Shown here one piece after another: positions 1 to 64,000 of a stretch of 64,000 nucleotides of DNA; position 1 is the first letter of the stretch, and each line of letters starts with the position of its first letter. The notes below the pieces were generated by a model. It ran no database searches and had not been told where the DNA came from. It saw only the letters and a program-made list of their open reading frames with translations. This DNA is from Candidatus Bathyarchaeia archaeon (GTDB lineage Archaea > Thermoproteota > Bathyarchaeia > Bathyarchaeales > Bathycorpusculaceae): NCBI GenBank assembly GCA_038873195.1, contig JAVZEV010000001.1, positions 462,490-526,489 on the forward strand, given 5' to 3'. Made by a program: the position numbers and the translations under genes.

Positions 1-348
1 GCTGATGAGCTTTGCGATAGAGTCGCTATAATGGATAAAGGGAAGATTGTTGCTCTTGATAAACCTCACGTTTTAAAAGAAACTATAGGCGGAGAAGCAT
101 CAGTCCACATAAGAGTTAAGGATGCTTCAACAACAAAGGCGTTAAAAATCCTTGAAAGTTACCATTGCGTCACAAAAGAAAACGAAATTCAAGTTTTCTC
201 TAAAGACCCTTGGGAAATCATGCCTGAAGTGTCAGAGAAGTTAATCTCACAGAAGATTCTCACGGAAAAAATTGAGGTTGTAGAGCCCACGTTGGAAGAT
301 GTGTTCGTAAAGTTGACTGGACGCAAGTTAATGGAGGAGTCGCAATGA
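1..348 (+). CDS. ABC-2 type exporter ATP-binding subunit, C-terminal part
   Basis: The window opens inside this gene. The frame is open from base 1 and starts with ADELCDRVAIMDKGKIVAL, the segment that follows the H-loop in DrrA/CcmA-type ATPases. The remaining ~95 residues match the usual C-terminal extension of drug or polysaccharide exporter ATPases (ending VEPTLEDVFVKLTGR). Walker A, signature and Walker B motifs lie upstream of the window. The stop codon overlaps the permease start as ATGA, so the two are translationally coupled subunits of one exporter. The substrate cannot be told. Confidence 0.9.
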   Translation, partial: ADELCDRVAIMDKGKIVALDKPHVLKETIGGEASVHIRVKDASTTKALKILESYHCVTKENEIQVFSKDPWEIMPEVSEKLISQKILTEKIEVVEPTLEDVFVKLTGRKLMEESQ

Positions 349-1460
349 ATTCAGTGATAGGAATAGCTGTTAAAGATATCAAGCAATTTTTTAGAGAAAA
401 AGGCACGATTTTCTGGACTATAGCCTTCCCAGTGATGATACTCTTACTTTTCACTGCAATTTTCGGGAGAGAAATACCGTTCAACGCCAACATTGGAATA
501 GTAAATGAAGACACGCAGGCGCCGATGCCCGAAATAACAGAAGGCATAATTTCGGGACTCAACAGCACAGGATTCTTAAATGTGAGAAACTTCACAGATA
601 GAGTAGAAGCAGAAAAAGAGTTAAATGCAACTAACATACGCGCGGTACTCATCATTCCACAAAACTTCACGCAAAACCTTATGCTTAGTGGCCACGCAAA
701 CATCACGCTGATATTGGATAAAACTAATCTTGACGTGTCTCGACTCATCAGCGACGGAGTTGCAACCTTTCTTACAGAATATTATAAGGGCATTAATCCA
801 AACTATACCGAACCCATAGTGATAAATGAAGAGGCGACATTTGGGAAAGAGATAGGCTATAAAGAAAATATTGTTCCAGGCATGCTTACTTATCCGCTTT
901 TGTTCTCGAGCATGGTAGTTTCCACGGGCGCTATAGTATATGAACGCGAAAGAGGAACACTTAAAAAGATTAGAGCTTCGCCTATTCGTCCCATAAATAT
1001 GCTTTTAGGCAAAACTTTGGCTGCGCTCTTTCAAACAGCAATATCAATCCTTGTGATGGCAATTCTTGCTGCGTTTCTACTTGGTCCAAAACTCAACTGG
1101 AACATTCCATTGCTTCTTCCAATATTCTTTTTGGGCTCAATGAACGGTATAGCCTTAGGCTTAATCATATCTTGCATTGGCAGGTCACCCCAAGAAGCGT
1201 CAAATGCAGCCACAACAATAGCCATAGTGCTTCAATTCTTCGTGGGAATGTATTTCCCACTGGAGTATCTTCCGACATACCTTCAACAGATTGGTCAGTT
1301 CATTCCAATGACGTATGCGGCTCAAGCGTTAAGAAACATAATGATAAGAAATGCCGTGTTAGCTGATTTGACCTTCACAATAGCGACGCTCAGCCTTTCA
1401 GCCATTGCATTATATGCGGTTGGAATTCTTCTCTACAAAAGATGGATTGAAAAAGAATAG
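345..1460 (+). CDS. ABC-2 family transporter permease
   Basis: A 371-residue membrane subunit of the ABC-2 exporter whose ATPase ends just upstream (4-nt overlap). One N-terminal transmembrane helix (about residues 22-42) is followed by an extracytoplasmic domain of some 130 residues with many N-x-T/S sites. Five hydrophobic segments then fill residues 175-365. The conserved ABC-2 region around residue 200 is present (YERERGTLKKIRASPI), as is the GMYFP motif in the late helices. It would pair with the ATPase to export a lipid, drug or polymer; the substrate is unknown. It ends tail-to-tail with the next gene with no gap. Confidence 0.92.
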   Translation: MNSVIGIAVKDIKQFFREKGTIFWTIAFPVMILLLFTAIFGREIPFNANIGIVNEDTQAPMPEITEGIISGLNSTGFLNVRNFTDRVEAEKELNATNIRAVLIIPQNFTQNLMLSGHANITLILDKTNLDVSRLISDGVATFLTEYYKGINPNYTEPIVINEEATFGKEIGYKENIVPGMLTYPLLFSSMVVSTGAIVYERERGTLKKIRASPIRPINMLLGKTLAALFQTAISILVMAILAAFLLGPKLNWNIPLLLPIFFLGSMNGIALGLIISCIGRSPQEASNAATTIAIVLQFFVGMYFPLEYLPTYLQQIGQFIPMTYAAQALRNIMIRNAVLADLTFTIATLSLSAIALYAVGILLYKRWIEKE

Positions 1461-2417
1461 TTAGGGCTTGTACCCGCCAAGAATACACAATGCTAACGCA
1501 GTAGCGATTATGTCAGCGGTTGTTCCAGGATTAAAATGGTTACCGAACCTTCTAAGGTTCAAGTCAAACGTGCGAAGACTTTCCTTGCCCTTTGCTGTTG
1601 AAAGCCCTCCGAGGTTTAAGATTTCCCTTGCCATCTTGGAGACTTCTTGAGCTTTTTCTAATCCCACCTTTCTAGCTATGAAAGTGTCTGGGTACTCAGC
1701 CAGAACCTTCAAAAAAGTGTGAATTATAGCCGTGTTCAAGTCTTTGTTCTCGTTAATCTGTTTCATTAAGAAAGGATAAGCGACATCGAAGGTTATGGGG
1801 TAATTGTTTACCCATTCAGAGCAAACATTGTCGTAGCTTGAGGCTATTTTGAACACTTGAAAAAGTGAAACATTCTCTTTTATTATTCTTTCCACGGAGT
1901 CTGGACTGTTAACGTCAAGGTCAGGAGCCTTGCCAAGACCGCTTGGATTCGCAATTTTAATGGCTTCATAAACGTTAACCGCGTCTTCCGGCGTGGTTGA
2001 TTCAACAACAAGCTTCAATTTCTCGCGTAGCCTTTGAATTTCAAAAATATATCCATGTCCTGTGGGAGTCATTCCTGCAGCAGCTGCGATGGGCGCGAAG
2101 AGGATTATTGTGCCGAGTAGCGTGTTACCGCCTCGCTGCCAAGCGTTAATGCTAGCTATGCAGTCTCGAATGATTTCGCCTATGCCAACTTGGCTAAGCT
2201 GCATTCTTCCTTGAGAAACGGCGATTCCCCGCTCTGCGGCTAACTCAAAAAACGGCGCGGCAGCCACCGCTGAAGCAAGAAAATGCTCGTGGCGGGTTCC
2301 TTCAAAACCAACAATCAAATTCACATTACCAGGCTTGTCGGCGCTGACTTCAAAAAGAATAGCCAACTCTAGGCATTTTGAAATGTGTTTTGCTTTTTCG
2401 CTGGGATGCATTCGCAT
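1461..2417 (-). CDS. CitG-like triphosphoribosyl-dephospho-CoA synthase family protein
   Basis: A 318-residue protein of the CitG/MdcB family. The conserved SADKPGNVN lies at residues 25-32 and a histidine-rich FEGTRHEHF follows. Bacterial members make the triphosphoribosyl-dephospho-CoA precursor of the citrate lyase prosthetic group. No citrate lyase gene is visible here and archaeal homologues have no settled role, so only the family is claimed. I start at ATG 2417 because GGAG lies 5 nt upstream; an in-frame start at 2489 would read through the divergent promoter. It is divergent from an ECF S component, which suggests a shared cofactor or vitamin context. Confidence 0.8.
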   Translation of the reverse strand: MRMHPSEKAKHISKCLELAILFEVSADKPGNVNLIVGFEGTRHEHFLASAVAAAPFFELAAERGIAVSQGRMQLSQVGIGEIIRDCIASINAWQRGGNTLLGTIILFAPIAAAAGMTPTGHGYIFEIQRLREKLKLVVESTTPEDAVNVYEAIKIANPSGLGKAPDLDVNSPDSVERIIKENVSLFQVFKIASSYDNVCSEWVNNYPITFDVAYPFLMKQINENKDLNTAIIHTFLKVLAEYPDTFIARKVGLEKAQEVSKMAREILNLGGLSTAKGKESLRTFDLNLRRFGNHFNPGTTADIIATALALCILGGYKP

Positions 2418-2465
2418 CAGTGCTCCTTTTTCTGTATATAACTTTTGCGCGAAAGTTTTATTAAC

Positions 2466-2490
2466 GTTGTGTAAAAAACTACACAGCAAC
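2466..2490. promoter_or_regulatory. Inverted repeat in the citG-like/ECF divergent promoter
   Basis: TGTGTA (2468-2473) and TACACA (2480-2485) form a perfect 6-bp inverted repeat with a 6-nt A-rich spacer; weaker symmetry (GT...CAAC) extends it. It sits 30-55 nt before the ATG at 2520, where the TATA box of the ECF gene is expected. A repressor operator is the natural reading, but no regulator is identified. Confidence 0.4.
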
Positions 2491-2519
2491 GAAAAATACT
2501 ACATGATGGAGCTACAAAG

Positions 2520-3272
2520 ATGAAACTGTCAACTAAAAACGTCGCCTTAACAGCGGTATTTGCTGCGCTATATTATGTGCTTTCATTAATAACTCCCTAT
2601 ATTCCCGCAGTCGCAATTCCCGAGATAAAGATAAGTTTGGAAGCTCTCATCGCTTCCGTCTATGGTCTCGTGTTAGGACCTTATTTGGGAGCATTAGCAA
2701 GTTTCGTGGGAGCATTCGTCACTTGGACTTTGCCTCCAGCGAGCATGAGTCCTTATGGCATGCCCTTTTTGTTGTCGCCGCCTCTAAACGCCCTAGTGAC
2801 TGGACTGATATTTTATAGAAAGTGGAAAGTTGGCTTCCTCGTTTATGCCATTCTCATAATTGCTTTCTTGTTCACGCCTCCTGTTCAGCCTATTTCTGAA
2901 AATTTCTATGTGGGAGTAGCCGTTTTGTGGGATAAAATCATCGCCCTGCTACTAATATTGCCATGTGCAATATTTGCGAGGCAACTATCTGTTTCCAAAG
3001 CCTTGCCCTTTCTGTATTTCTTGCTCACTTTTATCGGAAACCAAGTTGACAACATGTGGGGTTCGCTTGCGTTTGCTACACCTGTAGTTTATGAGGGAAT
3101 TTTTGGATTGCCAGTGGATACCGTTCGTTTCCTCTTCGTTGTAAGTCCATTTGTATATCCTGCCATTAGATTATTACAAGCCATAATAGCAACAATAATC
3201 GCGGTGCCGTTAATGAAGGCAATAGCGGATACGCCTTGGAGTTGGCAGGAGAAAAACATACTATCTTCATAG
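2520..3272 (+). CDS. ECF transporter S component (substrate-binding membrane protein)
   Basis: A 250-residue protein with about six transmembrane helices and the layout of ECF-type S components: an N-terminal TAVFAALYYVLSL helix, a short periplasmic loop with PEIKIS, then LGPYLGALASFVGAF. S components bind a vitamin or cofactor precursor and dock to a shared EcfT/EcfA module, which is not in this window. GGAG lies 8 nt before the ATG. The substrate is not assignable from sequence. It is divergent from the CitG-like gene across a promoter with an inverted repeat. Confidence 0.8.
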   Translation: MKLSTKNVALTAVFAALYYVLSLITPYIPAVAIPEIKISLEALIASVYGLVLGPYLGALASFVGAFVTWTLPPASMSPYGMPFLLSPPLNALVTGLIFYRKWKVGFLVYAILIIAFLFTPPVQPISENFYVGVAVLWDKIIALLLILPCAIFARQLSVSKALPFLYFLLTFIGNQVDNMWGSLAFATPVVYEGIFGLPVDTVRFLFVVSPFVYPAIRLLQAIIATIIAVPLMKAIADTPWSWQEKNILSS

Positions 3273-3309
3273 CTCTTCTTAAGTAATATAACAATGTGAG
3301 CGAGCCCTT

Positions 3310-4329
3310 ATGCGAATGCGAGAAGGTGAATTACTGAAAACTAAGGATAATGTTATCTTTGAGATAAAGGGTTTAATTCATCCTTTAGATAGGGTTATTG
3401 CTTTTCCACGGTTTATTCCAGAGCCTCATGGCACTCGCATCCGTGGAAAAAGCGTCTACAAAAAAATCTACAGTATTTCTGAGCGCTTCAAGTTTCTTGA
3501 ACAGAATTTTCCGCAATACATTGTTTACGACCAGGTTTTTGATGAGAAGCTTTGTGAAGTGTCGCTGGAAGATGTGACGCATCATTATCAGCCTGTCAAC
3601 CGTTTACGACAACTTCGATATTGCAAAAGATTAGATGATTTGGAAAGGGATGCGCTAAATTTTTTGGAACTTTTAAAAAATCAAGCGGGAATTCGCTGGG
3701 CTAAGATGGGGATTTCAGGTTCGCTTCTTGTTAAGTTGCACACGCAGAGTTCTGACATTGACCCGATAATTTACGGGACTGAAAACTGCCGTAAAGTCTA
3801 CGAGGCATTAAAGTCTTTGACGCAAGACGCAAAAAGCAACGTAAAAAAATACACGACGGAAGAATTGCAGAGGCTATATGAGTTTCGTGTAAAAGACACA
3901 AGGATGAGTTTTGAAGACTTTGTGCAGACAGAAAAAAGGAAAGTCCTGCAAGGAAAATTCAAGAACCTAGACTATTTTGTGCGTTTCATTAAGGACTGGA
4001 ATGAAATTAACGAAAGTTACGGCACAGTCCAATACCGAAATGCTGGTTACACAAGAATAAAAGCGGAAATAGCAGACGATTCTGAATCAATCTTCACGCC
4101 CTGCACCTACAAACTCAAGAACACTCAAATTTTAGACGGCACACACACGGGCTTAATTGAGGAAATCGCTTCCTTCAGAGGAAGATTCTGCGAACAAGCC
4201 AAAAAAGGCGAAACAGTCATTGCACAAGGAAAAATTGAACATGTAATGGATAAGAGGCAAAACCGAGAATATTTTAGGCTTCTGCTGGGCAACAAACCTT
4301 TAGACTACATGGTTCTGAAATGTCAATGA
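3310..4329 (+). CDS. Archaeal nucleotidyltransferase-domain protein, paralogue 1
   Basis: A 339-residue protein. The polymerase-beta-type core shows GS at 137-138 and SDID at 148-151, the expected GS-x(9)-DxD pattern. The C-terminal part holds ADDSESIFTPCTY and a beta-rich segment (ETVIAQGKIEHV) resembling an OB-like fold. Two relatives follow on the opposite strand with the same domain order, so this is the first of a local paralogue trio. The likely family is the uncharacterised archaeal nucleotidyltransferase group (possibly COG1665). The acceptor molecule is unknown. Start choice between ATG 3310 and ATG 3316 is open, as neither has a clear Shine-Dalgarno. It overlaps the tail of the convergent gene by 7 nt. 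Confidence 0.8.
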   Translation: MRMREGELLKTKDNVIFEIKGLIHPLDRVIAFPRFIPEPHGTRIRGKSVYKKIYSISERFKFLEQNFPQYIVYDQVFDEKLCEVSLEDVTHHYQPVNRLRQLRYCKRLDDLERDALNFLELLKNQAGIRWAKMGISGSLLVKLHTQSSDIDPIIYGTENCRKVYEALKSLTQDAKSNVKKYTTEELQRLYEFRVKDTRMSFEDFVQTEKRKVLQGKFKNLDYFVRFIKDWNEINESYGTVQYRNAGYTRIKAEIADDSESIFTPCTYKLKNTQILDGTHTGLIEEIASFRGRFCEQAKKGETVIAQGKIEHVMDKRQNREYFRLLLGNKPLDYMVLKCQ

Positions 4330-4694
4330 GAAGCTCTGTAATAGGGAATTTCCTCTTCAACTTTTATTTCTAACCCACTGCTCACGAGAAAGTTTTTCAC
4401 CTCATTAACATAGGCTGAATGGGCACTATAAGAAATTTCAAGAAGCCCAGTTCCTCCAGCACACGAAATGATTTCAATTCTCGTTTCATCAGCTGAATAG
4501 CTTTCAACAATTATGAGAACAGCAACGTCACTGTTAACTCTAAAGAAGTACTCTTCGCCTAAAATAACCCCGATGGATGGTTCATGAGAGTTGCTGAATC
4601 TTTCTGTGTGTACATTGCCGAAGGCTTTGCTTAGAATTGTAAAAACATTTTCAAAAGGTCCCTTCACAATGCACCTCATGTAGTGAGATGCCAC
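4323..4694 (-). CDS. Small DUF6054-like protein
   Basis: A 123-residue soluble protein beginning at GTG 4694 with GGAGG 7 nt upstream. The pattern EEYFFRVNSDVAVLIIVE followed by SCAGGTGLLEISYSA resembles DUF6054 proteins of archaea and firmicutes, which have no known function. It is the last gene of a minus-strand operon behind two nucleotidyltransferase paralogues (24-nt gap), so a shared process is likely. The family call is from memory of the motif. Confidence 0.6.
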   Translation of the reverse strand: MASHYMRCIVKGPFENVFTILSKAFGNVHTERFSNSHEPSIGVILGEEYFFRVNSDVAVLIIVESYSADETRIEIISCAGGTGLLEISYSAHSAYVNEVKNFLVSSGLEIKVEEEIPYYRASH

Positions 4695-4717
4695 GTTTAA
4701 GCCTCCACTATAATAAT

Positions 4718-5794
4718 TTATTTTTGGTTTATGCTTTTAAGGACTTGCTCGTAGTATCTTGGGCAGTAGGTTAGCGTTATTTGATGAAAACTGCTTTTTG
4801 GCGTTATTACCTCTTCCAAGTTTCCTTCCACGTAGACCTTTTCATCTTTGAATGCTTGCATGCGAAACTCTTCCATGTAAGACACTACACGCTCAATTTC
4901 GTCAGCGCCAGCTTCTCCTTCTATAATTTCTAACGGTTCGACGCCATAAACTGAAGGAATAAAAGGCGCGTCGCAGTCTTCGGTTATGCGCGCAAAAAGT
5001 TTAACCCAGCCCTTCTGCACAATCCTTCCGTCAAGAAAATATGCTTTATGTATTTCTTTCCAGTCTTTCACGGGTTCAAACTCTGCCTTTATGGTTCTTC
5101 CGCTTTGTTTGTCATTAAACACTGCGTAAATCAGTTTTCTCTGCTGATGCCAAACGAACTCTATGGCGCTGTAATTTCTGAATCTCCAAGCTTTCCCTTT
5201 TATTGAATCATCGTTTTCAAACTCGTTCTTAAATTGAGAATTTCCGTCACAATAAAGCGCCAGAAGAGCCTCTCGCAGTTTTGCCAAGTTTTTTCCGCCA
5301 TAAACGATTAGGTCTATGTCAGAAAACTTTGGATGGTAGAACCCGTGAAGGAGAGAACCGAAAACGCCAAAATTCCTTTCAGATAAACCCGCATGGTCAG
5401 TTACAATTTTCAAAACGTTTTTTAAAGCGTTTAAAAGCTCGTCTTTCGGCTCTTTTTCAACAAGTTGCACAAGTCCTTCATCTGGTTTCCGTGTTTCCAT
5501 AATATTTGCGCGTTTAACGCCAACAACCTTCTTACGAATAGTAGGCAGAAATATCATGTGCTCTGGAAAATTTTCTTTAACAAATTTCCAGCCTTCATCC
5601 TCATAAAACTTAAAGAAGACGCGGTTTCCATCAGTTCTAAACGCTTTAGGATTATTAGACTTAAAAATTTCTGCCGGCGCATATTCAACATCGCAAACAT
5701 ATGCATTTGCTGGATGAGAATAGCCAAAAACGCGAAAAATCAAGCCTTCTCTGGTTACTATTGTGTCGCGGTCTCTAAGTTTCAGATTGGCCAA
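4718..5794 (-). CDS. Archaeal nucleotidyltransferase-domain protein, paralogue 2
   Basis: A 358-residue paralogue of the flanking nucleotidyltransferases. It shares the N-terminal segment [18 protein letters not shown], the GS (146-147) and SDID (158-161) active-site residues, and the C-terminal [17 protein letters not shown] block. It starts at TTG 5794, which overlaps the end of paralogue 3 by 13 nt and has GAGG about 10 nt upstream, so translation is coupled. The role is unknown; conserved acidic residues suggest an active enzyme. Confidence 0.8.
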
Positions 5795-6936
5795 ATGTAC
5801 TCTTCCTCGCTTACGCCGGTTCCAACAACAACTTGGTAAAAAACTTCATCTTTGCAAAGACCTTCAACCTTTTCCAGTGTTCCGGCAACCTTGATTTTGT
5901 CTCCTTTCCTCGCAACGTTCCTATAACATCCAATCATTGAAACTACGAGTGTTGGGATTTTTTCTTTTGGAATGTCTGAAGTTTGATTTGCTGGTGTGTA
6001 ATCTTCTATTTTGTAAATTGCTGGGCGGAACATGGCTTCACTGTCATCGTTAACCGTGCATGTGAATTTTAATGGAGCTAAAGGCGTGAATTTGTAAGCG
6101 CCATATTCCACGTGAATCTCCTCTTTTTTGCGAACTGCGTTGTACATGAAAATCTTCCCAGAAAAGCGCCCTTTAAAACGTCTTGCAGCGTCTAAACGGT
6201 TATTGAAGACATAACTTAACTTTTTAGCTTCAACAAGCCTTTCCACTGTTTTCTCTAGTTTGCGGAAGTTTTCTGCGCCATAAACAACAATGTCTATGTC
6301 GGATTTTGACGAGTGCATGTTAAGGGCTATGGAGCCATGAACGCCAAAGTCTTCAATAGCTATGCCAGACTCGTCAGACAACAAATTGACAAAATCCAAA
6401 GTCATTTTCTGCAAGCGGTCATGCCGTTTCTGCTTAATTATAGAGGCCAAGCAATCCCGCGGAACATAAACCCTTTCAACCGAACCCAACGGCGCACTTA
6501 TTACATATTTACCCCTAAAAGGACAGAAATATACATAACTTGGAAAGTTTTTACGAAAAGTTTCAAGAAAAACCTGATAATTTTGGACCGTATAGAGTTT
6601 TTCGGCGCGGAAAAGTTCCAGCTGCCCATATTTCCACGTTCGCTCCAGAAACTCGATTTGAAAGAGCGTTTTGAACTTGGAAGGAATGTACTTTAAGAAG
6701 GCGAAAACGCGATCTTGCGGATGTTCATAGCCGAAGACGTTGAGTATGAAGCCTTCTTTGGTTGCGATGGTGTCGCCGTCCGCTGGAACCCAGTCTTTAG
6801 TAGTCGTTTTGGTGCACCTTGATAAAATGGTGTGAGGGAATGTTAAAAAGTCTATTGCACATACAACAGAAAACTTAAAATCAAATCCTAATAGAGCATT
6901 TAAACGTGACCTGCGTGAAAGAAAGTTTACATCCAT
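5782..6936 (-). CDS. Archaeal nucleotidyltransferase-domain protein, paralogue 3 (start uncertain)
   Basis: The third paralogue, with [19 protein letters not shown] as catalytic core and [13 protein letters not shown] plus [12 protein letters not shown] in the C-terminal part. Homology to the others begins at [12 protein letters not shown]. The only in-frame ATG upstream is at 6936; it gives a ~50-residue unmatched extension and overlaps the divergent gene that starts at 6906. A GTG at 6817 has a TATA-like TTTTTAA about 26 nt upstream and would give a normal N-terminus (MHQTTTKDW), but only if one A of the run at 6807-6810 is dropped. Either the gene uses an odd start or the N-terminus is frameshifted. 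Confidence 0.7.
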
Positions 6937-7385
6937 ATGTAGTGTTTCTTCCGTCCGAACAAAAAAGCAAAATATTAAGCGCAATCTTCGGCTCAAAAGC
7001 AGCAGTTGACATCCTAAAATTCTCACTCAGCAGGGGCATATCAAACAAAATCTACCAAAAAGAACTTGTAAGAAAACTTGCCTACTCAAACAAGACAATA
7101 ATTGAAACTCTAAAATCGCTGACAAACCTTGGAATTTTAGCAGAAAACATGGAGAAAATCGAAACAGAACAGCGTGCAACATGGGTTAAGGCTTATCAAT
7201 TGTCGGACACAGGCAGATGGTTTGCGCTGTTGTTAGCTGAAGAAAAGGACTTGTCAGAAAGTGAAAAAGCGGAGATACTTCAGAACATTTTCAGAAAATA
7301 CATGAGCTGGGTGAAAGACCTTTCCCAAAAGCTTAATGTAAGCAAGAAGACTTTAGAAGAAATCTTCAAAGAAGAACTAAGGTAA
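6906..7385 (+). CDS. Winged-helix/HTH regulator-like protein
   Basis: A 159-residue protein. Residues 20-75 look like a winged helix ([13 protein letters not shown], then [21 protein letters not shown] and [10 protein letters not shown]), followed by a helical tail. GTG 6906 has no Shine-Dalgarno, but a TATA-like CTTAAAAT lies 25-32 nt upstream, so a leaderless transcript is likely; GTG 6915 is an alternative. It is divergent from the nucleotidyltransferase operon and 16 nt upstream of mobB. It may regulate either neighbour. Confidence 0.65.
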
Positions 7386-7401
7386 CAAAGGCGTTAAAGA
7401 A

Positions 7402-7932
7402 TTGAAAACGGCAATAGTAGCAGTAGTTGGCAGCAAAAGTTCTGGAAAAACAACCACAATAGAAGCCCTAACGATAGAGCTAACAAAAAGAGGCTACAAA
7501 GTCGCCGCAGTAAAACACATTCCAGAGCCAGACTTCACCATAGACACAAAAGATAAGGATACATGGAGATTTGCTAAGGCTGGAGCGAGAACAATCATAA
7601 GCGTAGCATCACATGAAATAGCAACGATAGAAAAAGTGAACGAAGCAGATTTTTCGTTAGAGAAGATTTTGAAAAAATGTGAAGGTCACGATGTAGTTAT
7701 TCTTGAAGGATTCAGAAAGCTTGTAAACAAAAACGAGAATATACCAAAAATTGCAGTTGTAAAATCTGAAAGAGAAGCGCTGGAAATCTTAAACAATTTC
7801 AAACCTGTTTTGGCATTTACTGGTCCTTTTTCAACGGAAAAGATGAACTTGAAAGTTCCCTACGTGGATGTGTTGAAGAATCCGGAGAAAATTGCGGACA
7901 TTGTTGAGAAGTTAGCCATCAAAAAACGTTAA
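7402..7932 (+). CDS. mobB: Molybdopterin-guanine dinucleotide biosynthesis protein MobB
   Basis: A 176-residue P-loop GTPase. Walker A is GSKSSGKTT at 10-18, followed by AAVKHIPEPDFTIDTKDKDT, the MobB hallmark with its conserved histidine and aspartates, and VVILEGFRK. MobB assists MobA in attaching GMP to molybdopterin for molybdenum or tungsten enzymes. No mobA or molybdoenzyme gene is in the window. The start is TTG 7402. It probably shares a transcript with the HTH protein 16 nt upstream. Confidence 0.9.
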   Translation: MKTAIVAVVGSKSSGKTTTIEALTIELTKRGYKVAAVKHIPEPDFTIDTKDKDTWRFAKAGARTIISVASHEIATIEKVNEADFSLEKILKKCEGHDVVILEGFRKLVNKNENIPKIAVVKSEREALEILNNFKPVLAFTGPFSTEKMNLKVPYVDVLKNPEKIADIVEKLAIKKR

Positions 7933-8062
7933 TGCGTCGGTTTTTGTTGGGTTGTGGGGTTTGGAGATTCTGTTTGAGGGGGAGAAAGGAGATTTCTACA
8001 AAAATTATAAAGGGTTTCTCCAAACCTTTCCACCCAACAGTTTCTGCTGTTCATCTCCCTCC

Positions 8063-9226
8063 TTAAAGAGCCTTGAAGGCTTCAAACCACCTGTTATATA
8101 AGGATAGCATGTCAAGCGAAACGCTTGGTTTTCTCTCTTCAAGTATCAGTCTGAAATCGTCCATTCTTAAGGGTCTAGGCTTGGCTTGTTTATTGGTTGC
8201 TTGGCCCGATTCGAAGAATTCGCCTATAAGTTTCAGGTGTGCTGATTGGCAGACGTCTCTTATGTCGCTTCCAGAAAAGCCTTCAGACAATCGTGCTAAT
8301 TCATGCAAATCAACGTCAGCGGCGAGTTGTAGATTGCTTGTGTAAAGCTTGAACATCATTAAGCGAGTGTGATGGTCTGGAAGTGGCACTAGAATTCTTT
8401 TTTGGAATCTTCTGATGAAAGCCCAGTCCAAGTCCCACGGTTTATTCGTGGCTCCAATCACGTAAACGTGAAGATTTTTGCCTTTGTCAACTATTCCATC
8501 CATCTCTTTCAGAAACTGGTTTCGAACGCGCACTTCTCCGCCCACTTCGTTTGAATGTGCACCCATCAGAGAATCCAACTCATCGATAAAAACTATGGAT
8601 GGTTTTCCATCATTTGCTGATTTTCTGGCTGAACCAAAAAGTTTGGCAACATTCTGTTCAGCCTCGCCTAACCATTTAGACATTATTGAGGCTGCGTCGA
8701 TGGAAATGAAAGTTGCGTCGATTTCTGTGGCGACTGCGGCAGCCAGAAGAGTTTTGCCGCAGCCTGGCGGTCCGAACAAGAGAATTCCGCGTGGCCATCC
8801 TAATGGGAATAAGTCGGGTCTCTGAACTGGATAAACTATTGCTTCTTTCACGGCTCTTTTGGCATTGTCTAGTCCAACTACTTCTTCCCATTTAACGTTT
8901 GGTTTTTCAGTTACTATTAGTTCCTCGTAGCTTGACTTGCCGCCTTCCGTGGTTTTTGCATTTTCAGAACCTTGGGTTTCCTCGCGAAACTCTGCGGGCG
9001 AAACTGCTCCTTGCAATGCTTTTATTCGCTCTTGGTAGGCGATTGCTCTCTGTATGTAAACTTTGTTTAAGCTGTATTCTGGATAGAGCTGGACAAGTTT
9101 CAGTAGACTTTCTATGGCTTTCTGATACATTGTTATTGCCAAGCCTCTGGAGCCTTGCTTGTCTAAGCGCACTGCTTCTAACGCGTAATTTGTTGCGGCT
9201 TTCTCAAGTTCTTGTGAGGCGCTCAA
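8063..9226 (-). CDS. cdvC: CdvC, Vps4-like AAA ATPase
   Basis: A 387-residue protein with an N-terminal three-helix MIT domain (about 1-75), a linker, and an AAA module: Walker A GPPGCGKT at 152-159, Walker B IVFIDELD at 211-218, sensor IGATNKPWDL, and paired arginines in FIRRFQKR. It extracts and recycles ESCRT-III subunits during archaeal cell division; the MIT domain binds proline-rich MIM2 motifs in CdvB proteins. TTG 9226 follows GGAGTGG. It is the last gene of the Cdv operon, 13 nt after the cdvB stop codon. Length and domain order match CdvC of Sulfolobus and Thaumarchaeota. Confidence 0.93.
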   Translation of the reverse strand: MSASQELEKAATNYALEAVRLDKQGSRGLAITMYQKAIESLLKLVQLYPEYSLNKVYIQRAIAYQERIKALQGAVSPAEFREETQGSENAKTTEGGKSSYEELIVTEKPNVKWEEVVGLDNAKRAVKEAIVYPVQRPDLFPLGWPRGILLFGPPGCGKTLLAAAVATEIDATFISIDAASIMSKWLGEAEQNVAKLFGSARKSANDGKPSIVFIDELDSLMGAHSNEVGGEVRVRNQFLKEMDGIVDKGKNLHVYVIGATNKPWDLDWAFIRRFQKRILVPLPDHHTRLMMFKLYTSNLQLAADVDLHELARLSEGFSGSDIRDVCQSAHLKLIGEFFESGQATNKQAKPRPLRMDDFRLILEERKPSVSLDMLSLYNRWFEAFKAL

Positions 9227-9239
9227 AATTTTTCCACTC

Positions 9240-10139
9240 CTACTCTCCAGTTCTTAACTCAATTTTTATTTTCCCTTTCGCTCCTAAACTTTCAAGCGCT
9301 TTTCTAACTTCCTCATCAGAAGTTTTCAAATCTGTAGAACAGCGCGCTATGTCAATTTCTCCATTACATTTTCTTACATAATCAAGAAGCATATCCTCTA
9401 AAAGTGGATTCTCAATTTTCAAGGAGATTTCTTGAATTTCGGCTTTTTTATAAGAAAAGAGGGTTTGGGAAGAATTTCCATTCTGCTCTGTCACGGTTTC
9501 TTGACCTGTTGCTTGGGAACAGTTGGCGGCTAACGCAACCATTTCTTTCAATGCGGGCTGTTCGGTTTCTGGCGTAGTAATGGTGGTGGGCGGTTCGGGA
9601 AGTTTCTCCGCGAGTCTTTGTTCTAGAAAGCCCGACACTTCTTTTAGTATTTCTTCTCCTCCTGGGGTTTTTCTGTTCACTGGTATTATTGACTCGTCAG
9701 CGGTTATTCTCGTCGAATACAATGTTTCGCTTATTTCTTCGTTGACCTTGTTTAGTTCGGAAGAGACGTCAGGTAAAACTTCAAACAGTTCCTGTGATAC
9801 CCGCTGCAAAAGCTTTAAAGAAGGTTTCAAGTCGACAACGATGTCGCTTAACTCTTTTATGGTTTCAAGTCTGAGAATCACGCGTTCTATGGCTAACTCA
9901 ACATTATAAAGAAACTTTATTAATTTGCGAACTTCTGCGATTTCGTTTGCGCAGATTGCTGCCTTCTCTTTATTCTTATTTTTTAAAGCAGTGATGCATG
10001 TTTGAAAGAGAATTCTGTCTCTTTCTTTCAGACGAAAAGTTGCCTGGTCAAGTTTGTTGCGTTGAACTTTTAAGGTTTGAATTGACTTAGCAACTGTTTC
10101 CCGAAATGGTGGAGGGTTCGGATGAAGAAAACCTTTGAT
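9240..10139 (-). CDS. cdvB: CdvB, ESCRT-III protein with C-terminal winged helix; non-canonical start
   Basis: The frame encodes an ESCRT-III helical core (from RETVAKSIQTLKVQRNKLDQ to LNKVNEEISETL), a proline-rich linker with LPEPP (MIM2-like), and a C-terminal winged helix of about 60 residues (NPLLEDMLLDYVRKCNGEID onward) that in CdvB binds CdvA. The frame is open from 10163 but contains no ATG, GTG or TTG before GTG 9881, which lies inside the core. GGAGGG at 10147-10152 sits exactly 7 nt before ATC 10139, so I take ATC as the start. Dropping one A of the A6 run there would instead join a GTG frame near 10161. It is the third gene of the operon. Confidence 0.8.
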   Translation of the reverse strand: MKGFLHPNPPPFRETVAKSIQTLKVQRNKLDQATFRLKERDRILFQTCITALKNKNKEKAAICANEIAEVRKLIKFLYNVELAIERVILRLETIKELSDIVVDLKPSLKLLQRVSQELFEVLPDVSSELNKVNEEISETLYSTRITADESIIPVNRKTPGGEEILKEVSGFLEQRLAEKLPEPPTTITTPETEQPALKEMVALAANCSQATGQETVTEQNGNSSQTLFSYKKAEIQEISLKIENPLLEDMLLDYVRKCNGEIDIARCSTDLKTSDEEVRKALESLGAKGKIKIELRTGE

Positions 10140-10175
10140 TTTTTGTCCCTCCGCCCGCCACCGTCAGTTGCTGGC

Positions 10176-10916
10176 CTATATGCCGCTTCTTCCTATTTCC
10201 TTTACATAAACGACTACTGGGGGTTCTGGGAGTTCAGGACTTGCCGAAACTGGAGCGAACTCTTTTGGAGCTTCAATCTTTGCCTTCTCTTTCGGCAGTT
10301 CTGTAGTTTTTAGGTCTTCGCCGAGTAGGATGTTTGAAAGTTTATTTTTTGTAAGTTCTAAATCGTTTTTCTCCACGTTGACTCGTTTCAGGTTTTCTTG
10401 GATTATTGCGAAGGCGGCTCCATAATATTGGTCGTCGATTTTTCCTATCTCGTGTTCGATTTCCAGATGCACCAAAGCGTAATTCAGCTCTCGCGTTTCT
10501 TCGGTACATCCGACAATTTCCCTATTAATTTCTTCAATAATAGATTGAGCTTCGGTTTTCAGTTGAGTTAGTGCTCCCTCAAAACTGTTGTGAAGTTCTT
10601 CATAAAGCTCCTGCGAAATCTTCTTCTTTTCAACCAACTCTTTGAGGGCTTGGTCTTTTCGCCATAAAAGTGGTATCTGGTCACATAAGAGGGACGCTTT
10701 CGCTTTTATTTTAGACATGAGTGTTATTTCGGCACCATCAAATTTCAGGTGGTCCGCGGGAAGTTTCAAGAATTTTCCATCGCCCTGCTCAATGAATGCA
10801 GCGTCGAATTTTCCGTTTGGAGAGACTGCAAAAGAGGCTACTTTGCCTACTACTCGCCCGTATTCATCTTTGATTTGCTTTCCAACAGAAAGAAAAAGAT
10901 TGGGGTCTTGTGGCAT
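10176..10916 (-). CDS. cdvA: CdvA-like protein (PRC-barrel plus coiled coil)
   Basis: A 246-residue protein. Residues 8-70 form a PRC-barrel-like beta domain (GKQIKDEYGRVVGKVASFAV). A long coiled coil covers about 80-205, then a charged, proline-rich linker leads to a short hydrophobic tail (PPVVVYVKEIGRSGI) suited to act as the E3B strand that pairs with the CdvB winged helix. CdvA marks the division site on membrane or DNA and recruits CdvB. GGGGAG precedes the ATG. Position between two ESCRT-III genes and upstream of CdvC supports the assignment; similarity to crenarchaeal CdvA is structural rather than obvious by eye. Confidence 0.82.
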   Translation of the reverse strand: MPQDPNLFLSVGKQIKDEYGRVVGKVASFAVSPNGKFDAAFIEQGDGKFLKLPADHLKFDGAEITLMSKIKAKASLLCDQIPLLWRKDQALKELVEKKKISQELYEELHNSFEGALTQLKTEAQSIIEEINREIVGCTEETRELNYALVHLEIEHEIGKIDDQYYGAAFAIIQENLKRVNVEKNDLELTKNKLSNILLGEDLKTTELPKEKAKIEAPKEFAPVSASPELPEPPVVVYVKEIGRSGI

Positions 10917-10936
10917 GGTTTTTCTCCCCTACATTT

Positions 10937-11608
10937 TTAAGAAGTTTCGGTTGGCGCTTTTTCACCTAAGGAAGGCGCTGGGAGTCCCGGAATTCCTGGT
11001 GGGAGTTCTGGGAACTTTTCTTTGATTCTTTGTTCTGCGACTGTTGCGGCTTCTGTGAGAATTTTCTGTGCGTCTTCGTTTACTGCGTCAAAGTTCAGCG
11101 TCATTCCCGAGCTTTGTCCAGCTTCAATCATTATGCCACTGAGTAAGTTGCCAATTTCTCCAAGTTCGTTCTCTGCTTCTGGAAATACACTTACAAGTCC
11201 TGCTCTCACTGACCTTAAAACGCCGACTGCTGGTCCTAGAGTTGATACTACATCTCCAAGTTCTGATACTGTGCGTAATCTTAATACTATTTGTTCGAGT
11301 GCGAGTCTTGCGTTAATAATTAATCTTTCCATTTTGCGTATTTCCGCGAGCTCGTTTGCGAAGACGTTTGCGCGTGCAGTGTCATGCTTTGTGTAGGCGT
11401 CGACTATTCTTGCGAATATTGTCTTGTCTCTTTGGCTGAACCTTTCAGTTGCCTGGTCAAGTTTCTGAACTTGCAATTCAATGCGTCTAACTGCGAAATC
11501 CAATCGCGGCTTCAGTGGACCTGGCGGTCTGACTGCCTCCTTGATGCGGTTTGTGAATGGTTGTTCATCTCTTCTAGTTTCCCATTTTTTTGCGAATCTT
11601 TCTGACAA
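10937..11608 (-). CDS. ESCRT-III paralogue (CdvB1/B2-like, no winged helix)
   Basis: A 223-residue ESCRT-III protein, first gene of the Cdv operon. Its core (FAVRRIELQVQKLDQATERF, then ELAEIRKMERLIINARLALE) aligns well with the cdvB product. It lacks the winged-helix tail and ends in FPELPPGIPGLPAP, a strong MIM2-like motif for the CdvC MIT domain. TTG 11608 has GGAGGT 7 nt upstream, preferred over an upstream ATG that would run through the promoter. In Sulfolobus, CdvB1 and CdvB2 form the constricting ring after CdvB is removed; a similar role is inferred. Confidence 0.88.
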   Translation of the reverse strand: MSERFAKKWETRRDEQPFTNRIKEAVRPPGPLKPRLDFAVRRIELQVQKLDQATERFSQRDKTIFARIVDAYTKHDTARANVFANELAEIRKMERLIINARLALEQIVLRLRTVSELGDVVSTLGPAVGVLRSVRAGLVSVFPEAENELGEIGNLLSGIMIEAGQSSGMTLNFDAVNEDAQKILTEAATVAEQRIKEKFPELPPGIPGLPAPSLGEKAPTETS

Positions 11609-11641
11609 ATTAATTACCTCCGAAAGATGAAGGATGCACAG

Positions 11642-11690
11642 AACAATATTATACATTGTTAACATGGTAGAAATATGCACGTATATACGT
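11642..11690. promoter_or_regulatory. Cdv operon promoter with two palindromes
   Basis: AACAAT (11642-11647) and ATTGTT (11655-11660) form an inverted repeat around ATTATAC, which reads GTATAAT on the minus strand and fits the TATA box: transcription would start about 16 nt before the Shine-Dalgarno-led TTG at 11608. A second perfect 12-bp palindrome, ACGTATATACGT, spans 11679-11690. Division genes are cell-cycle regulated in other TACK archaea, so an operator here is reasonable, but no binding protein is known. Confidence 0.45.
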
Positions 11691-11836
11691 AGAGCTATAT
11701 GTCAAAGCGAAAAGCGTTTTGCGCTTTAATTTTCCAATTAAAAGGTAAAGTTGCTGATTTCTGCGTAATAGACAAAAATGTGTAAGTTAGACTAAAAAGA
11801 GGCTTAGAAATCAAGTGTAAGGCAAAGGTGAAAAAG

Positions 11837-12055
11837 TTGAAAGACAGAATGAAAATCTTCCTCATAGTAGCTGCCCTCGGATTCGCTGCAGGAGTCATCG
11901 CTGACATAACAGCGGAATACGTGATTCCAGCAATCATGACAGTGTTGCCCGAAGTTCTCAAGGCTAGATACGTAATTTCAGGATTCGCTGGTGCTTGCTT
12001 AACGCTTGTCATGGTCAGCATATGGGCTTACGTTACGGGACCATCAGAAAAGTAA
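11837..12055 (+). CDS. Small two-helix membrane protein
   Basis: About 72 residues with two transmembrane segments (IFLIVAALGFAAGVIAD and VISGFAGACLTLVMVSIWAYV) and a basic N-terminus, so N-in/C-in topology. TTG 11837 has GGTG 6 nt upstream; GTG 11828 and ATG 11849 are alternatives. It is divergent from the Cdv operon and could share its promoter region. No family recognised. Confidence 0.6.
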   Translation: MKDRMKIFLIVAALGFAAGVIADITAEYVIPAIMTVLPEVLKARYVISGFAGACLTLVMVSIWAYVTGPSEK

Positions 12056-12359
12056 AAGTCGTTCTTACCCCTCTCTCCTCTTATTTCGCGTATTTTTAGT
12101 TGACTTCTTCTATGCGAAAAGTTTTGGACTCAGGAGCGGAAAAAGCAATCATCCGCTTTGTCAGTGTACCTCGATTACCTCATCGTCCACATTTTGGGTA
12201 ATAGTTCAAGTTTATTTACGTTTCCTAAAGATTTTGGTCCCGTCCATTTCTGCGAGATATTCAAACCCGACCTTACTTCGCCTTTTCTGGAGCCAAGTTA
12301 ACGCGGAGTAAATTGGTTTTCAAACTTCTTTTAATGTCTCCTAACAAAACTAATGGCAT
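12056..12359. other. Gap without a recognised gene
   Basis: About 300 bases between the small membrane protein and the stop of the methyltransferase. Open frames here are short and lack start signals or protein-like composition. Pyrimidine-rich tracts at 12065-12085 could end transcription from the left. I see no RNA gene. Confidence 0.5.
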
Positions 12360-12950
12360 TCAAAGTTTAAAACTTACTTCGAGACCTCCAGCACTTGCTG
12401 ATATGTGTTTGCTCGCGTATTTTCCTGAGTGTCTTACATAATCCAGATAGTCCGGCGCATGTTCCACGTTATCTGCGATCACGACGCTTCCTTTGTGGAG
12501 TCTATTTTCGATTAACTGTAGATAATCCAGATATTGCTGTTTCTCGGCATCTATGAAAACAAGATCAAACTTGCCCTTTAACTTCGGAATTATCTTAAGA
12601 GCGTCGCCGACCAAAACTTCAACCGTTGGCGGTATTTCCGCCCTTTTTATGTTGTTCTTCGCAATCTCTGCTGCATGAGAGTCGATCTCTATGGTGATTA
12701 GTTGGGCATCGCTTCCCAATTCTTTTCCCATCAGAATAGCTGAATAACCAATAAGAGTTCCAATTTCCAAAACACGTTTAGGCGTAATATCGCGAATAAT
12801 TTCAACTAAAATTTGACCTCTATCAGGCCCAACAATGGGCAAAAACTTACCTTTTTTAATTTTGCTCTCAATTTCGCTCAAAACCTTCTCCGCTTTGCCC
12901 ATCTGTCTTATCCAACCTACAGACCGCACCAATACTGTGATCGTTGCCAA
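12360..12950 (-). CDS. O-methyltransferase family (COMT-like) SAM-dependent methyltransferase
   Basis: A class I methyltransferase of the caffeoyl-CoA/catechol O-methyltransferase group. SAM motif I is VLEIGTLIGYSAILM, followed by ITIEIDSHAAEIAKNNI, the metal-binding DLVFIDAEKQQYLDYL, and VIADNVEHAPDYLDYVR. The substrate is unknown. TTG 12950 gives 196 residues; ATG 12902 (MGKAEKVLSEIE) is an equally plausible start that removes 16 residues. No close operon partner. Confidence 0.82.
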   Translation of the reverse strand: MATITVLVRSVGWIRQMGKAEKVLSEIESKIKKGKFLPIVGPDRGQILVEIIRDITPKRVLEIGTLIGYSAILMGKELGSDAQLITIEIDSHAAEIAKNNIKRAEIPPTVEVLVGDALKIIPKLKGKFDLVFIDAEKQQYLDYLQLIENRLHKGSVVIADNVEHAPDYLDYVRHSGKYASKHISASAGGLEVSFKL

Positions 12951-13134
12951 AATAAAAACTCATCGAGCACATCGAAGTGTTAAAGCGTATAATCATATCC
13001 TGTTAGTCATCGTTAAAAGGAAATGAAAAAAGAGGGATCTGTGGAAGAAATTCACTGTGTTGAATGAGATTGCTTATCGTCCAACATATTGAAATAATTG
13101 TTCACGCTATTTACGCTTACGGAAGACATTGCAA

Positions 13135-13908
13135 ATGTGCGGTATATTCGGTTTCGCTTTAAAAACGCCCATTGCCGTGGAAAACGTGTTCAGATTACTT
13201 GAAAAACTGGAAACCCACCAGTACCCAACAGAACCCAAACCTGTCGGAGGCTACGGAGCAGGAATTGCGGTTCTTAAAGAGAACGGAGAGGTTGTTTTGG
13301 AAAAAGTTGGAAGCATTAACGGTTCTCCTGTTAAGCGTTTATCTGAAATTTTCGGCTTGGAAGAAGCGTCTGTTCTAATTGCGCATGTGCGGATGCCGAG
13401 TCCACAGTTTATGGCAAGCACCTCTTTTAGGGAAACCGCTCAGCCCTACATCGCAAAGTGCAATCCAAATTTGACCATCATTTCAGCCCATAATGGCAGT
13501 GTCACGAATTATAAGGAAATTAGAAAAGCTCTTAAAATGCATAGTTTCGAGTCTGAAAAAGTTGAACTTATCGACTCGGAAGTGATTCCACACTTGTTTG
13601 AAAAATTGCTGACAGAGAAGACTGATGTTAACGACGCCTTAAACGCGCTTTTTTCGTCTCTGGAAGGACCAAGCGCATTGAGTCTGTTACATGTGGAGAA
13701 AACGCGTGTGCTCTTGCATTTTCTTCACAAAGAAAAAACGAGGGGTTTGCATGTTTGGATAAACGGGCAGGGTGAAGTGTTTTTCTGTTCCCGAAATGAG
13801 TTGTTGGTTGAAGTGTTTGGTGACATTTTAACGCAGGGAAAATTCGAGAGGAAAGTGGCTGTTGCTTATCGTGAAGATGCAAGTTTAAAGCTTTCCTTGA
13901 CAATATAA
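13135..13908 (+). CDS. Class II glutamine amidotransferase (GATase II) domain protein
   Basis: A 257-residue N-terminal-nucleophile amidohydrolase. I place the start at ATG 13135 so that Cys2 (MCGIFGFAL) is exposed after methionine removal, as in GlmS, PurF and YafJ-type enzymes. Further motifs are GYGAGIAVL, IAHVRMPS and ISAHNGSVTNYKE, which hold the glutamine-binding residues. There is no second catalytic domain, so this is a stand-alone glutaminase resembling the EgtC/YafJ group. It lies 15 nt upstream of the Lhr-type helicase and may be co-transcribed. Confidence 0.85.
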   Translation: MCGIFGFALKTPIAVENVFRLLEKLETHQYPTEPKPVGGYGAGIAVLKENGEVVLEKVGSINGSPVKRLSEIFGLEEASVLIAHVRMPSPQFMASTSFRETAQPYIAKCNPNLTIISAHNGSVTNYKEIRKALKMHSFESEKVELIDSEVIPHLFEKLLTEKTDVNDALNALFSSLEGPSALSLLHVEKTRVLLHFLHKEKTRGLHVWINGQGEVFFCSRNELLVEVFGDILTQGKFERKVAVAYREDASLKLSLTI

Positions 13909-13923
13909 TTTTGGCACAGGCAA

Positions 13924-16833
13924 ATGAAAAGTAACCATGCGGACTCAAACGTTTTCTTTTCACTCGCCAAGCCTATCCGAGACGCTTTAGCAGAATTAGG
14001 CTTTGCTGAGCCGACACTTCCGCAGGCAAAGGCGATTCCGCATGTTATGGCTGGAGAAAACGTGCTTTTGATTGCGCCTACAGGAAGCGGCAAAACTGAA
14101 GCGGTTCTTCTTCCAATTTTTTCTAAGCTTATTCAACAGGAAAAGAAGAGGGGCATATCAGTAGTTTACATTACACCTTTGAGAGCCTTGAACCGTGATT
14201 TGCTGAAGCGTTTGTCTTTTTGGGCTCAACGGCTGGGCTTGACGGTGGAGGTTAGGCATGGCGATACAGAAATGAAACTGCGTAGGAAACAAGCGATTTC
14301 GCCGCCGCAGATGCTTGTGACTACGCCGGAGACATTGCAGGCGATTCTTCCAGGCGCTCGCATGAGACAGCACCTAAGCCATGTTAGGCATGTTGTTGTT
14401 GATGAAGTGCATGAATTAGCATCTAGCAAACGTGGAGTCCAGCTTTCAATAGCTTTGGAGCGTCTCTTTGATGTTGTTGGCGGAGAGTTTCAGCGGGTTG
14501 GTTTGTCGGCTACTGTTGGAAACCCAGAAGAGGTTGCGCAGTTTGTTGCTGGAACTGGTCGAAAGGTTCGAATTATTGAGGCGTTGCCGCATAAAGGCTA
14601 CAGCTATAACGTGGAGAGTCCGTTGCCGACTGATGCGGATTATGAGTTGGCTGGGAAACTTAGGACTTCGCCTGAAGCGGCGGCGAGAATAAGGCGAGTG
14701 CTAGAGCTTGTTGACAGTCACAAGTCAACGTTAATTTTTGTGAATAGTCGAACGAACGCGGAGATGCTGGGTCACAAGTTTGGTCAGCTTGGACGAGTGG
14801 ACATTGCGGTTCATCATGGTTCTTTGTCAAAAGAGGAACGTGTGCAGATTGAGGACGAGTTTAAGAGTGGTGTTTTGAGGGCGATTATTTGCACGAGCAC
14901 ATTGGAACTTGGCATAGACATAGGCAACGTGGACTTGGTTGTTCAGTATCTTTCGCCGAGGCAAGTGAGCAACTTGATTCAGCGTGTTGGGCGTAGTGGA
15001 CATAGGCTGGATATGCTTTCTGAAGGCGTCATCCTCACGGCTTTTCCAGACGACACTTTGGAATCGACAGCGGCTGTAAAAAACGCTTATGCGAATAGGG
15101 TTGAGCCGGTTTTAATTCACGAAGGCGCTTTGGACGTTTTGGCACATCAAGTGGTTGGATTGCTCATGGATAAGCAGTTCTTGACAACAAAAGAGGTGCT
15201 GGCAACTGTGCGCCGGGCTTATCCTTACCGCAATTTGAGCGAAGAAACGCTTTTGGACGTGATAGACTTTTTAGACAGCCTCGACGAATTAAGATTTGAC
15301 AGAGAAGGAAAAGTTTTGAGAAAAGCCAGAAAAAGTAGACGTTATTACTTTGAGAATTTGTCCATGATTCCGGACGAGAAGCGCTACCCGATAGTGAACG
15401 TGATTTCTGACAGGAAGATTGGCACATTGGGCGACGAGTTCATGGCTATAAGAGCCCGTGTAGGCTTGAATTTCATTGTGAGAGGTAGGGTTTGGCGTAT
15501 AGTGCAGATAGAGGATGAGACTGGCACGGTTTACGTTGTTCCTGCCGAAGACCCGTTTGCAGCGATTCCTGGTTGGGATGGGGAGATTTTGCCTGTGCCG
15601 TTTGAGTTGGCTCAGGAAACGGGTAGACTGCGTGAGCAGATTAGAGAAGCGTTGCGAGAAAGTGATAAGGCAGAGGCTGTAGCGGAGAAACTTGCTGGTA
15701 AACTTAAAGTGGATAAGGCGGCTTTGCTTGACGCGGTTAGAGAGGTTGCTGAACATCTGAAGCAAGGCGCGCCGTTGCCAACACATAATCACATTCTCGT
15801 TGAAGCATTCGACAAATACCTAATAATTCATGCGAGTTTTGGCGAGATTGTAAATCGCACTTTGGGCAGTGTTTTTGATTCGGTGCTTTCTGATAGGGAG
15901 TTGATTGTTGGCTGGTGGAATGATGGTTATAGGATACTTATTGAGATGCCTAGGAATCTTGCGCAGCGGGATGTTGAAAAGATGCCCGCATTATTGTTTG
16001 GTTTGGCGGATGAAGAGGTGGATAAGGCTTTTAGTGATTATTTGGAAGCGCGGTTTCCGTTTTCTTACAAGATGAAGTTTGTTGCTGAAAGGTTTGGAGC
16101 TTTGCCTCGTGGGAAAACGATGGGTCCTGAACGGCAGAGTCAGCTTGTTGGTCAATTTAGGAACACGCCAGTTTATGATGAGACTTTGCGTGAGGCGTTG
16201 TTGGAGAAAGTGGATGTGGCGAAGGTTAAAGAGATTATGCATGCGGTTAGGGATGGGAAGGTGAATGTTAGCACTGTGTGGCGTTCTGAAAAGCCCACGC
16301 CACTAGCCTATCGCATACTCGCAATGTATTCTGACATTTCGGAGCTTATGGCTCCAGAAGAAGTTTTGCTAAGCAATATTGACAAGATGAAGAAGGCGAT
16401 AGAGGCGAGAACTGCAAAGCTGCTCTGCATAAATTGTGGCGAATGGACGAGCGAAAAGAAGATTAGGAGTTTGCCAGAAAAGCCAGCATGTGAAAAATGT
16501 GGTTCGGGACTTTTGGCGCTATTGTATCCGAGCCAAGATGCGAAGCGTCTGCGTGAGATTTTGAGGAAAAGACGTAAAGATAAAGAGTTAGCGGAAGAGG
16601 AGCTTAAAGAGTTGCGAGATGCGAGACGCACGGCAGATTTAGTGCTAAGCTATGGCAAGAAAGCGATGGTGGCTTTAGAAGTTAAAGGTGTTGGACCGGA
16701 AACAGCGTTTAGGATATTGGGGAAAATGCATATGAAAGAAGACGAATTCTACATGGACCTACTAAAGGCGAAGATACAATATTTGCGCACGCGAGAATTC
16801 TGGGAAAACAGAGAGAACCTCCAAAAAAAGTAA
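13924..16833 (+). CDS. lhr: Lhr-family ATP-dependent helicase with C-terminal zinc ribbon
   Basis: A 969-residue superfamily 2 helicase: Walker A APTGSGKT (51-58), TPLRALNRDL, DEVH box (160-163), GLSATVGNPEEV, then the second RecA domain with HHGSLSKEERVQIED, STLELGIDIG and QRVGRSGHR. The Lhr winged helix and beta-barrel region follows. A four-cysteine zinc ribbon lies at 835-859 (CINCGEW...CEKCGSG), then a charged helical tail. Lhr proteins unwind forks and RNA:DNA hybrids in repair and RNA metabolism. The zinc ribbon suggests an archaeal aLhr2-type enzyme. Confidence 0.9.
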   Translation: MKSNHADSNVFFSLAKPIRDALAELGFAEPTLPQAKAIPHVMAGENVLLIAPTGSGKTEAVLLPIFSKLIQQEKKRGISVVYITPLRALNRDLLKRLSFWAQRLGLTVEVRHGDTEMKLRRKQAISPPQMLVTTPETLQAILPGARMRQHLSHVRHVVVDEVHELASSKRGVQLSIALERLFDVVGGEFQRVGLSATVGNPEEVAQFVAGTGRKVRIIEALPHKGYSYNVESPLPTDADYELAGKLRTSPEAAARIRRVLELVDSHKSTLIFVNSRTNAEMLGHKFGQLGRVDIAVHHGSLSKEERVQIEDEFKSGVLRAIICTSTLELGIDIGNVDLVVQYLSPRQVSNLIQRVGRSGHRLDMLSEGVILTAFPDDTLESTAAVKNAYANRVEPVLIHEGALDVLAHQVVGLLMDKQFLTTKEVLATVRRAYPYRNLSEETLLDVIDFLDSLDELRFDREGKVLRKARKSRRYYFENLSMIPDEKRYPIVNVISDRKIGTLGDEFMAIRARVGLNFIVRGRVWRIVQIEDETGTVYVVPAEDPFAAIPGWDGEILPVPFELAQETGRLREQIREALRESDKAEAVAEKLAGKLKVDKAALLDAVREVAEHLKQGAPLPTHNHILVEAFDKYLIIHASFGEIVNRTLGSVFDSVLSDRELIVGWWNDGYRILIEMPRNLAQRDVEKMPALLFGLADEEVDKAFSDYLEARFPFSYKMKFVAERFGALPRGKTMGPERQSQLVGQFRNTPVYDETLREALLEKVDVAKVKEIMHAVRDGKVNVSTVWRSEKPTPLAYRILAMYSDISELMAPEEVLLSNIDKMKKAIEARTAKLLCINCGEWTSEKKIRSLPEKPACEKCGSGLLALLYPSQDAKRLREILRKRRKDKELAEEELKELRDARRTADLVLSYGKKAMVALEVKGVGPETAFRILGKMHMKEDEFYMDLLKAKIQYLRTREFWENRENLQKK

Positions 16834-17110
16834 AGCAAACAAATCATGGTGTTCAAGAACTTTAATGCTTTTTGACATTGAAACTTACATTAATGCGACT
16901 CATCTTTTCTTGAGCCGATAAACCACATAAAATGGTAAATCTATTACCAAAAAAATTACACGCCCTTGTAGCGTAATACATAGTGAAAATTTGAATGAAA
17001 CAATACAAGAAAGAGTGGAGTGTTGAAAGGGGTAAATAAAAAAGTTGTATGTGTTATTTCTAACAACTATAGCTACGAATGCTCTAATAATGTCTAGTGT
17101 GGAGCTGTAG

Positions 17111-17399
17111 GTGATGAATAAGCGCCAAGAAACCGTGCTAATATGTATCCTTAGTGCGTTTCTAGCCGGATTTTTAATTGAAACTTTTGGATTTCTAGTA
17201 ACCTTTCTATTTCTCCTCATTTTGGGATTCGCAATTGCCATTTACATTGCGCTTATAGCACCACGCCTCCCTAAGATAAGTCTAAAACCCGAAGAAACAC
17301 CTAAGTTTTCTGAAAAAATGCATTAAATGCGGTGCTGAAATCCCAATAGCTTCAGAGGAATGCCCAATTTGTGGGTCTAAGCAAAAAACCATTACGTAG
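17111..17399 (+). pseudogene. Two-helix membrane protein with frameshifted C-terminal zinc ribbon
   Basis: The first 71 codons encode a basic start, two transmembrane helices (LICILSAFLAGFLIET and LFLLILGFAIAIYIALI) and a linker, then stop at 17326. The next frame continues without a break into KCIKCGAEIPIASEECPICGSK and stops at 17399: a clean four-cysteine zinc ribbon of about 26 residues. Removing one A from the A6 run at 17313-17318 fuses the two. This may be an assembly homopolymer error, a real frameshift mutation, or slippage. It precedes an APC permease by 138 nt. Confidence 0.65.
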
Positions 17400-17536
17400 T
17401 ATCATTCCCCTTTCTTTTCCACCCTTCAACATATGACTACTTATTTTTATTTATCGCATAACGTGTAACATTACAAATGTATTAAAGTTTAATAACTAAA
17501 TTACTCCAAAAACAGATTTCTATATCTGGTGCATGC

Positions 17537-18799
17537 ATGAATAGAGAAGAAACCCAACACCATGAATTAAAACCCTCTTTGGGTTTGTTTGATGCTACGG
17601 CTATAAGTGTTGGCGCAATCATAGGCGCTGGCATTTTCATTGTTACTGGTATTGCTGCTGGTTTGGCTGGTTCAGCCTTAATCGTTTCCATGCTTATCGC
17701 TGCCGTAATTGCTCTGTTCACCGCGTTGAGCTTCGCTGAACTAACCGCGTGGCAACCCCGAGAAGGAAGCATCTACGAATACACGTATCAGCTAATCTCG
17801 CCCTTCGCTGGCTTCCTAACTGGCTGGATGTGGATAGTATCAAACACGTTCGCAGGTGCAGCCGTCTCGTTAGGCTTCGCGTATTACCTAACAGCAATAA
17901 CGCCGACCATACCGCCGAATGTGATTGCCGCGCTTCTCTGCATAGCCTTCACAGTGCTCAACTTTCTTGGCATACGGCAATCAGCTCTCATAAACAACAT
18001 CCTCGTAGCCGCAAAACTACTGATACTCACACTTTTCGTCATAGCCGGCGTAAGATACATAAACACTGCAAACTTCGCACCGTTCGCACCCTTAGAAGTC
18101 GGAGTGTTCTACGGCGCGTTTTACATTTTCTTCGCATACGGAGGCTTCGCACGCGTAGCCGTAATCGCAGAAGAAGTCAAAGACGCAAAACGCAACGTTC
18201 CCAGAGCTATACTATTGTCGTTAGCAATATCCACGCTAGTCTACATTCTCGTTGGCATCGTAGCCATCGGACTCATAGGAGCACCAAGCCTCTCAGTCTC
18301 AAAATCGCCCTTAACAGACGCCATAAGCATAACAGGAAATACAACAGCAACTTACACAGTCTCAGCAGGCGGATTACTCGCAACAGCAAGCGTCCTACTA
18401 ACAGCCATTCTAGGCGTGTCGCGTATGGCATACGCAATGGGCAGAAGAAAAGACCTGCCACAAGCCCTAAGCAAACTTCACTCAAAATTTAACACGCCCT
18501 ACTATTCAATCTGGATATTCGGCACCGCAATGACGCTACTTGCACTGTTCGTGAACCTCAGCAGAGTCGTAGCCATAAGCACCTTCGCGTTGCTTTTCTA
18601 CTACACGCTAGCAAACGTGTCCGCACTAAAATTGAAAACGCAGAAAAGACTGTGCCCACGATGTATTCCAGCTTTAGGCATAATCACTTGCCTAGCCTTA
18701 ATGGTTTTCATTCCACTTGAAGCATGGATTATCGGCGCTGCAGGACTAGGCGTAGGCGTAATTGTCTACTTAGCAAAAAACCACTTAACCACAAGTTGA
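17537..18799 (+). CDS. APC-family amino acid permease
   Basis: A 420-residue transporter of the amino acid-polyamine-organocation family with about 12 transmembrane helices. The first helix holds the unwound substrate site GAIIGAGIFIVTG, followed by LSFAELTAWQPREGSIYEYTY (helices 2-3) and a later SRMAYAMGRRKDLP loop. It would take up amino acids by proton or sodium coupling, or by exchange; the specific substrate is unclear. The gene stands alone, with an A/T-rich promoter upstream. Its sense strand is unusually C-rich at third positions after 17.8 kb compared with the neighbouring genes. Confidence 0.9.
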   Translation: MNREETQHHELKPSLGLFDATAISVGAIIGAGIFIVTGIAAGLAGSALIVSMLIAAVIALFTALSFAELTAWQPREGSIYEYTYQLISPFAGFLTGWMWIVSNTFAGAAVSLGFAYYLTAITPTIPPNVIAALLCIAFTVLNFLGIRQSALINNILVAAKLLILTLFVIAGVRYINTANFAPFAPLEVGVFYGAFYIFFAYGGFARVAVIAEEVKDAKRNVPRAILLSLAISTLVYILVGIVAIGLIGAPSLSVSKSPLTDAISITGNTTATYTVSAGGLLATASVLLTAILGVSRMAYAMGRRKDLPQALSKLHSKFNTPYYSIWIFGTAMTLLALFVNLSRVVAISTFALLFYYTLANVSALKLKTQKRLCPRCIPALGIITCLALMVFIPLEAWIIGAAGLGVGVIVYLAKNHLTTS

Positions 18800-18837
18800 A
18801 CCTATAAATAAGGGAGGGGTCTAGTCTCTCCACGCGC

Positions 18838-21282
18838 TTATTTCTTCTCTTTCCTCTTCAACATATTCTCCAAAACAGGACGCAACTTCGCATTCTCCGC
18901 TTTAATCTTCTCCTTACCCAAAGCCTGCATCTGCGCAGCCATCTCACGAACAACCTCAGCAAACTTCACGCCTTCAGCTGCAGAAACATACTCCACACGG
19001 AACCTTTCTGGGCTAAGTCCAAGCTTCTGCAACATAGGCGCCAAAGCATCCATCCTAGCCTTCATCTTCCAATTCCCACTAATATAGTGACAATCATAAG
19101 GCAAATGGCAAGCACCAATCAAAACCATACCCGCGCCAAGCCTAAACGCCTCCAAAACAAAATCACGGTCAACCCTACCAGAACACATAACACGAATAGG
19201 CCTAATCACAGGCGGATACTCAAACCTGCTCGTGCCAGCCAAATCCGCACCTGCATAACTGCACCAGTTGCATAAAATCGCCAAAATCTTATCTTCAGGC
19301 TCCCTCTCCAAAGCAGCCCTAATCTGAGCCAAAATCTGCGCATCAGTAAAATGCATCTGCGTAATCGCGTCAGCAGGACACTCAGCAACGCATGTTCCAC
19401 AACCGTGACACATGGCAGTTATAACTTCCGCTGGCTTCTTCTCCTCAACCTTTATCGAGCCATACGGACAACGCTCAGCACAAATCCCACATTTAGTATT
19501 AACATTCCTACACTTGCTCGGGTCCACAACAGAAACTATCGGCTCAATCTTCCACTTAGGCTTAGAAAGCACAGTCGCCGCACGCGAAGCCGCACCACTA
19601 CCCTGCGAAACGCTGTAGGGAATATCCTTCAACCCCTGACAGGCACCAGCTAAAAAAATCCCGTCAGTAGGCGCATCAATAGGCTTAAGCTTAGGATGAC
19701 TCTCCATGAAAAACCCATCAGCCCCACGAGTCAAATTCAAAATACGCGCAATCTCATCCGTGCCCTTCTTCGGTATAGCTGCAGTCGCCAAAACAACCAT
19801 GTCCGCTTCAACTTCAATCGGCTCACCAAGCGTCATATCCTCAGCATGAACCAGCAAATTCTTCGTCTCAGGAACTTCCAAAATGCGGCTCACTCGCCCA
19901 CGAATAAAATTCACACCCAACTCACGCGCACGGTCATAAAACTCCTCATAACCCTTAAAGTTGCTACGCATATCCATGTAAAAAACGTAAACCTCCACAT
20001 CCTGCTTATACTTCTCCTTAAGCTGAACAACATGCTTCAAAGTATACATACAACAAAAGTTAGAACAATACGGATACTTGTTCTTATCCCGCGAACCAAC
20101 ACACTGAATAAACGCTACGCTATGCGGTTTCTGCCCATCCGAAGCCCGAACAACCTTCCCGCCAGTAGGACCAGCAGCAAGAATAAGCCTCTCAAACTCA
20201 AGCGAAGTAATCACGTTGGGATATTTGCCATAACCATAAAGCGGCATGTCATAAGGCAAATAAATATCATAACCAGTCGCAACAACAATCGCCCCAACCT
20301 CCAACTCAATTTCCTCGGGTTTCTGCTCAAAATTTATCGCTTGCCGCGCTCCACAAGCATCAACACACTTGTAACACTCAATACAATAATCCTTGTTAAT
20401 CGTGTAAACAAGCGGAACCGCCTGGTCAAAAGGCACAGAAATCGCTTTTCTAACGCCTAAATTCATGTCCCACTCGTTAGGATACTCAATCGGACAAGCC
20501 TCCTTACACTCGCCACAGCCCGTGCAGTTAGCAGCAATCACATAACGCGGATTCTTCCTTATCTTAACCTTAAAATTGCCAATGTAACCGCTAACACTTA
20601 ACAAGTCAGCAAAAGCAATTATCTCAATATTCGGATGCCTTCCAACATCAACCATCTTCGGACCTTCAATACAAATAGAACAGTCAAGCGTTGGAAACGT
20701 CTTATCCAACTGCGCCATGTGACCACCAATGCTTTCGCCCTTCTCAAGCACATACACCTTAAAGCCCATCTCAGCCAAATCCAAAGCAGCATTCATCCCA
20801 GAAATGCCGCCGCCAATAACCAAAGCCTTATTCGTAACAGGAACTTCAATCGTCTGAAGCGGATGCAGCAACCTCGCCTTCGCAACAGCCATCCTTATCA
20901 AATCTTTAGCCTTCTCCGTAGCCTCCTTCGGCGTGCTCGGATGACACCAAGACGAAAATTCACGGATATTCGCCATCTCAAACAAAAATGGGTTCAAGCC
21001 AACATCAGAAACAGTCCTACGAAAAGTAGGCTCATGCATACGCGGAGAACAAGCTGCGACAACAACACGGTTCAGCTTATGCTCCCTTATTCCCTTCCTA
21101 ATTTCCTCTTGTCCAGGGTCTGCGCATGTGTAGCGGTTGTCTTTAACGTAAACAACATTTGGCAACGTCTTAGCGTATTCAACGAGTTCTTTAATGTCGA
21201 TTACGCCAGCTATGTTCAAGCCACAGTGACATATGAAAACGCCAATTCGCGGCTCCTCAAACTCAACCTTCTTTTCAGCCAT
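18838..21282 (-). CDS. hdrA: Heterodisulfide reductase subunit A fused to MvhD-type domain
   Basis: An 814-residue flavin/iron-sulfur protein. In order: N-terminal HdrA domain with ICHCGLNIAG; FAD-binding GGGISGM (157-163); ferredoxin motifs at 253-263 and about 307-318; ferredoxin pairs CGICAERCP and CHGCGTCVAECP; and from about residue 665 an MvhD/FlpD-type domain (CNWCSYAG at 671, MCSGRVD, GACHLPYDCHY). HdrA bifurcates electrons and MvhD links it to a hydrogenase or dehydrogenase, so the fusion is a compact electron hub. ATG 21282 has GGGTG upstream. The polyferredoxin gene precedes it by 2 nt. HdrB, HdrC and a hydrogenase are absent from the window. Confidence 0.93.
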   Translation of the reverse strand: MAEKKVEFEEPRIGVFICHCGLNIAGVIDIKELVEYAKTLPNVVYVKDNRYTCADPGQEEIRKGIREHKLNRVVVAACSPRMHEPTFRRTVSDVGLNPFLFEMANIREFSSWCHPSTPKEATEKAKDLIRMAVAKARLLHPLQTIEVPVTNKALVIGGGISGMNAALDLAEMGFKVYVLEKGESIGGHMAQLDKTFPTLDCSICIEGPKMVDVGRHPNIEIIAFADLLSVSGYIGNFKVKIRKNPRYVIAANCTGCGECKEACPIEYPNEWDMNLGVRKAISVPFDQAVPLVYTINKDYCIECYKCVDACGARQAINFEQKPEEIELEVGAIVVATGYDIYLPYDMPLYGYGKYPNVITSLEFERLILAAGPTGGKVVRASDGQKPHSVAFIQCVGSRDKNKYPYCSNFCCMYTLKHVVQLKEKYKQDVEVYVFYMDMRSNFKGYEEFYDRARELGVNFIRGRVSRILEVPETKNLLVHAEDMTLGEPIEVEADMVVLATAAIPKKGTDEIARILNLTRGADGFFMESHPKLKPIDAPTDGIFLAGACQGLKDIPYSVSQGSGAASRAATVLSKPKWKIEPIVSVVDPSKCRNVNTKCGICAERCPYGSIKVEEKKPAEVITAMCHGCGTCVAECPADAITQMHFTDAQILAQIRAALEREPEDKILAILCNWCSYAGADLAGTSRFEYPPVIRPIRVMCSGRVDRDFVLEAFRLGAGMVLIGACHLPYDCHYISGNWKMKARMDALAPMLQKLGLSPERFRVEYVSAAEGVKFAEVVREMAAQMQALGKEKIKAENAKLRPVLENMLKRKEKK

Positions 21283-21284
21283 AC

Positions 21285-22223
21285 TTACACACCCTTCCAT
21301 CCAAGCCTTTTCTCAACAGATTCCATTCCTTTCCGAGAACCCTTAGCCTTCAACTCCTTAGTCACCTCAATCGGCGAAGCCAACCTTTCCAAAGCTTTAT
21401 TCCACGCGCCTGAACGAACAGGAGTATGAATTATCTTCGTCCGCTTAAGCTCTAAAGCATCCTCAACTGGACAAACAACTTTACATGCACCACAATAAAC
21501 ACAAAACATTTCGTCTACGTGCACTTTCTTATCCTCATCAGAATAGTAAAGTGCCCCAGTTATTGGGCAAACGTCAAGGCAGTCCGTGCAGCCTTCCGGA
21601 CACTTCTCAGCATGAATTGCGATTTTGCCATGAATAAACTTCTTAACGCGCATGACGCCTTCTGGACATTTGAACTCGCATATTCTACAACATGGACAAT
21701 GCTCTTTGTCCACGTCAATTTTAACTTGAAGGTCCTTCCTTTCTTTCTTTGTAAGCTTCTTGACGTTTTCCACCGTTTTTCCATCAGGTGTGAGCCATGT
21801 TATCTTAACCAGATTAAGGGGACATGCCTCTTCACACTTTAAACTCTCTGGTGGATATTTGCTTGCGTCCACTTGAATGTCACGAATCAGTTGCGGAAAG
21901 CTTTCCTTCTCAATCACTGAAAGGACATGCTGACCGTTCAAAGTTACCTTTACTGCGCCGTATGGACATAGTACGTCGCATATTCCACAAAAATTACATT
22001 TTGCCAAATCAATGTCAACCTTAGCCCTCTTGGCTTTTTCTCCCTGCGTTTTAGGCTGTTTCTCAAGTTTGATAGCTTCTTTTGGGCAAGCCAAAGCGCA
22101 GATTTGGCATCCTACGCAAAGGTTTTTGTCAAGATTAAGTTTGTAATTTTTAACGTGGAGAACCCATTCTAATGTTAACGCTTCTTGTGTGCTCTTTTTT
22201 ATTGTTTTTAGAGGCATCTGCAA
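21285..22223 (-). CDS. Polyferredoxin with five [4Fe-4S] motifs
   Basis: A 312-residue protein holding CVGCQICALACP, CNFCGICDVLCP, CPCCRICEFKCP, CPEGCTDCLDVCP and CVYCGACKVVCP, each followed by a short beta/linker segment, plus a degenerate site (KCEEACPLN). It should wire electrons to or from the HdrA-MvhD protein encoded directly downstream. No other redox subunit is in the operon, so the partner donor is unknown. An ATG two codons after the first is an alternative start. Confidence 0.9.
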   Translation of the reverse strand: MQMPLKTIKKSTQEALTLEWVLHVKNYKLNLDKNLCVGCQICALACPKEAIKLEKQPKTQGEKAKRAKVDIDLAKCNFCGICDVLCPYGAVKVTLNGQHVLSVIEKESFPQLIRDIQVDASKYPPESLKCEEACPLNLVKITWLTPDGKTVENVKKLTKKERKDLQVKIDVDKEHCPCCRICEFKCPEGVMRVKKFIHGKIAIHAEKCPEGCTDCLDVCPITGALYYSDEDKKVHVDEMFCVYCGACKVVCPVEDALELKRTKIIHTPVRSGAWNKALERLASPIEVTKELKAKGSRKGMESVEKRLGWKGV

Positions 22224-22471
22224 CCCACCAATTCGAATAGCACATTGTGAATTCGGTGGAATTATAGTTCTAATTCTTTACTTTCATATATAGTTTAGTT
22301 GTCAATCACGTGAAAAATGATGGAAAAGGCACGGAACGGGCCACAATCTGTATAAGAAACTTGATTTTGTTTCAATTATGTTTAAAGTAAAATTGCGGAT
22401 AAAACTTGCACGCTTATCAACTTTTTTTGGTGCACAATAAACATTAACACTAAAAACCCAATAGACAAGTT

Positions 22472-23032
22472 TTAATCTACCGTTTTTGCGCAAACTGCAA
22501 CATGACATTTTAAATCTTCACTTTCTAAAACAGCAATTCTCAAGCCAGCGTCTCTAAGCAACTCTTCAAAACTTTCACGTGAGAAAACATTCTTTAAACC
22601 CGTAACCACAATTACCGCATTTGCTTTTGCAACTCTCACAATTTCTTTCAAAGTCGCACATGGATTTGGCATGTTCTGAAGTAACGTGAAAGCGAAAACG
22701 TGATTGAAAAAGTTCTCTGAGAAAGGTAGTTTATCAGCATCAGCCAATACTAAATGCATATACTGAAATTTTTTCGCGTGTTCCTTTGCCTTGAGCATTG
22801 TCTTTTTGGAAAGGTCCACGCCGATAACGGTTTCTGCTTTATCAGCAACATAATCAAACAAAAGCCCCGTGCCGCACCCAACATCCAAAACCAAGCCTAG
22901 TCTGTCCATCTTAAGATTCTTGAACGCAGCTTGAAACTTAGCTTTTTGTTCTTCAGCATACCGCATGTCATAAATGTGCGCCGTCACATCATAACGATGC
23001 ATTATCTCTCGTTTCTTGTCCCACTCGTTCAT
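22472..23032 (-). CDS. Class I SAM-dependent methyltransferase (UbiE-like)
   Basis: A 186-residue methyltransferase. Motif I is LVLDVGCGTGLLFDYV, then ETVIGVDLSKKTMLKAKE, LVLADADKLPF and the UbiE-like FAFTLLQNMPNPCATLKEIVRV. Archaeal homologues of this size are often annotated as generic methyltransferases and the substrate is unknown. It is divergent from nucS over a 60-nt gap. The 248-nt stretch after its stop holds no recognisable gene. Confidence 0.82.
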   Translation of the reverse strand: MNEWDKKREIMHRYDVTAHIYDMRYAEEQKAKFQAAFKNLKMDRLGLVLDVGCGTGLLFDYVADKAETVIGVDLSKKTMLKAKEHAKKFQYMHLVLADADKLPFSENFFNHVFAFTLLQNMPNPCATLKEIVRVAKANAVIVVTGLKNVFSRESFEELLRDAGLRIAVLESEDLKCHVAVCAKTVD

Positions 23033-23091
23033 GGCAACCCTTAAGAAATCTTATGTAGGCACGAGCCTTCTAAAAGTATTGGAGAAAAACC

Positions 23092-23886
23092 GTGCCAAAC
23101 AATAAGCCTTTGAACGTTCTAATTAATCCAAACGCTTTGGAAGCAGAAGCAGTAGCTAGAGATGCAATTTCTCAACGCAAAACACTTCTGATTGTTGGCA
23201 ATTGTTGGGTGCATTACTTCGGTAGAGCCAAATCGAAGCTTGAACCTGGCGAACGCATTCTCATAATTAAGGAAGACGGTTCGCTTCTTGTTCACCGCTC
23301 AGTAGGCTATGAACCAGTTAATTGGCAATCACCAGGATGCATCTTCCATGTGCAAACTAAAAACGACATTCTAGAAATTCGTGCAGTGAGACAAAAACCG
23401 CGCGAATCGGTTAACGTGTCCTTTGATAAGATTAACATGGTCTCAGCTATGTGTCTTGTTGATTCCGGCGAGTTTTCTCTTTACGCAAGTGAGGAAGACA
23501 TGCATAAGGCAATTTTGATGAAGCCTTCACTTTTGGAGGAAGGATTCAAGCCCATAAGTTATGAGAAGAAGGTTGAGCCGGGTTTTGTTGATGTTTATGG
23601 TGTAGATAAGAATGGAAGGCTTGTGGTTGTGGAGGTTAAACGTAAAACTGCTGGTAAGGAAGCGGCAATCCAGCTTGCAAAATACATCGAAGCAATAAAA
23701 GAAAAGGCAAACCGCGAAATACGCGGAATACTTGCCGCGCCAAACATAGCAAAAGATGTTCAACGACTACTTGAAACTTTAGGGTTAGAATTCAAATCTT
23801 TAGACCCAAAAAAATGTGCGGAAATTCTAAGGAAAACCGAAACGAAAAAACTTGAGGCATTCTTCACAGAGGAAACAAAACAATGA
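23092..23886 (+). CDS. nucS: Endonuclease NucS (EndoMS)
   Basis: A 264-residue protein with an N-terminal DNA-binding/dimerisation domain and a C-terminal RecB-like nuclease domain. Catalytic residues are visible as GFVDVYGVD (Asp167) and VVEVKRKTAG (Glu181, Lys183), with Gln194 and Tyr198 in the following helix. NucS/EndoMS cleaves both strands at mismatches, or branched DNA, and is recruited by PCNA in archaea. The start is GTG 23092. It overlaps the MBL-fold gene by 4 nt, so the two are coupled. Confidence 0.93.
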   Translation: MPNNKPLNVLINPNALEAEAVARDAISQRKTLLIVGNCWVHYFGRAKSKLEPGERILIIKEDGSLLVHRSVGYEPVNWQSPGCIFHVQTKNDILEIRAVRQKPRESVNVSFDKINMVSAMCLVDSGEFSLYASEEDMHKAILMKPSLLEEGFKPISYEKKVEPGFVDVYGVDKNGRLVVVEVKRKTAGKEAAIQLAKYIEAIKEKANREIRGILAAPNIAKDVQRLLETLGLEFKSLDPKKCAEILRKTETKKLEAFFTEETKQ

Positions 23887-24782
23887 TTAAAAATATTGTT
23901 CCCTTAGCCTTTGACAGCCTCGGCGTTCGTTCAATGGCAACATTCATCGAGACAGACGACCTAAAAATTCTAATCGACCCCGGAGCAGCTTTGGGACCCA
24001 TCCGTTATGGTTTACCACCGCATTTTTTGGAATGGCAGAAGCTTGATGAATCTTGGAGAAAAATAAAGCGACAAGCGAAAGAAGCGGACATATTAATGGT
24101 GACGCATTACCATTACGACCACCATGACCCAGATGCTCCAGAACTTTACAAGAACAAAATGGTTTTCATAAAACATCCAACAGAAAACATAAACTTAAGT
24201 CAACGGGAAAGAGCAGCCTTATTTCTAAAAGCAGTAAGAGAGAAACCCAAAAAACTTGAGATTGCTGACGGAAAAAATTTTCGAATAGGAAAGACACAGA
24301 TAACTTTTTCAAAAGCTGTCTGCCACGGAACAAATCCACGTCTTGGATACGTTACTGAAGTTAGCATAAAAAGCGGCAACGACAGATTTCTTTACACGTC
24401 TGATGTGGAAGGCCCTTCGCTTCCAGAACAAATCAGATTCATACTGAAAGAAAAGCCAGCCATTCTGTTTGTTGATGGCCCAATGACTTACATGCTTGGC
24501 TTTCGTTATTCATACAAAAGCCTTGAAATCTCCAATAACAACCTTGTTAAAATCATAAAGAAGTTAAGCCTTGACACGCTTGTTCTGGACCACCATTTTC
24601 TGCGCGATTTAAATTACAAATTGAGAATAAAGCCAGTTTATGAAGCGGCAGAAAAGTGCAGAGTGAAAGTTGTCACGGCTGCCGAATTTTGTGGAAGAAA
24701 AATCGAAATGCTCGAAGCTTTAAGAAAGGAATTATATGCAAAATATGGCGACGAGAAAAACAAAAGCAATAACTTTTCCTAA
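23883..24782 (+). CDS. MBL-fold metallo-hydrolase, UPF0282-like
   Basis: A 299-residue metallo-beta-lactamase-fold protein with THYHYDHHDPD as the metal-binding HxHxDH motif, further ligands in VCHGTNPRLGY and TSDVEGPS, and a late LVLDHHFLRD. Sequence and length match the archaeal UPF0282 family, whose biochemical function is not known. The 4-nt overlap with nucS suggests a nucleic-acid-related role; that is inference. Confidence 0.85.
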   Translation: MIKNIVPLAFDSLGVRSMATFIETDDLKILIDPGAALGPIRYGLPPHFLEWQKLDESWRKIKRQAKEADILMVTHYHYDHHDPDAPELYKNKMVFIKHPTENINLSQRERAALFLKAVREKPKKLEIADGKNFRIGKTQITFSKAVCHGTNPRLGYVTEVSIKSGNDRFLYTSDVEGPSLPEQIRFILKEKPAILFVDGPMTYMLGFRYSYKSLEISNNNLVKIIKKLSLDTLVLDHHFLRDLNYKLRIKPVYEAAEKCRVKVVTAAEFCGRKIEMLEALRKELYAKYGDEKNKSNNFS

Positions 24783-24829
24783 AAAAGCATAAATCATTAA
24801 ATTTGATACTTTGCTTGAGGTTTAAGCAA

Positions 24830-25363
24830 ATGAACATTTGGAAAGATATTCCTTCAGGCGATAAACCACCAAAACTGCTCAACATGGTGGTTGAGGTTAT
24901 CAGTGGCTCAAGAGACAAATACGAATATAACATTAAATGGGAACAGTTTGTTTTAGACCGCATAATACCATCCTCTGTGGTTTTTCCAGTGGAGTATGGG
25001 TTCGTTCCACAAACGTGGTTTGATGATGGAGACCCGCTGGACATAATGGCGTTAAGTTATGAACCGCTTGAAGTTGGATGCATAGTTAGAGTGAGAGTCA
25101 TAGGAGCATTAATAATTGAAGATGAAAATGGTATAGACCCAAAAATATTGTCTGTGCTTGTTAACGATGCAAGATTTGACGGATACAATGACATCAGCGA
25201 TGTGCATCCGCATAAACTTAGAGAAATTCAGGAATTCTTTGAAACTTACAAACGGCTAGAACCGCATAAGTGGGTGAAGTTTAAGGAATGGAAAAATGCG
25301 GAGGAAACCACAAAAATTGTGAACTATGCCATCAACCGATTTAAACAACTTGACACAAAATAA
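24830..25363 (+). CDS. ppa: Inorganic pyrophosphatase
   Basis: A 177-residue soluble class A pyrophosphatase. Family motifs are KYEYNIKWE, VFPVEYGFVPQTW, DDGDPLDIMAL (the metal-binding aspartates) and a late HKWVKFKEWKNAEE. It hydrolyses pyrophosphate from biosynthetic reactions in the cytoplasm. I start at ATG 24830, with GAGG upstream, rather than an in-frame ATA-proximal start 27 nt earlier. Confidence 0.93.
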   Translation: MNIWKDIPSGDKPPKLLNMVVEVISGSRDKYEYNIKWEQFVLDRIIPSSVVFPVEYGFVPQTWFDDGDPLDIMALSYEPLEVGCIVRVRVIGALIIEDENGIDPKILSVLVNDARFDGYNDISDVHPHKLREIQEFFETYKRLEPHKWVKFKEWKNAEETTKIVNYAINRFKQLDTK

Positions 25364-25444
25364 TACAATACTCTTAAATCCTCCTTGCAACTGTTCGAGT
25401 TAATTATAATACTACATGGCGAGCCTTAAGCTGGCGCATGAAAC

Positions 25445-27109
25445 TTGCGAAGATACATGGTTGTCTTCATTGCGGGATTATTCGCACTTTGCGTAATGGC
25501 TTGGTTAATTGTAACCTTCGTGGACTATCCAGAGGTTAAAGCCCTTCCTTTCTACACGTTCAGCACGATTTCACGAATAATAATTACACTGTTGATTTCG
25601 GTCGCTTGGGGAGTTTCCTTTGGCATACTTGCTGCTACAAACAAAGTAGCATCATTTGTACTTACACCCCTTATCGACCTACTGCAATCAATTCCTATAC
25701 TCGGATATTTTCCAATGGTAATCGGTTTTCTTTTTGCGCTAGGTCCTTGGGGCATCGAACTTTCCGTTATTGTTCTGCTTTTTACATCCATGGCATGGGC
25801 TATCTTCTTTGGAGTGTTAGGAGCAATTCGAGCCATTCCAACAAATGTTGCCGAATCAGCACGAAGTTTTGGCTTGACAGGTTGGCGCTACATTAGGCAT
25901 GTCGTGTTACCAGCAATCACGCCAGCGGTTATTTCAGGAGCAAACCTTGCATGGTGTGATGGCTGGTTCTTCATAATCGCAGCAGAATACATCCAATATC
26001 AAGGAAACATTATGAAACCGCCTTTTGGCGGCTTGGGTTACTTGCTCGCAAAAACTGCTTATGAATATAAAGATATGAATCTCGCAGTAATCTTGCTATT
26101 ATTCATAACTTTCATCGTTGTATATTTTAACACTCTAACTTGGCATAAGTTTATGGAAAGAGCAAGCACCGGCACTTTCAAACCAGTTTTTAAAATGGAC
26201 CTTTCAGGCGTCGGAAAGCTTGGATTAGCAAAAGCGACTAGTTGGCTACACTCTGAAAGAATTCACTGGCCCAAAGCCTTCTCAATTGTTTCACAACGAC
26301 TACGAAAATACACGCACGCCGAAAGAATTATTGCCGTTGTTCTGGTTTTTTCAGCAATTTTCTTTATTTTATACGTGGTATTCGGTCAATTCCCAACATT
26401 TAAAATAATTAGTGAAGGATTCAGTCAACCACCCGCAGAAGAAATCAATCGTCTACCGTTACTAATCGCGTTAACTATGGGAAGGCTTACAATAGCCTAT
26501 GGAATTTCTCTTGTAGTGGCAATTAGTATGGGAGTCCTCGCTGCAGAGCACAAGAAATTTGCAGTCATTTTCTACCCACTGTATGACATCGGACAAGGAG
26601 TGCCAATTCTTGCATTATTTCCAGTCATCTTCCTCGGGTTAAACCAGCTTATCGGAATACCTAGATTAGCACTTGAGCTTACATGTATAACAATGTTAGT
26701 TCTTGACATGATATGGTACATGTTCCTAAACATTGTAAGCGCAGTGAAAAACATCCCAACCGAAATAAAAGAGGTAGGTCAGATCTTTGGGTTTAAAGGT
26801 CTGAAAAGAATAACGCATTTGGTCATTCCCTCCATATTGCCTTCAATAGTTACTGGAAGCATACTTTCATGGGGAACTGGTTGGAACACAATAATATTTG
26901 CAGAGTATATGCCATCCACAGGATCTGTAAGTCAACCTCTTTCAGTTCCTGGTATAGGATCGCTGTTAGACAAAGCTGGATATGAGTACGGAAATACTGT
27001 AGTACTCATATTTCTTCTCGGTATAATCGCATTAATAGTGCTTTCTATGGAAGCATTTGTTTGGCGACGTTTACTTAGAAAGTTTGAAAAATATCATGTG
27101 GAGGTGTAA
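25445..27109 (+). CDS. NitT/TauT-type ABC transporter permease, two permease domains fused
   Basis: A 554-residue protein holding two complete BPD_transp_1 permease units of six helices each. Both carry the EAA loop that contacts the ATPase: NVAESARSFGLTGWRYIRHV in the first half and EIKEVGQIFGFKGLKRITHL in the second. The halves resemble SsuC/TauC permeases (GANLAWCDGWFFIIAAEY; GSILSWGTGWNTIIFAEY). The fusion would replace the usual permease dimer. TTG 25445 is the chosen start; ATG 25457 is possible. The ATPase follows after 2 nt; no substrate-binding protein is adjacent. Confidence 0.9.
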   Translation: MRRYMVVFIAGLFALCVMAWLIVTFVDYPEVKALPFYTFSTISRIIITLLISVAWGVSFGILAATNKVASFVLTPLIDLLQSIPILGYFPMVIGFLFALGPWGIELSVIVLLFTSMAWAIFFGVLGAIRAIPTNVAESARSFGLTGWRYIRHVVLPAITPAVISGANLAWCDGWFFIIAAEYIQYQGNIMKPPFGGLGYLLAKTAYEYKDMNLAVILLLFITFIVVYFNTLTWHKFMERASTGTFKPVFKMDLSGVGKLGLAKATSWLHSERIHWPKAFSIVSQRLRKYTHAERIIAVVLVFSAIFFILYVVFGQFPTFKIISEGFSQPPAEEINRLPLLIALTMGRLTIAYGISLVVAISMGVLAAEHKKFAVIFYPLYDIGQGVPILALFPVIFLGLNQLIGIPRLALELTCITMLVLDMIWYMFLNIVSAVKNIPTEIKEVGQIFGFKGLKRITHLVIPSILPSIVTGSILSWGTGWNTIIFAEYMPSTGSVSQPLSVPGIGSLLDKAGYEYGNTVVLIFLLGIIALIVLSMEAFVWRRLLRKFEKYHVEV

Positions 27110-27111
27110 AC

Positions 27112-27936
27112 ATGTCAATACTTGAAGTTAAAAGCGTGTCGAAAACTTTCATGATGGAGAAAACCAGAATATTAGTGCTAGACAATGTGAGTTTTTCAGT
27201 TGGAAACGATGAGTTTGTGTGTTTAGTTGGGCCTTCAGGCTGTGGAAAATCCACAATACTCCGAATAATCGCAGGTTTAGAAAAAGCCGATTCAGGCGAG
27301 GTGTTGTTTCACGGGCAACCTCTTACTCAATCCACGCCAAAAATTGCAATGGTCTTCCAGCTTTTCGGTTTGTTACCCTGGAAAACATCACTGGAAAACA
27401 TTGAAGTGCCCTTAGAAGTACTTGGTATAGAAAAGGAAAAACGAAAGCATATTGCTGAAGAATATTTAAGAATGGTTGGACTTGAAGGTTTCGAAAACAC
27501 TTATCCTCATGACCTTTCGGGTGGAATGAAGCAACGCGTTGGAATCGCAAGAGCACTCGCATTGAAACCTGAAGTCTTGCTTATGGATGAGCCTTTCTCT
27601 TCTCTAGACGAACTTACAGCAAAAACTCTTCGGGAATTGGTGCTTGACATCTGGCGAAACCCAACGTTACCAACTAATACTTTTGTGATGGTGAGCCATA
27701 ACGTTGAGGAGGCAGTTTTCATGGCAGACAGAATAATAGTGATGTCACCACGACCAGGAAAAGTCATCGGAGAAGTCAAAATTGATATTCCAAGACCACG
27801 CACTAAACATTTACGAGACCCAGAATATTTCCGATTCGTTGACGAAGTTGTAGAATTGCTAGAAAAAGACAAAACAAAGACAGCAAGTGAAAGTCCTATA
27901 TCGTTAACCGCGAAGCGAGCAAACAAACTGAAATGA
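27112..27936 (+). CDS. NitT/TauT-type ABC transporter ATP-binding protein
   Basis: A 274-residue ATPase: Walker A GPSGCGKST, Q-loop VFQLFGLLPW, signature LSGGMKQR, Walker B VLLMDEPFSSLD, H-loop VSHNVEEA, then the nitrate/taurine-family tail (MSPRPGKVIGEVKIDIPRPR). It powers the fused permease encoded immediately upstream. Candidate substrates of the family are nitrate, sulfonates, thiamine precursors and bicarbonate; nothing here selects among them. Confidence 0.93.
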   Translation: MSILEVKSVSKTFMMEKTRILVLDNVSFSVGNDEFVCLVGPSGCGKSTILRIIAGLEKADSGEVLFHGQPLTQSTPKIAMVFQLFGLLPWKTSLENIEVPLEVLGIEKEKRKHIAEEYLRMVGLEGFENTYPHDLSGGMKQRVGIARALALKPEVLLMDEPFSSLDELTAKTLRELVLDIWRNPTLPTNTFVMVSHNVEEAVFMADRIIVMSPRPGKVIGEVKIDIPRPRTKHLRDPEYFRFVDEVVELLEKDKTKTASESPISLTAKRANKLK

Positions 27937-27944
27937 ATTTTATG

Positions 27945-29630
27945 TTATGCATAAGCCTTGGAGATAACTTCTACTAAAGTTTCATGCTCTTTCTCAGAAA
28001 GCCAGCCTTCATTTTTTAGCGATTTTAAGTTGTTCAGGATTTCTTCTCGTGCCGATTCTGCTTTTAAAATATCGGTTCTGCTGCCTTTCTCGCTTATTTC
28101 TCTTTCAAAAACTGCGTTTCGCTCGATTAACGCTGGAAGTCTATAGAAGTGTGAGCTTAGACTTTTGAAGCGTGGGGCAAGTAACTGTTTGATTTTGGCT
28201 CTACCTAGAACTCCTTTGAGTTTTGTTAAGAAGCTTATGCTGTTTACGATGGATGGAGGGAAAATTACGAAGCGTTTGCCTTTTTCAGAGGTGTAGCAGA
28301 CTAAATATAACGGCACATAAATTATCGTGTTTTGTTTATGTTTTTGTTCAATTCCAAGCTTTTCAAATCCAGCAAGCCCCGTTTCTCTCATCTTAGCCAT
28401 CTTGTTTATCTGCTCAATTATAGTCGCAGTCGTTTTCTCCAGTTTTTCTATTTCTTGCTTGTGAAACTGAATTTTAGAGTCACGAGAAGCTTCAAGTTCT
28501 AACAAATCTTTTTTGGCTTCTTTTATTTTGGCTTCCCATTCAGACTTCAGCCTTATAGTTTCAATCGACCTGGTATCTTCCACTTCTTTTATTCTCTTTC
28601 CAACATCCTTTATCTTCGATTCGATGTCGGAGAGTTCTTTTTTGGTTTCGCTTATTTTTTCTTTCCATTTTCGTTCGCCGACAGCATCCTTGCTTGCTGC
28701 TCGTGTTTTTGCTTCCAGTTTGTAGCGTTCAATTCTGTTAAGCGTTTGTTCTTTGGTTTTTTCAAATTTGACCTTCTCTTTTTGCAACGGAAGAAGTTGT
28801 TTTTCGATGTCTTTTGCGAGTTTAGCTATTTTCTCGTTGTATTCTTCGTTTATGCGGTCTACTTTAGGTTTTACGATGGCTTCTTGTTTTTTGATTTCTC
28901 TGTTGAATTCGTCTTTGATTGTTTTTATTTTGGCTCTAATTGTTTTAGTGAAGTTGCGTGTTGTGTTGTTTAATAGTTTTATGCTGCCGTAAAGAGCGTC
29001 AATTTCTTCTTTAAACGTGGTTTTGAGATTTTCAAGTTCTTGCAATGAAGAAAGGATAGAGGATTCTTCCAAGGTGGGTGATAACATGGTCAAATCTGAC
29101 AGGGAGGTTTCAACTTGATTGGCTTCGTTAAGGTATGAGGCAAATTCGCTGAGGAAACTTGGGTCGCTAATGAGGCCATTTATTGCAATTTCTTTTGCGC
29201 CTTCGGGAATTTGGAAATAGTTGATGTTGTCAACAAGAGAAGCCATGTATGTCTCGAGGGTTTTTGAGCTTCTTTCGATGTTTTCGGTAAACGCCTTTAC
29301 GTCGGGAATGGCGTTATAAGTCAAAGTGTAAGCTGTATTGCTTAACCCATCGAAAAGAAGGTTAAGCTTGCTCCAAGGGATAAGCCAGAAAGGATAACAA
29401 AACTCGGATATGAAAGCTATTTTTTCTGCGGGTTGCTTCAGGATTAGGCCGCCACCTTTGGCTCTTTCCAGTTCAGCGAAGCAGAAAATGGCGGTTTTTT
29501 CCATTTCTTTTGTGAATTCTTCCTTTCGGTTTTCAGAGAGCGCTGAAAAGGGAAGAATGAGTTTGGCGGTTTCAGAACGTGGATATTCAATCATTTTATG
29601 ATTCACGCTATTATAGATTAGTAAGTTCAT
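27945..29630 (-). CDS. Long coiled-coil protein of unknown function
   Basis: A 561-residue protein. The N-terminal ~200 residues are mixed alpha/beta (YCPFWLIPWSKLNLLFDG-like hydrophobic patches; FISEFCYPFW). Residues about 200-400 form a highly charged coiled coil (repeats such as KEKVKFEKTKEQTLNRIERY). The last 160 residues are globular (IYVPLYLVCYTSEKGKRF, then a helical tail). No catalytic motif or transmembrane helix is evident. ATG 29630 or the ATG 12 codons later could start it; no Shine-Dalgarno precedes either. Convergent with the ABC importer; not in an operon. No family recognised. Confidence 0.75.
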   Translation of the reverse strand: MNLLIYNSVNHKMIEYPRSETAKLILPFSALSENRKEEFTKEMEKTAIFCFAELERAKGGGLILKQPAEKIAFISEFCYPFWLIPWSKLNLLFDGLSNTAYTLTYNAIPDVKAFTENIERSSKTLETYMASLVDNINYFQIPEGAKEIAINGLISDPSFLSEFASYLNEANQVETSLSDLTMLSPTLEESSILSSLQELENLKTTFKEEIDALYGSIKLLNNTTRNFTKTIRAKIKTIKDEFNREIKKQEAIVKPKVDRINEEYNEKIAKLAKDIEKQLLPLQKEKVKFEKTKEQTLNRIERYKLEAKTRAASKDAVGERKWKEKISETKKELSDIESKIKDVGKRIKEVEDTRSIETIRLKSEWEAKIKEAKKDLLELEASRDSKIQFHKQEIEKLEKTTATIIEQINKMAKMRETGLAGFEKLGIEQKHKQNTIIYVPLYLVCYTSEKGKRFVIFPPSIVNSISFLTKLKGVLGRAKIKQLLAPRFKSLSSHFYRLPALIERNAVFEREISEKGSRTDILKAESAREEILNNLKSLKNEGWLSEKEHETLVEVISKAYA

Positions 29631-29754
29631 TTTTTAAATTTGTCATAAAAACCAACGCGTAGTCATCTCATCCCTTTATATCATCAGTTAATATTCGTTT
29701 CTTTAAAAGACTAAATTGTTATATAGATTCGCTTTGACTGAAGTAAGCCATAGA

Positions 29755-29985
29755 GTGAAAAATTTGCGCCGTAAAGGACAACGCCTCACAAAGATTGTAG
29801 CAATGATTGGCGGCTTCCTAATATTAGCAGGAATAATCCTTCTAGGCGTAGCAGTTTTGGCTTCGTTGGGCTATTTGAACACTGGCATGTTGCTTGAAAG
29901 CAAATATTTGCCTCTGTTCGCTGTTGCAATGGTAGCCATCGGCTTGCTGGACACGATTGCAGCAGTCGTAATTGCTCGCTGGTGA
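29755..29985 (+). CDS. Two-helix small membrane protein A (APC cluster)
   Basis: About 76 residues: a basic N-terminus (KNLRRKGQRLTK), helix one (MIGGFLILAGIILLGVAVLA) and helix two (LFAVAMVAIGLLDTIAAVVIA). GTG 29755 lies about 29 nt after a TATA box (TTATATAG near 29720), so it is probably leaderless. It begins a plus-strand cluster with a second small membrane protein and an APC permease. No family recognised. Confidence 0.65.
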   Translation: MKNLRRKGQRLTKIVAMIGGFLILAGIILLGVAVLASLGYLNTGMLLESKYLPLFAVAMVAIGLLDTIAAVVIARW

Positions 29986-29989
29986 AAAA

Positions 29990-30214
29990 ATGGCAAGTGT
30001 TAGAAAGGTAATTTCACGACTTGTAGGAGGAGTTCAATGCGTCTTAGGCGTGGTAGCATCAGTTTTTGCCTTCATAATCTATGCAAGTCCTTCAATGCGA
30101 GAAACAATAGCCATAACATCAGAAGGAGAAGTTTACCTTTACATGTTTCTATCATTAATCTTCGGCGTATTTTCAATCCTAAGCGGATTACTTCTTATCC
30201 GCGGAGAAAAATAA
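29990..30214 (+). CDS. Two-helix small membrane protein B (APC cluster)
   Basis: 74 residues with helices LVGGVQCVLGVVASVFAFIIY and LYMFLSLIFGVFSILSGLLLI, ending in RGEK. ATG 29990 follows GGTG and starts 4 nt after the previous stop. Layout and ending (GLLLIRGE) resemble the small protein encoded after the permease (GLLLLLGED), suggesting a shared family. Its position 13 nt before the APC permease suggests an accessory subunit. Confidence 0.65.
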   Translation: MASVRKVISRLVGGVQCVLGVVASVFAFIIYASPSMRETIAITSEGEVYLYMFLSLIFGVFSILSGLLLIRGEK

Positions 30215-30227
30215 GAGAGGATTGAAG

Positions 30228-31718
30228 ATGAACGAGCCTCGCCTCAAAAGGGAACTTGGGCTGCTTCAGACAACTATGATGGGAATAGGAGGCGCAATTT
30301 GTGCTGGTGTTTTCGTAACCTTAGGCTATGCTGCAACTCTCGCGGGCACTGCTCTCATAATAGCTATGATTCTATGTGGAATCATAAACCTATTTACAAT
30401 GTTAAGCTATGCAGAGCTTGGTGCGGCCATTCCAAGTGCTGGTGGCGAGTACACTTTTGCTAAAGTGTCTTTTGGCGGTTTCTTATCATTTGCAACTGGA
30501 TGGTTTGAATGGGTTAGCAACATGTTCTATGCGTCGTTTTCTGCGGTTGGGTTTGCGTATCTGGTTTCTTATGCAGTTCAAGTGGCCAATCTGCCAATAA
30601 CAGTTAACGTTCCAATAGTCGCAGTAATAACAGTAGCGATATTCACCGTAATCAACATTAAAGGCGTGAAAGAGACGGGCAGAACCGAAACTGTCCTAGT
30701 AATTGTTTTGTTGGCTCTCTTAGGTGTGTTCATATTTTGGGGATTATTCGGCAGTCAAGGGGCTGGCAGTTTTGAACTTTCGGCGCCTGGAGGCTTTCTA
30801 GGCGTATTTAAGGCGACAGCATTCATATTCGTGGTTTATTTGGGTGGAGAAGCCATAGCGGTTGCGCAGGCAGAGATAAAAGAGCCGGGTAAAACGATTC
30901 CACGTGCAATATTATTGTCATGTTTGGCTCTAATTATCATTTACACAACGATTGCATTTGTCGTTTTCAAGATAGTTCCGCCTGCAGATCTTGCCGGCAA
31001 GGAGTCGCCTTTGGCTTATGTGGCAGAACGGTTTATGGGACCTGTGGGTGTTGGCATAATAACAATTGCTGGAAGCATTGCCGCTTTATCGTCGGTTAAT
31101 ACTTCGATTATGGCTCAGTCAAGAGTTGCATATGCATTAGCCAGAGATGGCTATTTTCCGAAGAGTTTCTTCATGGTTCACAAACGCTTTTCTACACCGC
31201 ATATAGCGATTCTTGTAGGATCAATTTTTGTAGCGGCAGTTGCGGCTACAGGAGTTGTTAATTTTGTTGCGTACGCGACTGATTTTGGTTTCATAATAGG
31301 CTTCGTTTTTGTTAATCTTTCATTGATTAAATTGAGAAGAGATAAGCCGAATTTGCATAGACCATTTAAGGTTCCACTTTTTCCGTTAACACCTATTTTG
31401 GGAATAATCACATCATTATTACTGATTAGCTTTCTTGAGCCGAGCACACTATTCATAGGCGCTGAACTCTTCATTTTCGGATTAATCGCCTACTACATAA
31501 GAATGGTGGGGTATCATCGCATTTGTCTTGCTGTAGGCGGAATGAACCTGGGCATAAGCACATTTTCAGCGTTGCTTGCTCTCTTATTAGCATCAGGTTC
31601 TTTGCCGTTACCGCTATCTCAAAGTATGGTTTCGCTACTTTTTTGGGCTGCCATTCTCATTAGCATAATTTATTTAGTTGCTGGTTTGCTTAACATCACC
31701 AAAGAGAAGAGCGAGTGA
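30228..31718 (+). CDS. APC-family amino acid permease
   Basis: A 496-residue transporter. Helix one carries GGAICAGVFVTLG (the GxG substrate motif), followed by LSYAELGAAIPSAGGEYTFAK, and later AQAEIKEPGKTIPRAILLS and ARDGYFP. Two extra C-terminal hydrophobic segments give about 14 helices in all. ATG 30228 has GAGAGG upstream, better than the TTG two codons before. It is sandwiched between small two-helix proteins (13-nt gap before, overlap after), so the four genes likely form one operon. Substrate unknown. Confidence 0.9.
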   Translation: MNEPRLKRELGLLQTTMMGIGGAICAGVFVTLGYAATLAGTALIIAMILCGIINLFTMLSYAELGAAIPSAGGEYTFAKVSFGGFLSFATGWFEWVSNMFYASFSAVGFAYLVSYAVQVANLPITVNVPIVAVITVAIFTVINIKGVKETGRTETVLVIVLLALLGVFIFWGLFGSQGAGSFELSAPGGFLGVFKATAFIFVVYLGGEAIAVAQAEIKEPGKTIPRAILLSCLALIIIYTTIAFVVFKIVPPADLAGKESPLAYVAERFMGPVGVGIITIAGSIAALSSVNTSIMAQSRVAYALARDGYFPKSFFMVHKRFSTPHIAILVGSIFVAAVAATGVVNFVAYATDFGFIIGFVFVNLSLIKLRRDKPNLHRPFKVPLFPLTPILGIITSLLLISFLEPSTLFIGAELFIFGLIAYYIRMVGYHRICLAVGGMNLGISTFSALLALLLASGSLPLPLSQSMVSLLFWAAILISIIYLVAGLLNITKEKSE

Positions 31719-31720
31719 CA

Positions 31721-31993
31721 ATGGCTGAAGAAGAAGAGAAACACCTTTTAAAGAACACCGTGGAGGAAGAACGGTTAAAAGTTTGCAACATTGTTCGAAG
31801 ACTGGGTTCAAAATTAAGTGGACTAATGATTACCTGTGGCTTTCTGGTTTTTGCTTTTGGTGTTTACGCCTTGATAACTCCGCAAGACTCTATTCTTTCA
31901 GCGAGGTTAAACATCGTGTTTACTGGCGCTTTGGGTTTTCTCGGCGGCTTAAACATTCTATGTGGTTTACTCCTTCTTCTCGGCGAAGACTAA
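31721..31993 (+). CDS. Two-helix small membrane protein C (APC cluster)
   Basis: 90 residues: a charged cytoplasmic N-terminus of about 35 residues (AEEEEKHLLKNTVEEERLK), helix GLMITCGFLVFAFGVYALI, a short loop and helix IVFTGALGFLGGLNILCGLLLLL. ATG 31721 overlaps nothing but lies 2 nt after the permease stop, so it is co-translated with it. The C-terminal helix resembles that of small protein B. Likely an accessory subunit of the permease. Confidence 0.65.
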   Translation: MAEEEEKHLLKNTVEEERLKVCNIVRRLGSKLSGLMITCGFLVFAFGVYALITPQDSILSARLNIVFTGALGFLGGLNILCGLLLLLGED

Positions 31994-32339
31994 ACCCAGA
32001 AAAAAACATTCATTAGAGTTCCAGAGCGCAATTCATAGCATAAAGGAAAGAAATTTGAAAAAATAGGGGATATTTAGCCAGTTGTGATTGTTATTTACTT
32101 TGTTTTTCCTGTTTTCCCCTTTTTCTTCTTTGTTTTGCTTCCAGCCACGATTGTGACCTCGAATCTACAATTCCGCTGGTTTTCTATAAAAGATTTTCTG
32201 TTGTCTTGTAGTGTGAGCCTATCTTTCCAAAATATTCCTGAACATAACTGTTGGCTGTTTTTTAGTTGATTTTGAAGGCAATGGCGTGTTTGAAAGCTAG
32301 ATAATTGTAGAAAAGACAAAAAGCTGTCAAAAACTGGAT
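31994..32339. other. Gap with a possible 17-codon basic mini-ORF
   Basis: Between the APC cluster and nreA. On the minus strand GTG 32148 has GAGGT 7 nt upstream and encodes MAGSKTKKKKGKTGKTK, ending at TAA 32095; the frame upstream of it is also protein-like but has no start. A TATA-like TTTTATAG lies about 40 nt before it. This could be a lysine-rich microprotein or the decayed end of a gene. Nothing else is recognised. Confidence 0.2.
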
Positions 32340-33704
32340 TTATGCTGTATGTTGCTTTCCAAAGAAGTCTGTAATTCTTTTCTGGAAAAGTGCGTTTTTT
32401 AATAGTTCGCTTCGCATTATCCATTGTTGTATGGGAATTTGGAATTTGCCAGCGATGAACTTTAAGGCTTCGTTTAAAGTGTTGAACATGAAAGGTTTTT
32501 GGCGCATGGCGTTTCTCACGTTTTCTCTCACTTGCCACACGCCCACTGGCATTATGTAGCCTGGGTGCGCTTCTCTTAAAACAATGACTGTTGCTTGTCT
32601 TCTTTCCTTCACAAGCAGTTCGCAAACGGCAAGTCTTGCAGCGTAGTAGCATCCGCCTATTTCTGCGTAGGTTGTTCTTCCCTCATGGCCTTCCCAGTCT
32701 CCGAACATGACAACATTTTTGCCATTAGGGTTCCAAACTGTGCCGGGATACCATGCTTCTATTGCTTCGTAACTCCATGCATTCGGAATCATTAAAACTT
32801 CAAAAAGGTTATCCAGATAACGAGACTCGTAAACGCGATATTCGCTTATTTCAGGGAAAGTTTTCACCTTTTCCATCAAGTCTTTTGAGAGTATGCTATC
32901 AACGGCGGTTATGCTCCATCGAGTGGGCACAAGTCGCCTGTTTTGTTTCAAGCCGAAAGCGCCGACGCTGAAGGCTCTCTGAATTTTAGTGACTAAAACG
33001 CCTTTGTCGTAAAGCTCCAAAACCGCGTTTGTAGCTTTTAAGTCGGTGTCGCTGTATGCCTTTTCTATTTGATGGTCCCATCTGGCGTTGCCAACAAGCA
33101 AGTCGCGTATTGGCGCTGACGGCCCAAACGGTTGCACATCGTCGTCTAGGAACAGAAAGCCTCTGGGCTTCTTAGTCAATATTAATTCTACATCAACGGG
33201 CTTAACTGCTAAGGCTAATTCGCGAGTTTTGTCGATTATTTTTCCTGCTTCTTCGAATTTTCGTACTTGTACGCGGTGTTTTCCGCGAATGAGCATTGAA
33301 CGAAAACTGACAATCTCGTCGATGGTTTTTCCAAGCCAAAATTCTGGCAGGTCATAAATGCTCGTGTCCTCTTCAATCGGCGGCACTAAGGGTCCAGCAT
33401 AAACGTATGGATAGCCGATTCTTCCAACAAAAACGCTTGGAGGCGAAGCTCCAGCAATGTCTTCGCTTTGCATTAATGGAATGCTCTTCAGAAAATAGTT
33501 AGCTCTAACGATTATTGGGCAGCGAGCCTTGCCGCATAGAAATCTGGAGCCTTTACAAGCCACACACAAGCCGCTTCTGGACGCTTTTGTAACTAAAAAA
33601 TCTTCACCACATTTCACATCAGCGCCAAGATTGGAACCCTTTAAAATATCAAGTAACCAAACGTTCGGTGAACGCTTGTCTGCCTGCCAATAAGAACTGT
33701 TCAA
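32340..33704 (-). CDS. nreA: NreA-type DNA repair protein with PCNA-binding tail
   Basis: A 454-residue archaeal Nre protein. An N-terminal zinc-binding region (CVACKGSRFLCGKARCP) precedes the conserved PPSVFVGRIGYPYVYAGPLVP and the central Nre core (YEAIEAWYPGTVWNPNGK). The extreme C-terminus, QKRITDFF at about 441-448, is a PCNA-interacting peptide. In Haloferax, NreA acts in repair of mitomycin C damage through PCNA. TTG 33704 is leaderless or lacks a clear Shine-Dalgarno. It is flanked by tRNA-Asp. Confidence 0.92.
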   Translation of the reverse strand: MNSSYWQADKRSPNVWLLDILKGSNLGADVKCGEDFLVTKASRSGLCVACKGSRFLCGKARCPIIVRANYFLKSIPLMQSEDIAGASPPSVFVGRIGYPYVYAGPLVPPIEEDTSIYDLPEFWLGKTIDEIVSFRSMLIRGKHRVQVRKFEEAGKIIDKTRELALAVKPVDVELILTKKPRGFLFLDDDVQPFGPSAPIRDLLVGNARWDHQIEKAYSDTDLKATNAVLELYDKGVLVTKIQRAFSVGAFGLKQNRRLVPTRWSITAVDSILSKDLMEKVKTFPEISEYRVYESRYLDNLFEVLMIPNAWSYEAIEAWYPGTVWNPNGKNVVMFGDWEGHEGRTTYAEIGGCYYAARLAVCELLVKERRQATVIVLREAHPGYIMPVGVWQVRENVRNAMRQKPFMFNTLNEALKFIAGKFQIPIQQWIMRSELLKNALFQKRITDFFGKQHTA

Positions 33705-33777
33705 CGTTTTGTCATTAAAATTTTGATTAAACTTGCTCTTATGTTTTCCTTACATGAAACTGTCAAAAAGAATATGG

Positions 33778-33852
33778 CGCCCTGGCCGGGATTTGAACCC
33801 GGGTCCAGCGGGCGACAGCCGCTTATACTAGACCGGACTATACTACCAGGGC
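33778..33852 (-). tRNA. tRNA-Asp (GTC)
   Basis: Acceptor GCCCTGG (33846-33852) pairs with CCAGGGC (33779-33785). The T-arm CCGGG/TTCAAAT/CCCGG is present. The anticodon stem AGCGG/CCGCT closes the loop CTGTCGC, giving anticodon GTC. Discriminator G at 33778 as expected for Asp. No intron; CCA is not encoded. Confidence 0.95.
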
Positions 33853-34503
33853 TGTTGAACGGTTTAAGACGCTAAACTGAATAAAAAAAGAATTTTGATT
33901 AATTAAGCTTTCTTGACGCGTCTTAGACAACATTTGGTTCAAACTATCTATGAGAGGAGTAACAAAACAAACCTAAAAAAGCAAACACTTTCAATGGCGT
34001 CGGAATTAGGGTTCAAATTTGTGTTTAGATTTAACGTGTGAGCCGTTTTTAGAGAAGCGGTGACGTAGCGAGATTTGCGGGGTTAAAGCTTGTTCTTAGC
34101 GCTGTAATAAAATTGTTAGTTGGTTCCTCTGCGTTGTTTTTTGGAGTCTTTCTCTCTAAGGCAGCTATACCCCCCTTATTTATAGGTTGAACCGAGACTG
34201 GGTCAGCGATGTTGGTTATGAATGTCTATGCTTGAGTTTTGTTGCTAAGAAAAAAACGGGAGAAAAAGGCAGAAGTGTAATGCTTTTTGCAGTTTGTTGC
34301 TTGGGCTGTCTATGAAGCTTTGTGATCTACCATTTTTCGGAGTATCGCCAGCCGCCTTCAAATGTGTCTAGTAGGCATTTGACGCATTTCGTGTATTCCA
34401 TGGTGGATATGTTAAGGATTTCATCGTCAAGCCATAGATGTTGAAGATTGTATTGTGCGCGCCAGAAAAACTAATAAAAGAAAGCTAGAAGTAAAATCTG
34501 TTC
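33853..34503. other. 650-base gap with a possible gene remnant
   Basis: Mostly A/T-rich sequence without convincing coding frames or RNA folds. The exception is minus strand 34327-34473, where a 47-codon frame without a good start reads RAQYNLQHLWLDDE and YTKCVKCLLDTFEGGWRYSE before TAG; the CxxC and aromatic residues look protein-like. It may be the decayed end of a lost gene, or a small protein from ATG 34401. Confidence 0.25.
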
Positions 34504-34887
34504 ATGCATTGTTCGCATTGCGGAATATGTTGTAAAAAAACTGAAATGATGCTTTCTAATGCGGATATTGAACGTTTAGAAAGAGTGGGCTATAACAAGC
34601 AGAAATTTGTGCGTTATGACAAGCATGGTCTTGCTAAACTAAAAAATCGCCGAGAGTTCTGTGTTTTCTATGACGCCCAAAAACGCCGCTGCAAAATTTA
34701 TAAACATAGACCATTAGGATGCCGAATTTATCCAGTAATCTACAGCGAACAAGAAGGAATAGTGGTGGATGACCTTTGTCCAATGAAAAACACAGTCTCG
34801 GAAATAGAACTCAAAAGAAAAGGACGAAAAGTAATAGAGCTTCTGCAAAAAATAGACAACGAAGCAGCTTCTCACAGAAATACTTGA
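34504..34887 (+). CDS. YkgJ-type cysteine cluster protein (UPF0153)
   Basis: 127 residues with the Fe/Zn-chelating pattern CSHCGICC at the start, then CVFYDAQKRRCKIYKHRPLGCRIYP and DDLCP. Members are small metal-binding proteins of unknown role; some act with methyltransferases. The ATG is preceded by no clear Shine-Dalgarno. It is a single gene. Confidence 0.85.
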   Translation: MHCSHCGICCKKTEMMLSNADIERLERVGYNKQKFVRYDKHGLAKLKNRREFCVFYDAQKRRCKIYKHRPLGCRIYPVIYSEQEGIVVDDLCPMKNTVSEIELKRKGRKVIELLQKIDNEAASHRNT

Positions 34888-34981
34888 AAGAAGCGCTGAA
34901 CAAAATTTTCATTGACAACGAAAACAAAAACAGATTTTGTTAGAGAGAGCGCATAGTTCGCTTCTCATATGCTTCCTAGTT

Positions 34982-35188
34982 CTAGGTTTCCGATGTTTCA
35001 AGATCTTCTAGAAAAATTGCAAACTGATTCTTTTTCTTGAAATCTTTGTCTTTTTCTGCTTGCATTATGACACATTTCATCCAATTTCTAAGTTCAGAAT
35101 GATAATCTAGCTTAGACGGATCTTTTCTCTCTATTCTCTTGATCCAAGATTGTGTTGACTTGCTTAACTGCTTATTTTCCATTTCCAT
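34982..35188 (-). CDS. Small hypothetical charged protein
   Basis: 68 residues from ATG 35188, with GAGGTGAG upstream. The sequence is hydrophilic and helical (SWIKRIERKDPSKLDYHSE, KDKDFKKKNQFAIFLEDLE), with no membrane segment or cysteine motif. It follows the TRAM-domain gene on the same strand by 80 nt. No family recognised. Confidence 0.6.
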   Translation of the reverse strand: MEMENKQLSKSTQSWIKRIERKDPSKLDYHSELRNWMKCVIMQAEKDKDFKKKNQFAIFLEDLETSET

Positions 35189-35268
35189 AGTTCTCACCTC
35201 ATTTTTTAGTATAAAGATAGACAAACAGGAGAATATCATGAAAGACATCGTGGCGATTTCCGCTACAA

Positions 35269-35499
35269 TTAGGCTTGCACTAGTTCTCCGATAGCGAACC
35301 TATTTCCAACGTTGGTTATTTTGAACTTCACGTGTTCTCCTTGTTTAGCGTTTGGCACAAATATTATAAAGCCTTCAATCTTTGCGATTCCGTCGCCTCT
35401 TCTACTCATATCCTGAATTTCAGCCTCGTATTCTTTGTTAAGTTCAACAGGTTTTTTCAAGTTGTACCTTGATCCACTACTTCTAAATTTGTACGACAT
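35269..35499 (-). CDS. TRAM-domain RNA-binding protein
   Basis: A 76-residue stand-alone TRAM domain: KEYEAEIQDMSRRGDGIAKI, FIIFVPNAKQGEHVKFKI and NRFAIGELV form the five-stranded OB-like barrel. Archaeal single-TRAM proteins bind RNA and act as RNA chaperones, for example in methanogens and haloarchaea. GAGGTGATAAA precedes the ATG. A short basic ORF and aIF-1A lie just beyond on the other strand. Confidence 0.9.
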   Translation of the reverse strand: MSYKFRSSGSRYNLKKPVELNKEYEAEIQDMSRRGDGIAKIEGFIIFVPNAKQGEHVKFKITNVGNRFAIGELVQA

Positions 35500-35736
35500 T
35501 TTATCACCTCAGTTAATTTCCAGCTAGAATTGTCCTCAAAAGTAAGAACGTCTATAGCCGTTATACCTTTTTGGAAAAGACTAACCGCCTGACCTAAGAT
35601 ACTCCGCCTTTCTTATTAACCTTTGTGAAAGAAAGATTCTTCTTTTTATAATCTTCCAATTCTTTCTAGTCTCAAAAAAGGATAGCAATGTTTTTAAAGG
35701 ATATCAACAATGCCATAATGCCTTTCGGTGGTTAAG

Positions 35737-35868
35737 ATGCCCAAAAGCAAGAAAGAGAAAGTTGCAGGTCTGGAAAAGCACAAGCAATTGCAAAGAGCTA
35801 AGGAAATGAAAAGGAAACAGAGAAAACAGGTTGCGCTACCTACAAAACATACTAAAAGTAAAAAATAG
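35737..35868 (+). CDS. Small basic 43-residue protein
   Basis: ATG 35737 to TAG 35866-35868 encodes MPKSKKEKVAGLEKHKQL and continues lysine/arginine-rich (RAKEMKRKQRKQ) to TKSKK. GGTGG lies 6 nt before the ATG and a TATA-like TTTTTAAAGG lies about 50 nt upstream, so expression signals are present. The composition suggests RNA or ribosome binding. No named family recognised. Confidence 0.55.
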   Translation: MPKSKKEKVAGLEKHKQLQRAKEMKRKQRKQVALPTKHTKSKK

Positions 35869-36158
35869 TCAATTACGCAACACGCAAAGACCGCAATAGG
35901 CTATCTCTCATCAATCTCGCAGTTCTTTCGAACTTTTTGCAAAATAATAGTTTCAAAAGCACGCAAATTTGCATTTTTGGATCCTTAGAATGATGTTTTC
36001 GCCAATTCGCTTGAGCTAGACTAATATACTTGGCGGTATAATCATTTATGGCAGTTGGGATTCTCTAGAGAAAGAGTTCGATCATATATCGTTTCACTTT
36101 TCTCTGATTGTTCTGACCAATGCATGTAATTGGGTTTCCATGATTTGGAGGTGGAAAA

Positions 36159-36464
36159 TTGGGTAAAAGAAAAGTCATCAACGAAGAAGAACTTGAAAAT
36201 ATGTTGTTGCCTAGTGCAAATGACGTGCTGGGCATAGCTATTAAAATGCTTGGTTTTGACAGAATCTTGGTGAAGTGCCAAGATGGTAAAGAACGATTAT
36301 GCAGAGTTCGGGGCAAATTGAAAAGGCGAGTGTGGATTAGAGAGGGAGACATAGTTTTAGTTTCTCCTTGGGATTTCCAGTCAGACAAAAGAGGCGACAT
36401 ATTCTGGCGGTATAGGAAAAACCAGACTGACATGTTGAGGCAAAAGGGCTACCTTACAATGTAA
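36159..36464 (+). CDS. eif1a: Translation initiation factor aIF-1A
   Basis: A 101-residue S1/OB-fold protein. Typical features: ANDVLGIAIKMLGFDRILVKC, DGKERLCRVRGKLKRRVWI and REGDIVLVSPWDFQSDKRGDI. It binds the 30S A-site and promotes initiation complex assembly. TTG 36159 follows GGAGGTGG. The C-terminus (YLTM) is short, as in other archaeal forms. Confidence 0.93.
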   Translation: MGKRKVINEEELENMLLPSANDVLGIAIKMLGFDRILVKCQDGKERLCRVRGKLKRRVWIREGDIVLVSPWDFQSDKRGDIFWRYRKNQTDMLRQKGYLTM

Positions 36465-36604
36465 AGCGATATATGTGCAATGCGAACGTGACTTCGATGA
36501 AAGAGAAAACATGGGCAAGATGTTATGGCACACACACTAAATGACATGCGTGCATAAAAGTAAATTTAAATATTTTATGTGCTTTCTTGAAAGAAGGATT
36601 TATT

Positions 36605-37012
36605 ATGAAAAAGTTGACCATGGCTGATGTGAAAGTTAGTAGGGTTATGACTAAAAATCTGATTACCGCCTTGCTTGGTAGCATGGTAGAGGAAGCTGTG
36701 AAGAAGATGGTTGACTTTGATGTTGAATGCCTTCCTATCGTTGATTCGGAGGGGAACTTGCATGGTTTGCTTACCTTTAGAGATATCGTGACGAAGGTTG
36801 TTTATTCACAAGCTGATGTCAGAAAACTCAAAGTCGAAGACATAATGACTAGGGATTTGGTGACTTGCAATCTTGACTACACAGTTCTTGACGTTGTAAA
36901 AATAATGAAGAATAAACATCTTAGGCGTATTCCGGTCGTAAACGCCAAAAATAAACTCGTGGGATTGATCACTGATTTTGATTTGGCATTGTTTGGATGG
37001 GATTTCAAATAA
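36605..37012 (+). CDS. Two-CBS-domain protein
   Basis: 135 residues made of two CBS repeats: VMTKNLITALLGSMVEEAVKK with CLPIVDSEGNLHGLLTFRDI, and IMTRDLVTCNLDYTVLDVVKI with RIPVVNAKNKLVGLITDFDL. Such proteins sense adenine nucleotides or SAM and regulate partners. ATG 36605 has AAGGA upstream and an A/T-rich TATA region (TTTAAATATTTTA) 40 nt before. The target is unknown. Confidence 0.9.
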   Translation: MKKLTMADVKVSRVMTKNLITALLGSMVEEAVKKMVDFDVECLPIVDSEGNLHGLLTFRDIVTKVVYSQADVRKLKVEDIMTRDLVTCNLDYTVLDVVKIMKNKHLRRIPVVNAKNKLVGLITDFDLALFGWDFK

Positions 37013-37540
37013 GTTTTCGCATGGTCTTGCTGAAGCCTATGTAGTCTCTTTTATTGAAGTGCGTGTTGCCTTTTGCTTTTTTACTAATTCATCTTATTAC
37101 ACGCTTGTCAGATAGCGTTACCTTCTTTTCTGTTTCTTTCCTCCACGAGTTCTTCTCGTCTGGTAACCTCTTGCTTTATCACGGCGAGCGCTCTCTTTGG
37201 CTTTTCTACGGGAATCTTGTTCACTACTCATGTTCCTTCATCTCTCTCAAATATCAGCCGCATCCTTTCCAAAAAACCTTCTGTTAAAAATACAAGGCTT
37301 CCTTTTTCCTGCTCACATCAACCCACGTTAATGATTCGGCGTAAGCGCCGAGAGTTAGGTCTAAAAACACGTTTAAATTTCACGTGTAGTGACCGCTACA
37401 AAATATGCAGAAGGTGGCAACAGCCTTTTAATCTAATTCAAGAAACGCAGGTAGTAAGCGGTTAATTCATGAGATAAACCCTATAGAAGGAAGAACTAAA
37501 AACTGAATTACACGCATTGTGTTTTGAGACTCTATGATTC
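37013..37540. other. 530-base gap with short ORFs and an inverted repeat
   Basis: No conventional gene. The stretch holds a basic 37-residue minus-strand ORF (37118-37231, listed separately), a possible 44-codon plus-strand ORF from ATG 37331 (MIRRKRRELGLKTRLNF to TAA 37465) without a Shine-Dalgarno, a GGCG/CGCC hairpin at 37338-37350, and ACACGT...ACGTGT (37367-37387). Confidence 0.4.
37118..37231 (-). CDS. Small basic 37-residue protein (candidate)
   Basis: ATG 37231 to TAA 37118-37120 encodes MSSEQDSRRKAKESARR and continues DKARGYQTRRTRGGKKQKRR. AAGGA lies 3-7 nt before the ATG, and TATTTTTAAC about 50 nt upstream can serve as TATA box. More than a third of residues are Lys or Arg, as in the 43-residue ORF at 35737. 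RNA binding is plausible. Homologues would be needed to confirm it. Confidence 0.4.
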   Translation of the reverse strand: MSSEQDSRRKAKESARRDKARGYQTRRTRGGKKQKRR

Positions 37541-38005
37541 TTAGTTTGCTTTTCGAAATCTATTTCGCATTTTACTAACAGTTCTTGAGGAGGCAATAAC
37601 AACTATGGATGATGCAGAAGCAACAGCCCCTGTTAAGATCAATAAGAATGGAATAGCAGGAGGATATTTGGTTTCAAATCCGAATCCTGCTGCGTAATAA
37701 GTACCGTTATACTCAAAATAGCTTGTTTCTTTAGCTCTTATCAAGTCATCAATTTGGGTGTCTTCTGGAGACCCGATATTCACATAATCTTGGCTTGACA
37801 TTGCCTCAAGAAGGTAGGCATCAGGATTCTCCAAGACAAAATAATAGTTAGGCTTCTCACTGAGTTTAGAGGCATAAATGATGTATGATGAATGGTATGT
37901 AGATTGCATTTCGATTATGCAATATGCAGACACGGCTAGTGTTAGCGCAAAAAAGATTAACGCAAGTTTTGTTTCGGAGAACCTTCTTGGCACAGTGTCA
38001 CCCAA
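37541..38005 (-). CDS. Membrane protein with extracytoplasmic domain
   Basis: 154 residues: an N-terminal helix (LALIFFALTLAVSAYCIIE), an outside domain of about 75 residues rich in Tyr/Asn (YYFVLENPDAYLLEAMSSQD, YFEYNGTYYAAGFGF), and a second helix (FLLILTGAVASASSIVVIA) followed by a basic cytoplasmic tail. The start is TTG 38005. No family recognised; the topology suggests a sensor or anchor. Confidence 0.65.
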   Translation of the reverse strand: MGDTVPRRFSETKLALIFFALTLAVSAYCIIEMQSTYHSSYIIYASKLSEKPNYYFVLENPDAYLLEAMSSQDYVNIGSPEDTQIDDLIRAKETSYFEYNGTYYAAGFGFETKYPPAIPFLLILTGAVASASSIVVIASSRTVSKMRNRFRKAN

Positions 38006-38111
38006 GGATTAAACATTGTTTTTCTTCAAGTTATAGACATATGTGTGTCTTACAGCCAAGTGTACAATATGTACTGTACGCAAAAAAAGGACAGAAAACT
38101 AGCAAGAAAAG

Positions 38112-38215
38112 CGCCGGGAGTGGGATTTGAACCCACGCGGCCCTTTCGGGCCACAGGCTGAATGGCGCTTTTCGCGTCTCCAGGCCTGCTCCCTACCTGA
38201 CTAGGAGACCCCGGC
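38112..38215 (-). tRNA. tRNA-Ser (GGA) with 18-nt intron
   Basis: Acceptor GCCGGGG (38209-38215) pairs with TCCCGGC (38113-38119). The T-arm is GTGGG/TTCAAAT/CCCAC and the long variable arm GGCCC/GAAA/GGGCC marks a type II tRNA. The anticodon stem CAGGC/GCCTG closes the loop CTGGAG-A once an 18-nt intron (38160-38177) is removed after position 37, giving anticodon GGA. The junction folds as a relaxed bulge-helix-bulge: bulges AGA and TCA flank TGG/CCA, with CGC/GCG closing the intron loop. Discriminator G at 38112. Confidence 0.92.
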
Positions 38216-38287
38216 ACGCTTGCTTAGACTTTACTATTTGCATGATTTAATGTTTATTTATTTGCCAATTAATACTTTGATTAACTG

Positions 38288-38518
38288 GTGACTTATTTGA
38301 AAATAAACAAGAAGTACTCTACGGTTCTGTTTGGAGTTTTCATGTCTTTAGGCATGTCTTGCATGCAGTCATTGGTTCTCAGCATGATAAATTTGAGGGG
38401 ATTCTACGTGGATAAGTGGCTTGTAGCGTTTGCAATAGGCTTCATTGTAAGTCTTCCAACATCACTAGCCATAATTCCAATCGTTAGAAGAATCGTTGAC
38501 AAGTTGACAAAAGAATAA
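38288..38518 (+). CDS. DUF2798-like two-helix membrane protein
   Basis: 76 residues: FGVFMSLGMSCMQSLVLSMINL and WLVAFAIGFIVSLPTSLAIIPIVRRIVD match the DUF2798 pattern (MSxxMS...PTxxxxxPxVRR). Its role is unknown. The start is GTG 38288 and its stop faces the methyltransferase stop 8 nt away. Confidence 0.8.
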   Translation: MTYLKINKKYSTVLFGVFMSLGMSCMQSLVLSMINLRGFYVDKWLVAFAIGFIVSLPTSLAIIPIVRRIVDKLTKE

Positions 38519-38525
38519 TTAGGCA

Positions 38526-39143
38526 TTAGCGCTTTTCCGCCATCAACACTCGATAGCCACTTTCCCGCGCCAAAATTGTGAAATTTCCAAAAGCTTCTTC
38601 AAAAAAAGATTGCAGTCTTTTTCCTCCAATTTTAGATCTCACAACCATTTGAAAAAGAGCTTTGCTAGTCATGTGCGCTGGCGCTTCAGTAATTATTGCT
38701 TTAACCGTGCTCATTCCAGCACTCACAGGAGGATTAGAAAGAATACAGTCAAAAGTCAAATCTCCAACAGGCTCGTATAAATTTCCACACCTAACTTCAG
38801 CATTGCCAACACGGTTAATTTCAATGTTCTGCTTCGCAAGCCAAACCGCACGTTCATTCACGTCAACCATCACAACACGCAAACTCGGATTAAAAGTGGC
38901 AGCAGCAACTCCAACAGCGCCATATCCGCATCCAACATCTAAAACACTACCCTTCTCAGGAAGAAGCATAGACTCAACCAAAAGCTTAGTACCCAAATCC
39001 ACACGCTTCTTGGAAAACACGCCCGAAGCCGTCAAAAATTCAAATGAAACACCACGAAGACAAACGTGGATTTTTCCAAGCTTCAGCTTAGACCTTGGTT
39101 GAGCAGCAAAATAGTGGTTTAAGCCATCATGTTTCTGTGGCAT
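38526..39143 (-). CDS. RsmC-like class I methyltransferase
   Basis: A 205-residue methyltransferase of the MTS/RsmC type: GVFSKKRVDLGTKLLVES, SAM motif VLDVGCGYGAVGVAAA, and the catalytic DCILSNPPVSAGMS (NPP[FY]-like, for base N-methylation), ending in YRVLMAEKR. It probably methylates guanine in rRNA or tRNA. ATG 39143 (MPQKHDGLNHYF) lies 1 nt past the cbf5 stop codon, so the two are coupled; upstream in-frame starts would lie inside cbf5. Confidence 0.87.
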   Translation of the reverse strand: MPQKHDGLNHYFAAQPRSKLKLGKIHVCLRGVSFEFLTASGVFSKKRVDLGTKLLVESMLLPEKGSVLDVGCGYGAVGVAAATFNPSLRVVMVDVNERAVWLAKQNIEINRVGNAEVRCGNLYEPVGDLTFDCILSNPPVSAGMSTVKAIITEAPAHMTSKALFQMVVRSKIGGKRLQSFFEEAFGNFTILARESGYRVLMAEKR

Positions 39144-39144
39144 T

Positions 39145-40178
39145 TTAAATTTCGCCACTTTTCCAACATTTCGGATAAGTGCCTCTAGGCATAAGAACCC
39201 TCTTTGTTTCCGCAACAATACCATGTTCCATATGCAAAATTTCTTCTGTAGAAGCAGTAGCCTTAGCCAAAGCCACAGCCTCACCTTTCAACGACAACAC
39301 AGCCACCATTGAACCATCCTTTATTCCAGTTTCAAGAGACAAAACGCCCGGCGCCGTAAGGTTTGCTCCATGACAAACAGCATCAACAGCAGAATCTCTA
39401 ATGTAAATCTTCGGAACCAAAGCCAACGCGGTTTCCATCGGTCTTATAAATTTCTTAAGAATTTGGTCATCTTTCTGTTGCTGCCATTCCATAAACCAGT
39501 AAGCCACATCATGCAAAGTAACAATTTCTCCACCATCCTCAACAAACGGTCCCGCCCTTGTCCTACGCAATTCCTGCATGTGCGCACCACAACCTAAAAC
39601 TTCTCCAACATCATAGCAGAGTTTGCGTATGTATGTGCCACCCTCGCATCCAACTTTGAAAAGCACATTTCGCCCATCCTTCTCCAGAAAGTCAATGTAA
39701 TAGATTTTTCTTGTTCGCAGTTGACGTTTAACAGAAGCTCTCAAGGGTGGTCGCTGATAAATTGTATCTTCAAACTTCGCCAGCACCTCCCTAACAACCT
39801 CTTCATTTACGTCTCCATGAAGTTTCATAACACAAATGTACTCTTTCCCGCTGTGAAGCAGAGCTTGAACTGTCTTTCTAGACTCCTCTAAGGTTACTGG
39901 CAACACACCGGTCACGTTGGGATTTCTCTGGCTTAACGCTTTTAAACCTCTAGAGTCCCGCCGTGACCAACATGCTCCACATGAAGTATGCGTTTAACCC
40001 AAGCAGCTACTTCGTGGCTTGTGGGACCTGCTGGCTTGTCAAGGTTTATGACACCAAAGCGGATGTATTCCTCAGCAGGTCTTTCTTCTGGTATGTGTCC
40101 ATAGCGCGGGTTTGTTTTGTCTTCAGCTTTCACTATTAGTTTGTGTTCAATTTCCCATGGAGCAACTGTTCTAGGCAT
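39145..40178 (-). CDS. cbf5: Cbf5 (dyskerin/TruB-type) pseudouridine synthase, split by an mRNA intron
   Basis: The coding sequence is complement(join(39145..39923,39950..40178)): 335 residues, the usual archaeal Cbf5 length. Exon 1 encodes the N-terminus through INLDKPAGPTSHEV and HVGHGGTL; exon 2 continues DPNVTGVLPV, placing the catalytic aspartate codon across the junction. Later features are CVMKLHGD, GTYIRKL and a C-terminal PUA domain (GVLSLETGIKDGSMVAVLSLKGEAVA). Cbf5 is the catalytic subunit of H/ACA guide RNPs and also acts on tRNA position 55. It lies downstream of rpl14e, the common archaeal order. Unspliced, exon 1 hits TAA within the intron. Confidence 0.95.
39924..39949 (-). 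other. 26-nt bulge-helix-bulge intron in cbf5
   Basis: On the minus strand the exon GGGA pairs with exon TCCC, then CTCT pairs with AGAG as a 4-bp central helix flanked by 3-nt bulges AGA and AAA. The intron interior folds as GGTTTAA/TTAAGCC with an AAGCG loop. Cutting after the second nucleotide of each bulge removes 26 nt and joins CTAG to ATCCC, restoring Leu-Asp-Pro. Introns in cbf5 are established in Crenarchaeota. Confidence 0.95.
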
Positions 40179-40235
40179 AGCAGATGTTTCACTCCTACAG
40201 TGTACAAAAAAGAATTAGAAGTATAAGAGTTTAAA

Positions 40236-40520
40236 CTAAGCCAGTGCTGGCTTAACTATTTTAGCCATTTCTTCGAGTTTACCAGCAGCCTTTAACGCTT
40301 CTGTTACTTCTTCGTCCGACGCGCCTCGTTTAATGTCTATCTTATCCATTAGTGGCTCAATGTGGTTAACATTTGTTCTACGTCTCCTCACGCCTGAAAC
40401 AGTTTTTGGACCAGTTACTAAAACGAAACTCTTGTCTATTATGTCAACTATTACGCATTTTCTTCCAGCCTCTCGACCAAGCAGTTTCACACAGAGTCTA
40501 CCAACTTCTATTGCTGGCAA
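40236..40520 (-). CDS. rpl14e: 50S ribosomal protein L14e
   Basis: A 94-residue KOW-type protein: [33 protein letters not shown], then [16 protein letters not shown] and a helical tail. It matches archaeal L14e in length and motifs. The rpl14e-cbf5 arrangement (57-nt gap) is widely conserved, and both products serve ribosome biogenesis. Confidence 0.95.
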
Positions 40521-40599
40521 ATATAAGCCTCCTTTTAGGGGGTATAATGAAACCCTTCAAAGAGGTATTTATTAGTTGCTGAAATAAGGTTTTTCAGAT

Positions 40600-41019
40600 T
40601 TACGGACAGAATGAGCATTGTCCTTTCTTTTTCTGTTCTGCAATCCATGCGTTTAAGCCTATTTCCTTCATCTTCTTTGAATTTTCAACGGTTCGCTTAT
40701 GATGAGGAACTCCATCTGAGCTGAATGCAGTAACATGAGCACATGGGAATTCTCTGCACTGGAAACAGTATTGAAAGCCTTTCTTCTTTGCGCAGAGCAT
40801 CATCTTGCAGTCATCGCTCCAATGTGCCTCAAGTGGACCTCTGCATCCTTCACATCTTATCTGTTCAGGTTTCAAAATTTTGTTGCGCTCTCTTCTAAAC
40901 CATTCAAGTATCTCATTTCGCAGTTTTTCGTCGCCACGACCAGCACGGCGTATATCACATTTTGCACAGTTCAAACCGCAAACCGAGATAGCCCAGTTAG
41001 CTGAATCTTCATCTTTCAT
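40600..41019 (-). CDS. DUF3795 cysteine-rich protein
   Basis: 139 residues with CGLNCAKCDIRRA at the start, CEGCRGP, DDCKMMLCAKKKGFQYCFQCREFPCAHV and a final CSFCP: at least 12 cysteines in zinc- or cluster-binding pairs. The pattern is that of DUF3795, a prokaryotic family of unknown function. It lies 20 nt after the M20 peptidase gene and may be co-transcribed with it. Confidence 0.87.
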   Translation of the reverse strand: MKDEDSANWAISVCGLNCAKCDIRRAGRGDEKLRNEILEWFRRERNKILKPEQIRCEGCRGPLEAHWSDDCKMMLCAKKKGFQYCFQCREFPCAHVTAFSSDGVPHHKRTVENSKKMKEIGLNAWIAEQKKKGQCSFCP

Positions 41020-41039
41020 TACTTTGCCTCCTTCAAATA

Positions 41040-42398
41040 TTAGGTCATAAATCGTTCTACAACATTATACAGCGCGCTTGTTCCAAACACAAGGTTTTCT
41101 ATGGAAATTCGCTCATCTATGCCATGTGTCATTTTTGAGATTTCACTGTAAGGCAAATCAGCACGCATCGGATGAAAACCGTAGCATACACTGCCCATCT
41201 TCCTAAAGAAACGAGAGTCTGTTCCACCAGTAAGCAAGGTTGGCGCTACGGAACAGTTTGGCTCAAATTCCTTCAAAACATCAACAATTAATTTATAAAG
41301 CGGCGTGTTTGTCGGCGATTCAGAAGGGTCATTGGCTTGTATCACCTCGAAAACTAATTTTTCTGGTTCAATATACTTCAGTAAACCTTTTATCTCCTCA
41401 AAGGCGTTCGTTGGAGTTTGTCCAGGCAAAATTCTACAGTCAAAAACGGTTTCGCATTCTGAGGGAATTATGTTTTCTTTCACCCCTCCATGAATTATTG
41501 TAGGTGTGATTGTCATTCGGATTTTTGCTCGAATCTCTTCAGCCATCGCCTTGTCTTTCTGAGCTAACACATCCAAAATTTGGTCGCCGGAGTCTGGATT
41601 TTGAAGCAAACGCGTTAAAGCTTGATTTGCATTCTTGTTTTCTCTTGCCATCTCGCTTAAGAACTGCTTTACAGTGTTTACAAGCATAATTTTTGAGCGG
41701 TAATTTCCAAGTTTATCAATAACTCTATTCATACGCAGTATCGCGTTGTCCGCCGCACCGGGCACAGAACCATGTCCTGGTCTACCTTTAGCCTTAACTT
41801 TAAACCAGAGAATTCCCTTTTCCGCAGTTTGAATTGTGTAGATATTTTTGCCGTTCACTGGAATTGCTAAACCTCCGCCCTCGTTTATCACGTAGTCAGC
41901 ATGAACCTTTTCTGGATGATTGCGGACTAGCCAGCCTGCGCCTGCTTCTCCGCCTTTTTCCTCGTCCGCCGTCGCAGCAAGTATCACGTCACCTTTCAAT
42001 TTCACCTTGTTTCTCTTCAAAAGCTTCAGAACTATAACTTCAATGGCTGTTAGGGACTTCATGTCTAAAGCGCCTCGTCCCCAAACAAACCCGTCTTTAA
42101 CCAAGCCGCCAAAAGGTTCCTCAGTCCACTCTTTTGGGTTCGCGGCAACAACATCCAAATGCGAAAGCAGAAGCAAACTTGGTTTTTCGCCGTTTCCTCT
42201 AAGACGTGTGATTACGCTGCCTCTTCTAGGCGCAGACTCAAAAAGCTCGCATTTGAAGCCTTCTTTCGTCAACTTTTCAGCCAAGTATTTTGCTGCTTCA
42301 GTTTCGTTTCCAGGCGGGTTGGTCGTGTTTATGCGAATCAAATCGCTGAGAAGTGTTGTGACTTCCTCTTCGACTTCTCGCAACAATTGAGCATGCAT
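41040..42398 (-). CDS. M20 family metallopeptidase (ArgE/DapE/ACY1-like)
   Basis: A 452-residue amidohydrolase. Metal ligands are visible in LLLSHLDVV (His, Asp), WGRGALDMKS (Asp), ATADEEKGGEAG (catalytic Glu pair) and a late FHPMRAD. The lid domain carries KGRPGHGSVP. Length and motifs fit the aminoacylase-1/carboxypeptidase branch rather than DapE. It likely removes an acyl group or residue from small peptides. ATG 42398 is the first start after the divergent gap. Confidence 0.9.
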   Translation of the reverse strand: MHAQLLREVEEEVTTLLSDLIRINTTNPPGNETEAAKYLAEKLTKEGFKCELFESAPRRGSVITRLRGNGEKPSLLLLSHLDVVAANPKEWTEEPFGGLVKDGFVWGRGALDMKSLTAIEVIVLKLLKRNKVKLKGDVILAATADEEKGGEAGAGWLVRNHPEKVHADYVINEGGGLAIPVNGKNIYTIQTAEKGILWFKVKAKGRPGHGSVPGAADNAILRMNRVIDKLGNYRSKIMLVNTVKQFLSEMARENKNANQALTRLLQNPDSGDQILDVLAQKDKAMAEEIRAKIRMTITPTIIHGGVKENIIPSECETVFDCRILPGQTPTNAFEEIKGLLKYIEPEKLVFEVIQANDPSESPTNTPLYKLIVDVLKEFEPNCSVAPTLLTGGTDSRFFRKMGSVCYGFHPMRADLPYSEISKMTHGIDERISIENLVFGTSALYNVVERFMT

Positions 42399-42455
42399 AT
42401 GACGAGCCTCCCTAGTCTCAAGTTATGATATTTGGTTAACTTAACATTTTGTTTT

Positions 42456-42803
42456 TTAGCAAGTCAGGTGAAAGGCTCCAACGACTCTCTTGTTCGCTCC
42501 TAAAAACTTGTTGAACGTTTGACACGCTTCCTTAGTAGGTTGCGCAATTAACTTGATTGCTTGAGCTTTTAAAATATCGTTTACTTCAGGCGAAATTTTC
42601 ATAATTCCATAATAACCAGTGCCAACTACGAGCATTTCTGGTTTTGTTTTTTGTTCGAAGATTTCTTTTAAATCTTCTACATTAAGCATGTGTCCTTCTT
42701 TTCTCCACCAATTGTCGAGGATTTTTTCGGGGAAAATTATGAGGTCTTTTGTGTATTTTTTCCTGTTTATCACTATTGAGCCAAATTCGTAAGACTCTAT
42801 CAC
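42456..42803 (-). CDS. Mth938/DUF498 domain protein
   Basis: 115 residues matching the Mth938-like fold: IESYEFGSIVINRKKYTKDLIIFP, then EMLVVGTGYYGIMKISPEVNDIL and KRVVGAFHLTC. Related human proteins (AAMDC, NDUFAF3) have diverse roles; the archaeal role is unknown. It is downstream of the radical SAM gene on the same strand, separated by 56 nt. Confidence 0.87.
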   Translation of the reverse strand: MIESYEFGSIVINRKKYTKDLIIFPEKILDNWWRKEGHMLNVEDLKEIFEQKTKPEMLVVGTGYYGIMKISPEVNDILKAQAIKLIAQPTKEACQTFNKFLGANKRVVGAFHLTC

Positions 42804-42859
42804 TTAACGCTTCACCCTATAATGGTAAGATTATTTTCTGTTTTAAAGTGTAACGTGTG

Positions 42860-44422
42860 TTAAGCAGTTGCCATTCTCCATATGGCTTTCTTCATTTGTT
42901 CACCATGTTTTGCTCCGTAATAATATCCGGCGATTTTTCCGGCTATTGGGATGACTCCTTGCTTGAGAAAACTGCACAGAAGCGGATTGTGTATTCTGTT
43001 TTCAAGGAATGTGTCTCGCCAGATTCTAATGTTATATTCCCAACAGCGAGTGAGGAACTCCCATCGCGCTTTCGTCAGAGAATCGAGTTCTGCTCCACTT
43101 TTATCCATTAGCAAGCAGTTTTCCAAGGGCACAAAAAATAGCGGCACGTAAAATGCATTGTAACCTTTTAAGTCGTCCAACAACTCAAGTGTTTCAAGTA
43201 CATCTTCTTCTTTTTCATCTGGAAGCCCAATTATTAATGTTGCAAGTGGATACCAATTGTTGTCATTTAATATTCCAAACGATTGAGCGACAATTTCTTT
43301 CCATTGTTCAGGCTCGTATGGAAGCATTTTTCCAGCCATATACTTGCGCATAAGCCTAACGCTTCCGGTTTCCACTCCTGTTTCAGAAGTTACAATCGGC
43401 TTTTTATTATGAGTGTACCAGTAACGTTCTATGAGAATCTCAGCGACTTCCTTAATCATGCCGGGGTCGCAGACAACTGGAGCAAGAGATGTATGCGAAA
43501 GTTGAATGGATTTAACGCCTGGATAAGCTGCTACGCTTTTTACTAGTTTAAGGATGGCTTCCTTGTTGGGTATAAAACGTTTATCTTTTGAGCCGTATAG
43601 GAAAAGGTCTTCAGTGACCAGTGTAATTCTTGAGCAGCCTTCTCTGACGGTTATTTCTACTTCTCTCATTATTCTTTCCAGTGGAACATCACGTTTCTTC
43701 TGCATCGTAGGAGTGCAAAACTGACAGTTACGTCCACAACCTCTAGAAATTTCTACTGAGCCATGAATTGCCGCGTGTCTGATGATGGGTGAGTTTTCAT
43801 TTTCAAGGTTTCTAGTAACACGAACTACTGAGGGAAGAGGCTCTCCGTTCACGGCTTTCTTAAAAATGTCCGCCACAACTTTTTCTCCTTCCCCGATAAC
43901 AACACAGTCTACACCGTAGCTGTCCGCCACCTTTTTGCGTTCAAGTTGCCATGAGCCAAACCCGCCCACAATAATCTTGGGCTTAAATCTCCGAATGCTT
44001 GGATGCTTTACGAGTTCTCTGAACTCGATGGCGTTCATTGGTTCTCCTCCGCCAACAAGTGAAGAGTACGTTTTGCTTACGTAACCCATGCCTGTAGGGT
44101 CCATTGAGGAAATTCCTACCGCTTTTGTGTTAGGTCCGATGAACGCTTCTAAGTCACATGGATGCACTACAGCAACTTCAGACTCGCTGAAGCCATTTTC
44201 TAAAAGAATAGCTTCCACCTTTCGCAAACCATAAGGCGCGTATTTAGCTCTCCCATCAGGGGTTCGCTCTACGGGCGGATAAAGCATCTTTCTCACAAAC
44301 CACAAGGGCAAAGGTCCTTTAGCAAAACCTGCAACGAATGCAATGAATGGATTATTGTAAAAGTCGCTCATTTCAGTAGCTGAAGCTGTGAGCACCACTT
44401 TTACGCCGGAAACTTGCGCCAA
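42860..44422 (-). CDS. B12-binding-domain radical SAM protein
   Basis: 520 residues. The N-terminal part resembles a cobalamin-binding domain (AVGISSMDPTGMGYVSKTYS, PKIIVGGFGSWQLE, VVIGEGEKVV). The radical SAM cluster motif is SRGCGRNCQFC, followed by a TIM-barrel (ITLVTEDLFLYG, SETGVETGSVRLMRKYMAG, LIIGLPDEKEEDVLETLELL). Such enzymes methylate unactivated carbons or perform thioether chemistry on cofactors or lipids. Substrate unknown. Confidence 0.87.
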   Translation of the reverse strand: MAQVSGVKVVLTASATEMSDFYNNPFIAFVAGFAKGPLPLWFVRKMLYPPVERTPDGRAKYAPYGLRKVEAILLENGFSESEVAVVHPCDLEAFIGPNTKAVGISSMDPTGMGYVSKTYSSLVGGGEPMNAIEFRELVKHPSIRRFKPKIIVGGFGSWQLERKKVADSYGVDCVVIGEGEKVVADIFKKAVNGEPLPSVVRVTRNLENENSPIIRHAAIHGSVEISRGCGRNCQFCTPTMQKKRDVPLERIMREVEITVREGCSRITLVTEDLFLYGSKDKRFIPNKEAILKLVKSVAAYPGVKSIQLSHTSLAPVVCDPGMIKEVAEILIERYWYTHNKKPIVTSETGVETGSVRLMRKYMAGKMLPYEPEQWKEIVAQSFGILNDNNWYPLATLIIGLPDEKEEDVLETLELLDDLKGYNAFYVPLFFVPLENCLLMDKSGAELDSLTKARWEFLTRCWEYNIRIWRDTFLENRIHNPLLCSFLKQGVIPIAGKIAGYYYGAKHGEQMKKAIWRMATA

Positions 44423-44556
44423 CTCTCTCTTCCCTTTTTACAATAATGCTAATGGACTTGCTTATGAGCTTATTAAAATTATTGTTGAGTATAGAACGAA
44501 AAGGATAACTAAATTAAGAAAGAATCAACACTAAAATGAAAAAAGGTGAATGTTCA

Positions 44557-44841
44557 TTGAAGCTTTTGCTTGATGAAATGTATGCGGGCTTAAAAGAATA
44601 CTTTGAAACTTTAGGATGGGAAGCGGTAACAGCTCAAGAGGTAGGATTGCAAGGAGCAAAAGACAAGGATGTTGTAGAGTACGCAAAGAAAAACGATTTA
44701 CTTTTGATTACGCAAGACCAGAAACCAGCAGAGCTTGCAGAACTCACTGGAGTAAAGTATGTGTTGATTTCAAATGCGATGATTGCGAAAATAGCAGATG
44801 CAAAAATAAGAGAGAAATATCCAAATATAAAACGGAAATGA
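44557..44841 (+). CDS. DUF5615 PIN-like protein
   Basis: About 94 residues from TTG 44557: KLLLDEMYAGL, TAQEVGLQGAKDKDVVEYAKKNDLLLITQD and a C-terminal helix. This is the truncated PIN-like fold of DUF5615, related to VapC-type RNases, with acidic residues at the usual metal sites. AGGTGA lies 7 nt before the TTG; ATG 44536 is an alternative. No antitoxin gene is adjacent, so a toxin-antitoxin role is not supported. Confidence 0.82.
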   Translation: MKLLLDEMYAGLKEYFETLGWEAVTAQEVGLQGAKDKDVVEYAKKNDLLLITQDQKPAELAELTGVKYVLISNAMIAKIADAKIREKYPNIKRK

Positions 44842-44859
44842 CGCAAATCCTTTTCATCA

Positions 44860-45933
44860 TCACGCCAGTGTTTTTTGTTTTTCACCAGATACAAAACTGG
44901 AAACTCTCACACCTATAAGCCGTATTTTTCTATCAGGTCTAAAATACGCTTCCAACAGTTCTCTGGCTGTGAGATTCAAATCTTGCAGTCGATTAGTGAA
45001 GAAAGGCAGAGTTTTACTATGCGTATGCGTCTCAAAATTTTCGTAGCGCACCTTCACCGTAACCGTTTTGAAGTAAAGATTTTGCCTTAAAACATCCTTA
45101 AGCACCTCCTCAGAAAGCCTATCGGCAGTGTCTAAAACTAACCCGAAATCAGATGTGTCCTCTTCAAAAGTGGTTTCTCGGCTGATAGATTTGACCTCGC
45201 CTCTTTCTTCAACTTCGCTCTTGTCAATTCCACGCGCCATCAAATACATTTGTGTGCCTACAACACCAAATTTTTCAGCCAAAACGGTAGGGTCAAAATG
45301 TGCCAAATCACCTATGGTTTTGATTCCCATAGCCTTCAGTTTCTGTTCAGTTTTTCGCCCAACCCAAAGAAGCTTGCGAACAGGTAAAGGAGCCAAAAAT
45401 TTTTCAGCATTCTCTTCCCTAACAACTGTTAATCCATCTGGTTTTTGGAAATCGCTGGCTATTTTGGCTACAAGCTTGTTTGGACCAACCCCAATTGAAC
45501 AAGTCAACTGCTCTTTTTCGTAAATTTCATTTTTAATTTGACGTGCTAAGGCTTCAGCTTCAGCATAATCTTTCACTTTTGAAGTTACATCAAGAAAAGC
45601 CTCATCTATCCCCCAACACTCAAACTTGTCGGCATACTTACGCAAAATATTCATAATATCCTCAGAAACTTTCATGTAAAGCTCATAATTCACAGGCAGA
45701 TACACCGCATTGGGACACAATTTCCACGCTTTAGAAATTGGCATGCCAGATCTTACACCAAATTTTCTAGCTTCATAATTACATGTGCTTACAACCCCTC
45801 TGCCTCTTCCTTCCTTTGGATCGGCACCCACAATCACCGGCTTACCTTTATATTCTGGATGCGTTCTCTCCTCAACAGCAGCGAAAAACTGATCCATATC
45901 CACATGGAAAATTATACGTTTTTTCTCTCCCAT
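44860..45933 (-). CDS. dinB: DNA polymerase IV (Y-family, DinB/Dpo4)
   Basis: A 357-residue translesion polymerase. The metal-binding FHVDMDQFFAAVE (Asp12, Asp14), YEARKFGVRSGMP, CWGIDEAFLDV (Asp/Glu pair), the helix-hairpin-helix region LLWVGRKTEQKLKAMGIKTIGDL and a little-finger domain are all present. It lacks an evident C-terminal PCNA-box. ATG 45933 follows AGGGAAGCT. It copies past lesions in the cytoplasm. Confidence 0.95.
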   Translation of the reverse strand: MGEKKRIIFHVDMDQFFAAVEERTHPEYKGKPVIVGADPKEGRGRGVVSTCNYEARKFGVRSGMPISKAWKLCPNAVYLPVNYELYMKVSEDIMNILRKYADKFECWGIDEAFLDVTSKVKDYAEAEALARQIKNEIYEKEQLTCSIGVGPNKLVAKIASDFQKPDGLTVVREENAEKFLAPLPVRKLLWVGRKTEQKLKAMGIKTIGDLAHFDPTVLAEKFGVVGTQMYLMARGIDKSEVEERGEVKSISRETTFEEDTSDFGLVLDTADRLSEEVLKDVLRQNLYFKTVTVKVRYENFETHTHSKTLPFFTNRLQDLNLTARELLEAYFRPDRKIRLIGVRVSSFVSGEKQKTLA

Positions 45934-46113
45934 AGCTTCCCTTTTCCACATGTTTCTAAATAAAAAATGGTTTCTGCTGATTTGAATCTATCGCAGAAAA
46001 GGAATGTGTACAGAATCAAACCTATGTTTAGTTTCACTAACGATTTTTCATTCATAACCCTTAATGCTACCCTTAACAAATAAAAAAGACACCAAACATG
46101 GAGAGGAAAATAA

Positions 46114-46350
46114 ATGAAGAACAGCAACTCCGTTTCCACAGAAACCGCTCAACAAGTGGTTATCGAGTTCATCAAAAAAAGGAAAAATACGGAAAGGATA
46201 GACATTTCCTCGGTTGAACAGAAAAACGGAGAATGGATAATTAGAGGCACATGCCCAATAGACTTAGAAGGACACCCTTGGGCTGAAAAATTTGAGGTTA
46301 TTGTGGATCAGAAAGGAAAAATTAAAGCCACGGACTTTTCGCTTCTGTAG
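46114..46350 (+). CDS. Small hypothetical protein
   Basis: 78 residues with an alpha-beta(3) feel: ETAQQVVIEFIKKRKNTERI, then VEQKNGEWIIRGTCPI and EKFEVIVDQKGKIKATDF. This resembles a small PepSY-like or NTF2-like fragment, but no family is certain. GAGAGG precedes the ATG. It is single, upstream of a universal stress protein gene. Confidence 0.65.
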   Translation: MKNSNSVSTETAQQVVIEFIKKRKNTERIDISSVEQKNGEWIIRGTCPIDLEGHPWAEKFEVIVDQKGKIKATDFSLL

Positions 46351-46483
46351 AAACACAACGCCAAAATGCAACAACCCATTACACTTTTTACTATACCACT
46401 ATTAATCATCTGCTCTTTCACGCGTTTTTACAAGAAAATATTAAAGGTATCAAAGATAATTTATAATTGAGGTCTAGCTGAAA

Positions 46484-46951
46484 ATGTTTGAAAAAATCTT
46501 AGTTCCATTAGACGGCTCTGAACATTCACTAAAAGCATTAAATGTTGCAATTCAAATAGCCAAAAAATTTGAAGCAAAACTAACACTAATTCACGTGTAC
46601 TCCGTCACAATTAGACCAATAATAATGCCTGAACCGACAACCTTGACCCCGCCGGGAGTGCCAATTATGACCCCCTTAGAAATCTCAAAAGTAGCTGAGG
46701 CAGCCCGTGAAGTGGGCAATCGCATTCTGGGAGATGGAGAAGAAAAAGCTAAGGCTGAAGGCATTCAAGTTGAAAAGATACTAGCGGAAGGTCATGTTGT
46801 TCAAGAAATCATCAGAGCAGCGAAAGAAGGAAACTATGACCTGATAGTCATCGGGGCTAGAGGCATAAGCCGAGTGAGAGAAATGCTTTTGGGAAGCGTG
46901 ACAGACGGAGTGATACATCACGTTTCCTGTCCAGTTTTAGTGATAAAGTAG
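46484..46951 (+). CDS. Universal stress protein (UspA family)
   Basis: A 155-residue Usp domain: FEKILVPLDGSEHSLKALNVA at the N-terminus and the ATP-binding GARGISRVREMLLGSVTDGVIHH at the C-terminus (G-x2-G-x9-GS). Such proteins bind ATP and respond to stress; the client is unknown. A region upstream (46430-46475) is A/T-rich and likely holds its promoter. Confidence 0.93.
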   Translation: MFEKILVPLDGSEHSLKALNVAIQIAKKFEAKLTLIHVYSVTIRPIIMPEPTTLTPPGVPIMTPLEISKVAEAAREVGNRILGDGEEKAKAEGIQVEKILAEGHVVQEIIRAAKEGNYDLIVIGARGISRVREMLLGSVTDGVIHHVSCPVLVIK

Positions 46952-46974
46952 CCGCGTGTCCACCCATCCTCTAA

Positions 46975-47985
46975 TTAGACTGGTTCAGCAATCAGAATGT
47001 TATGTTTGTTAGCTACTATTCTAGCTTTCAACCTAGCCCCCAACGGAATTTCCTCAGCGTTGATAAGGGTTAAACATCTATCTCTCCCAGGCGTAACTGC
47101 CAATTTTTCCCTTTTAAGCCAACCCGTACCTACAACCTCAACTTTTAAGGTTTCGAATTTCCTGTAAGGAATTGAAAGCATGGGTTTCTCATGAATCCCA
47201 AAGTCTTTAGCGTTTAGCACAAGTTTAACTTTAAACTCTTTTTCCCACATTCTTAATTGTTCATAAAATTTTTTCCACGGAATAGGTTTGACTCCCTTGA
47301 CTTTTCTTCCGTGCTTGTGAACTTCATACTTTTGGATGCCTAAAGGAGGAAAAACTTTTCCAGCGCCCAGCTTAGTCGCTAAGTGTATTATTTTTGGAAT
47401 TTCTTTATCGTTTATTTTTGGAACCCATACGGGAGCGACTAGTAAGTCGGTTTTTGTATTTGAAACTACATGATTCATTAATTGCGTAATCTTTTCGACA
47501 TCATACCATTCTGTATTAGCCAGTTTTTTAGCAAGCTCTGGCTCTGAAGCGTCCAATGAAAGGTTTATTCGTGTTAAGCCAGCGTCGCAAAGTTTATTCA
47601 AAAGGTTCATGTCCAATGTTGAGCCGTGTGTTTGCATAGAGACTGTTTCCACGCCTTTAACTTGACTTAAGCAGAAAACAAGCTCGGCAATTTTCGGGTA
47701 AGTTATTGGGTCGCCTACAGTATCAATATGCGCTTCAATGTGTTTTCCGCCTTTAAAGGCGACGAGCTTCTCGAATTCTTCAACTAAATAGTCCACGGGC
47801 ACTATGTATTCTGTCTGGCGTATTCGAGATTTAGGACCAGCGTCAGTTGAGCAGAACACACATGAAAGTGGGCAAGTGGAAACTGGACGAACTTGTATCA
47901 AGTTTGTTCCTCTATCGATTAAGCCGAAAGCGATACAGCCGACCAAGGGAATAGAATTTGAGATTTCAAACATCATTTTTTGCAT
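46975..47985 (-). CDS. Radical SAM protein with C-terminal TRAM-like domain
   Basis: 336 residues. VSTCPLSCVFCSTDAGP holds the CxxxCxxC cluster motif, followed by IEAHIDTVGDPITYP and LTRINLSLDASEPELAKKL. The last ~60 residues (REKLAVTPGRDRCLTLINAE, GARLKARIVANKHNILIAEP) look like a TRAM domain, as in tRNA-modifying enzymes. This arrangement matches the archaeal Fe-S oxidoreductase group COG2100. RNA modification is a reasonable inference. Confidence 0.87.
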   Translation of the reverse strand: MQKMMFEISNSIPLVGCIAFGLIDRGTNLIQVRPVSTCPLSCVFCSTDAGPKSRIRQTEYIVPVDYLVEEFEKLVAFKGGKHIEAHIDTVGDPITYPKIAELVFCLSQVKGVETVSMQTHGSTLDMNLLNKLCDAGLTRINLSLDASEPELAKKLANTEWYDVEKITQLMNHVVSNTKTDLLVAPVWVPKINDKEIPKIIHLATKLGAGKVFPPLGIQKYEVHKHGRKVKGVKPIPWKKFYEQLRMWEKEFKVKLVLNAKDFGIHEKPMLSIPYRKFETLKVEVVGTGWLKREKLAVTPGRDRCLTLINAEEIPLGARLKARIVANKHNILIAEPV

Positions 47986-48108
47986 TATGAACCTTCAGTG
48001 ATGAAAGCAGTTTTCAATTGTTAATGGTATGATTATTTTGGCTAATTTTCTTTTCTATAGAAAAACTTTTCTTTAATTAGCAAGAAAAAGAAAGCCAAGT
48101 GAAGAAAT

Positions 48109-49134
48109 TTGATTCGGAGGCGAGATTTTCTTCTCGAACCAGTAAAGCACATAAAAATCAATGGAAAACTAACCATCGACCAGCTGATCCGTCAATTCCA
48201 AAATTCGGGCTCATTTGGTGCTGGAAGACTTTCAACGGCATGCGATATTTACGAGCGCATGTTACGCGACAAGGAATGTACAGTATTTTTAGCTTTGGCT
48301 GGAGCTGTTGTTCCCGCAGGGATGCGTTCGCTTGTTGCAGATTTAATCCGCGAGAGGCTCATCGATGTGGTTGTTAGCACAGGAGCAAACATGGTGCATG
48401 ATGCCATAGAAGCTCTCGGCGGACATCATTATAAGGGACATTGGAATGTAGACGACAAGGTACTGTATAAGTATCATATATACCGCATCTACGATGTTTT
48501 TGTGCCTGAAGAAGACTTCGTAAAATTAGACTATAAACTTGCGGAAATATACGACGCGATAGCTACTGAAAATAACCATGAAGGTTTGTCCTCAAACGAA
48601 TTCGCATGGGAATTAGGAAAAAGGCTCAATGATCCAAACTCTATTTTGCGGGCAGCATATGAAGCGAAAGTGCCAATATTCCTTCCAGCTGTCCGTGATG
48701 CAGAATTTGGATTCATATACTGGCTGCATTCTTCACGAAAAAATACTCCTAAAAAATTGGTAGTAGACGCTTTCAAGGATGTGCCAGAAATATGCAATAT
48801 CTGCAAGAACTCTCCAAAAAACGGTATGATAGTAATTGGCGGTGGAGTGCCTAGAAACACTGTGCAATCGGCTGCACTTGCATCCAAAAAAGGTATGGAT
48901 TACGCTGTAATAATAACGATGGATCGCCCAGAAACGGGTGGGCTTTCTGGCTCAACATTGGAAGAGACGGTTAGTTGGGGGAAAGTGAAAGAAAAGGCGG
49001 ATAAAGTCATGGTTATAGGCGATGCAATGATAGTCTTTCCAATTATGGTTGCTTCGGTTCTCGAAAGATTGGGCGAAGATTTCAAGCGTGTACCATACTT
49101 AAAACGTAGAGGCTTCGGAGTTGGAGGAAGCTAA
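48109..49134 (+). CDS. dhs: Deoxyhypusine synthase
   Basis: A 341-residue enzyme that transfers a butylamine group from spermidine to a lysine of aIF5A. NAD-binding segments LALAGAVVPAGMRSLVAD and VSTGANMVHD are present; the catalytic lysine is in EETVSWGKVKEKADKV (Lys292). TTG 48109 is the start. The next gene follows the stop codon without a gap, so the two are coupled. Substrate aIF5A is not encoded here. Confidence 0.95.
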   Translation: MIRRRDFLLEPVKHIKINGKLTIDQLIRQFQNSGSFGAGRLSTACDIYERMLRDKECTVFLALAGAVVPAGMRSLVADLIRERLIDVVVSTGANMVHDAIEALGGHHYKGHWNVDDKVLYKYHIYRIYDVFVPEEDFVKLDYKLAEIYDAIATENNHEGLSSNEFAWELGKRLNDPNSILRAAYEAKVPIFLPAVRDAEFGFIYWLHSSRKNTPKKLVVDAFKDVPEICNICKNSPKNGMIVIGGGVPRNTVQSAALASKKGMDYAVIITMDRPETGGLSGSTLEETVSWGKVKEKADKVMVIGDAMIVFPIMVASVLERLGEDFKRVPYLKRRGFGVGGS

Positions 49135-49332
49135 ATGGCGAAGGAGAAACTGAAATTTTGCGGGAACTGCGGCAATCACAATGCGTATAATTATCCAGAC
49201 CAAGTTTTCTGCATGAGACGCTTTTCCAAAAACCTAAATCCCGTGGTGCAGACGCTCTGGTGCTGCGAAGAATGGAACCCAAGCAGCCAAGAATGCTACT
49301 GTGTCGAAGAAGCCACGAAAACAAAAAAATAA
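49135..49332 (+). CDS. Small cysteine-rich (zinc-ribbon-like) protein
   Basis: 65 residues with FCGNCGNH, VFCMRR, LWCCEEWNP and ECYCVEE: six to seven cysteines fit one or two zinc knuckles. ATG 49135 directly follows the dhs stop, so the pair is translationally coupled. No family recognised; a partner of deoxyhypusine synthase or a separate RNA-binding protein are both possible. Confidence 0.65.
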   Translation: MAKEKLKFCGNCGNHNAYNYPDQVFCMRRFSKNLNPVVQTLWCCEEWNPSSQECYCVEEATKTKK

Positions 49333-49405
49333 TTCCCACATTTTTCTTTTTTGTTCAACATTAAAGTTATTACAGAGAACTTTTAGTGTTCTAATGATAA
49401 GCGAA

Positions 49406-49481
49406 AGCCCGGTGGTGTAGCGGTCAAGCATGAGGGCCTCTGGAGCCCTTGACGAGAGTTCGAATCTCTCCCGGGCTACCA
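49406..49481 (+). tRNA. tRNA-Gln (CTG)
   Basis: Acceptor AGCCCGG (49406-49412) pairs with CCGGGCT (49471-49477), followed by discriminator A and an encoded CCA. The anticodon stem AGGGC/GCCCT closes the loop CTCTGGA, giving CTG. The T-arm is GAGAG/TTCGAAT/CTCTC. No intron. Confidence 0.95.
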
Positions 49482-49607
49482 TGAGATTTTCTTGATTTTT
49501 CGTTGAGAAATGGGCATAAACTGTGTGTTGCTTGAAGTTGAGTTGCATGCTATGTTGTGAGCTTTTAATACCTACTTCGCTTAATCGTATCTTTTAGGTG
49601 TTAATAA

Positions 49608-50099
49608 GTGGTTGATATACAGACGATTTCAATCGTGTTGGCATCTGCAAGTGTAATAGCTGGAGTTGTATACTATGCCTTTCAAATTAGACATCAAGCC
49701 AGAATAAGAAAGACAGACTTGATCATGAAATTATATTCGGATTATCGTAGCAACGAATTCCGAGAGGCATTAATAAAAGTTGTGAATCTACAGTTTGAGG
49801 ACTACGAAGATTATGTAAAAAAGTATGGCTCATGGTTTTCTGACGAACCTGCTCATAAAGCCATGGCTATGGTCGCCATGTTCTTTGAAGGAATCGGTAT
49901 TCTTCTCCGCAGAAAGCTTATTGATGTTGGCCTCGCTAGCGACCTCTTTGGTACGTCAATCACGCTTTTTTGGGAAAAAATGAAGCCTGTGATGCTAGGT
50001 CTAAGAAGACAGGCTAATGACCCAAAGGTATGGGAAGGGTTTGAAGATCTCTACAATGAAATTCTGAAAAGAAAGCATCAACAAGCAAAAATCGGATAG
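49608..50099 (+). CDS. DUF4760-like membrane-anchored protein
   Basis: 163 residues: an N-terminal helix (IQTISIVLASASVIAGVVYYAFQIRHQ, shown here only by its edges VDIQTIS and IRHQARIRKTD) and a cytoplasmic helical domain (LIMKLYSDYRSNEFREALIK, FFEGIGILLRRKLIDVGL). The pattern fits the DUF4760 family of unknown function. GTG 49608 is the start. Nothing links it to the flanking tRNA or the downstream convergent gene. Confidence 0.7.
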   Translation: MVDIQTISIVLASASVIAGVVYYAFQIRHQARIRKTDLIMKLYSDYRSNEFREALIKVVNLQFEDYEDYVKKYGSWFSDEPAHKAMAMVAMFFEGIGILLRRKLIDVGLASDLFGTSITLFWEKMKPVMLGLRRQANDPKVWEGFEDLYNEILKRKHQQAKIG

Positions 50100-50378
50100 A
50101 ATACCATTTATACTCCACTTTCCAACATTCCCTAAATAATGATGCAAAGTACTTTTTAGACTCATCTTGAGATAATTTTTCCAAAAAGGATGGAGGACTG
50201 TGTCTTAACCCCAATATTTTTAAATCGACATGTAAACCTAAACTAGGCTACAATGAGATTTTTGTGGGTTTTTCTTTTTTCTGGAAAATGTATGAAGAGT
50301 TATGCCATATCGAATTTTGCATAAGCATACGATTGCATAGGAGCGGCATGGTTTATGGCGATTTTAGAGAGGCGTAGA

Positions 50379-51440
50379 CTATGTTTGGTTTAGGCGCTTT
50401 AGAACTTTTAGAGCGGTGAGGGTGACCCATTTGCTTGGTTTGCCTTTTGTTTCTAAGTCAGCATGCATTCTCCCACTTGGCGTGCTTTCCAATATCCAAG
50501 TGCCATTTTCTTGGCGTTTTTGCAGTAGAGCCTCAATGGCGTCGCTTAAACGCTCGTCTTTTACGTAGCCAAGTCGTGTTAAAACGTCAAGGCCTCTAAG
50601 GATGCTGTAGCCGTAAAACCACGGAAAGCTCAGGGTCAACCAAGCCTTATTGATTATTTTGTAGTTGTGGTGGTCATCTTTGAATAAACGGTGCATAAGT
50701 AGGAATTCCGCGCCTTTTTCGATTGTTTCTTTCATCTCATTTGTTAGATTTTCTTTTTTAACTTCGGAGAAAGCCTCTAATGGACAGATTGTTCCGTAGA
50801 AACAGCCGTGTTTGTCTCTTATGTGTGCTCGCCAGTAGGGGCAGAGCCAACCGCCGTCTGGGTTCTGAATTTTCACAAGCCACTCTAAGGCTTTTTTGAC
50901 CCTTTCATCCTCAGCATAGCCTATCCTAATAAGTGCTGCTGCCATGTTGCCCGTAAGACAGGAATATTGATGTTCAAAAACAAGTGAAGACGCAAACTCA
51001 GCTGGCGAAGGCAGCTTCTTTCCCTTTTTAAGCAACAATGCGTGTTCTTCCTTTGCTCTTTCGAGAGTGTAGCTGGAGAAACCGCCGTCTTCTAGTTGAA
51101 ATTGGAAGATGTATTCGCATGCTTTTTCAACTCTTTTGTCGGTTTTATCCATTCCAAACTGAGCGAGAATCATTATTTGCCAATAAGAAGACTTGTATTT
51201 TGGGTGGTAAGGGTTGAATGGTTCACTCCAATAGCCCTCTGCGCTTTGCTTCTGGAATATTTTATTTACAACCTTAGACTGTGGAATCTCGCGTTTCGCT
51301 TCAATTACTCGCGGATCATTCTCGCTTTTGCCAAGAACATCACGTAACGCGAAATATCGCACTGAAGGATTAGACTCTTCAAGGAGCCACTCAATGGGAC
51401 TTTCTTTCAAAAGACTCTGCCAACTAACCATAACCTTCAT
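50379..51440 (-). CDS. Alpha/alpha-toroid (prenyltransferase/squalene-cyclase repeat) protein
   Basis: 353 residues with at least four repeats of the toroid type: YIFQFQLEDGGFSSY, WLVKIQNPDGGWLCPYW, AEFLLMHRLFKDDH and ALLQKRQENGTWILES, with the QxxDGGW pattern typical of terpene cyclase folds. The DxDD or prenyltransferase zinc site is not seen, so a binding role is as likely as catalysis. The ATG follows tRNA-Lys on the same strand. Confidence 0.8.
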   Translation of the reverse strand: MKVMVSWQSLLKESPIEWLLEESNPSVRYFALRDVLGKSENDPRVIEAKREIPQSKVVNKIFQKQSAEGYWSEPFNPYHPKYKSSYWQIMILAQFGMDKTDKRVEKACEYIFQFQLEDGGFSSYTLERAKEEHALLLKKGKKLPSPAEFASSLVFEHQYSCLTGNMAAALIRIGYAEDERVKKALEWLVKIQNPDGGWLCPYWRAHIRDKHGCFYGTICPLEAFSEVKKENLTNEMKETIEKGAEFLLMHRLFKDDHHNYKIINKAWLTLSFPWFYGYSILRGLDVLTRLGYVKDERLSDAIEALLQKRQENGTWILESTPSGRMHADLETKGKPSKWVTLTALKVLKRLNQT

Positions 51441-51462
51441 CTTCTCTATTCAATTTTGCGGT

Positions 51463-51568
51463 GGCGGGCCCGCCGGGAATTGAACCCGGGACCTACGGGT
51501 TAAGAGCCTCAACCTAACCCCGCTCGGCGGTTAGTCCGCCGCTCTGGCCTTACTGAGCTACGGGCCCT
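51463..51568 (-). tRNA. tRNA-Lys (CTT) with non-canonical 28-nt intron
   Basis: Acceptor GGGCCCG (51562-51568) pairs with CGGGCCC, with discriminator G at 51466 and an encoded CCA (51463-51465). Exon 1 is 51537-51568, the intron 51509-51536, exon 2 51466-51508. Splicing rebuilds the anticodon stem GCGGG/CCCGT around CTCTTAA, anticodon CTT. The intron lies between positions 30 and 31. Its fold is an ideal bulge-helix-bulge: outer AGAG/CTCT, central CGGC/GTTG, bulges GGA and AGG, inner CTAACC/GGTTAG. Confidence 0.95.
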
Positions 51569-51650
51569 ATGGTGTGGTTTTCTAGAATATGCAATTTAAA
51601 GGCTGTTAATAAGCATTAAGAGTTTTAAGCTTTGGTTTTAATTCTATGCT

Positions 51651-52466
51651 GTGAAGTGGTGTAGTTTGGGTGAATTGGTTTTTGTTGGGCTTGGGTTGCA
51701 TGACGAGAAGGGAATAAGCTTGCGTGGTTTAGAAGAGATTAAAACTGCAGATGCTGCGTTTTTGGAGGTTTATACGAGTTTGTTGCCGAATTTTTCTAAA
51801 AAACATTTGGAAGAGCTTTCTGGAAAAAAGTTGCGTGTGGTTTCGCGGAGAGAGCTTGAAGAAGAGAATGGTAAAGTCATTATCGAAGCGTCTAAGAAAG
51901 GCAAAACGGTTCTGCTTGTTCCCGGCGATCCGTTAATAGCCACTACTCATGTTGCATTGAGGATACGTGCAGAAAAACTTGGAATAAAAACGCGCATAGT
52001 TCATGGAGCTTCTATACTTTCTGCTGTGATTGGCTTATGTGGCTTGCACAACTATAAATTTGGAAAAAGCGTGACTATACCTTTCCCAGACGAGACTCCT
52101 TCTGAAACTCCATACGAGGTCATCGCCCAAAACAAGAAGCTGGGGATTCACACGCTTTGTTTGTTAGACATAAACGCTGAGGAAAAACGTTACTTGAGCA
52201 TTAAAGAAAGTTTGGAGTGGCTTCTAAAAATCGAAGAGAAAAGAAAAAAGAAAATTGTCACGCCCAATGCGCTTGCGGTTGGTGTGGCAAGAGCTGGAAG
52301 CGAAAACCCGAGTGTGAAAGCTGGCTTCTTAAAAGAGTTATTAAACTATGACTTTGGAGAACCACCACACAGTATTATTTTTCCCGGGAAACTTCATTTT
52401 ATGGAGGCTGAGGCTCTTGTGGTTTTGGCTGGCGCTCCAGAGAGGGTTAAGGAGATGGTGGAATGA
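51651..52466 (+). CDS. dphB: Diphthine synthase
   Basis: A SAM-dependent methyltransferase of about 265 residues that methylates the modified histidine of aEF-2 during diphthamide synthesis. Motifs: LVFVGLGLHDEKGISLRGLE, VEVYTSLLPN-like EVYTSLLP, VPGDPLIATTH, IVHGASILSAV and a C-terminal HSIIFPGKLHFMEAEAL. The true start may be TTG 51666 or TTG 51675 rather than GTG 51651, since homologues begin just before the VFVGLGL strand. It overlaps the DUF357 gene by 4 nt. Confidence 0.93.
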   Translation: MKWCSLGELVFVGLGLHDEKGISLRGLEEIKTADAAFLEVYTSLLPNFSKKHLEELSGKKLRVVSRRELEEENGKVIIEASKKGKTVLLVPGDPLIATTHVALRIRAEKLGIKTRIVHGASILSAVIGLCGLHNYKFGKSVTIPFPDETPSETPYEVIAQNKKLGIHTLCLLDINAEEKRYLSIKESLEWLLKIEEKRKKKIVTPNALAVGVARAGSENPSVKAGFLKELLNYDFGEPPHSIIFPGKLHFMEAEALVVLAGAPERVKEMVE

Positions 52467-52747
52467 GTTTGGAAGAGCTTGTTTCGAAATATATTGCTTC
52501 TGCGGAGCATGTTTTTAGCAACATGGTAATCGTTGAAACTCCTACAAGCCTCAACGGCGATAACGTCAAAAAAGTTGTGGATTTTGCCAAAGCCTATTTG
52601 GAAGACGCAAGGTACTATAAAGATAAAAAGGCTGCGGTAAGTTTAACTTCAATTGCGTATTGTGAAGGCTTATTAGACGCCTTAAGACTGTTGGGAGTCG
52701 TGAAATTTGAATGGCCAACGGAAAAACTAAAGAGAAGAGAAAAATAG
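52463..52747 (+). CDS. DUF357 protein
   Basis: 94 residues, all-helical (LEELVSKYIASAEHVFSNM, AKAYLEDARYYKDKKAAVSL, EGLLDALRLLGVVKFEWP). This is the archaeal DUF357 family, usually next to FAD synthase as here. It overlaps dphB by 4 nt and ribL by 37 nt. Function unknown; the conserved pairing suggests a link with flavin synthesis. Confidence 0.88.
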   Translation: MSLEELVSKYIASAEHVFSNMVIVETPTSLNGDNVKKVVDFAKAYLEDARYYKDKKAAVSLTSIAYCEGLLDALRLLGVVKFEWPTEKLKRREK

Positions 52748-53178
52748 TTTTGGCTTCCGGCGTATTCGATTTGCTGCATCTTGGGCATGTGAGATTTTTG
52801 GAGGAAGCAAAAAAAGCTGGCGGACGAGATGCCGAACTTATAGTTATCGTCGCCAGAGATGATACTGTTGAAAAGAGGAAGGGAAAGAAGCCTGTAATGC
52901 CTGAAAACCAGCGGCGAGCATTGGTTGAATCTTTAAAGGTCGTTGATGAAGCAGTTCTCGGCTACGAAAAATTTGACATTGGAAAAGTCATCGAAAAAAT
53001 AAAACCAGACATAATTGTTGTTGGATACGATCAGGATGGCATGGAAAAAACTGTAAGGGATTATGTGGAAAAAAGAGGATTGAAAATTAAAATCGTGAAA
53101 ATTGGCAAGTTTGGAGAGGACGAGTTAGATAGTTCTTCGAAGATTATACAGAAGATTATTGAGGATTTCAAAAGATGA
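52711..53178 (+). CDS. ribL: FAD synthase RibL
   Basis: A 155-residue cytidylyltransferase-like enzyme that adenylates FMN to FAD in archaea. ASGVFDLLHLGHVRFLEEAKK carries the HxGH motif (His23, His26); VIVARDDTVEKRKGKKPVMPEN and a late ELDSSSKIIQKI complete the nucleotide site. It overlaps DUF357 by 37 nt and the rhomboid gene by 4 nt. RibK, the preceding enzyme in the pathway, is encoded 0.7 kb away on the other strand. Confidence 0.92.
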   Translation: MANGKTKEKRKIVLASGVFDLLHLGHVRFLEEAKKAGGRDAELIVIVARDDTVEKRKGKKPVMPENQRRALVESLKVVDEAVLGYEKFDIGKVIEKIKPDIIVVGYDQDGMEKTVRDYVEKRGLKIKIVKIGKFGEDELDSSSKIIQKIIEDFKR

Positions 53179-53786
53179 GCGGTATACTTAAGAGTTCTAA
53201 AAAGTTCATGCCAACATACATACTTATCGCGATAAACATAGCAGTTTACGTTTACACCTCAATTATCGGCGGAGATTTTATGGAAACGAACTATTATGTA
53301 CTATTGCAGTATGGTCAATCGAACTCTTTCGTTATGAGTGGGGGATACTGGCAGCTTTTTACAGCAATGTTTGTCCATGTTAGTCTTCTGCATCTTCTAG
53401 GTAACATGTTCTTTTTGCTTATTTTTGGACTTAGAGCAGAAGACATGTTTGCAATTCACGAATACCTTCTCATCTACCTCTTAAGTGGGCTCTCTGGAAA
53501 CTTGTTAACATTACTTTTTGGACCAAGCATGCTTTCAGCTGGAGCTTCAGGCGCCATTTTCGGAATGTTTGGAGCAGTTACAATCTATGTTAGGCGAGCT
53601 GTTGGGCAGTCGATACTGGGCGCGTTGATGTACTCTTTCTTCTTGTTGATGGTTAATATAGGTCCAAACGTCAACAACCTGGCTCATTTTGGCGGTTTGA
53701 TCATTGGATTGCTGATTGGCTACGCACTTGCAACAAAACGAAAAATAACAATGACATACAGATACCACTACTCCTACTACAAATGA
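53175..53786 (+). CDS. Rhomboid-family intramembrane serine protease
   Basis: 203 residues and six transmembrane helices. The loop-1 segment GGYWQLFTAMFVHVSLLHLLGNM is conserved; the nucleophile is in AGASGAIFGMFGA (Ser125) and the base in NLAHFGGLIIG (His171). It cleaves membrane proteins within the bilayer. It is last in the dphB-DUF357-ribL operon (4-nt overlap), an odd neighbour for flavin synthesis. Confidence 0.93.
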   Translation: MSGILKSSKKFMPTYILIAINIAVYVYTSIIGGDFMETNYYVLLQYGQSNSFVMSGGYWQLFTAMFVHVSLLHLLGNMFFLLIFGLRAEDMFAIHEYLLIYLLSGLSGNLLTLLFGPSMLSAGASGAIFGMFGAVTIYVRRAVGQSILGALMYSFFLLMVNIGPNVNNLAHFGGLIIGLLIGYALATKRKITMTYRYHYSYYK

Positions 53787-53867
53787 AACGCGCACAACAA
53801 AAGCAAGAATACCACAGATTCAACCTATATATAAGGGAGGGCTATAGTTTTTCAAACCCAAAACAGT

Positions 53868-54557
53868 TCACGGCAAAGTTAAAACTTCAACCTTCACCTT
53901 ATGCCCATCCTTCAACTTCAAATGCTTCCTCAAACAAACAGGAGCAACAATCTCAATAACCGAAGAATCATAATGGCTCCTCAAAGCCGTTATAACAGCA
54001 CCCTTCACCTTATTCCCAATTATCGCGGGATAACACTTGACAGAACCAAACGTACGATTCTCATTCCTAAAACCTTCAACCTCAATAGAAGGATAAGCCT
54101 CAAGCTCCAAACGCGTTTTAACATCATAATCACTTGTAAGTTTAAGATTAAGCGTGCCAGGATACGGGTCAAAACCCAACTTCTCCAAAAACTGCTTCCT
54201 ATAACGCTCTTTCGATATGTAATAGGCTCCTTCACCTAACCCGGTGAAAACTGTTCCTTCCAAAGTTATTGAAGGCGGATAAGCAGCTTCCATCAAAAAG
54301 TGCAGAGTTGAATAAAGCTTTTTTAACTCTTTTACACCCGAATCGGTAATTTTAATCAGACACCCATCAGGTGTTATCGTGCGCTTAATCAATCCCTTAG
54401 CATCCAATTCAATCAAGTAACGTGAAGCTGTCTGCTGAGAAGCACCCAACTTTCCAGCTAAATATTCCGTAGAAATTTTTGCTGTTCGCCGATGAGCACC
54501 CATCTCAGCCAACTTTAAAAGTGTAAACAGATGACGCCACTCTTGCTTTTCAGCCAT
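53868..54557 (-). CDS. ribK: CTP-dependent riboflavin kinase with N-terminal winged helix
   Basis: About 229 residues. Residues 1-85 form a MarR-like winged helix (EYLAGKLGASQQTASRYLIELDAKGLIKR). The rest is the archaeal riboflavin kinase domain: GTVFTGLGEGAYYISKERY, FDPYPGTLNLKL and a CDC48-like barrel. It makes FMN from riboflavin using CTP. The fused regulator may repress rib genes, as known for archaeal RbkR. I choose ATG 54557; ATG 54599 adds 14 residues and has no better signal. Confidence 0.92.
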   Translation of the reverse strand: MAEKQEWRHLFTLLKLAEMGAHRRTAKISTEYLAGKLGASQQTASRYLIELDAKGLIKRTITPDGCLIKITDSGVKELKKLYSTLHFLMEAAYPPSITLEGTVFTGLGEGAYYISKERYRKQFLEKLGFDPYPGTLNLKLTSDYDVKTRLELEAYPSIEVEGFRNENRTFGSVKCYPAIIGNKVKGAVITALRSHYDSSVIEIVAPVCLRKHLKLKDGHKVKVEVLTLP

Positions 54558-54637
54558 CCACTCTGCCTCTGAACATCCTTGCCTATTTAAAAATAACATG
54601 CTGCATATTTAAGCGGCTCGAAAAAATTTTGCACCAA

Positions 54638-55411
54638 TCAACCTTCATAACATGTCATGTTTGCCTGAACGAATATGCCTCGCAAATCCTTCAAATGCGC
54701 TGAAACTTGCACGGTATCTGAGAGTGTTATAACTCTAAAAGATATGGCGTATGTGCCGTTGCCGTAATCTGTTATGGAAAGATTGTTTGACGCGTCAATA
54801 GGCACCCAGGTTCTAAGGTTTTCATAAAACAATGTTATGTTTTGAGATAAAGCTGATTCACCTTCATTATACACGTTACAGGTTAGATTCACCACTTTTT
54901 CTATCCCAAGAACCGTAGTATAATAGCCGCTAACAGTAACGGTGGTTGTTACGTTCACGGCGTAGTTTATAGTGGAGTTCGTTGCAACATCATAGGCTCT
55001 CAATGTGAAGTCTGCATAAGCACTAGAAACGCCCATGCCATTTGTATCCCACGAAAGCCAAATGCCAGAATCATACGTTGAATCATCGAGAACAGTGAAA
55101 TTCAATTGCCAAATTCCAAACTGTATAAGATTCCTCAAGCTCTGTGAAAATTCATTTAGATTTGTTGCCAGCAGCGTTTTTTCTCCACCATTCGAAATGT
55201 TCACAAGAGAGCTTATCACCGCATTTCGTGTGGTCTGTTTTATGGCGAAAACGAAATCGCTGATTGAAATGTTATATGTGCTGTTTGTTTCCTTGCCTAG
55301 CTCATAAACGTACGCTGTAGTTGCAGAAATCAATATTGCTATTGCCAGAGCTGCCACTATGAGAAGTTGCGCCGAACTGTTTGACTTAAACTTTCTGTCT
55401 TTTCTTTTCAT
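54638..55411 (-). CDS. Pilin-like secreted protein, pilus operon gene 8
   Basis: 257 residues from ATG 55411 (GGTGG upstream). A basic start and SSAQLLIVAALAIAILISATTAYVYE give a type IV pilin-like N-terminal helix, followed by an outside domain with many N-x-T/S sites and a late repeat of beta strands (VNLTCNVYNEGESALSQNITLFYE, an Ig-like segment). It is the last gene of the operon, overlapping the one before by 4 nt. Confidence 0.75.
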   Translation of the reverse strand: MKRKDRKFKSNSSAQLLIVAALAIAILISATTAYVYELGKETNSTYNISISDFVFAIKQTTRNAVISSLVNISNGGEKTLLATNLNEFSQSLRNLIQFGIWQLNFTVLDDSTYDSGIWLSWDTNGMGVSSAYADFTLRAYDVATNSTINYAVNVTTTVTVSGYYTTVLGIEKVVNLTCNVYNEGESALSQNITLFYENLRTWVPIDASNNLSITDYGNGTYAISFRVITLSDTVQVSAHLKDLRGIFVQANMTCYEG

Positions 55412-55830
55412 GAAGCCACCGTCAAGTGCAAGTGGATTATGTAACATTTGAAAACTAACCCTTGGCCTACGCAAAGGTATTCCACGAAAGCTATTTCTTG
55501 ACTTGTAAAGGCACCATTGGAGATAATGGCAGTGTTGACTTGTTGCATCTGCGAGTCATAAACTGTCAAGTTGAAGGATACTCCGGTTGGCAGAACAAGA
55601 CAAAGCGCATCTCGTAAGGCAGTCCAGTTTTCGTCATCTATATATTTCCCGAGACTTCCTTCAGAATCCAATTTAATTAGCGCCTGCAATCCCGCATAGC
55701 TTAATTCATCACGTTTAGTCGTGTTTTGAGTCGTTGTGAGATTTGCTGAAACAGCAAACGATGAGAAAATTATAAGCACAGCTAAGAAAGCTTCGATTAT
55801 TCTGATTTGTCCCTTGTTTTGGCTTCTCAT
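55408..55830 (-). CDS. Pilin-like protein with class III signal peptide, pilus operon gene 7
   Basis: 140 residues from ATG 55830. NKGQIRIIEAFLAVLIIFSSF has a prepilin-peptidase-type site after KG and a Glu at +5 of the helix, the hallmark of type IV pilins. The mature domain is about 110 residues with two cysteines. It overlaps both neighbours by 4 nt, so stoichiometric translation is likely. Confidence 0.78.
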   Translation of the reverse strand: MRSQNKGQIRIIEAFLAVLIIFSSFAVSANLTTTQNTTKRDELSYAGLQALIKLDSEGSLGKYIDDENWTALRDALCLVLPTGVSFNLTVYDSQMQQVNTAIISNGAFTSQEIAFVEYLCVGQGLVFKCYIIHLHLTVAS

Positions 55831-56912
55831 TCTTTTGGACTCCCAAGCCAAAAAGTGCATTTGTAAAATCCAGAATCTATTGTGACAATGTATGTGTAAA
55901 CGAAAACGTTAGAGGTAACCAACAAATTTGAAAGGTCCGCACCAATTTGAAGGGGAATCTGTGGATAGGTAGCCCATTCCGCAAAGAAGGTAGTCAAATT
56001 CTGTCCAGTCACAATGAGCACTGTTGGGCTTGAATCGTGAAATTGCGGAATTTGGAATGCTGCAGACTGGTTGCCGCTTGCAATCTGTGTTAATGTCGAG
56101 TTATAATCAAAGGTTAGGGCATAAGCATCTGACAAAACAGTTTCTGGATAAGCGAAAGACGCATTCAAAACATAGTTTAGAGGACTAAGCCTAAGAAAAG
56201 TGCCCTTAGAGCTTGGTTCCGCCGAGTTGTGCGCAAAGGCATATACGCCGAAAGACACTATTCGATTATCGCATCTGGCTTTGGCGAAAACAACGAAAAG
56301 TACTGGTCCTTCCACCGTGTTTGGAAGAGTTACATTTAAGCTGGTTCTGCCATTAGACGCGTACACATTGGTTGCTTCCAGATAATCTTCTGCAATCACG
56401 TAACCCTTCAAGTCCGCTTGAACAGCAATGCCTTGGTCTTCAGTTAAAACCTCAAACTGATAAACAGTCTCATCAGTCCCGTTGAAAGTTGCTGTCAAGC
56501 TAATAGAAACTTCAAAGATTAGCTCCACTTCAATTTTGAAAGACACATCAGACATTTTGAGAGCCGTGAATATTTGCGCATAACTCAAAGCATAAAGATT
56601 CTCACTGTTCAATCGTGAAACTTTGTCTATATCTAACTCATATGGACCCTGCGCCTCAGCTTTAGCTAAACCAAAAATTTCTGGCATCGTCTGAGAATTT
56701 TGTCCCCAACTTAACGGAGCTCCCGCATTCAAAAGTATATATCGTGAGATTTCCTTGAACCTTTCCTGAATATTCTGGTCCGCCACGTTGTTTATGTAGG
56801 GATACAACATTTTTGAAGTCCCAGCCATAGCTGAAAGCGCCAGAATAACCATTAGCGAACACGCAAAGAACGTGTCAATCGAAATCGCAGGCATTCCCTT
56901 TTCAACCCTCAC
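55827..56912 (-). CDS. Pilin-like secreted protein, pilus operon gene 6
   Basis: 361 residues. VEKGMPAISIDTFFACSLMVILALSAMAG is a pilin-type N-terminus (named here by its KGMPAISIDTFF and LMVILALSAMAG parts), with a possible KG cleavage site. The long outside domain has several N-x-S/T sites and beta-rich segments. GTG 56912 is the start; ATG 56894 would begin at the cleavage site and is less likely. Role in the pilus is inferred from the operon. Confidence 0.72.
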   Translation of the reverse strand: MRVEKGMPAISIDTFFACSLMVILALSAMAGTSKMLYPYINNVADQNIQERFKEISRYILLNAGAPLSWGQNSQTMPEIFGLAKAEAQGPYELDIDKVSRLNSENLYALSYAQIFTALKMSDVSFKIEVELIFEVSISLTATFNGTDETVYQFEVLTEDQGIAVQADLKGYVIAEDYLEATNVYASNGRTSLNVTLPNTVEGPVLFVVFAKARCDNRIVSFGVYAFAHNSAEPSSKGTFLRLSPLNYVLNASFAYPETVLSDAYALTFDYNSTLTQIASGNQSAAFQIPQFHDSSPTVLIVTGQNLTTFFAEWATYPQIPLQIGADLSNLLVTSNVFVYTYIVTIDSGFYKCTFWLGSPKE

Positions 56913-56927
56913 TTTATTTCTGTTCTA

Positions 56928-58448
56928 TTAACCAGAAACCGCACTATACATTCCGCCGAGCAAGTTCTGCGAAAGCAAAAGCGAAATGTAAGCCGTGATT
57001 ACAAGCATTACTGAATATTTGAAGCCCGCAGCAAATGTGCCCTCGTTCACTTTACCTACGAAGAACCCTGAAAGCCAACACTGCAATATTATGCCAATGG
57101 AGAAAAGATTCACTTGCAACTGCATAACTCCAAGCGGCACTGATGCTGTAGCGCCTGGAAGTGAAATATTGGTCAAAGCGTAGACTGCCATCGCGACCAT
57201 CGTGGTTGTTAAAGCTATGAGGACGCTCCATATGAACGCCAATATCACGTAAGGTCTCAGAAGCGACTTCTTGTTGGTTTCAACATCCTTCTGTTTTTCA
57301 CTGTAATCAGTCAATATCTCTAGTGCCGCTGCTGAGCCACCGCCAATTTTGATTGTTTCAACGAGTATTAAGAAGTTTACAAGCACGTGCCATGTTTGAA
57401 TTTTCCTTTTGATGTTAACGAACACTTTTCTCAAAGAAACGCCCCATTCCATCTGACTTCTTATTAGGCTTAGGGTTTCAGAGAATTTGCCGTAGCCAGA
57501 GCGTTTTGTTGCGTGGATTATGCTTTTTTCTGGTGAAAGCCCGATTTTTCTGGCTTCTGTTACGTCTCTGAGGAAATTTGGCATCGAGTTTTCAGCGTCA
57601 TTGTTCACTTTGGATATTCTCATGTAAACTATTGTCGGAGGCAACGAAATCGTTAGTAAACAAAGTGTAGTGACGAGTGGAAATATTTCTGGGCTCGTTA
57701 GAAATGCAAGCTGTGGCATGAAATATAATGCTGCTATAAAAGCGGAAACCGCTATTAACGGTATTATAGTTGCATAGTAAGGCTGATTGACATTCACTAA
57801 GTTACTCTTTCTCTCTGTGTGCGCGATTATCATGAAAATTATTGAAATTATAGGCGTTACAAAGAATATGAGAACGCAGACAATTTCTGTAGACACGCCA
57901 GGTGTTCCACTCATTTTCATGGGTTCAAACACTGAAGTTGTTGCGAAGACGATGAAAAGTATGTAGGAGCACAATGTGACTATCAGCATTACTGCGTAGG
58001 CTTCTACTAAGGTGCCAAGTCTCTCTATTGAACGAATTGCAGAAGCGCTTTGAACTTCGAATATTGAACGCAGCTTGCTTTTTAAATAGCTTACAACGCT
58101 TCCGCCGCTTCTCACCGACGAAACATAGCCCAACAAGAATTCACGGTAACTTTTCGATTTCGTTTTATGCGCTCGTTTATACATTACAGTTAAAGGGTCG
58201 TAACCCAGAACTTCTACTTGTCTAACAATTTCTTTGGCTTCTTTCTGAAAATTTGGCAACAAATTCACGTTGCATAGTTTTTTCCAGCTATCGTAGATTG
58301 TCACTCCACTGGCAGATAATAAAGTGAATAATAGCGCTGCGAAAGGTAATTCACGGTTAAGTTCGCTTGTGTTCTCTTTGCCGTAAAGATTCAATAGCCA
58401 ACTGAATATTTTTGGTCTTTTAATTAGAGTCTGCAAGTTTTTCACCAC
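56928..58448 (-). CDS. tadC: TadC/GspF-type pilus assembly membrane protein
   Basis: 506 residues with two T2SSF domains and about nine hydrophobic helices. The conserved region SMPNFLRDVTEARKIGLSPEK and SLIRSQMEWGVSLRKVF, plus VLVNFLILVETIKIGGGSAAALE, are typical of archaeal pilus and archaellum platform proteins. It anchors the ATPase at the membrane. The start overlaps the ATPase stop by 7 nt. It is closer to Tad/adhesion pilus proteins than to FlaJ because no flaH lies nearby. Confidence 0.9.
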   Translation of the reverse strand: MVKNLQTLIKRPKIFSWLLNLYGKENTSELNRELPFAALLFTLLSASGVTIYDSWKKLCNVNLLPNFQKEAKEIVRQVEVLGYDPLTVMYKRAHKTKSKSYREFLLGYVSSVRSGGSVVSYLKSKLRSIFEVQSASAIRSIERLGTLVEAYAVMLIVTLCSYILFIVFATTSVFEPMKMSGTPGVSTEIVCVLIFFVTPIISIIFMIIAHTERKSNLVNVNQPYYATIIPLIAVSAFIAALYFMPQLAFLTSPEIFPLVTTLCLLTISLPPTIVYMRISKVNNDAENSMPNFLRDVTEARKIGLSPEKSIIHATKRSGYGKFSETLSLIRSQMEWGVSLRKVFVNIKRKIQTWHVLVNFLILVETIKIGGGSAAALEILTDYSEKQKDVETNKKSLLRPYVILAFIWSVLIALTTTMVAMAVYALTNISLPGATASVPLGVMQLQVNLFSIGIILQCWLSGFFVGKVNEGTFAAGFKYSVMLVITAYISLLLSQNLLGGMYSAVSG

Positions 58449-60046
58449 TTTGGCTTTTCTAAAAATTCTTTCTGGAACAACTGCGGATTGTTGTAGTATT
58501 TGCTCAAGACTTTGTTGACGCTTCTGTAGTCGCGAATGTTATGCTCGACCATGTGCATGAGTACGCGTTTGCGATATTCTAGTTCGTCTATTAATCGTTC
58601 CATCGGAATGTCCAAGCTTGCAGCCATCTTTTTTAGAAGATAACTTTCGTTTAATCTTTCGTTGAACGTGTCCGAAGATGGATTCCAACTGAAAACTTCT
58701 TGGAAAGTGTTTGCGTCTTTTATTTCTGAAATGTTTATGAATTTTCTGCTTGAGAGACGTTTTCCAGATTCTAGGAAGACTGGTGTTCTAACGTGTTTTA
58801 CGTTTATGACGCAGTTCATCAGCGGAATTATGGATGACGGAATGTTCATAGGCGGTTGCGTCAACCTTTTGATTGAGGTGTCAACGTCCTCAGCGTGTAA
58901 TGTGCATAAGCCACCGTGTCCAGTTGCAAGGGCTTGGAACAGCACGTAAGCTTCTTCTCCACGGATTTCGCCTACGATAATTAGGTCTGGACGGTGTCTT
59001 ACGGCTGATTTGATTAGATCGTATAGGGTGATTTCGCCTTCGCCTTCAACGCCGAAGCCTGAACGGGCGATGTTTGATGTCCAGTTTTCATGGGGCAGGT
59101 TTATCTCTGCAACTTCTTCCACTGAAATTATCTTGTGGTTTGGACGTATGAGACATGCAATTGCGTTTAGAGCTGTTGTTTTTCCAGCACCTGTAGCACC
59201 GATAATCATGACTGACATTTTGTTTTCCATAAGAAGCCACAAGTAAGCGGCTATGCTCTCGTTTATGGTTTCGTTTTCAATTAAGTCGATTATTGTGAAT
59301 GGGTCTTTGCGGAACTTTCTTATGGTGAATGATGTGCCTGATGGTGTTGTTTCTTTTCCGAAGGAAATTGCCAAACGATGTTTTTCTGGCAGTGTGACGT
59401 CAACTATTGGGAAGGCTATGCTTACGTGTTTTCCAGCTTTGTGGACTATGCGCATTACGAAGTCGTCGAGTTCTTGTTCGTCTCGGAAAACTATGTTAGT
59501 TTTTATGTTTTCGTATTTTCTGTGCCACAGGAAAATTGGTTTGCCAACTCCTCCGCATCCGATGTCTTCCACGTATTCGTCGTACATTAGCGGGTCTATT
59601 TTTCCATAGCCAACTACGTCTCTTTCCAAATAATAGAGAAGTTTGCGCATTCCAACTGGGGATATTCCAGCAAACTGTTTCTGGTGATTTGAGAGGATTA
59701 TTGGTATTTGTCGTCTAAAAGATTCGTTGAGTGTCTCTTCTGCTTCTGGAGCTTGAAGCTCATATTCCAGAATGTTTCTCAGCCTGAAATAGCCGTCTCG
59801 TTCTTCCCGTGTTAATGGAAGTTCGTCAAGAATGTAGAGATATTCCAAAGTTTCCTCGTTTTGAACGATTGCAGCGTAAGAGAATGGTGGCTTAAGCGGG
59901 TAATATTCTGCTTCTATGTAACCTTCTGGAATGCTCCATTTTTTCACGTCTAAAAATTCTACTATTTCACCTTCTTCTTTCATCATTTCTTGGAAGGACT
60001 CTTCTTTTTGAGACGCGTTTTTACGTAGTTTAAGGTTAAACTTCAT
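58442..60046 (-). CDS. tadA: Type II/IV secretion ATPase (TadA/VirB11-like)
   Basis: 534 residues. An N-terminal domain (to about 240) precedes the motor domain: GATGAGKTT Walker A at 283-291, the Asp box near 313, Walker B PDLIIVGEIRGEEAYV, and the His box GHGGLCTLHAED. This hexameric ATPase drives pilin assembly. ATG 60046 begins directly after the previous stop codon. The operon order ATPase then platform protein matches archaeal type IV pili. Confidence 0.93.
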   Translation of the reverse strand: MKFNLKLRKNASQKEESFQEMMKEEGEIVEFLDVKKWSIPEGYIEAEYYPLKPPFSYAAIVQNEETLEYLYILDELPLTREERDGYFRLRNILEYELQAPEAEETLNESFRRQIPIILSNHQKQFAGISPVGMRKLLYYLERDVVGYGKIDPLMYDEYVEDIGCGGVGKPIFLWHRKYENIKTNIVFRDEQELDDFVMRIVHKAGKHVSIAFPIVDVTLPEKHRLAISFGKETTPSGTSFTIRKFRKDPFTIIDLIENETINESIAAYLWLLMENKMSVMIIGATGAGKTTALNAIACLIRPNHKIISVEEVAEINLPHENWTSNIARSGFGVEGEGEITLYDLIKSAVRHRPDLIIVGEIRGEEAYVLFQALATGHGGLCTLHAEDVDTSIKRLTQPPMNIPSSIIPLMNCVINVKHVRTPVFLESGKRLSSRKFINISEIKDANTFQEVFSWNPSSDTFNERLNESYLLKKMAASLDIPMERLIDELEYRKRVLMHMVEHNIRDYRSVNKVLSKYYNNPQLFQKEFLEKPKW

Positions 60047-60508
60047 TTATACATCACCTTCGTTTTGGCTTGAAAGAATGAGCTGTAAAATGCCATCGAT
60101 TATGCGGCATTCCAGATGAGCCGCGCCGTAGCCGCTCTTATAATAGCCTGTTGCTGACGCTTCTTTGGGAAGGGATACTTGAAGCTCGTTTCCTTCGGTG
60201 GGTGTGTTTCCAAATCTGCCTTCTAACCAAGTCTTAGCGGAGTCGTTGCGGAGTCGAAGCCAGTATTGCCTGTCGCCTATTTTCGTGGGCATTTGAAGGA
60301 ATGTTTCTGTTGTTGCATTTGTCGCAGATGCCAGCGTTACCAGTTCTGTGCCTTTTGCTGCTACATAATTCATTAGATTTTTGAGTTGTTTCACTTCTAA
60401 TGGCGCGCGTAAAGCGTCAGCGTATGCCATGAACGAGAAAATCAGCATGCTGCTGATGGCTATTAACGCAACGAACGTGTAAAGATAACCTGGAGTAATA
60501 GATGGCAA
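60047..60508 (-). CDS. Small pilin-like protein, pilus operon gene 3
   Basis: 153 residues with one N-terminal helix (YLYTFVALIAISSMLIFSFMAYA) and an outside domain with beta segments (QYWLRLRNDSAKTWLEGRF, AAHLECRIIDGILQLIL). No clear class III cleavage site. TTG 60508 has GAGGTG 6 nt upstream. It sits between a pilin-like gene and the ATPase. Confidence 0.7.
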   Translation of the reverse strand: MPSITPGYLYTFVALIAISSMLIFSFMAYADALRAPLEVKQLKNLMNYVAAKGTELVTLASATNATTETFLQMPTKIGDRQYWLRLRNDSAKTWLEGRFGNTPTEGNELQVSLPKEASATGYYKSGYGAAHLECRIIDGILQLILSSQNEGDV

Positions 60509-60511
60509 GTT

Positions 60512-61339
60512 TTACACCTCTGTTTTTTCAATTTTGATGTTGCAGATGACTATGTCCAAGTTTACAATGGCGCCTTCAGTGCTGCTGGAAATCGGAAGCC
60601 AAACAACATTTGAGGTTTCGTCTAAAGAGGCTTTTAATGCAAGAGAGAAGATTGACTCGTTAAACGTGTATTGGCTGGAGATTGTGGTGACGTTTATGGC
60701 GGTTATTTTCAAGTAGAATTTTTCTCTCAACGTTAGCTTTTGTGAAAAGTTGAGGTTTATGATGTTTACGCGGAGGAGGTTTACTGGTTTTCCATTGCTT
60801 GTGTCGATGACTGCTGTTGTCGCCAATGGACGGTAACAAAGAATTATGGCTTGTGCGTTTTCTGATGCTGCAACGTAGAGTTGAGTCATAATTGAGGAGC
60901 TTTGATTTATTACGGCTCTATTGTCACCTCTAATGTATAAACCCAGATAATTTGATTCAGAAGATTCAAGTTGGTAAGATGCTTCTCCAACAGAACTGTT
61001 AAACACTACATCGTAAAAAGTTTGTTCATCAGTAAAATTGAGAACAAGACTTTTGGATACAGGCTCTGTTCTGAAAACGCCTCCACACTCATCCATGTAA
61101 ACAACTTCAGAAGCCCCGAAACCCCATGCAACTGAACGAACCGCGTTGTCTAAGGCTTGCATGTTTTGTTTAGCCACAAAAGCCTTAAGCGAAGCTGCTC
61201 TTGAGCCTATTTTTACTACTGCGTAGCTGTAGGTTGCGGAGATTACCGCCATTAACGAAACGAACAGTATCAGGTAGGTTACTGGCACAGCTAAGGCTTT
61301 TTTAGAATGTATTAGCTTTTTGAAATTATTGGTATGCAT
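60512..61339 (-). CDS. Pilin-like protein with class III signal peptide, pilus operon gene 2
   Basis: 275 residues. HSKKALAVPVTYLILFVSLMAV has a prepilin site after KKA, the same SKKAL as in the first gene. The mature part is beta-rich with several glycosylation sites (NFSQKLTLREKFYLKITAINVT). GAGGAGG lies 13 nt before the ATG. A 200-nt gap with a shared 26-bp element separates it from the gene upstream, so it may have its own promoter. Confidence 0.75.
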   Translation of the reverse strand: MHTNNFKKLIHSKKALAVPVTYLILFVSLMAVISATYSYAVVKIGSRAASLKAFVAKQNMQALDNAVRSVAWGFGASEVVYMDECGGVFRTEPVSKSLVLNFTDEQTFYDVVFNSSVGEASYQLESSESNYLGLYIRGDNRAVINQSSSIMTQLYVAASENAQAIILCYRPLATTAVIDTSNGKPVNLLRVNIINLNFSQKLTLREKFYLKITAINVTTISSQYTFNESIFSLALKASLDETSNVVWLPISSSTEGAIVNLDIVICNIKIEKTEV

Positions 61340-61407
61340 TGTTTTTTACAGCCTCCTCTCTTGCATGTACAATCAGTGCTTTTTCATTCTGTGATAAGAT
61401 AAGATGG

Positions 61408-61433
61408 TGTGCGTAGAACAAAACTACACATAA
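61408..61433. promoter_or_regulatory. 26-bp repeated element, copy 1
   Basis: TGTGCGTAGAACA followed by AAACTACACATAA. It matches copy 2 (62144-62169) at 24 of 26 positions and contains an imperfect inverted repeat TGTGCGTAG/CTACACATA. On the minus strand it lies immediately upstream of a TATA-like CTTATCTTATC for the gene that starts at 61339. Likely a regulator binding site. Confidence 0.6.
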
Positions 61434-61540
61434 GTATACAGAATCAATACTTCAAAATCTAATGTATTATGATTAATATCATCTTAGAGAAGGAACATAA
61501 AAACAGAGGGAAAAAAGAAAAGGGAGAAGTGGTCTTGTTT

Positions 61541-62095
61541 CTAACTTGAGGCTTCTACGTTGGCTTCCTTGTAGTATTGTGCATTGGCAGTGAAGATGGT
61601 TACGCCTACTGTGACACCGATGTCGTTGACTGATATGTGGTCTGGGTTAGATATGTAGACTATCATGCTCCAGCCAGACTTCAGAATCAAATCGTCACTA
61701 GCCTGATCAAATGTGTAGTTAGTTGTGCCGACAGATAACATTCCACCATCTGTTAAGTTCGCAGGTGGTGCATATGGAAGGTCGTTGTTTATTGTGTCCT
61801 GTGTCTTAACAAAGTAAATAGTACTCCACGTGCATTCTTGGCCTCTGACAGTGATTTTGTCGAGGACGACATCGCGTCCGCCGGTGTTGATTATGAGGAA
61901 TGCTGTTTCGGCGAAGTTTGTGCCGTTGTGCCATGTGTGCAGTTTGAAGACTTGTAGGCTTTCTTCTTGCACTCTGGTGGTTGTCACGTTTATGGCGTAG
62001 AAAGTTACGACTGTTGCCAATAGCACTGAAACAACGAGAATAATCAATGTAGTCACTACTGTGCTCAATGCTTTCTTACTCTTTAAGAGTTTCAT
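61541..62095 (-). CDS. Pilin/archaellin-like protein with class III signal peptide, pilus operon gene 1
   Basis: 184 residues from ATG 62095 with GGAGAG upstream. KSKKALSTVVTTLIILVVSVLLATVV is a class III signal and helix (named by KSKKALSTVV and LIILVVSVLLATVV), with cleavage after KKA. The mature domain is beta-rich (AFLIINTGGRDVVLDKITVRG), resembling archaeal flagellin/pilin barrels. Being promoter-proximal and preceding the assembly genes, it is the best candidate for the major pilin. Confidence 0.82.
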   Translation of the reverse strand: MKLLKSKKALSTVVTTLIILVVSVLLATVVTFYAINVTTTRVQEESLQVFKLHTWHNGTNFAETAFLIINTGGRDVVLDKITVRGQECTWSTIYFVKTQDTINNDLPYAPPANLTDGGMLSVGTTNYTFDQASDDLILKSGWSMIVYISNPDHISVNDIGVTVGVTIFTANAQYYKEANVEASS

Positions 62096-62143
62096 TTTTT
62101 TCTCTCCGTGCAGCAAAATCGCCCTTGTTAAAATATGATAGTT

Positions 62144-62169
62144 TGTGCGTAGAACAGAGCTACACATAA
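62144..62169. promoter_or_regulatory. 26-bp repeated element, copy 2
   Basis: TGTGCGTAGAACA followed by GAGCTACACATAA, differing from copy 1 at two positions. On the minus strand it lies directly upstream of a TATA box (TCATATTTTAAC near 62130-62140), about 25 nt before the expected start site and 50-75 nt before the ATG at 62095. The matching placement at both pilin-like genes argues for one regulator. Confidence 0.6.
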
Positions 62170-62301
62170 CTGTAGACGTGTGCAACAGCACGATAAGCAA
62201 CATCTGCATCATCGAGAAGTTTAAACTTGTTTAAACAATTCAAACGGAAAACTTATCTTAAAAACCAGCATTGGTAGCGTTTCCAAAAGAAGGCGCAAAA
62301 A

Positions 62302-63039
62302 ATGAGAACATTAGATGTTGCGGCAACCGCTTTAAATGCAGCGTTATACACAGCTTTTGGTTACCTCTTCTACTATATTCTACCCTTAACAGCTCCTGGA
62401 CTTGGCTTAGTCAGATTTTGGCCACAAGTAATAATTCCCGCAGCCTTTGCGGCACTTTTCGGTCCATGGGTCGGTGGCATAGGCGCTGCGATAGGCATAT
62501 TCATAAGCGACATGCTCATCCACGGTAACCCAATATTGAGTTTAATGGCCGGAGTTACATCAAACTTTGCAGGTTTCTTCATAATCGGTTATGTTGCAAA
62601 ACGAAATGTAGAGTGGAAGATTCCCATGCTGATTTTTGGGATAATCAGCGCCCTATTGGTAGGAATTACCCAACTCATTCTGGTTCCTGAACTTTTCTCA
62701 GCAACTGAAGGTCTCATATTTTCGGGGATAATTTTAGGAACCTATGCAGTCTTGCTAATTGTTGTGTTATTGAGTTCTAAATGGAGAAGCTACGAAGTAG
62801 GCTGCATGATTGGCTTGCTCGTAGGCAGCGCAATAATTGGAACAATGGTTCCAGTCTTCAGCCAAATGTTTGTCATGCCTGGAAAAACTGAACTAACACC
62901 ATTAACAGTCTCAGCCGGCTTATGGTATCTCGTTTGGACTTTCTCAACCGAAATACCATTTCTCATAATTCTCGGACCGCCAATACTTGAGGCATGCCAA
63001 AGAGCGTTTCCAGCCTTGAAACCTAATACAAAAGAGTAG
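62302..63039 (+). CDS. ECF transporter S component
   Basis: 245 residues with about six helices. An N-terminal ALNAALYTAFGYLFYYILP, then RFWPQVIIPAAFAALFGPWVGGIGAAIG and SDMLIHGNP follow the S-component layout. It lies 3 nt before the pantoate kinase gene, so pantoate, pantothenate or another CoA precursor is a reasonable guess for the substrate; this is inference. The shared EcfA/T module is elsewhere. Confidence 0.8.
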   Translation: MRTLDVAATALNAALYTAFGYLFYYILPLTAPGLGLVRFWPQVIIPAAFAALFGPWVGGIGAAIGIFISDMLIHGNPILSLMAGVTSNFAGFFIIGYVAKRNVEWKIPMLIFGIISALLVGITQLILVPELFSATEGLIFSGIILGTYAVLLIVVLLSSKWRSYEVGCMIGLLVGSAIIGTMVPVFSQMFVMPGKTELTPLTVSAGLWYLVWTFSTEIPFLIILGPPILEACQRAFPALKPNTKE

Positions 63040-63042
63040 ATA

Positions 63043-63975
63043 ATGGTGAAAAGTGCAGAAGCCTTCAGCCCAGGTGGAATTTCGAGCTTTTTTGAAATCT
63101 GCGACCACGAGAAAAACGGCAATCCAATTTCAGATTTAGAGAAAGTTGGGGCTCGCGGTGGCGGTTTTGGAATTCAAAAAGGCGTCACAACTTATGTTAA
63201 CATTTCAGAAGCAGAAAGAAACAACGTTCAAGTTTTCATTAATGAAAAGATTGCTCCAGAAGCAGAAACCACAAAGACCGTAGTGAAAGCGCTTCTGGAT
63301 AAAGTTGATCGTGCTTACAATGTTGCTGTCAAGCATAAAGTTGAAATTCCAATCGGAGCGGGCTTCGGCTCAAGCGCCGCTGGAGCCTTAACCACAGCTT
63401 TAGCGCTTTCGAAGGCTTTGAGTTTAAAATTAACTTACAATCAGCTTGGCAGAATCGCACATGTTGCTGAAGTTAAATGCAAAACTGGCTTGGGCACTGT
63501 TGGTCCGTTAATGCTTGGTGGATGCATAATCACGCTAGAGCCCGGCGCGCCTGGAATCGCCGTTATAGACCGCATTCCAATATCCACGGATTACATGATT
63601 GTCGCCGGCGTCTTCGGACCTATACCAACGAGGGAAGTTTTGTCTTCTCCAGAAAAACGTTTAGCCATAAACAAATGGGGTAGAAAAACTCTGGAAAAGA
63701 TTCTCGCTGAGCCTTCGCTTGAAAACTTTTTGGCTTGTTGCCGAGAGTTTGCCCAAAAAACTGGTTTCATGACAGAACGTATAAGAGCGCTAATGAAGCT
63801 TGCAGACAAAGCGGATGCGATAGGTGCTGCACAAAACATGGTCGGCGAAGCGGTCCACGCATTAACAACATCAGAAAATGCTGAGAAAGTGGTTCAAGCT
63901 TTTAAGCAGGTTTTGCCAGAACAAAAGATTCTCGTATCCCAAGTTGACGTTCAAGGCGCAAGACTATTGAGATGA
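63043..63975 (+). CDS. Archaeal pantoate kinase (GHMP family)
   Basis: 310 residues. Motifs are SPGGISSFFEI at the N-terminus (an SPGxISxxF archaeal pantoate kinase mark), ARGGGFGIQKGV, and the GHMP ATP loop PIGAGFGSSAAGALTTAL, with a late GAAQNMVGEAVHAL. It phosphorylates pantoate to 4-phosphopantoate, the archaeal replacement for the bacterial panC-coaA route in CoA synthesis. Coupled to the ECF gene upstream and overlapping the next start by 4 nt. Confidence 0.92.
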   Translation: MVKSAEAFSPGGISSFFEICDHEKNGNPISDLEKVGARGGGFGIQKGVTTYVNISEAERNNVQVFINEKIAPEAETTKTVVKALLDKVDRAYNVAVKHKVEIPIGAGFGSSAAGALTTALALSKALSLKLTYNQLGRIAHVAEVKCKTGLGTVGPLMLGGCIITLEPGAPGIAVIDRIPISTDYMIVAGVFGPIPTREVLSSPEKRLAINKWGRKTLEKILAEPSLENFLACCREFAQKTGFMTERIRALMKLADKADAIGAAQNMVGEAVHALTTSENAEKVVQAFKQVLPEQKILVSQVDVQGARLLR

Positions 63976-64000
63976 AAAGTGTTGCGGGAAAAGTTCAAAA
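63972..64000 (+). CDS. Start of the next gene, truncated by window end
   Basis: ATG 63972 overlaps the pantoate kinase stop as ATGA and opens MKSVAGKVQ before the window ends. The overlap indicates translational coupling, so it is probably another CoA-pathway gene, but nine residues are too few to identify it. Confidence 0.5.

Follow-up and report, generated by a model that had tools for sequence, protein, structure and literature searches.

A plain open reading frame (ORF) call on the window, the whole 64-kb stretch of DNA analyzed here, places cbf5 on the minus strand at 40178-39145 as two ORFs in different frames with 26 nt between them, which raises the question of whether the gene is broken or interrupted by an intron. 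The initial annotation had described this arrangement correctly in both coordinates and sequence, and had expected ordinary gene callers to split the gene, as this call indeed does. The 26 nt are very probably a bulge-helix-bulge (BHB) intron of the cbf5 pre-mRNA, which would be removed by EndA and the exons joined by RtcB, and would represent the intron known from Sulfolobales and Desulfurococcales, most likely inherited from the ancestor of the phylum.

Gene structure and fold of the cbf5 intron

Excision of exactly 39949-39924 yields a 335-aa Cbf5 in which the catalytic motif G-H-G-G-T-L-D-P is whole, and the codon of the catalytic Asp-77 is divided across the two exons as G|AT. This spliced translation agrees with the earlier claim that cuts after the second nucleotide of each bulge would restore Leu-Asp-Pro and 335 residues. 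The spliced protein has Pfam matches to DKCLD (encoded by exon 1), TruB_N, TruB_C_2, and PUA, the domain set of Cbf5/dyskerin. The predicted spliced sequence across the junction is CTCTAGATCCC, 26 nt shorter than the unspliced form. When the intron is retained, an in-frame stop (GAG GTT TAA) is reached two codons into it, and the exon 1 frame is a 78-aa ORF with the end GGTLEV*. The intron is short and has no homing-endonuclease ORF. The ribosomal protein L14e gene directly upstream (Table 1) also adjoins cbf5 in Sulfolobaceae and other families, and the methyltransferase-like gene, which begins 1 nt past the cbf5 stop codon, likewise lies downstream of cbf5 in the related locus L178.

Table 1. 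Positions of cbf5, its intron, the BHB elements, and the neighboring genes in the window
Feature	Position	Strand	Description	Basis
L14e (eL14) gene	40236..40520	-	directly upstream of cbf5	ORF translation
cbf5 exon 1	39950..40178	-	codons 1-76 and first base of Asp-77	ORF call, spliced translation
Outer helix, 5' strand	39956..39959	-	GGGA; exon 1	fold
Central 4-bp helix, 5' strand	39952..39955	-	CTCT; exon 1, Thr-Leu codons	fold
5' bulge	39949..39951	-	AGA; predicted cut after second base, 39950/39949	fold
BHB intron (predicted)	39924..39949	-	26 nt, AGGTTTAAAAGCGTTAAGCCAGAGAA	fold; spliced translation; same site in 113 distinct loci
Inner stem, 5' strand	39942..39948	-	GGTTTAA	fold
Inner stem, 3' strand	39930..39936	-	TTAAGCC	fold
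Central helix, 3' strand	39926..39929	-	AGAG; intron	fold; covaries with exon 1
3' bulge	39923..39925	-	AAA; predicted cut after second base, 39924/39923	fold
Outer helix, 3' strand	39919..39922	-	TCCC; exon 2, Asp-Pro codons	fold
cbf5 exon 2	39145..39923	-	remainder of Asp-77 to stop; most of TruB_N, TruB_C_2, PUA	
Class I SAM-dependent methyltransferase-like gene	38526..39143	-		motifs VLDVGCGYG and SNPP, without family search

The minimum-energy fold of the intron region is a strict BHB (hBHBh') of -23.5 kcal/mol (z = -4.6), and none of 200 shuffles was as stable. It consists of two 3-nt bulges on either side of a 4-bp helix, and the predicted cuts, which fall between bases 2 and 3 of each bulge, are exactly the borders that rejoin GTLDP. 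The inner stem has 7 bp, including one U-G, and an additional helix (GUCACG/CGUGAC) flanks the motif. The pairing first proposed from the letters (GGGA/TCCC and CTCT/AGAG helices, AGA and AAA bulges, and an inner 7-bp stem) is the same in this fold. An Rfam search found no family over the intron.

With G-U pairs allowed, the window contains 20 BHB-like motifs per strand vs. 8-19 per strand in dinucleotide shuffles, and 7 motifs are left in the 64 kb when the outer and central helices are restricted to Watson-Crick pairs. Because such motifs arise often by chance, BHB shape is weak evidence when taken alone, and we rejected it as proof by itself given the similar counts in shuffled sequence. 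Excision would join open frames for four motifs in the window including that of cbf5, which is the only one of the four to rejoin a conserved protein motif and to have comparative support (the comparison was made for cbf5). The other three frame-joining motifs, at 27869-27985, 21233-21291, and 5722-5813, were judged to be adjacent genes. The case for the predicted cbf5 intron rests on comparison, beyond shape.

The insertion site in related archaea

In relatives of the protein and in genomes sampled from the genus to the phylum level, we placed the site by the Leu and Pro codons of GTLDP that flank it. Most named relatives of the spliced protein, and all of the closest ones, are Bathyarchaeota. 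An insert of 13-40 nt occurs at the identical base (CTN-G|AY-CCN, in the same Asp codon) in 113 distinct loci and is absent in 68; as phylum genomes with split or stop-containing matches were favored in sampling, this ratio is not a frequency, while per-family presence is unaffected. Related loci are non-independent samples. Amongst the 51 phylum families with a placed locus, the intron is found in at least one genome of 41, five of which are mixed, and was not seen in 10; the mixed family f23 has some loci with the intron and some without. This comparison of intron position across related genomes, which had been proposed as a check, identified one and the same base throughout.

The intron also lies at this site in the Thermoprotei archaeon locus L104, and at a base identical to that of the window in the intron loci of family f30. 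The L14e protein of one intron-bearing f30 locus (L205) is identical over 84 residues to a chain in PDB 8hku, and the other f30 L14e proteins are closest to 8hku or 2joy/2kds. We take 8hku to be from Sulfolobus acidocaldarius, and f30 to be Sulfolobaceae from the organism names of 8hku and 2joy/2kds. With f30 assigned by this L14e identity, the insertion site is the same as in Crenarchaeota, where the initial annotation had noted that cbf5 introns are known.

A congener (L013) carries the same 26-nt intron with one substitution that keeps the pairing, which counts against an assembly error. In intronless relatives, GTLDP reads straight through without a scar, and within the window's own family the intron has probably been lost in the clade that includes Bathycorpusculum. 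Amongst the matches listed, about 290 phylum genomes with a cbf5 match showed no break at any other cbf5 site except an intein in genome G022. Outside the phylum, none of 57 cbf5-matching genomes from the Methanolobus phylum shows a split near codon 77, and none of 20 named euryarchaeal loci has the intron. One genome of the Methanolobus phylum (G387:C2:69880-70779) has its cbf5 match in two pieces around codon 113-118 within one 419-aa open frame, which indicates an in-frame insert elsewhere in the gene.

Introns of 13-14 nt occur in several families (L148, L151, L157, L213, L215, L207, L214, L212, L199, L152, and L208). The three that were folded (L213, L199, and L148/L151) have no inner helix and take a bulge-helix-loop shape. 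The cbf5 gene of G022, which belongs to the window's family (L178:1003-3366), has a 22-nt BHB intron at the same site and, after GTYIRKL, an in-frame insert of ~1.5 kb that contains intein splicing and LAGLIDADG domains. This gene is predicted to need both RNA splicing and protein splicing. A brief literature search found no paper on a Cbf5 intein.

The cbf5 pre-mRNA intron of Desulfurococcales and Sulfolobales was reportedly described by Watanabe et al. in 2002 and Yoshinari et al. in 2006. It was also treated by Yokobori et al. in 2009, and its splicing is published for S. acidocaldarius (PMC2738675). That intron interrupts the same gene and splits the Asp codon of GTLDP at the same base, with a BHB at its borders, cleavage between bulge bases 2 and 3, a short length, and no homing-endonuclease ORF, as predicted in the window. 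It differs in that the host here is a member of the Bathyarchaeia, beyond the published range, and the published crenarchaeal motifs are mostly unconventional, whereas the window has a strict hBHBh'. Across the phylum, lengths go down to 13-14 nt, compared to the published 16-44. Archaeal tRNA and rRNA BHB introns share the motif and the EndA/RtcB chemistry, which for cbf5 of the window is predicted from the genes, but the cbf5 substrate is a protein-coding message with the intron between coding exons. In Haloferax volcanii, a BHB in mRNA is likewise processed by EndA, although the intron of HVO_1309 is in the 5' untranslated leader of an unrelated gene (PMC7714728).

Splicing machinery, covariation, and in-frame stops

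The genome encodes two separate EndA genes (PF01974) and RtcB. The alpha chain (L112 locus, minus-strand ORF 1474-2031, 185 aa) keeps the catalytic Tyr, His, and Lys and is closest to the catalytic subunits of S. tokodaii and A. pernix, while the catalytic His is replaced by Thr in the second, beta chain (L113, ORF of at most 206 aa). The two separate chains would form an (alpha-beta)2 heterotetramer. Lys-39 in the alpha loop GISKP aligns with VEKP (K44) of A. pernix and GISKP of S. tokodaii; K44 in the Crenarchaea-specific loop confers broad specificity to the A. pernix EndA (PMC6379350). The loop also occurs in this EndA of a member of the Bathyarchaeia and so is not restricted to Crenarchaeota. 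Two separate EndA genes are present in 28 of 30 sampled phylum genomes (the second match is short in one) and a single gene in the remaining 2. In each of three euryarchaeal outgroup genomes, EndA is one longer reading frame, which holds two matches in 2 of the 3. The expectation that this lineage has the same splicing machinery holds at the gene level, and the proposed search for an endonuclease able to cut mRNA bulges recovered a catalytic EndA gene with the broad-specificity loop lysine. From these genes we infer cutting and ligation: the two-chain EndA would cut behind the second base of both 3-nt bulges, and ligation of the exons by RtcB would produce full-length Cbf5 with Gly-Thr-Leu-Asp-Pro at its catalytic site, while an unspliced message would stop two codons into the intron and give only the 78-aa piece.

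Two tRNA genes in the window also have predicted introns (ARAGORN with introns allowed; Rfam): tRNA-Ser(GGA) at 38111-38215 (-) with 18 nt, and tRNA-Lys(CTT) at 51462-51567 (-) with 28 nt upstream of the anticodon and approximate splice sites. The default tRNA call misses both. Given these predicted introns, the cell should need EndA regardless of cbf5.

Of the 113 intron loci, 109 have a complete central helix, compared to a mean of 84.9 and a maximum of 93 when introns were reassigned at random (partner shuffle). The pairs CTCT/AGAG, CCCT/AGGG, CCCT/GGGG, and CCTT/AAGG interchange among loci, which are compensatory changes. Inner-helix positions pair in 77-85 of 86 loci vs. shuffled means of 45-66, with swaps between GC, CG, AT, and TA. 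The 5' bulge is AGA in 95 of the 113 loci. On the exon side, the Gly-Thr-Leu codons read GGN-ACY-CTA in 97/113 intron-bearing genes vs. 3/68 intronless genes, and within Bathyarchaeia alone in 27/34 vs. 0/18 (Fisher 1e-8).

All 29 introns of length 3n contain an in-frame stop (mean of 9.7 and maximum of 20 in shuffles), as do 31/43 and 21/41 introns of the two other length phases (shuffled means 14.4 and 12.0), and shared ancestry inflates these counts. A Bathyarchaeia set picked by protein similarity only, and not for stops, has an in-frame stop in 44 of 46 introns of any length (18/18, 16/17, and 10/11). This enrichment suggests that unspliced cbf5 messages are translated and that read-through is selected against.

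A regulatory role for retention is conceivable though doubtful: the supply of EndA, shared with pre-tRNA processing, would set the amount of Cbf5, with the retained message ending at the in-frame stop. Stops are enriched in all phases, even where a frameshift would end translation anyway, and negative regulation of Cbf5 has been proposed for Crenarchaeota (PMC2738675). However, stops are also expected from the avoidance of faulty protein made through leaky splicing, related rows inflate the stop counts, and repeated clean loss implies that the intron is dispensable. It is likewise an unlikely, tentative suggestion that the intron was kept at one fixed base since the ancestor of the phylum, in most families, as a switch of Cbf5 expression in which the unspliced message ends at residue 78. 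If true, EndA activity would set the level of an enzyme that modifies rRNA and tRNA.

Age of the cbf5 intron

Yokobori et al. (2009) placed the gain of the cbf5 intron in the ancestor of Desulfurococcales and Sulfolobales (PMC2738675), and a 2020 paper still calls it crenarchaeal (PMC7714728). Among the papers found in our literature search, none reports a cbf5 intron beyond Crenarchaeota. A Cbf5 tree of 95 sequences was built by a quick search; many of its deep branches are weak and three outgroup rows are misplaced. In this tree, intron-bearing rows fall in Bathyarchaeia, in clades containing Sulfolobaceae and Aigarchaeota, and in other clades, with intronless lineages nested inside. The tree requires at least 14 changes of intron state. 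For the node that joins the Bathyarchaeia and Sulfolobaceae clades, a two-state model puts the probability of intron presence between 0.90 (equal rates) and 0.985; because the tree is weak, the loss count and the root state are rough. The sampling for age covered one phylum and a euryarchaeal outgroup.

The intron probably dates back to the ancestor of the sampled phylum and has been lost repeatedly since, in about a dozen clean losses, and the published origin looks too recent. That ancestor, which would have given rise to Bathyarchaeia, Sulfolobaceae and their relatives, and the Aigarchaeota-containing and other families, would have had the intron, with one of the losses within the window's own family. 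One old gain followed by these losses is the simplest reading of the data, and we infer common ancestry over parallel gain. An improbable alternative is that a spliced intron entered one proto-splice site on several independent occasions, as the GTLDP codons (GGN-ACN-CTN-GAY-CCN) supply the GG...CC outer helix in advance. The pairing is indeed predisposed, with at least two of the four pairs in 53 of 68 intronless genes, and a model with a sizeable gain rate is accommodated by the data, fitting as well as one with near-zero gain (lnL -45.8 vs. -46.6). On the other hand, the ~290 genomes have no other break site among the matches listed except the G022 intein, most families have the intron, and intronless lineages are nested within intron-bearing ones. 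Moreover, intronless genes mostly use ACA and CTC/CTG/TTG, unlike the constrained codons, so that a re-gain would also require codon changes. Although plain ORF calling yields two ORFs that differ in frame, a broken gene, split two-chain protein, frameshift site, or assembly error is hardly credible, as 113 distinct loci in many assemblies, including single-contig genomes, share the site with flanks intact, the BHB is kept while lengths vary over 13-40 nt, 84 of the 113 introns have lengths other than a multiple of 3, with both other phases represented, which one frameshift cannot mend, and a split would divide the codon of catalytic Asp-77 itself.

For the predicted BHB intron, the mechanism and the gene were already known, whereas the literature searched apparently does not describe its occurrence in this host group, its breadth, a minimum length of 13-14 nt with no inner helix in the three folded, or the earlier origin. 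The occurrence of the same base in Sulfolobaceae and most other families shifts the meaning of the intron in the window from "also found here" to "old, repeatedly lost", and the inferred gain would move well before its published date. Automated annotation would split cbf5 in many uncultured archaea, and the intron explains why. The stop in every 3n intron points to translation of unspliced archaeal mRNA, and makes how splicing stays ahead of the ribosome a concrete question. What the literature treats as a crenarchaeal peculiarity is probably an mRNA intron as old as the phylum, kept or cleanly lost in a pattern that can be measured, at a site testable in many lineages.
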